39,109 nucleotides of DNA from an uncultured Spirochaetota bacterium (lineage in GTDB: Bacteria; Spirochaetota; Spirochaetia; Treponematales; Rectinemataceae). Positions within the stretch are counted from its first letter, which is position 1, and each line of letters opens with the position of its first letter. The notes under the pieces were generated by a model that was not told the DNA's origin, ran no database searches, and saw only the letters and a program-made list of their open reading frames with translations. The position numbers and the translations under genes were made by a program. Positions 1 through 39,109 of the stretch are shown one piece after another. The DNA lies in NCBI GenBank assembly GCA_903821875.1, contig CAIJMU010000109.1:1-39109 (forward strand), written 5' to 3'.

Positions 1-104
1 AACTGCCGCAGGCCCACCACAGTCCCTAGTACTGCGGTCAGCATTGTGACCCCCGAAAACACGAGAGTAACCAGCTCTGACGTTTCATGAACGGAAGTGA
101 CCAT
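1..104 (-). CDS. Small membrane protein, 5' part only (runs off the window)
   Basis: An open frame of 34 codons starts at ATG 104-102 and continues past the left edge. An SD-like GGAGG (113-109 on this strand) lies 4 bases before the ATG. The visible peptide starts MVTSVHETSELVTLVFSGV and continues into a hydrophobic stretch rich in Val, Leu, Thr and Gly that ends near Gly-Leu-Arg-Gln, so residues about 9-32 look like a membrane segment. I do not recognise the family. The ribosome binding site lies in one arm of a perfect inverted repeat (106-135), which may control translation. The frame is short and truncated, so the call rests on the SD, the open frame and the hydrophobic pattern only. Confidence 0.4.
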   Translation of the reverse strand, partial: MVTSVHETSELVTLVFSGVTMLTAVLGTVVGLRQ

Positions 105-105
105 A

Positions 106-135
106 TTGCCTCCATGTGAAATATGATGGAGGCAA
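106..135 (-). promoter_or_regulatory. Perfect 10-bp inverted repeat covering the ribosome binding site of the leftmost gene
   Basis: TTGCCTCCAT (106-115) and ATGGAGGCAA (126-135) are perfect reverse complements separated by 10 bases. In the transcript of the minus-strand gene that starts at 104, the GGAGG ribosome binding site is in the 3' arm, so folding would hide it. It could instead be a protein operator. A run of nine T follows on the plus strand at 148-156, but 12 bases away from the stem, so it is a poor plus-strand terminator. Confidence 0.45.
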
Positions 136-284
136 GTTTACACTTCCTTTTTTTTTGTCAATCTCATTCGCGCCTTCGCGCTTTTGGTGCTGGAAGAGCA
201 CAGGCAGTGAAGCATCGAGGCAGCTTCCGCGCGTACTGATGGCATGAGTGCCACAAGCGACCCTGAGATCGGTGTATACTGACC

Positions 285-464
285 ATGGGAAAGAAAGCCC
301 TGAGGAAGCGGGCAAAAAGCCTCGTGCGTCAAATCGGCGTACATGAGGCGAAAATTGCCCATGAGCTGTCCTTGCCAGAGCCTGACTTAGCTAGAATACA
401 CCATTGGCTCAGCGAGATTTCGGCCTTTCAAGGCAACCTGGCTCGCGTTGATAGGAGGTTGTGA
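285..464 (+). CDS. Unknown 59-aa protein, first gene of a coupled small-gene pair
   Basis: ATG at 285, stop TGA at 462-464. The protein begins MGKKALRKRAKSLVRQ, strongly basic, then continues with His-Glu-x-Lys-Ile, a Pro-Glu-Pro-Asp turn and an Ile-His-His-Trp segment, ending in Arg-Arg-Leu. It looks like two short helices around a proline turn. There is no signal peptide or membrane segment. The stop overlaps the next start in TGATG, and AGGAGG near the end of this gene serves the next one, so the two are translationally coupled. TATACT at 275-280 resembles a -10 element and would give an almost leaderless mRNA. Codons use more A/T in third positions than the housekeeping genes here, which fits accessory DNA. 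I do not recognise a family and assign no function. Confidence 0.5.
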   Translation: MGKKALRKRAKSLVRQIGVHEAKIAHELSLPEPDLARIHHWLSEISAFQGNLARVDRRL

Positions 465-679
465 TGCCCATGCCCCGCCACTACTTGCCCATTCTGGAAG
501 AGTTCGAAGAGACCTGTCTTGAAGCAGCTAGACTCATCGGCGAACTCAAGGCCGAAGGCCTCAGCTATGACGAGAAAGAGGAGCTCATCGGGGAGTTGTC
601 GGTTTCCATCTCGAGCCTCCGGATCAAGACTGAACTCATCGAAGAGGACTGGGAAACAACCGAAGACATCGTGCTGTAG
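464..679 (+). CDS. Unknown 71-aa acidic protein, second gene of the coupled pair
   Basis: ATG at 464 overlaps the preceding TGA by one base and has AGGAGG at 453-458, 5 bases upstream. This favours it over the GTG at 461. The protein starts MPMPRHYLPILEEFEETCLE and is rich in Glu throughout, with Leu/Ile spacing typical of an amphipathic helix, and it ends acidic (EDWETTEDIVL). There is no membrane segment, metal site or known motif. The basic first protein and the acidic second protein could be partners that bind each other; this is inference from charge and coupling only. No promoter separates the two genes. The 134 bases after the stop, up to the HEPN gene end at 814, hold only weak hairpins (680-700 and 749-771) and no gene that I can support. 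Confidence 0.55.
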   Translation: MPMPRHYLPILEEFEETCLEAARLIGELKAEGLSYDEKEELIGELSVSISSLRIKTELIEEDWETTEDIVL

Positions 680-813
680 ACCCTGACAGAACCGCAGGGT
701 TCATGTTGCCGAACTTCCTGATCATCACTATTGCACTCACTGTTTCCTGCGGATCTCCATAGGAAATCCGCTTCGAGCGAGCAAAAGTGCCCATGCTTCG
801 AGGGGAACCTGCC

Positions 814-1206
814 TTACAAAAGCGCCGTGATGCGTGGCAGAAGGTAATCGCGCAGGGCCTTGCTCTTCTCAAGGCTCTCTGTCACATCCGCTATGGTGAT
901 CTCCACGGAGGACGGATAGCGGGTGACGACCCCGAAGACTGTGAGGGAGCGGAATGAATCCTTGAACCGCCCCAGGGTGTCATCGAAAGGGGCGCACATA
1001 GCAGCAATTCGTTCGAGGTCATGGACCTTCTCAAAGGAGACACCGGCCGAGACGAGGTAGGCTTTGAGATACTTTTCAACCGCCTGCTGGCAGTGATAGC
1101 AGACGATCTCCCGCGCGATCGGGTGATGCTCCGACAGGATGACCGCGACATCGAGGTCTCTTTCCGCAAAATCCAACCATTCCTGAACTTCCGTCTTCCT
1201 ATCCAT
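814..1206 (-). CDS. HEPN-domain protein (partner of the nucleotidyltransferase)
   Basis: About 130 aa, starting MDRKTEVQEWLDFAERDLDV. This is the N-terminal pattern of the HEPN family PF05168/COG1895: a Trp-Leu-x-x-Ala-x-x-Asp-Leu helix, then CYHCQQAVEKYLKAYL, then a conserved Val-His-Asp-Leu, and near the end an Arg-Tyr-Pro. The ATG at 1206 overlaps the stop of the upstream nucleotidyltransferase gene by 8 bases; a GTG at 1218 is an alternative start. HEPN proteins beside minimal nucleotidyltransferases are usually RNase-type toxins or ligand-binding partners. The R-x4-6-H RNase motif of active HEPN toxins is not visible here, so RNase activity is uncertain; the RYP region may do another job. 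The two genes form one operon. Confidence 0.85.
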   Translation of the reverse strand: MDRKTEVQEWLDFAERDLDVAVILSEHHPIAREIVCYHCQQAVEKYLKAYLVSAGVSFEKVHDLERIAAMCAPFDDTLGRFKDSFRSLTVFGVVTRYPSSVEITIADVTESLEKSKALRDYLLPRITALL

Positions 1207-1549
1207 AGACTGTGACACCCTTGTTCTTGATGGTCTTTTCTATGGTCGATACCGAGTCTGACCGCCAGGCGAATTTCTCGGGAGTGTAGACGAGGATGTC
1301 CATGGGGCGTTCGATGCATTCCGCGAGTTCCTCTTTATAGGCGCGCATCAGATCAAGCTCGTTTCGCGGATCGGCGGAGATGATGCATATATCAAGATCG
1401 CTGTCGGGACGCGGAGACCCATAGGCGAAGGAACCGAAAAGGATTACCTGTCGGATGGCCGCATCTCGTTTCGCCATGTCTACGAGCACTTCGATTTCCC
1501 GGGCTATGGGTTCGAGTAGCCTTGACCTGTCTTTCGCCTCTGATTCCAT
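1199..1549 (-). CDS. Minimal nucleotidyltransferase (MNT/MntA-like)
   Basis: About 116 aa from ATG 1549. The polymerase-beta fold signature is plain: GSFAYGSPRPDSDLDICII, with Gly-Ser and the two metal-binding aspartates of the S-D-x-D motif. A third acidic residue is likely the Asp of PMDILVY. This is the size and motif set of the MntA-type antitoxins that transfer AMP to a HEPN toxin tyrosine; here it is the first gene and HEPN follows with an 8-base overlap. An in-frame GTG at 1576 would add nine residues, but a promoter-like pair (TTTACC and TAGAGT) lies between that GTG and the ATG, which favours the ATG and a very short leader. AMP transfer is inferred from the family. A pair that modifies another target is also possible. 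Confidence 0.85.
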   Translation of the reverse strand: MESEAKDRSRLLEPIAREIEVLVDMAKRDAAIRQVILFGSFAYGSPRPDSDLDICIISADPRNELDLMRAYKEELAECIERPMDILVYTPEKFAWRSDSVSTIEKTIKNKGVTVYG

Positions 1550-1556
1550 GGCTGCT

Positions 1557-1585
1557 ACTCTACTTGATCCCTCCACTTGGGTAAA
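1557..1585 (-). promoter_or_regulatory. Likely promoter of the nucleotidyltransferase/HEPN pair
   Basis: On the minus strand TTTACC (1585-1580) and TAGAGT (1562-1557) are separated by 17 bases. The expected transcription start would be only a few bases before the ATG at 1549. Seen by eye against sigma-70 consensus. Confidence 0.4.
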
Positions 1586-1650
1586 TGCGCCTCAGTCGGA
1601 CCATGTCGTGCCTAGCCCGCGAGGACCTTTTCAGGCTTGCATACCCAACG

Positions 1651-1667
1651 CATGTATAGTATACATG
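1651..1667. promoter_or_regulatory. 17-bp palindrome, candidate LexA-type operator of the mutasome operon
   Basis: CATGTATAGTATACATG is a perfect palindrome with 8-bp arms around a central G. It contains TATAGT (1655-1660), a good -10 match, and sits 4 bases before the ATG of the DUF72 gene at 1672, so a bound repressor would block the promoter. The arms TGTAT/ATACA resemble those of the gammaproteobacterial LexA box (CTGT-N8-ACAG) but with one base less between them. Because the downstream genes are translesion polymerases, which LexA commonly controls, a LexA-type site is the best guess. The repressor itself is not in the window. Confidence 0.6.
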
Positions 1668-1671
1668 GCTC

Positions 1672-2544
1672 ATGGCGGCGCAGGTTGAGGCGGGGATCGA
1701 CCTCAGGATAGGCACCTCGGGTTTTGACTATCCCGAGTGGAAGGGGGTGCTCTACCCCGAGGCCCTGCCCCGTAGCGAGTTTCCTGCAGCCTACGGACGG
1801 GCCTTTTCGACGCTGGAACTCAACTTCAGCTACTACGGCATGCCCAAGGCGGCCAACCTTGCGGCGCTGATGGACCGGATGGCCGCTCCGGGCCTCGACT
1901 TTTCCATCAAGGCCCACCGGAGCCTCACGCACGAGATCGAAGCAACAAGGTTGGAGGAACAGGCCAGGGAATTCCGGGCGGGTATTGCGCCCCTGGCACG
2001 GGCCGGAAGGCTTGCGGCCATCCTCTTCGAGTTTCCCTGGCGCTTCGCCTATGGCGTCGAGGAGCGCCGTTATCTCGACCGACTCCTCGGGGAATTCGGG
2101 GATTACACCCGCGTTGTTGAATTCCGCCACAGGGACTGGGTAAACGCGCGGGTCCTGGAGGGGCTGCGTGAGCGGGGGGTAGGATTCTGCTCCCTCGATC
2201 TGCCGCGCCTTGAGGGACTCCCCCCGGTTGCTGACATCGTGACGGCGGACACGGCCTACCTGCGCTTTCACGGACGCAACGCGGCGGACTGGTGGAACGG
2301 CGACTCGCGGGGCCGCTACGACTGGCTCTACTCGCGGGAGGACCTCGCGTCCTGGCTGCCGCGCATCCAGGCCATGGCCGCGCGCGCGAAGCGCCTGAGG
2401 ATCTACTTCAACAACCACGCGCGGGGGCAGGCGGTGGCGAATGCGCGCGAACTCGGGGCGCTGCTTGCCGGGGCGGGACTCGGAAGCGGCAAGGCATCAC
2501 TGTGGCAAGCGGAACCATCCTCCACCTCAACCTCGTCGGACTGA
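1672..2544 (+). CDS. DUF72 (YecE-like) TIM-barrel protein at the head of the mutasome operon
   Basis: 290 aa from ATG 1672. The start has the DUF72 signature: after a short lead comes LRIGTSGFDYPEWKGVLYP, followed by the conserved LNFSYYGMP and the Lys-Ala-His of FSIKAHRSLTHE. Near the end IYFNNHARGQAVANARELG is the typical DUF72 closing motif. The family has a TIM-barrel fold with no settled function; structural likeness to endonuclease IV has been proposed for one member. No clear SD precedes the start, and the palindrome with its -10-like core is immediately upstream, so the mRNA may be almost leaderless. The 3' end overlaps the ImuB-like gene by 43 bases if that gene starts at GTG 2502. 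Its place, where imuA is usual in such cassettes, suggests a role in the same repair process; that is inference. Confidence 0.88.
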   Translation: MAAQVEAGIDLRIGTSGFDYPEWKGVLYPEALPRSEFPAAYGRAFSTLELNFSYYGMPKAANLAALMDRMAAPGLDFSIKAHRSLTHEIEATRLEEQAREFRAGIAPLARAGRLAAILFEFPWRFAYGVEERRYLDRLLGEFGDYTRVVEFRHRDWVNARVLEGLRERGVGFCSLDLPRLEGLPPVADIVTADTAYLRFHGRNAADWWNGDSRGRYDWLYSREDLASWLPRIQAMAARAKRLRIYFNNHARGQAVANARELGALLAGAGLGSGKASLWQAEPSSTSTSSD

Positions 2545-3710
2545 TGGCGGCGGTCGAGGAGGGCCTCGATCCCGGCCTCCGAGGCCGTCCCTTCGCGATC
2601 GGCAACGTCGGCCGGAACCGGCCCGTCTGCCTCGACCTCTCGCCCGAGGCCCACCGCGCGGGGCTCAGGCGTGGCATGTCCCTCGACTATGCGCACAGGC
2701 AGTTGCGGGAGCTCGTCATCAAGGAAGCGAGGCCCGGGCTCTACGAAAGGGCCGACGCCGAACTCTTCCGCATTGCCTCGATTTTCAGCCCCCTTGTGGA
2801 GCGCGCCGGGACGGGGCACCTCTTCGTGGACTTCCGGGGAACGCGCGGACTCTGGGGAGAAGCCGTAGACGGAGTGGCAAAGCTCCGCCGCGAGATCCTC
2901 GAGAAGACGGGCCTCCTGCCCGTGCTGGCCCTCGCCTCGACAAAGACCGTCTCCAAGGTAGCCACGAGGGTAATGCGTCCAACTGGGTTTATCGCGCTTG
3001 AGGAGGGGGAGGAACGTGGCCTCCTACGGAGGCAACCCGTGGAACTCCTGCCGGGAATCGGCCCCCTCCTCCGCGACAGGCTCAGGATGCTCGAGATCGA
3101 GGAGATCGGCGCCCTGGGCGATCTCGATGAACTTTCGGCCCGGGCCCTCGGGCCGCGGGGGCCGGCCCTCCGCGACCGGGCGGCCCTCCTCGAGGCTTCG
3201 GCCGTCGACCCCGAGCCTCCCGAACGGCGCCGCATTTCCGGCTCGGTGACCCTGGAGCCGGACAGCGCCGACCCTGAGTTCCTCGCACGGGCGTTACGGA
3301 AGCTCGCCTCCGACCTTGGTTTCTCGATGCGGCGCGAGGGCCTTGCTGCGGGGAGGCTCGGCCTCAGGCTCGGCTTCTCTGACGGCGAGGCGAGTACAGC
3401 TTCGGTGCGCCTGTCCCGGCCCCTCCTCCGCGACGACGAGCTCGGAGGCGCCATCGGTCCCCTCCTCGCACGCGCGCGGACCCGCCGCAGCCGCGTGCGA
3501 AGCCTGGGCCTCGAGCTTTCCGAATTCGCCTCTGCCGGTCCCGAACTCGACCTATTTACACCGATGGAAGCCAGGATGGGCCGGCTTCAAGGTGCCCTCG
3601 ACGCTGTCCGCCGCCGCTACGGGACCGACGCCATCGGTTCTGCGGGAGGACTGGCCCTCCCGCAGGCGACCGGGGCCTTGGCCCAGGCCTTGGCCAAGGT
3701 CCGGGCATGA
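2502..3710 (+). CDS. imuB: ImuB-like, catalytically inactive Y-family polymerase homologue
   Basis: 402 aa from GTG 2502, which has AAGG 7 bases upstream; ATG 2544 would delete the first strand of the fold. The Y-family layout is clear: ILHLNLVGLMAAVEEGLDP at residues 6-24, a helix-hairpin-helix VELLPGIGPLLRDRL and a little-finger-like C-terminal part. The metal ligands are missing. The first catalytic Asp is Asn10, and the S-x-D-E pair of active polymerases aligns with Gly105-His106 in AGTGHLFVDF. This is the hallmark of ImuB, which acts as an adaptor that brings DnaE2 to the sliding clamp. A PELDLF at residues 347-352 resembles a beta-clamp binding motif. The gene overlaps dnaE2 by 4 bases (ATGA). 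I see no C-terminal RecA/ImuA-type part. Confidence 0.8.
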   Translation: MASGTILHLNLVGLMAAVEEGLDPGLRGRPFAIGNVGRNRPVCLDLSPEAHRAGLRRGMSLDYAHRQLRELVIKEARPGLYERADAELFRIASIFSPLVERAGTGHLFVDFRGTRGLWGEAVDGVAKLRREILEKTGLLPVLALASTKTVSKVATRVMRPTGFIALEEGEERGLLRRQPVELLPGIGPLLRDRLRMLEIEEIGALGDLDELSARALGPRGPALRDRAALLEASAVDPEPPERRRISGSVTLEPDSADPEFLARALRKLASDLGFSMRREGLAAGRLGLRLGFSDGEASTASVRLSRPLLRDDELGGAIGPLLARARTRRSRVRSLGLELSEFASAGPELDLFTPMEARMGRLQGALDAVRRRYGTDAIGSAGGLALPQATGALAQALAKVRA

Positions 3711-6700
3711 TCATCCCCCTCCCCCTTCATACCTACTATTCCTTTCACTTCGGGACCATCCCGCCAGCAAGGCTCATGGTGGAGGCGGCTCGCCTGGGCT
3801 ACACGGCCCTTGCGGTGACCGACCGCGAGGGGGTCTTCGGCTTGCCGCCCTTCTACGAGGCCGCAGGGAAGGCCGGGATCAGGCCCATCGCCGGTGTGGA
3901 ACTCGGCTACACAGACGGGCCCCCGCGGCATGTTCATGATAATTGCATCATTCTAGCGAAAAACCGGCGTGGTTTCTCGGCGATCTCGAGGATCCTCACG
4001 GAAAGGGCGCTCTGCCTGCCCGGTGGAAAGGTCGATTCCACATCCACGATGCCGGGCCTTGCCCAGGCGCTCGGGGAGGCCGGCGACACCGTCATCGCGC
4101 TCACCACCGACGCCAGGCTCCTCGACAGCTGGCGGGGACAGGCCGAGCGCTACGCCCTCCTCCCCGCCGCTGCGAGGGGTTCCTGGAAAAAGCTTCTCGC
4201 AGGCGCTGCGGCGAACGGCATTAAGGCCGTGGCGGGGCCAGGAGTCTCCTTCCTTTCGCCATCCGACCGCGAGGTCCAGCGCCTCCTCGTCGCAATCGGG
4301 AAGACGGCCACCATCTACGAGGTCGCTGACTCGGAGCTCGCCCCTTCCATGGCCTGCCTCGCCTCCCCGGCAGCGCTCGCGGCGCCGTTCCGCGACCTGC
4401 CAGAAACGATCACGAACAACGAGGCTGTGGCCGAGGCCTGCAGCCTCGACAGCCTCTTCAATGGCTGGCACTTCCCCGCCTGGCCGACCGACCATCCCGG
4501 AGGGCCTGCCGGGCTGCTTCGGGACCTCACCCTGGCTGGCACGGCACGGCGCCTCGGCTCGATTCCGGATGCCTACCGTGCCCGCATCGACTACGAACTC
4601 GGCATAATTTCCGAGAAAAGTTTTGCCGACTACTTCCTCGTCGTCCGCGACATCGTCAGCCGCGCCTCGCGGACCTGCGGACGGGGCAGCGCAGCAGCAA
4701 GCATCGTGTCCTGGGCCCTCGAGATCACCGATGTCGACCCCCTTCGCCACGACCTCTACTTCGAACGCTTCCTCAACCCCGGACGCAGCGACCCACCCGA
4801 CATCGACGTCGATTTTGCCTGGGACGAGCGGGACAAGCTCCTGGCCGATGTCGTGGCAAGATATGGCGAAGCCCACACGGCGCGGGTCGCCAACCACGTG
4901 ACCTTCCGCCATCGCGGTGCCCTCCGCGAGACGGCGCGTGCCTTCGGCATTCCCGACTCGGAGACGGGTGGCCGCGAACGCGGACTGTCGCAGGATCCTG
5001 GCGCCGCCAGCATCCATGACCCCGCTGGCGCCGCCAGCATCCATGACCCCGCTGGCGCCGGGCGCGATGCCGACCCCACGTGGAAGGCCATCACGGAGCT
5101 CTCCGCACGCATCGTGGGTTTTCCCCGCAACATCGGAACCCACTCGGGAGGAGTCGTCATCGTTCCAGGCGCCTTGCACGACATCGTACCACTACTGAAG
5201 ACAGGCAGCGGCATCCGTGTCACCGCCTGGGACAAGGAGGGCGTCGAGGCGGCTGGACTCGTGAAGATAGACCTGCTTGGGAACAGGTCGCTGGCTGTGG
5301 TACGGGACGCAACTGCCAATGTCGCCGGCTCCCCGGACCTTTGCTCCCGGCCAGAGGACGATTCTGCCACCATCGCGCTGCTGGCCAGGGGCGACACGAT
5401 GGGCGTCTTCTATGTCGAGTCCCCCGCGATGCGGCTCCTCCAGAAGAAGACCGGTGCCGGTGATTTCGCCCATCTCGTCATCCACTCATCGATCATCCGG
5501 CCCGCCGCAAACCGGTATATCAACGAGTACATCGACCGCCACCTCGGAAAGCCCTGGACGCATATCCACCCCCTCCTGTCGGGCATCCTCGACGAGGCCC
5601 ATGGGCTCATGTGCTACCAGGAGGACGTGAGCAAGGTCGCCGTGGCACTGGCGGGATTCACGCCTGCCGAGGCCGACGGCATGCGGAAGGTCCTGTCGAA
5701 AAAGGACGCGGTCACACGCCTCGATTCCTGGCTCCCGAAATTCCAGGATGGTGCGCGTGCTCGCGGCGTGGACGATGCGAAGATCGCTGAGATCTGGGAC
5801 ATGATCCAGTCCTTCGCCGGCTACAGCTTCGTGAAGGCCCACTCGGCCTCCTACGCCAGACTCTCCTTCAGGAGCGCCTGGCTCCGGGCCCACCACCCTG
5901 CCGAGTTCATGGCCGCGGTGATGTCCAACCGCGGCGGCTACTACGGCATCCTGGCCTACGCGAGCGAGGCACGCCGCATGGGCCTGGCCCTCCTCCCTCC
6001 CTCGGTACAGGACAGCGGCAGGAGGGCAAAGGGCAGTGTTGGTACTATCCGCTTCGGGCTGGAGTCGATCGGAGGACTCTCGGAGGCCTGCATGGACCGT
6101 ATCGTGGCGGAGCGGGCGCTGTCTGGAGCCTTTGCCTCGGCACTGGACTTCGCCCGGCGGGTCTGGCCCGCCCGCGACGATGCGGAGGCCCTTGCGGAAT
6201 CCGGAGCCCTCGATACCCTGTCGCCCGGGCTTCGACGTCCAGAAAAGCTCCTGTGCATCCTGTCCTTCGCCGCGACACGGGAGGCATCGGGTCGCCCGGA
6301 CGCCCAGGGAGCGGGCAGCCTCTTCCAGGACCAGCCATCCGTGACAGCCTTCCCCGGGGAGGCCCGCGAAGTGGCCGGACCGCCTCCGGAAAACTCCGGA
6401 TCCGGGTGGCAAGCCGCGGGCGTCTCCCGTCGTACCTTCCTCGAAGGCCAGATGCGACGTATTGGTACGACCCTGTCGGTCCACCCCCTTGAGCTCTGGC
6501 CCGGGGCCCTGGCTTCGCAGCGGGTCCTTGCCCGCGACCTTGCGTCCAAGGAGGGGCGTGTCGTGCGCCTGGTCGGTTGGCCGGTGACTGCAAAGGAGGT
6601 GCTCGCACAGGGTGAACTTCCCATGGAGTTCGTGAGCTTCGAGGACGAGACGGCGATCTACGAGGCGGTGCTCTTCCCGGATACCTACCGCCGCTTCGGG

Positions 6701-6856
6701 GCTCTCCTCTTCGAGGAAAGGCCCTTCATCATCACAGGGAAGGTCTGCGTGGACCGGGGCGGCCTGTCCCTCGAGCTTCGGAACCTCGAGCGGGTGCCAG
6801 GAAGGGCGCTGGTGCCCCCGGGCCAGGCGAAGGCTTTCTACGGCAGGTACTGGTAG
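3707..6856 (+). CDS. dnaE2: Error-prone DNA polymerase III alpha subunit DnaE2 (ImuC)
   Basis: 1049 aa, about the DnaE2 size and shorter than replicative DnaE. Order: PHP domain (residues 1 to about 200), palm with PDIDVDF (Asp365 and Asp367) and VKIDLLG (Asp522), which match the three catalytic aspartates of E. coli DnaE. HSGGVVIVPG and CYQEDVSKVAVALAGF are fingers motifs. An OB fold closes the protein (GRVVRLVGWPVTAKE to about the end). The PHP motifs are degenerate: LHTYYSFHFGT in place of HxHSxYS, and TDRE in place of TDH. Phosphoesterase or proofreading activity is therefore unlikely, as in other DnaE2 proteins. Residues about 432-450 contain a perfect 9-residue tandem duplication. The ATG overlaps the imuB stop, so the three genes are one operon. 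Function inferred: translesion synthesis after DNA damage. Confidence 0.92.
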   Translation: MIIPLPLHTYYSFHFGTIPPARLMVEAARLGYTALAVTDREGVFGLPPFYEAAGKAGIRPIAGVELGYTDGPPRHVHDNCIILAKNRRGFSAISRILTERALCLPGGKVDSTSTMPGLAQALGEAGDTVIALTTDARLLDSWRGQAERYALLPAAARGSWKKLLAGAAANGIKAVAGPGVSFLSPSDREVQRLLVAIGKTATIYEVADSELAPSMACLASPAALAAPFRDLPETITNNEAVAEACSLDSLFNGWHFPAWPTDHPGGPAGLLRDLTLAGTARRLGSIPDAYRARIDYELGIISEKSFADYFLVVRDIVSRASRTCGRGSAAASIVSWALEITDVDPLRHDLYFERFLNPGRSDPPDIDVDFAWDERDKLLADVVARYGEAHTARVANHVTFRHRGALRETARAFGIPDSETGGRERGLSQDPGAASIHDPAGAASIHDPAGAGRDADPTWKAITELSARIVGFPRNIGTHSGGVVIVPGALHDIVPLLKTGSGIRVTAWDKEGVEAAGLVKIDLLGNRSLAVVRDATANVAGSPDLCSRPEDDSATIALLARGDTMGVFYVESPAMRLLQKKTGAGDFAHLVIHSSIIRPAANRYINEYIDRHLGKPWTHIHPLLSGILDEAHGLMCYQEDVSKVAVALAGFTPAEADGMRKVLSKKDAVTRLDSWLPKFQDGARARGVDDAKIAEIWDMIQSFAGYSFVKAHSASYARLSFRSAWLRAHHPAEFMAAVMSNRGGYYGILAYASEARRMGLALLPPSVQDSGRRAKGSVGTIRFGLESIGGLSEACMDRIVAERALSGAFASALDFARRVWPARDDAEALAESGALDTLSPGLRRPEKLLCILSFAATREASGRPDAQGAGSLFQDQPSVTAFPGEAREVAGPPPENSGSGWQAAGVSRRTFLEGQMRRIGTTLSVHPLELWPGALASQRVLARDLASKEGRVVRLVGWPVTAKEVLAQGELPMEFVSFEDETAIYEAVLFPDTYRRFGALLFEERPFIITGKVCVDRGGLSLELRNLERVPGRALVPPGQAKAFYGRYW
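5001..5060 (+). repeat. Perfect 27-bp tandem duplication inside dnaE2
   Basis: Two identical 27-base units (5001-5027 and 5028-5054) are followed by six bases of a third. They are in frame and encode AASIHDPAG twice. They lie between the palm catalytic pair and the HSGGVVI motif, in a segment that looks like a surface insertion. Identity at DNA level points to a recent duplication. Confidence 0.95.
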
Positions 6857-6880
6857 GGCTCGGCTGCGAGCGCCAGGGAC

Positions 6881-7453
6881 TCATCTCCGGGCCACCCGCC
6901 CCGCTTCCATGAGGAGCTCCGAGTAAAAGCGCGGCTCGATGGCCTCCTCCCCGATGCCAGCCTGGGCCAGCAAGCTGCGGATCTCCCCCTGTGCCCGGGC
7001 AACGGCGCCTGGGTCGTTTTCGGGAACGAGGGCCTCGATCTCGAGGAACCACCCAATTCCCTCTATCTCGGCGAGTTCGAGGCCGACGGACGTCCCGGAC
7101 GCGGCCCCCGCCACAGCCTCGTAGCGGCTGCCTCGCTTCCGTTTCTCGAAGTGGGGCTCGCAGCCGAGGCGCCAGGCGAATTCGACAAAGGCCGACTGGT
7201 CGGAGACCGTGAACTCCCGCTCGCAGTTGACTTCGATGCCACCCTCAAGGCGCTTGTCCTTGAAGGTGACGAAGGAGTCCCCTCCATCGGTCCGGAGCCT
7301 GAAGCCGCGCCTGTCACCGTCCTCAAGCCGCCGGGGACCCTGCCAGTAGGCATCGCGCTTGTCGAAATCGCGGTCGAGGCGGCAGAAGGACTCGAGGCGC
7401 CCCCTGGTCGCCTCCGGATCGGATACGCGGGCCTTCAGCTCGACCTCCATCAT
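6881..7453 (-). CDS. CYTH-domain protein (class IV adenylate cyclase / triphosphatase type)
   Basis: 190 aa. The CYTH signature Glu-x-Glu-x-Lys opens the protein (MMEVELKARV), followed by charged strands typical of the triphosphate tunnel: GFRLRTDG, FVTFKDKR, NCEREFTV, FEKRKRGSRYE, and the acidic ELAEIEGIGWFLEIEAL. The family includes CyaB-type adenylate cyclase and inorganic or thiamine triphosphatases; the sequence alone does not decide the substrate. The ATG overlaps the gpmI stop in ATGA, so it is the last gene of the minus-strand operon. The 24 bases to the convergent dnaE2 stop at 6856 hold no visible terminator. If it makes cAMP, the Crp-type protein at 23570-24262 is a possible receptor; that is speculation. 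Confidence 0.82.
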   Translation of the reverse strand: MMEVELKARVSDPEATRGRLESFCRLDRDFDKRDAYWQGPRRLEDGDRRGFRLRTDGGDSFVTFKDKRLEGGIEVNCEREFTVSDQSAFVEFAWRLGCEPHFEKRKRGSRYEAVAGAASGTSVGLELAEIEGIGWFLEIEALVPENDPGAVARAQGEIRSLLAQAGIGEEAIEPRFYSELLMEAGRVARR

Positions 7454-9147
7454 CGCGCGGAGCCCTCCATCACGAGGACCGAGGGATCGTAACCCTCGGG
7501 GGGAACGAATCCGAGCAGCTCGATGGTCGTCGCCGCGAGGCTGGAGATGCCGAGCTTCCCTCCCTCCTTTCCGTCGCGGAGCTCCTTCGAATATTCGCCC
7601 GCGTATCCCGGATCATACAGGAGGCAGGGAACGGGGTTGAGGGAATGGCTGGTCTTGGCGCGGGGACTGCCGTCGGGTTTCCGGGACACCTCTCCGCCCT
7701 TCTTCTCGTGTTCATACATGTCATCTGAATTGCCATGATCTGCGGAGACGAGGAGGATCCCCCCTGCCCTCTCGACGGCCCTGCGGATGCGGCCTATCTG
7801 GAGGTCCATGGCCTCGAGGGAACAAACGACGGCCTGGTAGACGCCCGTATGGCCGACCATATCGCCGTTGGGGAAATTGAGCCGTATGAACTGGTACTTC
7901 CCGGAACCGACAGCCTCGATGACGCGGTCGGCAATCTCGGCGCACTTCATCCAGGGCCTCTGTTCGAAGGGCAGGACATCCGAGGTGATCTCGACGTAGT
8001 CCTCGTACTGTGCGGAGAACTTCCCCTGGCGGTTGCCATTGAAGAAATAGGTGACATGGCCGTACTTCTGGGTCTCGGAGATCGCAAGCATCGGGACCTT
8101 CGAGGCGACGAGGTATTCGCCGAGGGTCCGGTCGATGGAGGGGGGTTCGACGATGTACTGCTTCGGCACGTGGGCGTCGCCGTCGTACTCCATCATGCCC
8201 GCGTACTCGACGCGGGGCCGCCTGCCGCGGTCGAAATGTCCGAAGCCCTCGTCCTCGAAGGCGGCAGTGATCTCGAGGGCGCGGTCGCCCCGGAAATTGA
8301 AGTAGACTACGGAATCGCCGTCCTCGATCGTGCCGACGGGTTTGCCGTCCGGGGCAACCACGAATTCGTGGAGGTCCTGGTCGATGACGGAGGGATTCTC
8401 GGCGCGGTAGGCCAGGACTGCCTCGCGTGCGCTCGGGAAGGCGCGGCCCTGGCCGTGGACATGGCATTCCCAGCCCCGCCTGACCTGCTCCCAATTGGCG
8501 CCGTAACGGTCCATGGTGATGTATTGCCTTCCGCCGCCCGAGGCGACGCGATAGTCGAAACCCTTGGCATTGAAGGTATCAAGGAAGGCTTCGAAGGGAT
8601 CGAGATACTCGAGGGCGCTCTGTTCACCGACGTCGCGCCCGTCCAGGAGCGCATGGACGCGGACCTTTTTCACTCCCTCTTTGGCGGCCTGCGAGATCAT
8701 TGCCTTGAGGTGGTCGAGGTGCGAATGGACGTTGCCGTCGGAGAATAGCCCGATGAAGTGGAGGGCACCGCCGACCGGGGCGCCGCCGACCGCTTTCACA
8801 TTGCCGACGAGCCGCTTCCAGGTGGCACCCTCGAACATGGCGCCCGAAGCGATGGAAGCGCCGACCAGCTTGGCGCCCTGGGCATAGACGCGGCCACAGC
8901 CTATGGCGTTGTGACCGACCTCGGAATTGCCCATGTCCTCGTCTGAGGGAAGTCCGACAGCCTTGCCGTGGGCCTTGAGCTTCGTGCGCGGACAGCTGGC
9001 CTCGAGGGCACGGAACGCGTCCATCTTGGCGTCGGCGACAGCGTCGCCCTCGCGATGGGCGCCATAGCCGACGCCATCCATGATGACGAGCACGAGGGGG
9101 CCGCTCCGGCCCTTCCATGAAGGATTGCGGTTCAGTGCCTGGACCAT
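7450..9147 (-). CDS. gpmI: 2,3-bisphosphoglycerate-independent phosphoglycerate mutase
   Basis: 565 aa from the second of two close ATG codons (9147). That ATG has AAGGAG 8 bases upstream, whereas the first (9153) is only 2 bases from it. The alkaline-phosphatase fold is shown by LVIMDGVGYGAHREGDA at the start, the active-site serine in EDMGNSEVGHNAIG, ALLDGRDVGEQSALEY, a metal site in NGDMVGHTG, and LLVSADHGNSDDMYEHEKKGG. It interconverts 3- and 2-phosphoglycerate in glycolysis using two manganese ions. It is somewhat longer than the usual 510-550 aa. The gene follows apt by 49 bases. The next gene, CYTH, begins inside its stop codon. Confidence 0.96.
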   Translation of the reverse strand: MVQALNRNPSWKGRSGPLVLVIMDGVGYGAHREGDAVADAKMDAFRALEASCPRTKLKAHGKAVGLPSDEDMGNSEVGHNAIGCGRVYAQGAKLVGASIASGAMFEGATWKRLVGNVKAVGGAPVGGALHFIGLFSDGNVHSHLDHLKAMISQAAKEGVKKVRVHALLDGRDVGEQSALEYLDPFEAFLDTFNAKGFDYRVASGGGRQYITMDRYGANWEQVRRGWECHVHGQGRAFPSAREAVLAYRAENPSVIDQDLHEFVVAPDGKPVGTIEDGDSVVYFNFRGDRALEITAAFEDEGFGHFDRGRRPRVEYAGMMEYDGDAHVPKQYIVEPPSIDRTLGEYLVASKVPMLAISETQKYGHVTYFFNGNRQGKFSAQYEDYVEITSDVLPFEQRPWMKCAEIADRVIEAVGSGKYQFIRLNFPNGDMVGHTGVYQAVVCSLEAMDLQIGRIRRAVERAGGILLVSADHGNSDDMYEHEKKGGEVSRKPDGSPRAKTSHSLNPVPCLLYDPGYAGEYSKELRDGKEGGKLGISSLAATTIELLGFVPPEGYDPSVLVMEGSAR

Positions 9148-9196
9148 TGTCATGTCTCCTTGCTGCCCAGTGGAAAGGTGGCGGGGCGCCCCGGTT

Positions 9197-9751
9197 TCAT
9201 TCTCCGAAGTATTCGATCAGTGTCGTGACCGGAAGGTCACCGAGGCAGGCTGTGTAGTCGAGGAAGGGAAGTCCTATGACAGCAAAGACACCGACCGGCT
9301 CTGCTCCGCCCGCCCTGAGAAGCTCAGCGGTAGCGCATACGGTTCCACCCGTGGCGATGAGGTCATCGATGATGAGCACGCGTCCCCCGACGGGGATGTC
9401 ATCGACGTGCATCTCGATCTCTGCCTCGCCGTACTCGAGTGCATATTTTCGGCCGATGGTCTTTCCCGGAAGCTTGCCCTTCTTGCGCACCAGAAGGAGG
9501 GGAATGCCGAGGCGTTCGCAGAAGGGCGCCGCAAAAAGAAAGCCGCGCGATTCTATGGCGGCGACAGCGTCGATGCGCTCGGAGCGATACAGCCTTGCCA
9601 TGGACTCAACGCAGTAGCGAAAGGCATCGGGGTTGGCTATCACGCTCGTGATGTCGTAGAAAAGGATGCCTGGCTTGGGGAAATCGGGCACCTTGCGTAT
9701 GGCATCGTCCAGGTTGAAGCCAGAGGAAACGGGATTTTCTGCGCTGGGCAT
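9197..9751 (-). CDS. apt: Adenine phosphoribosyltransferase
   Basis: 184 aa. The PRPP-binding loop VLIIDDLIATGGT is exact, and the family motifs KPGILFYDIT, AIESRGFLFAAP and VRKKGKLPGKT are all present. It converts adenine and PRPP to AMP in purine salvage, in the cytoplasm. The ATG at 9751 has GAGGAAG a few bases upstream. It follows the flavodoxin-like gene by 21 bases in the same transcript. A 12-bp palindrome CGGGGCGCCCCG (9182-9193) sits just after the stop, without a T run, so it is not a convincing terminator. Confidence 0.97.
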   Translation of the reverse strand: MPSAENPVSSGFNLDDAIRKVPDFPKPGILFYDITSVIANPDAFRYCVESMARLYRSERIDAVAAIESRGFLFAAPFCERLGIPLLLVRKKGKLPGKTIGRKYALEYGEAEIEMHVDDIPVGGRVLIIDDLIATGGTVCATAELLRAGGAEPVGVFAVIGLPFLDYTACLGDLPVTTLIEYFGE

Positions 9752-9772
9752 GGCTCTTCCTCAGGAAGGGTA

Positions 9773-10162
9773 TCAGTCGAAGGCGCGGGCGAAGGCGCCG
9801 AGAGCGGCCGAGTCGGGGGCGGGACCGACGAGATCAGGAACTGCACGGGACAACTCGGCGTCGGCGGTGAGATCCTTGAGCCAGGCTACAACTGCCCCGG
9901 AATAGCCGAAATAGCCAACCCGGCGTCCCGAGAGGTTGATGCCTTTGAAGATCCGTGCAGCCTCGGCGAAGGAATCAGCGTCGATATCCTCGGCCGCAAG
10001 GATAAAGGCACTGGCTGCCTGGATCTCCTGGGGAGGGACATCACGGGCTGACAGGACTACCAGCTCACGCTCGGGGTTCTCTAGTTTTTCCCGGAGGGCC
10101 TTGATCGTTCCCTCGAGGTTGGGACGACCTGATTGCTGCAAAACAACGATATGGGATTTCAT
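9773..10162 (-). CDS. Unknown 129-aa protein, flavodoxin-like pattern
   Basis: Starts at ATG 10162 (MKSHIVVLQQSGRPNLEGT) and ends at 9773. An alternating strand-helix pattern is visible: IVVLQQSG, ELVVLSARD, AFILAAEDIDA, RVGYFGYSG, then a helical end with several Ala and Asp. This recalls a flavodoxin fold with the Gly-Tyr-Phe-Gly-Tyr-Ser-Gly strand, but the usual phosphate-binding loop (T/S-x-T-G-x-T) is not present at the N-terminus, so FMN binding is doubtful. No strong SD precedes the ATG. It lies between an exported unknown and apt in the same direction. The 55 bases upstream (10163-10217) hold nothing I can assign. Function unknown. Confidence 0.65.
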   Translation of the reverse strand: MKSHIVVLQQSGRPNLEGTIKALREKLENPERELVVLSARDVPPQEIQAASAFILAAEDIDADSFAEAARIFKGINLSGRRVGYFGYSGAVVAWLKDLTADAELSRAVPDLVGPAPDSAALGAFARAFD

Positions 10163-10217
10163 CCATGCTACCGACTCGGAAGTGTATTGTCCGGCAATGA
10201 CGCTGTCAAGTTGCGCA

Positions 10218-10685
10218 TCAATTAAGATCAGGGGCTGGGGTCGCCGGATCCGGAACGACGGGAGGCTCGGGCGGAAAGGGATCCTTCCCGCTCTCGAAAC
10301 TCCTCCGAACCCGGGCCTCGGGAATGGCGAGGGCATCGATGACGGCCACCGAAAGGGAAATGAGGGCTGCCACCGAAAGACGCGTGTATTTTTCGCTGTC
10401 GCTGAGGGCGGGGGAAGAGAGGCTCTTGAAAGGCCAGGGAGCGTAGCTTGCGCTGAAACCGTTGAGAAGCCAGTTCCCGATGTCGAAGGCAAAGCCGACG
10501 TACATAAGGGATAGGGGAAGGCTGCCGACTGCAATCTTCTCGAAACGGAGGGGATCGGTCTCGGTGAAGAGCCGCGCGGTCAGCAGGCCTAAGTCGGGAG
10601 CCGTGGCGGCAGGCTCGGCAGAGGCTGAGACTGCAGCACCGGCGGCGAGGCAGATGCAGAGGATCGCGACCAGTCTCCGCTTCAT
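10218..10685 (-). CDS. Unknown exported or membrane protein, 155 aa
   Basis: Starts MKRRLVAILCICLAAGAAVS with a clear signal peptide and a likely cleavage after the Ala-Ser-Ala. A hydrophobic stretch (IAVGSLPLSLMYVGFAFDIG, about residues 51-70) and another around LSVAALISLSVAVIDALAI suggest two membrane segments. The end is rich in proline and aspartate. The ATG overlaps the stop of the yggS-like gene (ATGA), so translation is coupled. I do not recognise a family. Position among envelope-related genes suggests a membrane role, but no more can be said. Confidence 0.75.
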   Translation of the reverse strand: MKRRLVAILCICLAAGAAVSASAEPAATAPDLGLLTARLFTETDPLRFEKIAVGSLPLSLMYVGFAFDIGNWLLNGFSASYAPWPFKSLSSPALSDSEKYTRLSVAALISLSVAVIDALAIPEARVRRSFESGKDPFPPEPPVVPDPATPAPDLN

Positions 10686-11413
10686 GGAGACCTCAGCCCA
10701 AGGAGGGCGGTGCCGATCCTGACCAGGGTCGAACCCTCTTCGACAGCCAGCTGATAGTCGGAGCTCATGCCCATGGACAGCACATTGAAATCGGGAAGGC
10801 TGAAGCGGGTCCTGATAGCCTCAGAGAGGAGCCTGAGCCTCCGGAAGGAAGCGCGAATCGCCGCTTCTTCCCTTGTGGCAGGGGCCATGGTCATGAGACC
10901 GCGAAGGCGCAAGCGGCCTTCGAGCTTCGCGTCCTGGCCGAGAAGGAGCTCGCAGGCACGCAGGAGCTCGTCTTCGGAGGCGAAGCCTGTCTTGGAATCC
11001 TCTGCAGTATGCAATTCAAGGAGAAGTTCGCTCGTCACAGTAGGGGAATCGCCCGTCCGATCGATGACGCGGCCGAGCATTTCCATGGAATCGATTGAGC
11101 AGATCCGGTGGAAGAGGCCGAGCGCCTTGCCGAGCTTGTTGGATTGGAGGTGGCCTAGAAGCTCAAGTCGGGCTCCGGCATGTGCAGAAAGAAAGCCCGG
11201 GAATTTGTCGAGGGCTTCCTGGACGCGGTTTTCGCCGAAGCTCCGGAGGCCCGCATCCCAGGCTGCCTCCACCGCCGCCAGCGGATGGAACTTGGTGACA
11301 GCCTGGATGACGACGCTGCCGGGATCGCATCCGGATCGCAGGGCCGCCTCCGCGATGCCCGCCCGGATGGCCGATAAGCGTTCCGGAATCAAGGCGCTGT
11401 AGTCGTTGCTCAT
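10682..11413 (-). CDS. YggS-family pyridoxal phosphate homeostasis protein
   Basis: 243 aa. It has the YggS/PLPBP features: the PLP lysine in VIQAVTKFHP, FGENRVQEA, LELLGHLQSNK, and LSMGMSSDYQLAVEEGSTLVRIGTALLG near the end. The family has a fold-type III barrel and buffers free PLP without a known catalytic reaction. The start ATG overlaps the methyltransferase stop (ATGA) and the stop overlaps the next start in the same way, so it lies within a tightly coupled operon. Confidence 0.95.
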   Translation of the reverse strand: MSNDYSALIPERLSAIRAGIAEAALRSGCDPGSVVIQAVTKFHPLAAVEAAWDAGLRSFGENRVQEALDKFPGFLSAHAGARLELLGHLQSNKLGKALGLFHRICSIDSMEMLGRVIDRTGDSPTVTSELLLELHTAEDSKTGFASEDELLRACELLLGQDAKLEGRLRLRGLMTMAPATREEAAIRASFRRLRLLSEAIRTRFSLPDFNVLSMGMSSDYQLAVEEGSTLVRIGTALLGLRSP

Positions 11414-12276
11414 TGTCTCAGGGCCTCGCAGAGGAAGGCTAGTACGTCGCCCTGTCCGGTCTTCCGTGCGAGGGGGTCGAGGAGGGGTTTCAGGAAGGCG
11501 GGCTTGAGGCCTGCCGCCCAGCCGCCCCAGGTGACCTGGCTGCGAATCCGGAAGCCGCTATCTGAGAGGAGACGCGCCAGGCTGCGCCGGGAAAAAAGAA
11601 AAAGATGATCGTGTATGGCGCTCCGCCAGCGGGGACCGAGGATCCTGGCCTGGAAACCATCGATGTTGGGGGTAGTTATCAGAATTCTGCCGCCGGGGGC
11701 GAGGAGGCTCCGCGTGTAGGCCAGAAAGCTTCCCGGCTCGTTGAGGTGCTCGATGAGATGGGAAGCGTGGATGAGGTCGAAGCTCCGGGGGGCAAAGCCC
11801 GCCTCCTCGAGGATGGTGGGCCTGATGTCGAGCCCGAAGCGCTCTCGCCCGTAGGCAGCGGCAGGGATACAGACCTCCACCCCTCGGCAGTCCCAGCCAT
11901 CGTCGCGTAGGGAGGCCAGGAGGGCGCCGGTGGCGCAGCCTACATCCAGGACGGAGGGCGCCCTTCCCTCCGAGCGCGCCCGGCTGGCAAGTCCGGCACC
12001 GAAGTCCGGGTAGCCGAGATCGCGGAGGGTCAGCATCTCGAGGGCGGCGTAGGCGAACTGCTTTTCTTCCTCGTAGCGGAGATAGGCATCGTCGTAGCGG
12101 GCCAGCACGAACTCTGACAGGGGCTGGGGATTCTGCTGGACGAGGCCACAGCGCGGGCAGATGGCAAAGGAAAAGGCCTCCAGGTTCCACAGCGGACGCG
12201 GCGACTCGTGGCCACAGAGTGGGCAGGGTCGCGCCCGAAGTCCTTCGGGTCGTGGCTCGGTTGCGAAGGTCTTCAT
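11410..12276 (-). CDS. SAM-dependent methyltransferase with N-terminal zinc ribbon
   Basis: 288 aa from ATG 12276 (MKTFATEPRPEGLRARPCPL). Two Cys-x2-Cys pairs (CPLCGHE and CPRCGLV) form a zinc ribbon in the first 45 residues. The class I SAM-binding motif VLDVGCATGALLASL follows, then FDLIHASHLIEHLNEPG and a GGRILITTPN strand. This arrangement is common in methyltransferases acting on sugars, lipids or quinone-like substrates, but the substrate cannot be read from the sequence. The gene begins 10 bases after the LytM-like gene stops and its own stop overlaps yggS. No strong SD is seen. Confidence 0.88.
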   Translation of the reverse strand: MKTFATEPRPEGLRARPCPLCGHESPRPLWNLEAFSFAICPRCGLVQQNPQPLSEFVLARYDDAYLRYEEEKQFAYAALEMLTLRDLGYPDFGAGLASRARSEGRAPSVLDVGCATGALLASLRDDGWDCRGVEVCIPAAAYGRERFGLDIRPTILEEAGFAPRSFDLIHASHLIEHLNEPGSFLAYTRSLLAPGGRILITTPNIDGFQARILGPRWRSAIHDHLFLFSRRSLARLLSDSGFRIRSQVTWGGWAAGLKPAFLKPLLDPLARKTGQGDVLAFLCEALRQ

Positions 12277-12286
12277 GCCGCCAGAC

Positions 12287-13162
12287 TCATTCCACCGTGA
12301 AGGTCCAGCCAAGCGAGCGCTCGTTTCCCGCGAAATCGCGGGCGAGCAGTTCGATGACTGTCTTGCCGCGGGGGAAAAGCCGGGAAGCCAGGGTAAGCCG
12401 GCCGCTGCCGTCATACACGGCCGCATTTCCGACGAGGGTCGAAAAGAAGGAGAGCTTACCCTCGACGACCGAAGCCACCTCCGCATGGAGCTCCACAAGC
12501 TGCTCCCCGTTGATGAGGATGCGGAGGAAATGTGGTGGTACGGGGATAACCTCGCTTCCGGAGTCCGCGAGCTCTGCGACCTCGATAGCGAGGGAGTAGC
12601 TTCCCTGGGGAATGGATTTCTGCTCGCCCATCACCCAGGAATGGTCCTTGCCATCGAGGGAGAGGTGGCGGATGACGGGGGCCTTCCCGTCAGCGAGATG
12701 GGGAAGGAAGAGCCTCGGATTTATCCACCGGGATGATTTCCGGTCATAGAGCGAAAACAGGAACCCATCTCGATCGAGGAGTCCCGCCGGTCCACGCGTG
12801 GCGACCAGGGCTCCTGCCGAGAGCCGGAGCGCCCCCGGATCCTTGATCTCGGGCAGATAGGCATACACGTTGGCAATGCCATCCCCGCCTTCGGCGACGA
12901 GGACGGTGCCAAAGGCTGATGGAAGCCTTGTGCGGCTGTCGGAGGGCCTTCGGATAAAGCTGATTTCGCCAGGGGCCGCAGCCCTGATCGAAGGGTCGGC
13001 GCCCCGGAGGACAAGGCCGGGAATCGGCACTCTGAGGTTAGGCGATCCGAATTCGCCGACCATGGCCACCGACGCGGCCGGCCAGTCGAGAGCCGACGCG
13101 GAGAGCAGAAGGACCGTGAAAGAAAGAGCGACTGACATAAGGCGATTGGCGCGCATGCTCAT
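12287..13162 (-). CDS. Secreted protein with a LytM/M23-like domain lacking the zinc ligands
   Basis: 291 aa with a signal peptide (VALSFTVLLLSASALDWPAA). Residues about 40-160 have the order of an M23 peptidase: an Ala-Ala-Ala-Pro-Gly strand pair, FGTVLVAEGGDGIANVYAYL, ALVATRGPAG and a short FSLYDRKSSRWINPRLFLP ending. The catalytic H-x3-D and H-x-H positions are not seen; for example the expected His of the Y-A-H-L type loop is Ala-Tyr-Leu. It is therefore probably inactive, like the LytM regulators of cell-wall amidases. The C-terminal half is beta-rich and reads like an Ig-type fold ending in GWTFTVE. The ATG overlaps the stop of the upstream gene. Assignment as LytM-like is by eye. Confidence 0.6.
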   Translation of the reverse strand: MSMRANRLMSVALSFTVLLLSASALDWPAASVAMVGEFGSPNLRVPIPGLVLRGADPSIRAAAPGEISFIRRPSDSRTRLPSAFGTVLVAEGGDGIANVYAYLPEIKDPGALRLSAGALVATRGPAGLLDRDGFLFSLYDRKSSRWINPRLFLPHLADGKAPVIRHLSLDGKDHSWVMGEQKSIPQGSYSLAIEVAELADSGSEVIPVPPHFLRILINGEQLVELHAEVASVVEGKLSFFSTLVGNAAVYDGSGRLTLASRLFPRGKTVIELLARDFAGNERSLGWTFTVE

Positions 13163-14244
13163 TCCTCCCCGAAATCCAGGCGGAGGAGATCCATCCCGCT
13201 ATCCTGCCGTACACCGAGGAAAACAGAATCGCCCTCGATCTCGAGGGAAGCTTCGAGAGCCGCGAATCCGTAGGTGAAATAGCGGGTACCCTCATGGGAA
13301 AAAGCAAGGAGGTCGCCCTTCGGGCCATCCTCAAGAGCGAGCATCACCCCCTTGCTCGCGATGGCTGCCCCAGGGTGAGAGGGCTCGCGGGCGACAAGCA
13401 GGCGCTCAGTCCGCTTCAGCACGTCATAGAGGCCAAAACCGTCGGGCATCTCATAGCTTAGCATATCGCCCGAAGGGGAAAAGGCCATCGCCACAGGCCT
13501 GCGATAGTCGGAGCCGGTGTAGCGGTGCCAGGTGACACGATAGGACTCATTGCGACGCTCCATCACCACGATGCGCTGCCGGTCGAGGCCCGTGACCGCG
13601 GCGATGGTCTTGCCGTCGGGGGAGACCGCTGCGCCGAACACGCAATCGATGCGGCTGCCTCCCGGCACGAAATCGACGAGGATCTGGCCTTCGCGGGAGA
13701 GCCCAAGGAGGCGGCCGTCGAACGTGCCGAAGAGGGCCATGGCCGGGCTCGCGTCGAAGGCAGTCAGCATCGAGGGGAAGGTACGCCGCCAGAGCTCTTT
13801 TCCTGCGCCGTCGAGCTCCGTGACCGTAGCCTGGTCGGCGGCAAGGGTAAAACGCCGTCCCCCTGCCATGAATGGATAGGCTGCGGCCTCTGTCTCGAAG
13901 AGCAGCTTCCCCTGCACATCCCGCCACTGGATCGTTGCGGGTACGCGGTCATAGGCCGCGTATCCCTCGCGCGAGAGCGAGACGCCGCCGGGAATCCGTG
14001 AGGCAAAGCGAAGCCCTCGGGCAGTGTCGAAATAGCCGAAGCTGCCCCCGATCGAAAAGGGGAGGAGGGGGCCGGTAGCTGCGCTGCTGCTGGATTCGGG
14101 AAGGTTGTCACTGATGATCGGGCTCGCCCAGATGGGCTTGAGGCTGAAGACCTTGGGCAGCGGAATGGCGCACACAAAGAAGTATGCCAGAGCGAAGAGT
14201 GAGACCAGTATTCCCGTAACCCTGCGCCGCGCCTGCTCTTCCAT
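13159..14244 (-). CDS. Membrane-anchored beta-propeller-like protein
   Basis: About 361 aa from ATG 14244 (MEEQARRRVTGILVSLFALA), with GAGG 6 bases upstream; ATG 14256 would add four residues. One N-terminal membrane segment (about residues 9-28) is followed by an extracytoplasmic part. This contains repeated strands that look like propeller blades, such as ATVTELDGAGKELWRRTF, FGTFDGRLLGLSREGQILV and AVSPDGKTIAAVTGLDRQ, with the PQQ/WD40 pattern of short turns before Gly-Asp or Ser-Pro. I cannot name a family. It is the first gene of the minus-strand operon and has a promoter-like pair at 14356-14385. The next gene starts inside its stop codon (ATGA). It may help envelope assembly together with the LytM-like protein; that is inference. 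Confidence 0.65.
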   Translation of the reverse strand: MEEQARRRVTGILVSLFALAYFFVCAIPLPKVFSLKPIWASPIISDNLPESSSSAATGPLLPFSIGGSFGYFDTARGLRFASRIPGGVSLSREGYAAYDRVPATIQWRDVQGKLLFETEAAAYPFMAGGRRFTLAADQATVTELDGAGKELWRRTFPSMLTAFDASPAMALFGTFDGRLLGLSREGQILVDFVPGGSRIDCVFGAAVSPDGKTIAAVTGLDRQRIVVMERRNESYRVTWHRYTGSDYRRPVAMAFSPSGDMLSYEMPDGFGLYDVLKRTERLLVAREPSHPGAAIASKGVMLALEDGPKGDLLAFSHEGTRYFTYGFAALEASLEIEGDSVFLGVRQDSGMDLLRLDFGEE

Positions 14245-14279
14245 GCCCTGCCTCATGCCGCGCTGCCCCAGGTCTTCCT

Positions 14280-14326
14280 GGACCTGCAGGTCTTCTGGGT
14301 ACCAGGTCCGGAGGGACCGCCGGTCC
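14280..14326. repeat. Cluster of short inverted repeats upstream of the minus-strand operon
   Basis: GGACCTG (14280-14286) pairs with CAGGTCC (14303-14309), and GGACC-GCC-GGTCC lies at 14314-14326. All are between the -10-like element and the first gene of the operon, so they would sit in its leader. Role unknown; they could fold in the mRNA or bind a regulator. Confidence 0.35.
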
Positions 14327-14355
14327 GCCGCGGCTACCACGGACAGGGCACATCG

Positions 14356-14385
14356 TTTATAGTACCGAATGCAAGGGTCAGTAAA
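14356..14385 (-). promoter_or_regulatory. Likely promoter of the 14244-6881 operon
   Basis: On the minus strand TTTACT (14385-14380), an 18-base spacer and TATAAA (14361-14356) match sigma-70 boxes well. It leaves a leader of about 105 bases before ATG 14244, which contains the inverted repeats at 14280-14326. Confidence 0.55.
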
Positions 14386-14409
14386 GTCTGCCCGGCCCAG
14401 GAGACGATT

Positions 14410-14814
14410 TTGGACACAGCCAGTCTCTTCGCGCTCGCACTCGAAGCCGCGCGCTCCTCGTATTCGCCCTATTCACGTTTTCGCGTCGGCTCAGCCCTGG
14501 TTGCCGAGGACGGGACGGTCTTCACCGGAGCCAATGTCGAGAACAGATCCTTCGGGCTGACCATCTGCGCCGAGCGAAGCGCCCTCGTCACCGCCATCAG
14601 CGCCGGGCATCGCGCCTTTACCAGGATAGCAGTCGCAACTCCCGACTCAAAGGGTCCGGTGAGTCCCTGCGGTGCCTGCAGGCAGGTGCTTTCCGAGTTC
14701 ATGGCGCCGGGGGCGCGCGTGACCTTCGGGGCCTCCCGCGATGAGCTGGTCGAAACCACGATCGGCGCTCTCCTGCCTTTCGACGCGTTGCACGACCTCA
14801 AGGGATCGCTTTAG
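14410..14814 (+). CDS. cdd: Cytidine deaminase
   Basis: 134 aa from TTG 14410, with AGGAG 6 bases upstream and no in-frame ATG nearby. The zinc and proton-shuttle motifs are CAERSALVTA and PCGACRQVLSEF, and the substrate-binding YSPYSRFRVGSAL and GANVENRSFGLT are standard for small homotetrameric cytidine deaminases. It converts cytidine and deoxycytidine to uridine forms in pyrimidine salvage, which fits with uracil phosphoribosyltransferase elsewhere in the window. It stands alone on the plus strand, divergent from the propeller gene and convergent with the DksA-like gene 8 bases away. Confidence 0.96.
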   Translation: MDTASLFALALEAARSSYSPYSRFRVGSALVAEDGTVFTGANVENRSFGLTICAERSALVTAISAGHRAFTRIAVATPDSKGPVSPCGACRQVLSEFMAPGARVTFGASRDELVETTIGALLPFDALHDLKGSL

Positions 14815-14824
14815 GGAGATCCCT
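14801..14824. terminator. Inverted repeat between the convergent cdd and DksA-like genes
   Basis: AGGGATC (14801-14807) and GATCCCT (14818-14824) are perfect complements with a 10-base loop. They span the cdd stop and reach the opposing stop. No T run follows on either strand, so it is only a possible weak bidirectional terminator. Confidence 0.3.
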
Positions 14825-15179
14825 AGCGGTTGCGGCGCTCTTCGCCCTTCTGGCAGTCGATGCAAAGCACTGCATAGGGCAGGGCCGTGATCCGCTCCGT
14901 CGGTATGCGCTTGTTGCACTTGACGCAGAGACCGTAGCGGCCCTGCATGATGCGCGAGAGCGCTGCATCGATGGCCTTGATCCGCTTTATGTCCTGGGAT
15001 CCGAGGGCCTCGATCATCTTGCGGTCGATATCGTCGCTGGCGACATCGGCAAAGTCCTTGGGATCCATTTCTTCGACAATGGCGCGGAAATCCGCGTTGG
15101 TCGAGGCAAGGGTTTCAAGAATGAGCCGCTTCTGGGCCACGAGCGATTCACGCATGGCATCAACGAATTCCTTTTCCAT
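14823..15179 (-). CDS. DksA/TraR-family zinc-finger regulator
   Basis: 118 aa from ATG 15179, which has GGAGG 5 bases upstream; longer in-frame starts lack one. A helical N-terminal part (MEKEFVDAMRESLVAQKRLI) with acidic residues (EEMDPKDFADVASDDIDRK) is followed by the C-terminal four-cysteine finger CVKCNKRIP and CIDCQKGEE. The tight pattern GRYGLCVKC is diagnostic. Members bind RNA polymerase in its secondary channel and modulate stringent-response promoters together with ppGpp. The acidic tip residues are compatible with that, but whether this one is a true DksA is not decided by sequence alone. A promoter-like pair at 15247-15275 precedes it. Confidence 0.9.
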   Translation of the reverse strand: MEKEFVDAMRESLVAQKRLILETLASTNADFRAIVEEMDPKDFADVASDDIDRKMIEALGSQDIKRIKAIDAALSRIMQGRYGLCVKCNKRIPTERITALPYAVLCIDCQKGEERRNR

Positions 15180-15246
15180 TGCAGCCTCCATTCGCTTGCC
15201 CGGACCCACTTCTCGGGCGAATTCCACATACCGTCACGGGAGGCGC

Positions 15247-15275
15247 ACTATGCAGTACCTCTCCCGAAAAATCAA
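15247..15275 (-). promoter_or_regulatory. Likely promoter of the DksA-like gene
   Basis: On the minus strand TTGATT (15275-15270), 17 bases, then CATAGT (15252-15247). The leader to ATG 15179 would be about 60 bases. Matches were made by eye. Confidence 0.45.
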
Positions 15276-15413
15276 GAGAAAAGCTTCCACCATGCCAGTT
15301 CCAGGTTTTGCGGCAGAAGGAGTCCCTGCGGAAAAACGCAGCGTCCGCCAGACTATGCCTGTTTTTTCGCGGCAAGGAGGGTCAACTGGTAAAGGATGCA
15401 GCCACTGCGGCGA

Positions 15414-15446
15414 TTGACATTAGCGACACTCAACCCGTACTATAAT
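15414..15446 (+). promoter_or_regulatory. Likely promoter of infA
   Basis: A consensus TTGACA (15414-15419) is followed at 18 bases by TACTAT (15438-15443), which runs into a perfect TATAAT (15441-15446) at 21 bases. The actual -10 is therefore uncertain, but the combination is the strongest plus-strand promoter seen here. It gives a leader of about 120 bases. The rest of the 15180-15574 gap holds the DksA-gene promoter and no gene I can support. A 16-codon frame from ATG 15552 overlaps the infA start and may be chance. Confidence 0.6.
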
Positions 15447-15574
15447 AATCGCTCTGGCACAAACTTCAAATTTCCCTGGCGAAAATCCGTACGGAAAACC
15501 ACTGAAGGCATTCGGCTTCGAGCCCGACAAGCGGTCCGCGAAGAGCGCCGCATGCGGATCATCCAGGAGGAAAC

Positions 15575-15793
15575 GTGGCGAAGGAAGAGGCGATCGAGGT
15601 AGAGGGAATTGTAAAAGAGTCCCTGCCGAATACGATGTTCAGGGTCGAGTTGCCGAATGGTCACGTCATTCTCGCCCACCTATCCGGCAAAATGCGCAAG
15701 CACTACATCCGTATCGTCCCTGGCGACAAGGTAAAGGTCGCGCTTTCCCCCTACGATCTCAACCGGGGTCGCATCATTTACCGCGAGAAATAA
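15575..15793 (+). CDS. infA: Translation initiation factor IF-1
   Basis: 72 aa, the normal IF-1 length, from GTG 15575 with AGGAGG at 15565-15570. The S1-like OB fold is standard: [59 protein letters not shown], and the ending GRIIYREK. It binds the 30S A site during initiation. Its last 20 bases overlap the 3' end of the convergent Smr gene on the other strand, so the two transcripts are antisense at their ends. Confidence 0.98.
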
Positions 15794-16349
15794 GAGGCCG
15801 GACGAGGACCCATAGGGCTCCGCTTCCGCCATCCGCCTTGTCAGCCTGGCCAAAACGGCCAGAGCGCGGATTGGCCTCGAGGAAGGCCCGCATCGCCTTG
15901 CCCAACACGGGGCCATCCGCCGAGTGGTTTCCCTTTCCAGTGATCACCAATACCTTTTCGATTCCCCCCCGCGCCGCTCCTTCGAGGAAGCTTCCGAGGG
16001 CGAGTTCCGCCTCTGCGACGGTCTTGCCATGGAGATCGATGCGGGCTCCCGGACGCAGGTCCTGGCGGCGCCTGGACTCCTCGCGGGCTCCTGCCTCCGA
16101 GCTCTCTCTGCTGCTCCCGCCTGCCTCATCCTTGTCCGAAACCCCGTGCTCGTCGAGCCAGGCTTCCATGGTGAAGCGCGCAGCCTCACGCTGCTTCCGC
16201 GCCGCCTCGCGTTGCGCGTCAAGACGTTCCCGCTTCGAGGCCTCCTCGGTCCGGGCCTTCCGCTCCGCGTCGGAGGCGGCGTCGAGGCCGCCGGGCTGCG
16301 CCGAGCGGCGGTCCCATTCATCCAGAAGCTTCCCGAAGTCCATGCTCAC
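15774..16349 (-). CDS. Smr-domain protein
   Basis: 191 aa from ATG 16349. The first 100 residues are charged and coiled-coil-like ([20 protein letters not shown] and similar). The Smr domain follows with [19 protein letters not shown], the [11 protein letters not shown] loop and a final strand ending in GALWVLVRP. Smr domains are found in MutS2 and as small stand-alone proteins, and several have nuclease activity. The DLHG and the Gly-Lys-Gly-Asn-His motifs expected for activity are present. The start overlaps the batD stop (ATGA), so it is the last gene of the Bat chain. A role in nucleic acid cleavage, perhaps on stalled ribosomes, is inference from the family. Confidence 0.9.
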
Positions 16350-18154
16350 CAGGAATATATCATAGTGTCAGAAATCCAGCCTGAGCTCCCGTTGGCAAAG
16401 CGGAGGTAGGTCCAGCCGGGTACCGAAGCAAGACGGGTTCCGTTCCTGCCGGGATCGATGGCCAGAGATGACTCGGCATCCAGGGAGGGAAGGGCGGCGA
16501 GATGTGGCGACCACGACAGATAGTGGATGCGGCCTCCTTCCTGAAATGCCGCGATTGAAACCGCGGTGGCGAGAATGGCAGCAAGGGCGAGCGCGATAAA
16601 CAGAGGGCTGGCCAGAGAAGCGGCCAGGGCCCAGCCACGCCTTCGCCTCCTCGCTAGTACGAGGAAGAGGGCGGCCAGGACAGCGAGGGCAGAGGCTAGG
16701 GCGACAAAGGGATTAGGCCAGGACCTGAAATCGGGGGGCTCCGCGCCAAGATCGGCAGCAACCAAGCGTGCCAGGGGGCGAAGGCTTGCGTCCTCACGCC
16801 TGGCGGCGCGGTAGAGGCTTGCCAGGCCCTCCCCTGCCCTGCCTTCGGACAGGGAGATGGCAGCATCGCAGAGGACAGGGTCAAGCCTGCCCTGCCTGCC
16901 TGGTCCAAGGCCAGCGGCGAGGACCCTGGCCACTGCAGTGTCACCACGCGACAGGGCTGCCAGAAAGGCCGTGATGCTGTCCCCCCGCCGGGCCTTGAGC
17001 AGCTTCGAGAGGCGCTCCACTGCCACCATGGCCCCCCTGCTTCGCCCATCATCCGATGAAGCGATCCGCAGCGTGAAGGTCTCGCTCGCGAGGACCCTCA
17101 CTTCGCCGCCTGGCGAGAGGCAGGGCCAGGCTGCTACCCCGAGCTCGAGCAGGCCTGGACCATGGGCCCTGACCCCGATTTCCCAGGACGCATCCCCTAC
17201 CCAGCTCTCCCCGTCGGCCTTGTAGGCATCGACGCGGCGCCAGCTCGCGTCGCCGGGAGGCAGGGCCTGCCCCTCGAGGCTGAGAAGGGGCGCCGGAAGA
17301 GTCAGGAAGGGAAAGTTGCCACGCCCTGAAACAATGACCCGTAGCATGATCCTGTCGCCCACCAGCGCGCTCGGAGGCCCGTCGAGCGAAAGGGAAAAAT
17401 TCCCGATCGCCCGGCTCGAGGAAATAGCCGGGGGAATATCCCGCACGGTTATCCTGAAGGCAGGAGCCAAGCCCCGGGGCTTGGCGCTGATATCGGCTTC
17501 GGGCAGGAGGAGGCTGCCAGCCTCGAGGGCTGTGGCGACCCAGGAGAATCCATCGCTGCCCGTTTCGAGAACAAGGCCCTCAGGCAGGGCAAAGGCGGGC
17601 CAGGCGCCAAGAGGAATTCCTGACCTCGAGAGCAGGCGGAGGCGAAAGCCCTCGAAGCGGGTGACCGACACAGGCGCTGCCCATTCCCAGGACTCACCCT
17701 GCGCAAGGCTGCCTGGCAGGGGAGTATCCGCAAAGCTGACTTCAATCCGCGGAATCTCGAAGACACCCTCCTCGCCCAGAAAGCGGAGCCGGCTGATTGC
17801 CCTTCGACCGGCCACAGACGATCGCAGGCTGAGCAGGATCTCGGTCCCCCGCGCCTCGTTGGCTGCAACAAAGGGCTTCCCGGCCATACTGTCGACGGAG
17901 AGCCCGGGATCGAGGAGATAGGATTCAAGACGGGCGTCGCGAAGGCCGTGGATGACAAGGCTGCAGACAAGGACGGAGTCGAGGGGAGGGGGGATGCCAG
18001 GGAGGTCCATGGTTACGCGGTAAGCCCCTCCCTGGATCCCGAGGTCCCTCGACTCGGAGAAGCCGGCGCAGGGGTAGAGGGCAAGGAAGAGGAGGAGGAG
18101 GCTGGGAAGGGCCCAGGAAGGATGCAGATCTGTCTTACCAGTCACGGACATCAT
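16346..18154 (-). CDS. batD: BatD-like oxygen-tolerance protein with BatE-like C-terminal part
   Basis: 602 aa from ATG 18154, preceded by GGAGG 9 bases away. Signal peptide at about residues 14-33. The BatD-type beta domains occupy up to about 370; the strand LVGDRIMLRVIVSGRGNFPF and the LPAPLLSLEGQALPP stretch are typical. A helical, TPR-like part follows at about 390-460, then two membrane segments (about 481-501 and 508-537), and the end reads as a bacterial SH3-like domain (GWTYLRFANGSSGWISDTMI). TPR, membrane segments and SH3 are what separate BatE proteins carry, so this looks like a BatD-BatE fusion. It is 3' to batA, batB and the TPR gene, and overlaps that gene by 20 bases. Role inferred: a periplasm-facing complex of the MoxR/VWA system. 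Confidence 0.75.
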   Translation of the reverse strand: MMSVTGKTDLHPSWALPSLLLLFLALYPCAGFSESRDLGIQGGAYRVTMDLPGIPPPLDSVLVCSLVIHGLRDARLESYLLDPGLSVDSMAGKPFVAANEARGTEILLSLRSSVAGRRAISRLRFLGEEGVFEIPRIEVSFADTPLPGSLAQGESWEWAAPVSVTRFEGFRLRLLSRSGIPLGAWPAFALPEGLVLETGSDGFSWVATALEAGSLLLPEADISAKPRGLAPAFRITVRDIPPAISSSRAIGNFSLSLDGPPSALVGDRIMLRVIVSGRGNFPFLTLPAPLLSLEGQALPPGDASWRRVDAYKADGESWVGDASWEIGVRAHGPGLLELGVAAWPCLSPGGEVRVLASETFTLRIASSDDGRSRGAMVAVERLSKLLKARRGDSITAFLAALSRGDTAVARVLAAGLGPGRQGRLDPVLCDAAISLSEGRAGEGLASLYRAARREDASLRPLARLVAADLGAEPPDFRSWPNPFVALASALAVLAALFLVLARRRRRGWALAASLASPLFIALALAAILATAVSIAAFQEGGRIHYLSWSPHLAALPSLDAESSLAIDPGRNGTRLASVPGWTYLRFANGSSGWISDTMIYSW

Positions 18155-18725
18155 CCCTGGGATCCTCCCCGGAACCAGGTCGCCACGATCCGGTCTCCAG
18201 GCGGCGGAAGAGCTTGAGAATCTCGGGACTGCCCTCGCTGCGAGCCCGTGCAAGGGGGGCGGGACTGCCGAGAGGCGCAGCGCCCTCCTTTTTCCAGGCC
18301 CGCCAGGATAGCTCGAGATTGCGCCGCGCATCCTGGTCCCCGGGCTTCCCCCGTAGCGCCTCCTTGAAGGCCCTCCAGGCAGCCTCATAGTCGCCTCGCC
18401 CGTAGTCCAGCACCCCGAGATTGTAGGCCGCCATGGCCTTTATCTCCGCTTCGCCCTCGCGGAGGGCGCGAAGGTAGAGGGAAGCGGCTGCCTTGTACTC
18501 CCCGACCCCTGCCCAGGAGTTAGCCAGGTCATAGTTGATGACAGAGGCCCAGGCAGGCTCGTGGAGGCTGAGGTAGAGCGAGGCAGCCTCGCCGTAACGA
18601 CCTTCTCGGTGCAGCCGGTTGGCACTGAGGATCGTGGCGTAGTCACCTGCTATCGCACAGGATCCAGACAAGGCCAGGACCAGGGCAAGCGCGGCCAGGG
18701 AGGCCGCAGCCAGGGAGGCCCTCAC
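18135..18725 (-). CDS. TPR protein, BatC-like
   Basis: 196 aa from GTG 18725, which overlaps the batB stop (GTGA). A signal peptide (LAAASLAALALVLALSGSCA) precedes tetratricopeptide-like units: RLHREGRYGEAASLYLSLHE, SWAGVGEYKAAASLYLRALREG, and the well-formed AYNLGVLDYGRGDYEAAWRA. The Leu-Ser-Gly-Ser-Cys near residue 23 could be a lipobox. The end (about 150-196) is charged and without repeats. In Bat clusters a TPR protein follows batB and helps to assemble the complex at the membrane. The short overlap with batD supports co-translation. Confidence 0.8.
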   Translation of the reverse strand: MRASLAAASLAALALVLALSGSCAIAGDYATILSANRLHREGRYGEAASLYLSLHEPAWASVINYDLANSWAGVGEYKAAASLYLRALREGEAEIKAMAAYNLGVLDYGRGDYEAAWRAFKEALRGKPGDQDARRNLELSWRAWKKEGAAPLGSPAPLARARSEGSPEILKLFRRLETGSWRPGSGEDPRDDVRDW

Positions 18726-19723
18726 CGCAGGGTCCCTTGAATGCGGGAAGCAAGCCTCGCGGTCGCGAGCATCCGCGCTGCCAAGCGGCCGATGAAGGCG
18801 AGGAGGGCGAGGGAGAGGAAGAGTGGCCCACGATCCTGGGTCCGGGTAATCTCCCGGGTCCCCGTCTGACCCTCCTTGTCGAACTCGGAAACGATCGACT
18901 GGAGGGTCGAAGCCTCTGCAGCGTCGTAGTAATGCCCCCCTGTTACCGAGGCAAGAGCCCTGAGCAGGCTGGAATCCTGGGATACACGGATGGGTTTTCC
19001 GTTTTTTTCGACAAGGGGCCTGCCCTCAGGACCTGGGATGGTCACAGGCTCAGCGCCACCAAAACCGATCGCATAGATGCACGCGCCACGCTCCTTGGCC
19101 AGGGCAGCAGCTGCCCTGGCGCGCAGGTCGAGGTCCCCGCCGTCGGAGAGGACCACGATAATCCGCCCCCTACCCGCGAGCGCGGTGAAGGTGGAGAGGG
19201 CAGCCTCGATGCCAGAACCAAGGTCGGTGCCCTTCCGGCTGATGATCGAGGGCGAGGCGTAGCTCAGGGCCGAGTCGATGGCGTCACGATCCTCGGTCAT
19301 GGGCACGAGCACCACAGCCTCCCCCTTGACCACGACCATGGAAAAGCTTGCCCCTGGTGCCCTGGCCATCAGGAGGCGCGCCAGCACCCCCGCTGCCGAA
19401 AGCCGTGATCCGACCGCGTCCTGGGCCACCATGCTGCGCGAGACGTCGAGCACGAGGGCCACCTCAAGTCCGCTCCGCTCAACCCTCTCAGACCCCTCCC
19501 CCCAGGAAGGACCTGCGAGGGCAAGGCTCATCGAAGCGATGAACAAGAGGGAGGCGCCTGTCCCTACAATGCGGGCCAGCCTACGGAGCCGGGTGCGGGC
19601 CAGTCCAGGAGCAGTCAAGGCGGACAGGGATAGTGCGAGCGGCTTCGTCCTTCTCCAGACCAGTACGAGTTCGAGAGGGAGGAGGGTGAGGAGCCAGAGG
19701 AAGACAGGATGGTCGAGGATCAT
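18722..19723 (-). CDS. batB: BatB: VWA-domain membrane protein
   Basis: 333 aa. Membrane segments at about residues 8-22 and 51-70 flank a short loop, and a third is near the C-terminus (LFLSLALLAFIGRLAA). The von Willebrand A domain begins with the MIDAS sequence LVLDVSRSM (Asp93, Ser95, Ser97) and has further metal-site candidates in KGTDLGSGIEAAL and IIVVLSDGGDLDL. The arrangement of N-terminal membrane anchors followed by a VWA domain, next to a second such gene, is that of BatB. The ATG overlaps the batA stop (ATGA). MIDAS proteins of this kind bind partners after action of the MoxR ATPase; the target is not known. Confidence 0.88.
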   Translation of the reverse strand: MILDHPVFLWLLTLLPLELVLVWRRTKPLALSLSALTAPGLARTRLRRLARIVGTGASLLFIASMSLALAGPSWGEGSERVERSGLEVALVLDVSRSMVAQDAVGSRLSAAGVLARLLMARAPGASFSMVVVKGEAVVLVPMTEDRDAIDSALSYASPSIISRKGTDLGSGIEAALSTFTALAGRGRIIVVLSDGGDLDLRARAAAALAKERGACIYAIGFGGAEPVTIPGPEGRPLVEKNGKPIRVSQDSSLLRALASVTGGHYYDAAEASTLQSIVSEFDKEGQTGTREITRTQDRGPLFLSLALLAFIGRLAARMLATARLASRIQGTLR

Positions 19724-20712
19724 GGCAGTTCCACCCCGAGGACGAGGCCCAGAAATCGTGACAAAGCGATGAGGGCGAAGGCGATGAGGCTGAAAAGGGG
19801 CGCCATCGAACGCTCGCTGCTCACTGACCGCGTGCGCGAGAGGGAGAGGCTCTGTTCGGCGACACTATCGAAGGCAGCCGAGAGGCCCTTGCTGTCGGAG
19901 GCGTCGTGATAGCTGCCACCACCCCGCGCTGCGATGGCGGCAAGCCCCTGGGCATCGAAGCCCGAGTCGAGGGTCCCACTCCGCGTAGTCCCCGTACCCG
20001 GATCGGCGTAGCTCAAGGGGACCTGGCCCTTGCTGCCGATGCCGACGACAGAAATGGAAAAGCCGGCCTCGAAGGCGAGATCGGCCGCGCTCCCGGGGGC
20101 AATGGCCCCCGCATTGCTTTCACCATCGGTCAGTACGACGATGTACCGCTTCCGTTCCGCCAGCGCGGCGCCACCGTGGGCAGCCGCTACCGCGATACCC
20201 GTTCCAAGGGCGGTCCCATCGCCAAGCATGCCCGGCTTCAGCTCGCCGAGCCGCCTGGCAACCATTGCATGGTCCAGGGTGGGGGGACAGAGGAGGGCTG
20301 CCTCGCTTCCAAAAGCCACCAGTCCTACGGCCTCGTTCCTGCGGCTGGCCAGGAGGCCCTTCACGAGGGCGGAAGCCGCTCCAAGCCGGCTCGGCCGGAA
20401 ATCCTCGGCAGCCATGCTCGGGGAGACATCGATGGCCATGATGATCTCGTCGCCGCGCTCGAGGTAAAAGAGGGATTGTGAGACCAGGGCCGGCCCGGCA
20501 AAGGCAAAGATGAGCACGGCAAAGCCCGCCAGGCCTAATCCCTCCCTGAGTCGGTCCATGCCCCTCCACCATGGATGTGGAAGGGGAGCTGCCACTCCTC
20601 GTGAATCGGAAAGCGACAGGGAAAGGCGGAAACCTATCATCCTGGAACGCCGAAAAACAATCCAGACCGGGATAACGGCTAGAAGGAGGAGTGCCCATGG
20701 ACGATCAAGCAT
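19720..20712 (-). CDS. batA: BatA: VWA-domain membrane protein
   Basis: 330 aa from ATG 20712, which overlaps the upstream stop by 8 bases. Membrane segments at about residues 6-21 and 58-76 and a C-terminal one (PLFSLIAFALIALSRFLGLVL) frame a VWA domain. The MIDAS motif is AIDVSPSM (Asp95, Ser97, Ser99), with GDGTALGTGIAVAA and YIVVLTDGESNAG as the next loops. This is the layout of BatA. BatA and BatB together with MoxR, DUF58 and the BatD-type protein are a conserved set in spirochaetes and Bacteroidetes, linked to stress or envelope functions. Confidence 0.9.
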   Translation of the reverse strand: MLDRPWALLLLAVIPVWIVFRRSRMIGFRLSLSLSDSRGVAAPLPHPWWRGMDRLREGLGLAGFAVLIFAFAGPALVSQSLFYLERGDEIIMAIDVSPSMAAEDFRPSRLGAASALVKGLLASRRNEAVGLVAFGSEAALLCPPTLDHAMVARRLGELKPGMLGDGTALGTGIAVAAAHGGAALAERKRYIVVLTDGESNAGAIAPGSAADLAFEAGFSISVVGIGSKGQVPLSYADPGTGTTRSGTLDSGFDAQGLAAIAARGGGSYHDASDSKGLSAAFDSVAEQSLSLSRTRSVSSERSMAPLFSLIAFALIALSRFLGLVLGVELP

Positions 20713-21628
20713 GAACACGGGCGGCCTCTTCGACAAAGCGCTCGGCATCACGGCCGAGAAGGCGGGCGCGCTGGGCGACCTTAATAAGCCTCGCGGGCTC
20801 TGCCAGGCCGGGTTCTGGCCAGGGAGCGAAGCGGACGAGGTCGGTCTCGCCAAGGAGGGCCGCAAGCTCGCCCCGGAAGCCCTCGCCGGGGAATTGGGTG
20901 ATGGGCAGACGGGAAAGCTCCGAAGGCGTCAAGGCGGCGGCCTCGGGGAAGAGCCGCCGCGCAAGATAGCGCCTGAGTGATTGTGCCAGGAGGGCGTGGA
21001 AGGCAGCGGCATCCCCCCCCGTTGCGTTGGCCTCGAGCCAGTCAAGCGTACGTTCGAGGCTCCGTATGGCCTCGCGCTCGCGGAGCCTGGCCAGGAGGGC
21101 CCGGGCAGCCGGGATGACCCAGAGGGCAAAGCCGACGCTGCCCAGGACAAGGATGAGGGCGAGGGCAGCGAAACCATAGAGGAAGAGGGACATGCCCGGT
21201 GGCTCGCGCTGGGGCTTCAGGGGGGCAAGGTCACGGACTCCTGATGCGATCGTTGACATGGTCTCGAAGGGCAGCTCTGGAAAGACGATGCCTCCCCGGG
21301 AAAACTGCGGGATGGTCCCCGGCCCCTGCGACCAGGGAACAAAGCGCAGGGAAAGGACCCACCCCGAGCCATCCCGGGAAAGAGAGACTGCCTTCACTTC
21401 TGGGTCGGAATCCAGCTCGGCCACGGGGAGGCCAGAACCAGGACTCAGGGAAAAAGGCCCTGGCTCGGGACCCGAAATCTCCAGCCGCGCCTCGAGAAGC
21501 ACCTCCTGCCCCGCGACAAAGAGCCGGGGCACACAGCGTATTCCGGTCACGATGGCTTCACCGGCAAGCGGCTGCCCGAGGGCTGCCCCGACAAGGGACA
21601 GCGCCAGCACGAAACGCGGAAGCCTCAC
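20705..21628 (-). CDS. Bat-cluster membrane protein (DUF4381-like), function unknown
   Basis: About 307 aa if started at GTG 21628, which overlaps the DUF58 stop as GTGA; in-frame codons further upstream read into that gene. The chosen start gives a signal peptide (RFVLALSLVGAALGQPLAGE). A beta-rich extracytoplasmic part follows, then one membrane segment (FLYGFAALALILVLGSVGFALWVIP). The helical cytoplasmic tail includes ATGGDAAAFHALLAQSLRRYLARRL, a pattern seen in small proteins encoded between DUF58 and BatA. The position between those genes is the main evidence for membership in the same complex. I do not know its biochemical role. Confidence 0.7.
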   Translation of the reverse strand: MRLPRFVLALSLVGAALGQPLAGEAIVTGIRCVPRLFVAGQEVLLEARLEISGPEPGPFSLSPGSGLPVAELDSDPEVKAVSLSRDGSGWVLSLRFVPWSQGPGTIPQFSRGGIVFPELPFETMSTIASGVRDLAPLKPQREPPGMSLFLYGFAALALILVLGSVGFALWVIPAARALLARLREREAIRSLERTLDWLEANATGGDAAAFHALLAQSLRRYLARRLFPEAAALTPSELSRLPITQFPGEGFRGELAALLGETDLVRFAPWPEPGLAEPARLIKVAQRARLLGRDAERFVEEAARVHA

Positions 21629-22527
21629 GGGAAGCGTCGTCTCCGCGAGTCGAAGTATTCGAGAAAACTTCGAGCTGGGTCGTCGTCCGTGTCCAGGTCG
21701 AGACGTCCGACGCGACACTCAGCGAGATCCTGGTGGATGCGCCCGATGTCTTTTGCCCAGAAATCCTGCCAGGCCCGACGGAAGCCACGGCTCCCAAGTG
21801 CGGCCCAGGCGGGCCTGCCGCTTTCCGCGTCGAGCAGGGGGAAGCCTCCTGAAGTCGGGAGCCCGCGCTCGAGTGCGTCAGAAATGCGGACAGCCACGAC
21901 ATCGTGACGTCGCCCCAGGATGGCCAATGGCAGTTTCCAGCCGGGCGAGCGCCAGTCTGAGAGCACGATCACGAGGCTCCTGCGCTTCAAGAGGCGTGAC
22001 ACGGTTCCGAGGGCTCCGGCAAGTCCTGTGCTGCCCTGCCCCGCAGCCTGACCTGGGGGCTGCCTTAGCCCCTGATCCAGGCCCTGATCCACCAGCGCAA
22101 GGACATGGGCCCTGCCCCGCCGGGGGTCGCGGTAGCCGAAGGTGCCCAAGTCAAAGTGGAGGCCTCCGACAGGCATGTCCCGGAGACTTGCCGCGTGTCC
22201 AAGGAGGGCTGCCGAAAGGAGGGCCATGTCAGCCTTGGAAAGCTGTCCCGAGCCCTCGTCCATCGAAGCCGAGCGGTCTATCACCAGGAAGAGGGACAGG
22301 GAGCGGTCTTCGCGATAGGAGCGGACGTGGGGTCGCCTTGAGCGGACCGACACATTCCAGTCGATGAGCCGCGCGTCATCGCCTGGGCTGTATTCGCGCA
22401 GCGAATCGAAGTCGAGGCCGCGCCCCCTGAACACCGAGCGGAACTCGCCCCGGGCAAAGGAGGTCGAAAGCGCGGAAGAGGAAAAGAGGAGTTTCCTGAT
22501 CCTCTCGTGGAGTTCTTCACGATCCAC
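21625..22527 (-). CDS. DUF58-family protein of the MoxR/Bat system
   Basis: 300 aa from GTG 22527, which has GGAGG 7 bases upstream. The DUF58 signature is clear: GRGLDFDSLREYSPGDDARLIDWNVS, then SYREDRSLSLFLVIDRSASM, which is a VWA-like strand with a MIDAS-type D-x-S-x-S. It lies directly downstream of moxR, the universal position of this gene, and its stop overlaps the next start. Family members are thought to act with MoxR in assembling or modifying the VWA-containing complex. Confidence 0.9.
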   Translation of the reverse strand: MDREELHERIRKLLFSSSALSTSFARGEFRSVFRGRGLDFDSLREYSPGDDARLIDWNVSVRSRRPHVRSYREDRSLSLFLVIDRSASMDEGSGQLSKADMALLSAALLGHAASLRDMPVGGLHFDLGTFGYRDPRRGRAHVLALVDQGLDQGLRQPPGQAAGQGSTGLAGALGTVSRLLKRRSLVIVLSDWRSPGWKLPLAILGRRHDVVAVRISDALERGLPTSGGFPLLDAESGRPAWAALGSRGFRRAWQDFWAKDIGRIHQDLAECRVGRLDLDTDDDPARSFLEYFDSRRRRFP

Positions 22528-22552
22528 CTGCTGGCCTCCGCTTTCCCGTAGC

Positions 22553-23539
22553 CTAGGGTAGGGATATGGAGGACAAAAGACGCGCTATGACGGCATCGGC
22601 CGAGACGCTGTCGGCCTCGGCCTGGTAGCTCATCACAAGGCGGTGACGGAGCACCGGGCGGGCCATGGCCTTCACATCATCGGGGAGGACGTGGTCGCGC
22701 CCGTCGAGGAGGGCTGCGATCCTGGCACAGCGGGACAGGTGGATGGAGGCGCGGGGGGAGGCGCCGAACTCGACATAGCGGGACAGATCCTTGACGTGCT
22801 GGCCGGATTGTTCGCGACCGGGCCTGCTGGCGCGCACGAGACGCACGATATAGCGGAGGATCGCGTCGTCAAGGCGGACAGCATCCACGGATGACCTCAG
22901 GAAGGCGATCTCCTCGGGCCCGAGTATTTTTCCTACCGGCGCCTGCCTCGTGGCCGCCGATCGGCGCACGATCTCCTCCTCCTCGTTTTCGGCCGGATAA
23001 TCGATGAGGAGCTTGAGTACAAAGCGGTCGAGTTCCGCCTCCGGGAGGGGATAGGTCCCCTCATGCTCGATGGGATTCTGGGTAGCCATGACAAAGAAGG
23101 GCTCGGGAAGCCTGAGGCTCTCCTCGCCGATTGTCACCTGGCCCTCCTCCATCGCCTCGAGAAGGGCGGACTGAACCTTCGCCGGGGCCCGGTTCACCTC
23201 GTCCGCAAGCACGATATTGGCAAAAAGCGGGCCGCGACGCGCAAGGAAGCGCCCCGTGTTCTGCTCCCAGATCAGGGCCCCCGTGATGTCGGCCGGCAGG
23301 AGGTCAGGAGTAAACTGGATGCGGCTGAAAGAGAGTCCGGAGATGTCGGCGAAGGTCCGCACTGCGAGGGTCTTGGCGAGGCCTGGAACGCCCTCGAGAA
23401 GGACGTGTCCCCCCGCCAGAATCCCGGTGAGGATGCCACGGGACAACTCGTCCCTGCCCACGAGCCTCAGGCCCATCTCGTCCCTCGCACGTTTGGCCAG
23501 GGCAGCGGCCTCCCGGGTCATGCCTGGATCAGCGTTCAT
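22553..23539 (-). CDS. MoxR-family AAA+ ATPase
   Basis: 328 aa from ATG 23539 with AAGGAG 6 bases upstream; a GTG at 23554 is the alternative. Walker A is GVPGLAKT (about residues 50-57), Walker B is IVLADEVNRAP, and the sensor and arginine-finger regions are VMATQNPIEHEGTYPLPEAELDRF. This is the typical MoxR proteobacterial/spirochaetal pattern. Such ATPases are chaperone-like and act on VWA proteins such as BatA and BatB. It stands 30 bases after the Crp-type gene and 25 bases before DUF58, so it is probably co-transcribed with both. Confidence 0.95.
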   Translation of the reverse strand: MNADPGMTREAAALAKRARDEMGLRLVGRDELSRGILTGILAGGHVLLEGVPGLAKTLAVRTFADISGLSFSRIQFTPDLLPADITGALIWEQNTGRFLARRGPLFANIVLADEVNRAPAKVQSALLEAMEEGQVTIGEESLRLPEPFFVMATQNPIEHEGTYPLPEAELDRFVLKLLIDYPAENEEEEIVRRSAATRQAPVGKILGPEEIAFLRSSVDAVRLDDAILRYIVRLVRASRPGREQSGQHVKDLSRYVEFGASPRASIHLSRCARIAALLDGRDHVLPDDVKAMARPVLRHRLVMSYQAEADSVSADAVIARLLSSISLP

Positions 23540-23569
23540 CGAGTGCTCCTTCACTGTCCCTAGTCCCTC

Positions 23570-24262
23570 TCATCGCGGTCGGAGGGCCCGGAGGCCCTCC
23601 TCGTTTCTGATAAGGATGCTCCGCCCCCTGACTTCGATGAGCTTTCGTGATTCAAGTTCCCCGAGTTCTCGGGACAGGCTTGGCCGGGCAACGCCAAAGA
23701 CTGCCGAAAGCCGCTCCTTGGAGGTCTGGAGGCGGACCTCGAGGCCCTCGGGCTTCCGCTGCGCACTCCGGAGAAGCCAGTCAGCGAGTCGCTCGCGGAG
23801 GGTCGCGAAGGAGAGGTTTCGGTACTTGTCGGCAAGAAAGGCCAGTCGCTGGCCCATGTCGAAGAGGAGGGCCTCGAGGAGGACCGGAAACTCTCCGCAG
23901 AGCGAAAGCAGGAGGGCCCGCGGGAGTACCACAACGCGGAGCGTCGAGTTCGCGACCAAGGTTACCGGGAGCCGCGATCCCGGAGAAAAGAGGACCGCAG
24001 TAGCCACTGCCTGGCCTGCTCCGAGGTTCTCGACTACCACGCTCTTGCCCTCGGCGCTCACCATGTCTGCGCTCGCGTCCCCCTCGAGGATGATCCTGAG
24101 ATCGACATAGGCGCAGCCGGCGAGGAGCACGACCCGGCCCGCGGCGAATTCGTGGATGGCCGCAGCGCTTCCCTCGAGGGCCCGGGCGAGCTCCCGGGCG
24201 TCGACGCCCTTGAAGAGATCAGCACTCGCAAGCATCGCCAGGTCACGGTCCTCGATCCTCAT
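23570..24262 (-). CDS. Crp/Fnr-family transcription regulator
   Basis: 230 aa. The N-terminal part is a cyclic-nucleotide-binding-like beta roll (ALEGSAAAIHEFAAGRVVLL, IILEGDASADMVSAEGK) and the end is a winged helix with LQTSKERLSAVFGVARPSLS, where ARPSLSRELGELE is the recognition helix. The Arg and Ser that contact cAMP phosphate in Crp (R-S-A-T) are not seen, and there are no Fnr-type cysteine clusters, so the ligand is unknown. The ATG overlaps the TPR-lipoprotein stop, and moxR follows 30 bases later. It may regulate this chain; that is inference from position. Confidence 0.9.
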   Translation of the reverse strand: MRIEDRDLAMLASADLFKGVDARELARALEGSAAAIHEFAAGRVVLLAGCAYVDLRIILEGDASADMVSAEGKSVVVENLGAGQAVATAVLFSPGSRLPVTLVANSTLRVVVLPRALLLSLCGEFPVLLEALLFDMGQRLAFLADKYRNLSFATLRERLADWLLRSAQRKPEGLEVRLQTSKERLSAVFGVARPSLSRELGELESRKLIEVRGRSILIRNEEGLRALRPR

Positions 24263-25236
24263 TGCGCCCCCTTGCCACCCGGCCCCGCATCGATGCCCGA
24301 GGGCCTGTCCCCTGCGACCTCCACGAGGCCCTTGGCCGCAAGGGCCTTGACTACAGCAGTGCGCTCGAGGAGGTGGGCCTCGGAGAGGAGGGCCGAAGCC
24401 TGTTCCTTGTCGGCAAAGCCCGCTTCGAGGGCCTTCGAGAGGGCCTCGAGCCCACCCTTGCCGTCATCGGCGAGGGTCAGCCGGACCTTCGCCGCCGCGA
24501 ACCAGGCCGAGGCCCGCTTCGGGTCTGCCTTCACGCATTCGGAGAGGGCTTCGAGGGCCTTGGCATAGGCGCCTGACTTGAGGTAAAGCCCTGCCAGAAG
24601 TTCCCAATTACCCGCATCCATCCTGCCGGTGGCCTTGAGGGTCTCCCAGGCGGATATCGCCTCCGGGACCTTGCCGGCGGCCCCGAGGGCCCGCGCGCCG
24701 AGGCCCAGGAGCTCCGGGTCGTCGGGTTTGGACAGGAGAAGGGGGGCAAGCCTTTCGGCCGCTTCGGCCGGCTTTCCGGAGTCGAGAAGGAGGACTGCGG
24801 AGTTGTATACGACGTCGGCCGCAAAGTGGTCCTGGGCGTAGGCCAGTTCATAGGTCTCCGTCGCCAGAGCGGCCTGCCCCGCCTTCCAGAGCGCGTAGGC
24901 CTTGATGGAAAGGAAGCGTACGTTGCCGGGGTTCCTGGCCAAAAGCTCGTCGGCCAGACCGATCGCGCGGTCATAGCTTCCGGCTTCGACGAGGGCACGG
25001 GAGGCATTGTAGGAAGCGGCGACCAGGGTCGGGTCCAGCGAGATGGCACGGTCGTAGGCCTTGCCCGCCTCCGCCCATTTCTGCGCCGCCAGATAGGCAT
25101 TTCCCACGCCATACCACTCCAGCGCCAGGTCCCTGCGGTCGGGAACCGTGGCGCAGGAACCCACCATCATCATAATTGCGATATTTGCAACTATGACGAA
25201 TAAGGCAGGGGCAGGACGGCGCCGTCCGGCTCTCAT
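24259..25236 (-). CDS. TPR-repeat lipoprotein
   Basis: 325 aa from ATG 25236. A hydrophobic leader ([20 protein letters not shown]) ends in a lipobox, Val-Gly-Ser-Cys, so it is probably lipid-anchored. About six tetratricopeptide-like units follow, for example [60 protein letters not shown], and [20 protein letters not shown]. The tail (about 295-325) is glycine-rich. The start codon overlaps the stop of the uracil phosphoribosyltransferase gene and the stop overlaps the Crp-type gene, so translation is coupled on both sides. TPR lipoproteins are scaffolds; the partner is not shown. Confidence 0.85.
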
Positions 25237-26315
25237 CGCCTGAGCACCGTCTCCTCGATCGTCCGTATCTGGGAGCGGTAGAGGTCGGCTATGTTGGCAC
25301 CGTAGTCGGCGATGAGCTGGAGCATGTCCCTCGAGCGGGTCTCCCCGTCCCTGCCGTTGATGCGGTCGCCGGCGTCCCCGAGCCCTGGAAGTATGTAGGC
25401 CCTGTCGTTGAGGACGGGATCCATCCACAGGGTGTGGACAGTGGTGTTCTCGATGGCACGCACGATGCGAAGGGCACCCTTGAGCGCCGAGATCACGTTG
25501 AGGAAGCGCACCGATTTCGGCTTCACGCCCTGGTCGAGGAGATACTTCACCACGGTGACGAGGCTGCCCCCGGTCGCGTTCATCGGGTCGGCGAAGACAA
25601 GGTCCTTTCCGTCCAGCTCCTCGAGGCTGAAGTAGGAACGGCCGAGGTCGAGGATGTATTCCATGTCGTACTCGCTCTTGGAATCGTCGCGCTTGATCCG
25701 GAACAGGGCGAAGGGGGTCACATGCCGCTGCGACGAGTACTCCTCGATCTCCTTCGACAGGATCATCGAGGGCAGGAGGGCACCGCGCAGCATCACGCAC
25801 ATCACCGTGTCCTTGACCTGCTCATCGACGTCGGGGATCTTGTGGACAGCGTAGTTCTGCACCGGTATGTCCACCGGAGTCTTCACAATTAGATGATTTT
25901 TGCGGGGACCGGCTCCGGAGCCGGAAGCCCCTGCGCCGGCGAAGGCCTGGTTGAACAGGAGTTCGAAGGCACGCTGGACATAGTAGGTGAACTCGGCGCG
26001 CTCCGTCTTCAGGTCCCTGAGCTTGGCTATGAGCCGGCTGACCTCGCCGTGGTTCTCCTGCGGCGTCACGAAGGAGTAGACCTGGATCCTGGGTTCCTTC
26101 GCACAGATCTCCTGCATCACCGTGCCCATGACGCTGTATTGTTCGATGAGCTTGGTTTCCTCCCGCTGCCTGACCCCTGGGTCGGACCCGTGCGAGAGGA
26201 TGTTGAAGCTGACCATGGCCTGGCGGTACAGGTCGTCCATTCGGGAGAGGATCTCCTTGTCAGAGGGAGTAAGGTAGCCATCGAGGTCCTCGGCCTTGAG
26301 GATCACCTTGCTCAT
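25233..26315 (-). CDS. upp: Uracil phosphoribosyltransferase with long N-terminal extension
   Basis: 360 aa, against about 210 for normal Upp. The C-terminal part (about 140-360) carries the family motifs: the PRPP loop [12 protein letters not shown] (about 241-251) and [18 protein letters not shown]. The first about 125 residues ([20 protein letters not shown] onward) are helical and charged and I do not recognise them; a Gly/Ala/Ser stretch (about 125-137) joins the two parts. The enzyme makes UMP from uracil and PRPP. The start overlaps pduL, and a TPR lipoprotein gene overlaps the end. The extension may bind a regulator or partner; that is speculation. Confidence 0.88.
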
Positions 26316-26950
26316 TTCAACGCCGCCTGGCCTTCGTTCGCCGTGCCGTCTTTCGTCTGGCGGAGCACCTCGCCCATCGTGCCGTTGCCAATGCCAACGG
26401 CGTTTCCCTCGTCGAAGTCGAGGTGGCATTCGAGAGCGTAGGTCGCATGCACCCGGCACACCACATTCTCGAAGACCGCAGAACGCTCGCCGCCAACGCG
26501 GATGGAAACAAGCTCCTTGTCTGCTACGCCGAAGCGAAGGGCTGCAGCTGGGTCGAAGTGGATGTGCCGCTTGGCGATGATGAGACCCTTGTCCTTTTTC
26601 ACGCTGCCTGCGGGACCGATTATCTCCATTCCCATAGAGCCCTCGAGCTGGCCCGACTCGCGGGTCGGACAGCCGGGAACGCCGAGCTTGAACACGTCGG
26701 AGGCAAGGATCTCGCACTGGGTTTCCTTGCGCTCAGGCCCCAGGATCCGGACAGCCTCAAACATACCCTTCGGGCCCTTGATCGTGACAGTTTCGTCGCA
26801 GGCGAACTGTCCGGGCTGCTTCAGGTCCTTGGTCTTGGTAAGCTGGTGGCCCGCGCCGAAAAGGGCATCAAGATCCTCGCGCGATACATGGATATGGCGG
26901 TTCGAGAGATTCACAACTACTTTGCTTTCGGAGCCCCGTGATTCAGGCAT
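26312..26950 (-). CDS. pduL: PduL-type phosphate acyltransferase (phosphotransacylase)
   Basis: 212 aa from ATG 26950, with AGGAGG 5 bases upstream. PduL proteins carry two His-x-His motifs; here they are [20 protein letters not shown] (RHIH at residues 18-21) and [18 protein letters not shown] (RHIH at 128-131). The zinc-binding histidines and the [11 protein letters not shown] and SVRIGGERS-type stretches fit the family. It exchanges CoA and phosphate on acyl groups, giving acetyl phosphate or propionyl phosphate, and is unrelated to Pta. No microcompartment genes are nearby and no N-terminal encapsulation peptide is visible, so a cytoplasmic acetate-forming role is likely. It opens the long pduL to Smr chain. 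A promoter-like pair is at 26975-27003. Confidence 0.93.
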
Positions 26951-26974
26951 GGCATCCTCCTCGTGGTGTGCGTC

Positions 26975-27003
26975 AGAGTAGTCCGGAGGCCGAAGGGGGT
27001 CAA
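26975..27003 (-). promoter_or_regulatory. Likely promoter of the pduL to Smr gene chain
   Basis: On the minus strand TTGACC (27003-26998), 17 bases, and TACTCT (26980-26975). The -35 is close to consensus and the -10 is weak. It lies in the 75-base gap after the HAD gene, about 25 bases before ATG 26950. Confidence 0.45.
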
Positions 27004-27025
27004 CGGGGCTGTGATGCGATCAGGG

Positions 27026-27691
27026 CTAGAAAAGGGAAAGCTGGTCTGCCTCGTTCTTGAAGGCCTCGAGAAGGCCAGGCAATTCGATGAGGCTGTGGAT
27101 GGTCGGAATGGATTCCTCGCCATAGCGGCCGAACTCGTCGAAAAGGAGGCCATGGCCACCTGCCTCGACGAATCCACGGACATTTTTCGGCACGTCATCG
27201 ATGAGGAGGCTTTCGGCAGGGGCGGTGCCGCAGTCGGACAGGACGCGTGTGATCGCATCGGCATGCGGTTTGCCCTTGAGGGCGATATAGCGGATGTCAT
27301 AAATTCGCTCGAAGAGGTCCGAGACCCCGAGCTTGGCAAGGACCCGCTGGGCGTGCTCCATCGGGGAGTTGGTGAAAATCACCTTGGGCAGGTCGATGGA
27401 CTCAAGGAGCAATCTGAGGGCAGGATCGTGCTTGATGACCGACTCCTCACCCACTGGATGAACTGCCGTGAACCAGGCTTCGGGATCTGAGAACTGGTGC
27501 TCGGTCATCAGCCACTCCAGGGTCGTGCCATAGCGCCGGGCGCGTTCCCGACGCATCTCGGCTGCTTCCGGAACGCCAAGGCCCAGGAGCCGCGCGACAA
27601 AGTGGTTCATGCGATGAAGAATGTCGCGTTCCATGCCGACGGTATCGGAGTAGAGCGTGTTGTCAAGGTCGAAGAGCACGATGCGAAGCAT
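27026..27691 (-). CDS. HAD-family hydrolase, pyrimidine 5'-nucleotidase type
   Basis: 221 aa from ATG 27691. The HAD motifs are all present: FDLDNTLY (nucleophile Asp8 and acid/base Asp10), a Ser/Thr strand in VIFTNSPMEHA, the Lys of ALKGKPHADAI, and the acidic pair in LLIDDVPKNVRGF. The early Leu-Tyr-Ser-Asp and HRMNHFVARLLGL cap helices resemble the SDT1/ Phm8-type pyrimidine 5'-nucleotidases. Substrate and direction in metabolism cannot be settled from sequence. No SD is seen before the ATG. The 74 bases upstream (27692-27765) contain short CAGC/GCTG inverted repeats but no promoter I can name. Confidence 0.88.
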   Translation of the reverse strand: MLRIVLFDLDNTLYSDTVGMERDILHRMNHFVARLLGLGVPEAAEMRRERARRYGTTLEWLMTEHQFSDPEAWFTAVHPVGEESVIKHDPALRLLLESIDLPKVIFTNSPMEHAQRVLAKLGVSDLFERIYDIRYIALKGKPHADAITRVLSDCGTAPAESLLIDDVPKNVRGFVEAGGHGLLFDEFGRYGEESIPTIHSLIELPGLLEAFKNEADQLSLF

Positions 27692-27765
27692 GGATGGAGG
27701 ATCGCATGGACCTGCCCAGGCATTCAATGCGCAGGCCGGCAGCCGGCTGCTGGCAGCTGCCCAGG

Positions 27766-28539
27766 CTAGGGCAACCAGGTTACCAGGAGGTCACGATAGC
27801 CCAGGGCATTCAGCCGCGACCTGAGTTCAGCCAACTCGGGGGAGGGGACCGAGGCGAGCACGATGCGCCTGTAGGCGCCCGCGACTTCGATGGCAGCCTG
27901 GATGCCCGAAAGCCTCAGACGCTCGAGCGTAGCCTCGGCATTCTTCGCATCGCGATAACTGGCTACCTGAACCCGGCAGTACCCTGCCTTGGTCACTCCG
28001 CCACTGCCTTGGCTCTGCTCAGGTGGCTGGGGTGCTCCGAAGGCAGCAGCATCCGCCGGAGAAAGCACGACACAACTTACCCAGCCCGTGCCTTCGGAAA
28101 TGAGGCCGACGAGCCGCGCGGCAGCCTCCGAGAGGTCGATGACGCGGTCTCCGACAAAGGGGCCGCGGTCATTGACCCGGACGACGGCGCTGGCGCCAGT
28201 GGAGCGGGCTGTCACGCGGAGCAGGGTTCCAAAGGGCAGGCTACGGTGAGCTGCCGTGAGGCCCGCCCTGTCGAAGAGTTCGCCGCTTGCAGTGGGCCTC
28301 CCATGAAAATCGATTCCATACCAGCTCGCCCTGCCCTCGAAGGAAAAACCCGAAGCGACCGGCTGCGCCTCGGGCACGCTTTTCGTGGTAGCCAGCGGCG
28401 TTTGCCCAGTAGGCGCCGGAGGCGTTTGTCCAGTGGTCGCCGGAGGCGACTCTGGAAGTGGCGCTTGCTGCGCTGTGAGGGAAAAGGAAGCCAGAACGCA
28501 CAGCATTAGGACTGCTACCGACAAGCCCACCTTCGTCAT
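27766..28539 (-). CDS. rlpA: RlpA-like septal ring lytic transglycosylase (DPBB plus SPOR)
   Basis: 257 aa. A signal peptide (LSVAVLMLCVLASFSLTAQQ) is followed by a Pro/Thr/Gln linker with a repeated TGQTP unit (about residues 30-55). The double-psi beta-barrel begins at FEGRASWYGIDFHGRPTASG, with FDRAGLTAAHRSLPFGTLLRV, and VRVNDRGPFVGDRVIDLS as the catalytic core. A SPOR domain ends the protein (GYCRVQVASYRDAKNAEATL). RlpA binds denuded peptidoglycan and cuts glycan strands at the division site. The aminotransferase stop is overlapped by its start (ATGA). The catalytic Asp is likely the one in NDRGPF. Confidence 0.92.
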   Translation of the reverse strand: MTKVGLSVAVLMLCVLASFSLTAQQAPLPESPPATTGQTPPAPTGQTPLATTKSVPEAQPVASGFSFEGRASWYGIDFHGRPTASGELFDRAGLTAAHRSLPFGTLLRVTARSTGASAVVRVNDRGPFVGDRVIDLSEAAARLVGLISEGTGWVSCVVLSPADAAAFGAPQPPEQSQGSGGVTKAGYCRVQVASYRDAKNAEATLERLRLSGIQAAIEVAGAYRRIVLASVPSPELAELRSRLNALGYRDLLVTWLP

Positions 28540-29831
28540 GACGTGGCCTCCAGAACGCGGGCTGCCGCCAGGATGGCGGTATAGAGTTCGTCGATGTGCT
28601 CGGCCTCGACTGCCGAGAAGGCAACACGGAGATGCTTCTCCCCGATCGCTATCGTCCCGATTCCCTCGTCCAGCAAGCTCAGCCTGAGCGTCTCTGCAGA
28701 GATACCCCTACACTCGAAGCTCATGAAATAGCCGGAGTTGAAGGGGAGGGGCGACAGCGAGGCGGGCAGCGCGGCCTTCGCGAGGAAGTCGCGCACCCTT
28801 CGGTAGCGCTCTGCCAGGAGTTCCCGGTAGTGGGCCTTCTGGGCCTCGTAGCCGGGCGCCGTCAAGGCCTTCAGGAAAATTGCCTGCCCGGGGCGGGTCG
28901 AGTTGGACACCGAAGAACGGATGACGCCCATCAACTTCTTCTCGAGGGCCTCGGCCTGGGCTGCCGACAGTCCCTTGCCCGCGAAGGTCACGAAGCCCAC
29001 GCGGAAACCCCAGACATAGTCCTCCTTGGTCGGGCCGTCGGCCTTGGCTACCAGGACGCGTTCGTGGGCGTCCGCCAGCCTCCCGAACATGGACTCGGCG
29101 AGGATACCCTCCTCATAGGCGAGGCCGAAGTACGCGTCGTCACAGACCACCAGGATGTCGGCCCCCGATTCGGCCACCCGGAGGATCGCTGCCTCTAGTC
29201 CGGCAGCCTCCTCGAGGGTCGGCGAATAGCCCGTGGGATTGTTGGGAAAGTTCAGTATTGCGATGGCTTTCCCGGCCTTCGCCGCGGCTTCGCCCAGAGC
29301 GTCCTCAAAACCCCTCACGTTGAAACCGGCTCCCTCGAAGATCGGATAGGTCAGTCCCTTCGCAGTCTTCCGCTCCTCCACGATAAGGCGGTAATTGGGC
29401 CAATGCAGGTCGGGAACCACGACCGCTTCGCCTGAGTCGAGGAAGAGGTCCGAGATGTAGGACACCGCGGCGGTCAGGCCTGGCACGACAACCGGCAGCG
29501 ACGAGGTCTTTCCCGCAAAGGAAGGGTTCTTCCTGTAGAGCGCTTCCTTCCAGACGGCGCGGAGCGCAGGCAGGCCTGCCGTGCTGGCGTAGGCTACCGC
29601 GTCTACGGGCGTGAGAGCGGGCATCGCCTGACGTACCGCATCGAGGATCATGGGTTCGCCCTTGTCGTAGGCCATGCCGATGGTCGCGTTGAAGCGTGTG
29701 GCGCGCTTGTCAGCCTCCGCGCTCTGGGACAAGAGGCCCTTCGGAAAATACATGCGCCGCCCGAGGGGCGAGAGGAGGCGGCCGGCCGCGGAGCCCTCGA
29801 GGATCGCATTGAGTTCTTCTGCCAGTGTCAT
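28536..29831 (-). CDS. PLP-dependent aminotransferase, class I/II (aspartate/aromatic type)
   Basis: 431 aa. The fold-type I features are present: AILNFPNNPTGY, the VCDDAYFGL pair, and TKEDYVWGFRVGF where the Lys in the Thr-Lys-Glu-Asp segment is the expected Schiff base. A C-terminal Arg (about in HLRVAFSAVE) would bind the substrate carboxylate. The N-terminal FNATIGMAYDKGEPM has the Asn-Ala-Thr-Ile-Gly seen in a distinct group of spirochaete and clostridial aspartate-type transaminases. The amino donor is not decided by sequence. A strong TTGACA promoter box lies upstream at 29885-29890, and rlpA begins in its stop codon. Confidence 0.9.
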   Translation of the reverse strand: MTLAEELNAILEGSAAGRLLSPLGRRMYFPKGLLSQSAEADKRATRFNATIGMAYDKGEPMILDAVRQAMPALTPVDAVAYASTAGLPALRAVWKEALYRKNPSFAGKTSSLPVVVPGLTAAVSYISDLFLDSGEAVVVPDLHWPNYRLIVEERKTAKGLTYPIFEGAGFNVRGFEDALGEAAAKAGKAIAILNFPNNPTGYSPTLEEAAGLEAAILRVAESGADILVVCDDAYFGLAYEEGILAESMFGRLADAHERVLVAKADGPTKEDYVWGFRVGFVTFAGKGLSAAQAEALEKKLMGVIRSSVSNSTRPGQAIFLKALTAPGYEAQKAHYRELLAERYRRVRDFLAKAALPASLSPLPFNSGYFMSFECRGISAETLRLSLLDEGIGTIAIGEKHLRVAFSAVEAEHIDELYTAILAAARVLEATS

Positions 29832-29860
29832 CGTGGAACCCCGTAGTGAAGTGCTGCCTC

Positions 29861-29890
29861 ACGGTAGCGGGGCGCCCTTCCCCTTGTCAA
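29861..29890 (-). promoter_or_regulatory. Likely promoter of the aminotransferase-rlpA pair
   Basis: On the minus strand a perfect TTGACA (29890-29885), 18 bases, then TACCGT (29866-29861), 30 bases before the ATG. The -35 is consensus and the -10 poor. It sits in the 245-base divergent gap to the gamma-carbonic-anhydrase gene, which holds no other gene that I see. Confidence 0.45.
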
Positions 29891-30076
29891 TGAACTCCCG
29901 GATAACGCCGGCCCGACCCCTCCATGTCGAGGACACAGCGATGTCGGGCACCGATCCCGGGGCTTTGGCCCCACAAGACGCAGTGAACCCAGCCTCGCCG
30001 CCCTGGACGAGAGCTGACAGGAAAGCACTTGCCCGAAGCCCCCGGAAGCGTCACACTCGCGGCCCGGAGGAATCGC

Positions 30077-30607
30077 ATGACCCATTCGTTCAAGGGCGCT
30101 GCCCCTACCCTGCACGCTACGGTGTTCATCGCCTGGAACGCCGAGGTCGCAGGTAGCGTCAGCGTAGCCGAAGGAGCCTCGGTCTGGTACGGAGCCGTCG
30201 TCCGCGGCGACATGGCGCCCATCACGATCGGCAGGGACTCCAACATCCAGGACTGCGCAGTCCTCCATACTGTCGAAGGTGGTCCCTGCGTCGTCGGGGA
30301 TGGCGTAACCGTCGGGCATGGAGCCATCGTCCATGCCTGCACTGTCGGCAACCACAGCCTCATCGGAATGGGTGCGATCCTCCTCGATGGCGCGGTCATC
30401 GGCGAGGAATCCATCGTCGGCGCCGGGGCCCTCGTAACCCAGGGAAAGAAGTTCCCGCCCAGGTCGATGATCCTGGGCAGCCCCGCCAAGGTCGTCCGCA
30501 GCCTGACCGAAGACGAGATCGCAAGCCTTCGCGAGCACGCCATTCATTATGCCGAGCTCGCTGCTGTTTCAAAGGCAGAGGGCGGGGGGATGGACCGGCA
30601 CAGCTGA
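30077..30607 (+). CDS. Gamma-carbonic-anhydrase-type hexapeptide-repeat protein
   Basis: 176 aa from ATG 30077 (MTHSFKGAAPTLHATVFIAW) with GGAGG 6 bases upstream; a longer frame starts earlier without one. The left-handed beta helix is shown by repeated Ile/Val/Gly hexapeptides. The metal ligands are the His of VLHTVEGG and the pair in VGHGAIVHACTVG. The family includes active gamma-carbonic anhydrases and many zinc proteins (YrdA, PaaY-like) with no known activity. The catalytic loop typical of Cam is short here, so activity is uncertain. It is followed by a small gene on the same strand. Confidence 0.93.
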   Translation: MTHSFKGAAPTLHATVFIAWNAEVAGSVSVAEGASVWYGAVVRGDMAPITIGRDSNIQDCAVLHTVEGGPCVVGDGVTVGHGAIVHACTVGNHSLIGMGAILLDGAVIGEESIVGAGALVTQGKKFPPRSMILGSPAKVVRSLTEDEIASLREHAIHYAELAAVSKAEGGGMDRHS

Positions 30608-30658
30608 GGTAAACTCCTCTGCGCAGCGCTCCGATACTCTAGGCCAAGGAGTACGCGC

Positions 30659-30853
30659 ATGAAACAGTTCGCCATACGGAGTGCTGGAGCGGAACCATCG
30701 GTCCTCGAGCTCATGTCCGAGACCGAAGGAGGCTTCTACGTGCGCATCACCCATCGGCACGACGAATGGGAGGATGTGCGCGAGGAGTTCCTGGCCAAGG
30801 AGCTCTTCGATACCTGCGTCAGGACGGGGTACATCGCCGAACTCTCGGCCTGA
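30659..30853 (+). CDS. Small conserved-looking protein, 64 aa
   Basis: ATG at 30659 has AAGGAG about 9 bases upstream. The peptide MKQFAIRSAGAEPSVLELMS continues with ETEGGFYVRITHRHDEWEDVR and ends in AELSA. It is acidic and beta-alpha in pattern, without membrane segment or signal peptide. I do not recognise a family. It follows the gamma-carbonic-anhydrase gene by 51 bases in the same direction, so the two may be co-transcribed. The 99 bases to the convergent crcB end hold no terminator I can support. Confidence 0.65.
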   Translation: MKQFAIRSAGAEPSVLELMSETEGGFYVRITHRHDEWEDVREEFLAKELFDTCVRTGYIAELSA

Positions 30854-30952
30854 GCTCCCCTCCGCCCTGTTCCCCTGAAGTCTGTGGCCTCCTCGCGGGG
30901 GCCCCATTGCGTGCCCGCTGAAGTGCTACAACCATGACCTTCAGTCTCGCCC

Positions 30953-31351
30953 CTAGGGCTTGAGCGACTCCGCAAGCCAGAAGCCCAGCACGACCAGGCC
31001 TATGCCAAGGACGTTTTCAAGACCGAACTGGATAAGCGACCGGCTCCAGTGATCGCGACGACCGAGTTCGAAGAGACCCCAGGCATAGGTCGAAAAGGTC
31101 GTCAGTCCACCGAGGAAGCCCGTCACGAGGAGGGGCCGGGCGCGAGCAGGGATCAGGCCGAAGTCGATGGCTCCTACCGTCAGGCCGATCAGGAAGCACC
31201 CGGCCAGGTTGACTGTCAGCGTCCCCCAGGGAAAGTCGCTTCCGAACAGGCGTATCGAGGCAAGGCCGATGGCATATCGTGCCATGGCTCCGACACCTCC
31301 ACCGGTGAAAACGAGGACGAAATCGCCGAGCACTGTGGACGCCCTGCTCAT
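30953..31351 (-). CDS. crcB: Fluoride ion channel CrcB/Fluc
   Basis: 132 aa from ATG 31351, which overlaps the stop of the Fpg-type gene (ATGA). Four membrane segments are visible, and the Fluc motifs are GGGVGAMARYAIG, FPWGTLTVNLAGCFLIG (the Asn of the pore), and the central sodium-site GFLGGLTTFSTYAW. The protein works as a dual-topology dimer that lets fluoride leave the cell. No fluoride riboswitch is apparent upstream, since the gene lies inside an operon. Confidence 0.96.
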   Translation of the reverse strand: MSRASTVLGDFVLVFTGGGVGAMARYAIGLASIRLFGSDFPWGTLTVNLAGCFLIGLTVGAIDFGLIPARARPLLVTGFLGGLTTFSTYAWGLFELGRRDHWSRSLIQFGLENVLGIGLVVLGFWLAESLKP

Positions 31352-32229
31352 GATCGCTCCTCCCTGGGTGGGTCCGCCTTCGGAGCTGCAGGCAGCTTGT
31401 TCCAGTCGAGGCCCCGTCCCGTCCTGTCTCTCTGGCACTGTGGGCAGAAGAAGGAGTCAAAGCCAAGGACGCCCGCCTTGCGTATGGTCCCCCCGCAGCG
31501 CGGGCAGGCCTCCCCTCCCCTGTTCCTCACCCTCATGTGTCCCCGCACCTTCTCCTCTGTAGGCCGCTCAGCTTTTTCCACCTCCTCGGTGCCCCAGGCG
31601 ATGACAGAGCCAATTGCCTCGAACAGCATGCGCCTTTCAGCCTCCGTGAGCTTGCAGCAGGGAGTCTTGGGATGGATGCCTGCCTCGAAGAGGATTTCAT
31701 CGGCGTAGGCATTGCCGATGGCTGAAAGGATGCGCTGATCCATGATGAACACGCGAGCCTGGTTCCGCTTTCCCGCAATCAGCGAGGAAAAAAGCTCCCA
31801 GCTGAATTCGCGCGAGCATATATCGATGCCCTGGGTGAGGTAACCGGGAATGGATTCGAAACGCCCCTTGGGGCAGAGATAGACCCTTCCCATGTTCCTC
31901 TCGTCTCCATAGGACAGGCGCCACTCGGCGTCGAGTTCGAGGGTGAAAGCAGTATGCGCGAGCCGCTTCTCTCCGCGGGTGCCCAGGCGCAGCCTGCCAG
32001 CGAGCATGAGATGCATCACCAGGTCATGCCGCCCGAGCTCCAGGCGCAGGAAGGGACCATGGCGTTCGAAACCCTGGATCATCTGGCCCGCAAGCAAGCC
32101 CTTGAAATCGCCCTGTTCGAGGATGCGAAGGACTACAGGCTCGCTGACAGTAGCAGCCTCGACAATGCGGCCGATGAGCTTGGGGGCGAGCCGTTTCTGG
32201 ATGACCACGAGGTCGGGCAGTTCAGGCAT
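31348..32229 (-). CDS. Fpg/Nei-family DNA glycosylase
   Basis: 293 aa from ATG 32229, so that the second residue is the catalytic Pro of MPELPDLVV; a GTG at 32235 would displace it. The conserved Glu follows it, but the fifth position is Asp rather than the usual Glu. The helix-two-turn-helix (SAIGNAYADEILFEAGIHP) and the four-cysteine zinc finger (CPRCGG and CPQCQRDR) are intact. The enzyme family removes oxidised bases and cuts the DNA strand. It could be MutM/Fpg or a Nei-like member. A linker DPPREERS ends the protein. crcB starts inside its stop codon. Confidence 0.92.
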   Translation of the reverse strand: MPELPDLVVIQKRLAPKLIGRIVEAATVSEPVVLRILEQGDFKGLLAGQMIQGFERHGPFLRLELGRHDLVMHLMLAGRLRLGTRGEKRLAHTAFTLELDAEWRLSYGDERNMGRVYLCPKGRFESIPGYLTQGIDICSREFSWELFSSLIAGKRNQARVFIMDQRILSAIGNAYADEILFEAGIHPKTPCCKLTEAERRMLFEAIGSVIAWGTEEVEKAERPTEEKVRGHMRVRNRGGEACPRCGGTIRKAGVLGFDSFFCPQCQRDRTGRGLDWNKLPAAPKADPPREERS

Positions 32230-32298
32230 GGGCACAGTATCGCGGGGGCCACATCGGGAGGCAAGCTCCCGCAGGAGCGTGCTGCCGGGCGAAAGAGC

Positions 32299-32328
32299 AA
32301 AAAAAAAGCCGCCCCGTCAAGGGCGGCT
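32299..32328 (-). terminator. Intrinsic terminator after rpmB
   Basis: On the minus strand an 8-bp stem (AGCCGCCC, 32328-32321, with GGGCGGCT, 32314-32307), a 6-base loop and a run of nine T (32307-32299). It lies 35 bases after the rpmB stop at 32363. This is the clearest terminator in the window and separates rpmB from the Fpg-type gene. Confidence 0.92.
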
Positions 32329-32362
32329 CTCCACAATGTGGTACCTCGGCGCTGGTCGCGCT

Positions 32363-32554
32363 TTAAACGTACTTGACGATCTTTCCGGCCTTCAGGCATC
32401 GGGTACAGATCTTGAGAGTTTTCACAGTTCCCTCTACCTTGGTCCTCATTTGGAGGAGGTTGGGAAACCATGTCCTGCGCGTACGATTCTTCGCGTGAGA
32501 GACATTATTACCGAATGCGGTACCTTTACCGCAGATTTCACACTTACGGGCCAT
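32363..32554 (-). CDS. rpmB: Ribosomal protein L28
   Basis: 63 aa from ATG 32554, with GGAG about 7 bases upstream. The sequence starts [20 protein letters not shown] and continues with [14 protein letters not shown] and [14 protein letters not shown]; the four cysteines mark the zinc-binding form of L28. It is a component of the large ribosomal subunit. The promoter is at 32590-32619 and the terminator at 32299-32328, so it forms its own transcription unit after the esterase gene. Confidence 0.96.
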
Positions 32555-32589
32555 ATCTCGCTCCATACAGACAAGCTTGTGCTGGTCTG

Positions 32590-32619
32590 ACTCTAGCAGG
32601 AACCGCCACCCTTTGTAAA
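32590..32619 (-). promoter_or_regulatory. Likely promoter of rpmB
   Basis: On the minus strand TTTACA (32619-32614), 18 bases, then TAGAGT (32595-32590), about 35 bases before the rpmB ATG. Good match to sigma-70 boxes. Confidence 0.6.
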
Positions 32620-32646
32620 GTAGGCATCGTGCCAGACACAGGCTTC

Positions 32647-33879
32647 CTATTCTTGAAGCGGAGCCTGGATCATCCACTCGTAGGCTGAGGGGAAGCGCCG
32701 TGCCCAGGCAGCTTCGTTATGGATACCCCTGGGATCAAGGACAAAAGCGAGACGTGCATGCCCCAGCCCTGTGGCAAGAAGCGCCTCATAGACGTTCCGG
32801 GAATCATCGACCATGGACTGGTCGCCGACCGGAAGACCCTGCTCGTGACCTCCGACATCGATATAGACAGCGATATCCGGGGATATTCCCCTGGCCTTGA
32901 TGAGCCCGAGCATCGCATGATTGCCGAACATGAGGGCTGACGAAAAACAGAGGGCCTTCGAGAAGGTCTCGGGATGCGAAGAGAGCGCATAGAGGCTGAT
33001 GAGCCCGCCCATGGACGATCCGCCAAGCCAGGTATGTTCTCGCTCAGGCAGGGTCCGATATCGGGCATCGATCCAGGGTTTGAGGTCCTTCACGATCGAT
33101 TCGATATAGCGATCGCCTCTGGGCTTCGGGGAGTTCGCATCGAAGAAGGGGGAATATTCATTGAGGCGTTCCCCCCCGCCATTGTCTATGCCTACGACGA
33201 TGGCAGCCAGGGGAACCGCGCCGCCCGAGTCGCGTCGCGATAGGGTGGCCAGGGTTTCGTCGACTTTCCATTCCCCGGCGAAGGAGGTGGCAGCATCGAA
33301 GAGGTTCTGTCCGTCGTGCATATAAAGGACCGGATAGCGCCTCCCGTCTTCAGCGTAGTCGGGAGGCAGCCAGATCCTGAGCGTGCGGTCCACACCAAGG
33401 GCTGCCAGACGGAAATCCTTCACGATCTCGAGCCCCGGCAGCCCGGTGGCGGTCTGGCCTGCTTCTTCCACTTGATCCCTCCATGTACCGACTGTGACCT
33501 CAACGCGGCACACCGTGCCGGGAGGCGGGACCACAAGCTGCCGGTTGGGGAGCTCTGATCCATCCTGGGCCTTCTCCACGAATTCCCAGATGCCCCTGGT
33601 GATCTTGTACTCCAGTGCGGTCCCGGACTCGAAGGCGAAGCTTCCAGTCCAGCTTCCATCAGCCTGCCTGGACAGGGCAAAGCGCGCGTCCCTGGGGTTC
33701 CAGCCATTTTCGCTCGAGGCAATGTACAGCGATGCTGAAGCGGGAGTAGTCGCAGGAACGGCGACGATGAATTCCACAGCCCGGGACTGGCCAGCGCCAG
33801 TCCCCCGAAAAGCCGCGGGGGCCCCGGCGCAGGACAGAAGGAGGAGGGAGGCGAGGGGAAGAATGAGGAAAGAGGGCAT
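32647..33879 (-). CDS. Esterase lipoprotein with N-terminal CBM/Ig-like domain
   Basis: 410 aa from ATG 33879 with AAGGAGG 4 bases upstream. A short signal ends in a lipobox (LLLLSCAG). Residues about 30-150 form a carbohydrate-module-like sandwich ([19 protein letters not shown] and an Ala-Leu-Glu-Tyr-Lys-Ile-Thr-Arg-Gly strand). The rest is an alpha/beta hydrolase of the esterase D/Fes type: [19 protein letters not shown], the nucleophile elbow [19 protein letters not shown] (Ser within GSSMGG), and a late His in [15 protein letters not shown]. The substrate is not clear; such enzymes act on acetyl-sugars, enterobactin or feruloyl esters. It is a single gene or starts a short unit toward rpmB. 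Confidence 0.88.
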
Positions 33880-33943
33880 GGATCCTCCTTGCGCCGACGG
33901 GGATTGCAGGAAAATATTGAAGTAATTATGACAATACTGCCAC

Positions 33944-33969
33944 GGTTGCCCGGGCAAGGCCCGGGAACC
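33944..33969 (-). terminator. GC-rich hairpin after the recN unit
   Basis: GGTT-G-CCCGGG (33944-33954) pairs with CCCGGG-AACC (33960-33969), ten pairs with one unpaired G, and a 5-base loop. It lies 10 bases beyond the stop at 33979. No T run follows on the minus strand, so it is a weak or factor-dependent terminator candidate. The AT-rich stretch just below (33911-33937) may hold the esterase promoter. Confidence 0.4.
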
Positions 33970-33978
33970 TGCAGGCGC

Positions 33979-34782
33979 CTAGGCCTGCGCCGCCTTCTTC
34001 CTGGAATCGGTCTCGTACTTCGTGTTCCAGACCTCGATGTTGCGCTTCATCTTCTCTGCCTCGTCCCGTTCGTTGATCGAGGCATGGATGCGCCGCAGGG
34101 CCGACAGGTACTGGATGCCGATGCGGAAATCGCTCAGCTTGTGCGAATAGAGTTCGTACTCCTCCCGGTAGCGGTCGGCACTGCGCTTGAACAGGTCTTT
34201 CACGATGGCGAGGTGGGCCTTCATCGAATCGCGGTTGGACGAGTTGAAGTCGAGTTCGGTCATCACGGTCCGCAGGTCGATCATGTTCTTTCCGAGGGCG
34301 GAGAGCTTGCCCCATATCTCGTTGAAACCCTTGTTGTATTTCGAATTCTCGCCGAAGGCCGCCTCGAAGCATTCGATCGCGAAGCAGAACTTCCTGAGAA
34401 GCCGATACCGGCTGATGACGTCCACTTCCCGGATTTCGTCAAGGTTTTTCTCGTACTCCGAGAAGGGCACATCGAGGCGGTTGGTCACTACATCTTCCAG
34501 GTACTTGAGCGCGCGCATGATGATCTTGCGGCCGTCTATGAGTATGTCGTCGTTTTTCATTCCGAGGAAAGCCACCGAAACGGAGTTGATAAGGAGGTGC
34601 CAGGAAGCAAGATCGAGCATTTCTTCGGCCAGATGGAGGCGCTTGAAGGCGGCTCCGGCCTCGTCCTGCGAAAGGAGGGAAGCAATGGTCTTTTCATGGG
34701 CGATGATGCCGTCTATGAAAACCTTGTATTCCTTGACCTTGTCGAAGTACCTGTTGCGCTGTTCTTGCGTGATTCGTGCCAT
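33979..34782 (-). CDS. Unknown all-helical 267-aa protein
   Basis: ATG at 34782, 2 bases after recN stops, so the pair is co-transcribed. The protein MARITQEQRNRYFDKVKEYK is helical and charged throughout, with recurrent aromatic residues (LASWHLLINSVSVAFLGMK, FCFAIECFEAAFGENSKYNK, ADRYREEYELYSHKL) and no signal peptide or membrane segment. No catalytic motif is visible. I do not recognise the family. The position after recN suggests a link with DNA repair or simple operon sharing; the sequence itself gives no proof. Confidence 0.75.
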   Translation of the reverse strand: MARITQEQRNRYFDKVKEYKVFIDGIIAHEKTIASLLSQDEAGAAFKRLHLAEEMLDLASWHLLINSVSVAFLGMKNDDILIDGRKIIMRALKYLEDVVTNRLDVPFSEYEKNLDEIREVDVISRYRLLRKFCFAIECFEAAFGENSKYNKGFNEIWGKLSALGKNMIDLRTVMTELDFNSSNRDSMKAHLAIVKDLFKRSADRYREEYELYSHKLSDFRIGIQYLSALRRIHASINERDEAEKMKRNIEVWNTKYETDSRKKAAQA

Positions 34783-34784
34783 GC

Positions 34785-36491
34785 TCAGTCCCGCCAGTTG
34801 CCGTGCTTGCGGAGAAGCTCGGTCGCGTGCGCGATCGAGGCTTCCTCCCGCGGGTCTCCGGCGAGCATCCTGGCAATCTCCTCGGCCCTTGCCCGACCTT
34901 CCATCCGGACGAGCCTCGTCGAAGTCCTGCCTGAATCCACGCTTTTCTCGACCCTATAGTGATTATCGGCACGTGCGGCGATCGAGGCCAGATGGGTAAT
35001 GCAGAGAACCTGTTTGCCCTCACCGAGCGCCTCCAGGTGCTCCCCGACCGCAACAGCGATCTCCCCGCCGATCCCCGAGTCGATCTCGTCAAAAATGAGG
35101 GTCGAGGCCACATCCTCGGCAGCGAAAATCGTCTTCACTGCCAAGGCCACGCGGGAAAGCTCCCCTCCCGAGGCGATCCTCGCCAGCGGCCGCATCGCTT
35201 CTCCGGGGTTCGGGGAGATGAGGAATTCCACCTCATCCATGCCATGGGGGCCAACGCTCACCTTGCCGTCAGACAGGGTCTTGCGGCTCACATTGATGGC
35301 AAAGCGTGCTCGACCCATCCCAAGCGGAGGAAGGAGGTGCTCAACCCTGGTTGCGAGTTCCTTGGCCGCCAGGCAGCGGCGCTCCGAAATGCCCAAAGCC
35401 CGCTTCTGGACTTCGGATTCCAGGGAGATGATCTGTCTGGCCAGATCCTCCTTGGCCTCTTCCCAGGTGGAAAGGGTTCCAATCCGCTCCTGGTCACCAC
35501 CTAGGCGGGACAGGATCTCCTCGACCGTATCCCCGTATTTCTTCCGAAGCTTTCCTATTTCAGCCAGACGCCCCTCGATGGCTTCGAGGCGGCCTGGATC
35601 GAAGCGCAGCGAACCTGCATAGCTCCTTAGACTGCCGGATATGTCCTCGAGTTCGAAAAAGGCATCGTCAAGGCGCTGCGCGATGCCCGAAAGCGAGGGA
35701 TCTATCTGGGATGCCGCATCAAGGGCGACCCGTGCCTTCCTGAGGGCAGCAAGGGTCGAACTGGCATGCTCATCCTCCCCTTCCCGCAGGATATGGTAGG
35801 CCCCCTCGATGGAAGCAAAGAGTCTCTCATGCTGGGCGAGCATCCGCTCTTCGGTTTCGAGCTCCTGGAGCTCCCCGGGTCGGAGCCTCGCTGCCTCGAT
35901 TTCGGCTACCGAAAATCTCAGGAACTCGAGCTCGCGGAGGCGCTCACGCTCTGACATCTCCGCGCTTTCAAAGTCCTTCCGTTTCCGCGACAAAGCGGAG
36001 AATACGCCGGCAAAGTCCTTGAGTTCGTCCTCGAGCACCGCATAGCGATCTACGAGGAGCCGATGGTGATCGGGCTGGAGCAAGGATTGCTGTTCATGCT
36101 GGCCATGGAGATCAACCAGGAGGTTCATGAGCGCACCAAGATCTGACCGGAGAACCGGTTGCCCCTGCAGCAGCACCTGGCCCCTGCCGTTTGAGCGCAG
36201 ACTGCGGCGCACGACCAGGGTAGCATCCTCCATCGGCAAAGCTTTGGCGGCGAGCCAGTCCAGGGCAGCCTGGTTCCCGCAGAGATCGAACTGCCCCATT
36301 ACGACAGCTTCCTCGGCACCCGTGCGTATGATGCCCGTATCCGCCTTGGCTCCAAGGAGAAATCCTATCGCACCGATCAGCAGGGACTTTCCGGCGCCGG
36401 TCTCGCCAGAGAGGATCGTGAAGCCGCTGGTGAAATCCACCGCCAGCTTGTCGATCAAGGCGAAATCGCGGACATGAAGCTCTTCAAGCAT
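34785..36491 (-). CDS. recN: DNA repair protein RecN
   Basis: 568 aa. The SMC-like ATPase has Walker A in ILSGETGAGKSLLIG (about residues 27-41), a signature motif in ASGGELSRVALAVK, Walker B in TLIFDEIDSGIGG, and two long coiled-coil arms between them (such as LSRKRKDFESAEMSERERLR). It starts MLEELHVRDFALIDKLAVDF, as usual. RecN binds broken DNA ends and promotes recombination repair, and is often damage-inducible. The ATG overlaps the nadK stop by 8 bases. I see no copy of the 1651-1667 palindrome near its gene or operon start. Confidence 0.97.
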   Translation of the reverse strand: MLEELHVRDFALIDKLAVDFTSGFTILSGETGAGKSLLIGAIGFLLGAKADTGIIRTGAEEAVVMGQFDLCGNQAALDWLAAKALPMEDATLVVRRSLRSNGRGQVLLQGQPVLRSDLGALMNLLVDLHGQHEQQSLLQPDHHRLLVDRYAVLEDELKDFAGVFSALSRKRKDFESAEMSERERLRELEFLRFSVAEIEAARLRPGELQELETEERMLAQHERLFASIEGAYHILREGEDEHASSTLAALRKARVALDAASQIDPSLSGIAQRLDDAFFELEDISGSLRSYAGSLRFDPGRLEAIEGRLAEIGKLRKKYGDTVEEILSRLGGDQERIGTLSTWEEAKEDLARQIISLESEVQKRALGISERRCLAAKELATRVEHLLPPLGMGRARFAINVSRKTLSDGKVSVGPHGMDEVEFLISPNPGEAMRPLARIASGGELSRVALAVKTIFAAEDVASTLIFDEIDSGIGGEIAVAVGEHLEALGEGKQVLCITHLASIAARADNHYRVEKSVDSGRTSTRLVRMEGRARAEEIARMLAGDPREEASIAHATELLRKHGNWRD

Positions 36492-37335
36492 CGCTGCCCC
36501 CGGACCAATTCAGCTTCGCCCGAAGTATCTCGTAGAAGGAAACACGTTCCGGAACATAGATGAGGGCCTTGCGCGGAGCGCGCGAAAAAAGGACCCGGTC
36601 TCCTGGCAGCAAGGCGCAGGTTTCCTGGCCGTCCACCGTCAGGATCACGCCCGTCCGCTGCAGGGATTCCACGGCAAGCTCAATGCGCTCCGTGCCTGGA
36701 ACCACCAAGGGGCGATGCGACAGGGTGAAGGGGCAAATGGGGTTGATCACCATCGAGTCCGTCTCCGGATGGAGTACGGGCCCTCCCGCCGCGAGGTTGT
36801 AGGCGGTAGAACCTGTCGGCGTCGCGACAATGACTCCATCCGACCTATATACGCCCATGGGATAGCCGCCTGCTTTCAATTCCAGGCAGATTATTTTCGC
36901 TATTCCATGACCGGCGACCACGCCATCGTTCAGGGCAATGTGCGAGGCGATCAGCTCTCCGTCACGGAGGACCGAGATGGCCAACATCAGGCGGGAAGAA
37001 AGGCCCAGCTGTCCCTCGGACCAGGCGTCGAGACATACCCGCCAATCCGATCTTCCGAAACCAGCGATGAATCCGAGGTTTCCGAGGTTGAAGGGAAGGA
37101 TGGGGATACCCGAGGGTGAAGCCAGGCGGGCGGCAGCCAGCACCGTGCCATCGCCGCCCAGGGAGATGACAAGATCGATCCGGTTCGAAAGGGCATCCTC
37201 GGAAGCGGCCCTCGAACCATCGGTGATCAGACCCTCGATGCCGAGCGCAACCACGTGGCTCTGGATCACCAAGGCAAGATCCCGTGCCTCTGCCTTCGAG
37301 CTGTTCGCAAGTATCAGCACGCGCCTTTTCGACAT
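36484..37335 (-). CDS. nadK: NAD kinase
   Basis: 283 aa from ATG 37335, which has AGG 6 bases upstream; ATG 37341 is the alternative. The motif SLGGDGTVLAAAR (GGDGT at residues 60-64) and TPTGSTAYNLAAGGPVLHP are the ATP and NAD binding signatures. It makes NADP. The gene begins 8 bases after the DegT-like gene stops, and recN begins 8 bases before its stop. The pairing with recN is frequent in bacteria. Confidence 0.95.
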   Translation of the reverse strand: MSKRRVLILANSSKAEARDLALVIQSHVVALGIEGLITDGSRAASEDALSNRIDLVISLGGDGTVLAAARLASPSGIPILPFNLGNLGFIAGFGRSDWRVCLDAWSEGQLGLSSRLMLAISVLRDGELIASHIALNDGVVAGHGIAKIICLELKAGGYPMGVYRSDGVIVATPTGSTAYNLAAGGPVLHPETDSMVINPICPFTLSHRPLVVPGTERIELAVESLQRTGVILTVDGQETCALLPGDRVLFSRAPRKALIYVPERVSFYEILRAKLNWSGGSDA

Positions 37336-37342
37336 GCTCATC

Positions 37343-38377
37343 CTAGGGCAGCGTCGCAAGGACCCTGGAAACCTTCTGGGCGCCGCTGTTGCCGATTCTC
37401 TGATGAAGAGGGAACAAGAGCGTCCGAAGCAGGAGCGACCGGGCGACAGGGCAGGAGCCCTCAGGGACAAGACCGGCGGCAAGGCAGGAATCCTCGAAAG
37501 CGCCTATGGTTTCGATGTCTTTCTTTTTGGCGTACTGGACGGCGTCCTTGACGGAACTCTCGATGACGACCGGAAAGCTCCAAAGTCCTGAGTCACCCTC
37601 TCCAGCCTGGCGAAATGCCTTATGTCGGCCAGCAGCGAGGGATTGGAGGAAGGACTTCCTGAGTTCCCTTCGCTTTTCAATGGTTCGTTCCAGTTCCCGA
37701 AGCTGTGCGCTCCCCAAGGCGGCATTGTAGTCACTCATCCTGAGCTCAGGGACTACCTGATCCTCGATATTCCGGAGAATGGTTCCCTCGCGCCTGGCCA
37801 TGGCCATTACGCAGGCCCCACCTCCAGCGCTAAGCATCGAGCCATGTTCGAAGGAAAGGAGGGTCATGGCCCCCTGGCTCTTCGCCGGGAATTCGCCCCT
37901 GAGTGCCCCGATCCGCCTCGTGAAATCCTCGATGACTGGGATACCGATTTCACTGAACAGGGTTTCAGGAGGAAGACAGGTTCCTCCTCCACCCCAGATG
38001 AGCGCCTTGGGCCGGGCAGCAGCGGCTACGAATGCCTGTTCAATGCTCTTGCTGTCCGGGTCCCCGCTCTCGGTCGCCGCGTCCAAAAAGACCGGGCTAA
38101 GCCCGAGCGATTCGAGTGCCTTCACGTAGAACAGGGGAGCAAGGGCGGGGAGCGCCACCGAATCAGTCCTCGCCAGGCCAAGGCTGCCCAGCGCCACCTG
38201 GAGCGCCGAAAAGGCACTTCGCACTAGCAGGACATGATCGCAACCAAAGGATTCCTTGATGCCCTTCTCGAAGCGATCGACAAATTCCCCGGGTTCGGAG
38301 GCATCGTTGACCAGACTCGTGAGGACAAAGTCCATATCCTTGCGTTTGACGAATGACCTGAAGACAGGAATGCCCAT
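37343..38377 (-). CDS. DegT/DnrJ/EryC1-type protein without the catalytic lysine
   Basis: 344 aa. The sugar-aminotransferase fold is recognisable: FGCDHVLLVRSAFSALQVAL, the cofactor Asp in IPVIEDFTRRIGALRGEF (Asp151), and the serine-phenylalanine strand LLSFEHGSMLSAGGGACV (from about residue 173). In active members this reads Ser-Phe-x-x-x-Lys; here residue 180 is Ser and His178 lies two places before it. The Schiff-base lysine is therefore missing. The usual N-terminal and C-terminal arms seem present. It could be a dehydratase-type variant, a PLP-binding non-enzyme, or a regulatory homologue. It follows cheW by 13 bases with GAGGGG before its ATG, and nadK follows. Confidence 0.8.
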   Translation of the reverse strand: MGIPVFRSFVKRKDMDFVLTSLVNDASEPGEFVDRFEKGIKESFGCDHVLLVRSAFSALQVALGSLGLARTDSVALPALAPLFYVKALESLGLSPVFLDAATESGDPDSKSIEQAFVAAAARPKALIWGGGGTCLPPETLFSEIGIPVIEDFTRRIGALRGEFPAKSQGAMTLLSFEHGSMLSAGGGACVMAMARREGTILRNIEDQVVPELRMSDYNAALGSAQLRELERTIEKRRELRKSFLQSLAAGRHKAFRQAGEGDSGLWSFPVVIESSVKDAVQYAKKKDIETIGAFEDSCLAAGLVPEGSCPVARSLLLRTLLFPLHQRIGNSGAQKVSRVLATLP

Positions 38378-38390
38378 GATCCCCTCGTCC

Positions 38391-38870
38391 CTAGCCGCGT
38401 ATCTCGGAAATCTTCATCAATTCCTTGGCGCTGAAAAGCTTCCGGATATCAAGCAGGATCAGATATCCTTCCTCACGGTTGATGACACCCTGTATGTATT
38501 CTGATCCGATTCCGGAAATCATCTTCGGCGGTGGCTGGATTTCGGCGACATCGATGCTCACCACCTTTTCCACGCGATCAATCACAATTCCAAGCTTCAT
38601 CCCGTCAAGGTCGATGATGATGAAACCTGACAGCAGCTCGTCATCCTCTGCGACCGCTGCCTTCTTGAGATGGAAGCGTTTGTGGAGAGAGATGATGGGA
38701 ATGAACTCGCCCCTGAGGTTGAACAAACCCTCTACATAGCCTGGCGCATTCGGTATTGAGCGGACATCCTGCACACGCTCAATGCCTTTCACATCCATTA
38801 TGTCTATGCCATAGAACTCTTCGCTGATCTGGAAGGTGACAAGCTGAAGCTGCGTTTCCTTTTCGTTCAT
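38391..38870 (-). CDS. cheW: Chemotaxis coupling protein CheW
   Basis: 159 aa starting MNEKETQLQLVTFQISEEFY. The CheW fold motifs include GIDIMDVKGIERVQDVRSIP, GLFNLRGEFIPIISLHKRF, and EYIQGVINREEGYLILLDIRKLF. It links chemoreceptors to the kinase CheA, so the organism is probably motile by flagella. An SD GAGG is upstream. Promoter at 38904-38932 with an inverted repeat across it. It is the first gene of the CheW-DegT-NadK-RecN unit. Confidence 0.96.
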   Translation of the reverse strand: MNEKETQLQLVTFQISEEFYGIDIMDVKGIERVQDVRSIPNAPGYVEGLFNLRGEFIPIISLHKRFHLKKAAVAEDDELLSGFIIIDLDGMKLGIVIDRVEKVVSIDVAEIQPPPKMISGIGSEYIQGVINREEGYLILLDIRKLFSAKELMKISEIRG

Positions 38871-38887
38871 GGACGTCCTCGCTTCCG

Positions 38888-38932
38888 TGCAGAATACGCT
38901 ATAAGTGTAGCATTCTGCATTCCCGCAGGCAA
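38888..38932 (-). promoter_or_regulatory. Likely cheW promoter with 8-bp inverted repeat
   Basis: On the minus strand TTGCCT (38932-38927), 17 bases, then TACACT (38909-38904). TGCAGAAT (38888-38895) and ATTCTGCA (38912-38919) are perfect complements 16 bases apart and embrace the -10 box, so a dimeric regulator could bind there. Confidence 0.55.
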
Positions 38933-38974
38933 GATGATGGAGAAACGACAGGAAAGGGCGAAAGTTGGAAAAAT

Positions 38975-38988
38975 AAAAAAAAGCCTGG
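38975..38988 (-). terminator. T run after 5S rRNA
   Basis: Eight T on the minus strand (38982-38975) directly follow the GCCAGGC end of 5S. The first helix of 5S together with this run can act as an intrinsic terminator of the rRNA operon. Confidence 0.65.
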
Positions 38989-39095
38989 CGACGACCTACT
39001 CTCCCACCACGAAGGCAGTACCATCGGCGTTGAGGGGCTTGACTTCCGTGTTCGGAATGGGAACGGGTATGACCCCCTCACGATAATCACCAGGC
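38983..39095 (-). rRNA. rrf: 5S ribosomal RNA
   Basis: About 113 nt. On the minus strand it begins GCCTGGTGATTATCGTGAGG and ends CGTCGCCAGGC; the ends pair to form helix I. The conserved internal stretches CCCGTTCCCATTCCGAACAC and GTGGGAGAGTAGG are present. It is the last gene of an rRNA operon whose 23S and 16S genes would lie beyond the right edge. The cheW gene starts 112 bases further on in the same direction. Confidence 0.96.
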
Positions 39096-39109
39096 AAATA
39101 TCACAAAGG

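Follow-up and report, generated by a model that had tools for sequence, protein, structure and literature searches.

What is a DUF72 protein doing at the head of an operon whose other two genes encode an inactive Y-family polymerase and a DnaE2-type polymerase? The question is raised by the window analyzed here, a 39,109-nucleotide stretch of DNA from an uncultured Spirochaetota bacterium (4.68-Mb draft genome, 193 contigs). Its DUF72 gene, the only one in that genome, forms a single overlapping operon with the genes for the inactive polymerase (iPolY) and DnaE2 (Table 1). In a Pfam scan, the open reading frame at 1672-2541 matches DUF72 (PF01904; 189 bits, gathering score 25.3), that at 2412-3707 matches IMS (PF00817; 90 bits) and IMS_C (PF11799; 52 bits), and that at 3707-6853 has the PHP, DNA_pol3_alpha, finger and HHH_6 matches of a DnaE-type polymerase; the polymerase motif PDIDVDF is found in the last of these. 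The named relatives of the operon are spirochaetes (Spirochaetaceae, Treponema and Sphaerochaeta).

Table 1. Features of the DUF72-iPolY-DnaE2 operon in the window
Feature	Position	Strand	Basis
Promoter/operator (predicted)	1637..1665	+	Conserved upstream of DUF72 across spirochaetes; PWM 18.5
DUF72 (PF01904) TIM-barrel protein, 290 aa	1672..2544	+	Pfam, AlphaFold2 model, likeness to 1VPQ, residue table
Catalytically inactive iPolY, ImuB-like without ImuB-C; GTG start inferred	2502..3710	+	IMS and IMS_C; catalytic acids lost
Beta-clamp-binding-like motif ELDLF in iPolY	3543..3557	+	L-F invariant in aligned orthologues
RecA-NT-like motif LQGALDAVRRRYGTDAIG in iPolY, predicted RecA-binding	3585..3638	+	Motif and weak HMM match
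DnaE2-type error-prone DNA polymerase III alpha, 1049 aa	3707..6856	+	Pfam and NCBIfam

An earlier note on this DNA had described the three genes as one overlapping unit, with 43 shared bases at the first junction and an ATGA overlap at the second. This description holds: the iPolY GTG (2502) lies upstream of the end of the DUF72 stop codon (2544), the DnaE2 ATG (3707) overlaps the iPolY stop TGA (3708-3710), and the unit recurs in every assessable spirochaete locus. Only its beginning must be shifted, as the proposed start at 1651 falls within the conserved promoter/operator, which itself belongs to the unit.

The iPolY protein has H-x-N at the metal site, where D-x-D is expected, and G-T-G-H where S-I-D-E is expected. 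H-x-N and G-x-G-H are common to all 18 orthologues of one alignment and to a wider second set of 19. A clear gap in score (>360 versus <240 bits) divides these proteins from ordinary DinB across 59 relatives and 393 genomes sampled from the phylum; one profile search used a 7-row subset of the 18-row iPolY alignment. The clamp-type D-L-F motif is retained and is followed by LQGALDAVRRRYGTDAIG, which resembles the RecA N-terminal oligomerization motif known from UmuC and ImuB (PMC6511836). A RecA-NT-like motif is recognized by pattern in 60 of 80 iPolY tails, and an HMM comparison weakly links 68 of the 80 to RecA N-termini (E<=10, the lowest value being 0.002). The window protein ends about 28 residues after the motif, too soon to accommodate an ImuB-C domain, and its only Pfam matches are IMS and IMS_C. 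The term "inactive ImuB" used previously is thus correct as to the dead catalytic site, but iPolY is the better name.

The first gene product is predicted to adopt a TIM-barrel fold (AlphaFold2 model, pLDDT 89), and its nearest solved structure is 1VPQ (TM1631; TM-score 0.90 by target). No proven function for the DUF72 family was found in the literature, despite the solved structures. For TM1631, Konc et al. predicted the DNA contacts, along with DNA binding and lesion incision (PMC3828134), and PMC11791011 relates the DUF72 fold to UV-damage endonuclease. Nine of the predicted TM1631 contact residues were mapped onto 66 operonic and 20 stand-alone DUF72s (L045, truncated at a contig end, was left out). 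The 58 ordinary operonic copies include all loci brought in by iPolY searches, and 57 of them cover the sites. Tyr48, Lys72, His79 and Arg145 (TM1631 numbering) are retained in 57/57 and Asn44 in 53/57, with Asp in the remaining four. The window protein keeps all of the predicted core contact residues except Gln114, which is replaced by Glu. TM1631 and EF0366 (1VPY/1ZTV) share both fold and predicted DNA-contact residues with the operonic proteins; their own functions are only predicted, and they are not described as mutasome parts.

The linkage of the three genes is strict in spirochaetes. When gene order was read with HMMs and duplicates were removed, DUF72 lay directly 5' of iPolY in 50/50 Spirochaetota loci with enough upstream sequence to be assessed, and DnaE2 lay 3' of iPolY in 46/47 loci with enough downstream sequence, the exception (L055) being a DUF72-iPolY pair without DnaE2. 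At nearly all loci the iPolY start overlaps or abuts the DUF72 stop, with junctions of the type ATGA, TGATG or TAGATG or a single stop between same-phase frames. Apparent iPolY-DnaE2 fusions of 1412 and 1478 aa proved to be separate same-phase frames with a stop between them. The recurrence of the DUF72-iPolY-DnaE2 order is far beyond chance, and the concern that DUF72 might only rarely adjoin the imuB-like gene and dnaE2 in relatives did not materialize. DUF72 distances track those of iPolY (r 0.89) and DnaE2 (r 0.92), and iPolY and DnaE2 track each other (r 0.95). On the DUF72 tree, the operonic spirochaete copies cluster and the stand-alone copies fall elsewhere; the one exception, L228, has no iPolY neighbor. 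Among 14 control genomes, nine have a DUF72.

Outside the Spirochaetota, DUF72 is present in 16/24 Desulfobacterota loci with H-x-N (17/25 if L277, with H-x-D, is included) and in the single Planctomycetota locus. Most of these DUF72-bearing loci have a lexA gene just 5'; in most Desulfobacterota loci, as in L160, lexA immediately precedes the operon. On a mobilizable plasmid of Desulfosarcina ovata, the annotation reads lexA, DUF72, hypothetical protein and DNA polymerase III alpha, and the hypothetical protein is iPolY. More distant Desulfobacterota iPolYs are encoded in lexA-iPolY-dnaE2 operons without DUF72, and a few loci (L280-L283) have iPolY-dnaE2 alone. In two genomes whose iPolY has no adjacent DUF72 (L151 and L161), a DUF72 was not detected anywhere. 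DUF72 is therefore not required for the core of the system. This core is probably iPolY-DnaE2, to which DUF72 would have been added in one branch and then fixed in spirochaetes, if the direction of change has been read correctly.

Eight operonic DUF72s lack all five of Asn44, Tyr48, Lys72, His79 and Arg145. They fall in two places on the DUF72 tree: six (L037, L039, L042, L044, L047 and L062) make up one group, and two (L043 and L046) lie inside an intact group. Read from the branching order irrespective of branch support, this placement suggests at least two losses of the predicted DNA face; the iPolY tree orders the short branches of the decayed loci somewhat differently. The closest decayed pair has a dN of 0.37 against a dS of 2.4, which is near saturation (dN/dS ~0.15). 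In this pair the DUF72s are 56% identical and the iPolYs 81%, while intact pairs show the reverse (81% versus 72% in one, 73% versus 57% in another). Nothing marks the decayed genes as pseudogenes: their frames are open, dN is far below dS in the closest pair, and the C-terminal half, which contains conserved motifs, is still matched by Pfam. A second DUF72 is found elsewhere in all seven searched genomes with a decayed copy (G006, G009, G011, G013, G014, G023 and G043), although in three of these drafts it is broken into fragments. Where the operonic copy is intact, it is in most genomes either the sole DUF72 or accompanied only by a member of a remote subfamily; genus g7 (G007 and G016) is an exception. 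A gene that has lost its DNA face and is still kept under purifying selection is what would be expected of a structural subunit. This decay with retention is the strongest sign of function among the sequence evidence, and suggests that DUF72 has a working role in the unit.

The operon also has a conserved control region. In the window, a -35 box (TTGCAT, 1637-1642) and a -10 box (TATACA, 1660-1665) are separated by a 17-bp spacer, and the operator TACCCAACGCATGTATAGTA lies at 1642-1661, with a degenerate left half-site. Its score of 18.5 compares with 2.9 for the next best site in the whole 39-kb window. The shorter palindrome ATGTATAGTATACAT (1652-1666) was considered as the operator itself but consists of the conserved operator's right half and its continuation into the -10 box. 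The spirochaete consensus upstream of DUF72 is TTGA-n-TACTATAC-N4-GTATAGTA, with the operator between the promoter boxes and the start codon only a few bases 3' of the -10 box; in the window, the RNA is predicted to start on or next to the DUF72 ATG and would be near-leaderless. With <=2 mismatches allowed, 12 spirochaete genomes contain 31 occurrences of the motif and six of a reversed control. Apart from the operons considered here, the motif lies 5' of lexA in two of the 12 genomes (L204 and L210), of the radical-SAM repair gene rSAM_link_UDG in three, of its partner TIGR03915 in two and of mraZ in three; most of the 12 lexA genes lack the operator. The conserved element is a candidate LexA box. 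Operon copies L050, L052 and L107, from two genomes, are preceded by a different operator, and both genomes have an S24-type repressor gene alongside, divergently oriented in the case of L050.

Taken together, these features make it somewhat probable that the operon encodes a damage-induced translesion mutasome of the DnaE2-iPolY-RecA type with DUF72 as a dedicated subunit. The proposed division of labor would be the following. DnaE2 would carry out synthesis, and the dead iPolY would act as the hub, contacting the clamp through its DLF motif and RecA through its RecA-NT-like motif. DUF72, co-translated with iPolY, would most likely bind iPolY or DnaE2 together with the damaged template, and so position or license the complex. 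Its endonuclease-IV-like DNA-binding face would be kept in most lineages, and in at least two lineages with a separate DUF72 the operonic copy without this face may persist as a scaffold. Such a fate would parallel those of ImuB, a dead polymerase, and ImuA, a dead RecA.

The main competitor to a subunit role is that DUF72 is a free-standing repair enzyme, similar to endonuclease IV or UVDE, that is merely co-induced with the polymerases without physically belonging to the mutasome. This is unlikely, but it has substance. The closest structural relative is TM1631, with its predicted DNA binding and incision; the predicted contact residues are kept in most operonic copies, which also argues against a pure scaffold; and DUF72 is enriched near another translesion polymerase gene, polB2 (PMC11791011). 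In addition, an AlphaFold2 model of a tethered DUF72-iPolY chain (made from L152 by reading the stop codon as Gln) has a pTM of 0.52 and no confident interface, but it is a weak test because the linker is very short and the thin alignment has few paired rows. A free enzyme would leave unexplained both the 50/50 linkage and the decayed copies that are kept beside iPolY under purifying selection despite a second copy in the genome.

The earlier note had suggested a variant mutasome in which DUF72 is a working component in the place of ImuA. The working component remains the best explanation, given the linkage and the retained decayed copies; the substitution for ImuA does not. ImuA, which is homologous to RecA, attaches to ImuB at the latter's RecA-NT motif. 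In 57 genomes, the ImuA model NF033429 gave only RecA-level scores (~50 bits versus a cut-off of 150), and the genome of the window has a single RecA-family match; the note's other refuting case, a required imuA elsewhere in the genome, did not arise. Since the same model passed its cut-off in none of the 14 control genomes, it has limited sensitivity, and the absence of ImuA is likely rather than proven. Together with the shared operon position, this is what could be said for a DUF72 that replaces ImuA as the direct ImuB partner in a canonical ImuABC cassette. Such a replacement is nevertheless very unlikely. The RecA-NT-like motif is kept and RecA is present, so that the partner to be expected is RecA, in line with proposals for other modules without ImuA (PMC6511836, PMC12926913), and iPolY has no space for ImuB-C. 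Moreover, DUF72 is unrelated to RecA, and the related lexA-iPolY-dnaE2 operons lack both ImuA and an iPolY-adjacent DUF72; DUF72 was thus probably added to a core that already lacked ImuA. Still less probable is that the DUF72 frame serves mainly as a translational coupler, from which ribosomes restart on iPolY whatever the protein does. The near-leaderless start would suit this, as would the very tight junctions, several of which have nothing but a stop codon separating the frames. Against it stand purifying selection at the amino-acid level in the one decayed pair analyzed, the conserved C-terminal motifs and iPolY-DnaE2 pairs that have no such leader frame.

The proposed mutasome with a DUF72 subunit can be compared to several known systems. 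Like ImuA-ImuB-DnaE2 (ImuABC), it is a three-gene damage cassette with a dead Y-family hub next to DnaE2; the window operon differs in that no ImuA was detected (with a model of limited sensitivity), ImuB-C is missing and the first gene encodes DUF72 rather than a RecA homologue. It more closely resembles, in sequence features, the published DnaE2B-iPolY-RecA modules with a gbDinB2-like iPolY (PMC12926913, PMC6511836), with the window DnaE2 compared by its gene context. As in those modules, an inactive Y-family protein with a RecA-NT motif adjoins DnaE2, ImuA is lacking and lexA is often nearby. The main texts of both papers do not name DUF72, whereas here it is the constant first gene in spirochaetes. 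PolB2 mutasome neighborhoods likewise show enrichment of DUF72 close to the gene of a translesion polymerase, together with LexA or SRAP, but they are built on a B-family polymerase with iRadA and PPB2; in the accessible text, DUF72 is only "enriched to some degree" and no subunit role is proposed (PMC11791011). This was the only mutasome paper found that mentions DUF72, and PMC12926913 was not among the papers containing that word.

A more far-reaching version of the subunit model can be put forward tentatively, at somewhat short of even chances. In this version, DUF72 would be a lesion-recognizing TIM barrel that an ImuA-less DnaE2-iPolY-RecA polymerase has captured as a subunit of a third type, one that becomes a pseudoenzyme time and again. 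With a second DUF72 in the host, its catalytic or DNA-binding face would be dispensable, and only its scaffold role would be left. For the widespread DUF72 family, strict linkage to an ImuA-less mutasome in several phyla and pseudoenzyme decay within the operon provide a concrete and testable role. The operon also supplies a candidate SOS operator for spirochaetes, and it makes DUF72 a candidate part of DnaE2 mutasomes, the drivers of damage-induced mutation.

The spirochaete operator, TACTATAC-N4-GTATAGTA, which is the conserved site in the promoter upstream of DUF72 and a candidate LexA box, is also found upstream of genes outside the mutasome operon. It precedes the radical-SAM repair gene rSAM_link_UDG (L185, L191 and L192), its partner TIGR03915 (L187 and L194) and the division repressor gene mraZ (L186, L189 and L198). 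The genes behind this operator are candidate members of an SOS regulon. The window operator is one of the weakest in the operator set. In the window genome, an in-frame TAG separates the part of lexA that encodes the DNA-binding domain from the part that encodes the protease domain (CGCGCCATATAGATTGTC). This stop codon may reflect a mistake in the draft assembly, or LexA may genuinely have been lost.

The window operon is adjoined by a HEPN and nucleotidyltransferase (MNT-type) gene pair, which is likely to be a toxin-antitoxin module. The window DnaE2 contains an in-frame tandem repeat (..GAASIHDPAGAASIHDPAGAG..).

Coordinates of the features discussed
Feature	Location	Positions	Strand
HEPN + MNT-type gene pair	window	814-1576	-
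Tandem repeat in DnaE2	window	about 4990-5065	
TAG in lexA	window genome, G000:C59 (L316)	about 3768-3770	-
DUF72-iPolY-DnaE2	IMGVR_UViG_3300048038_000034 (L319)	4173-9098	
lexA-DUF72-iPolY-dnaE	NZ_AP021877.1 (L318)	2339-8114	
Solitary DUF72 (L228)	G055:C9 (L315)	6389-7216	

A solitary DUF72 of the operonic clade (L228) has neither iPolY nor DnaE2 within the surrounding 14 kb and is possibly a relic left after module loss. The entire DUF72-iPolY-DnaE2 unit lies on an IMG/VR contig filed as viral, preceded by the same operator as the spirochaete operons; its three frames share one phase and are separated by single stops. This contig may be host DNA. A mobilizable plasmid of Desulfosarcina ovata bears lexA-DUF72-iPolY-dnaE, with the iPolY annotated only as a hypothetical protein. 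Three further operon copies (L050 and L052 of one genome, and L107) have a different operator, GTGATTATTTTAATCAC. They are adjoined by an S24-type repressor gene, divergent at L050, and these mutasome copies are perhaps under the control of their own local repressor.
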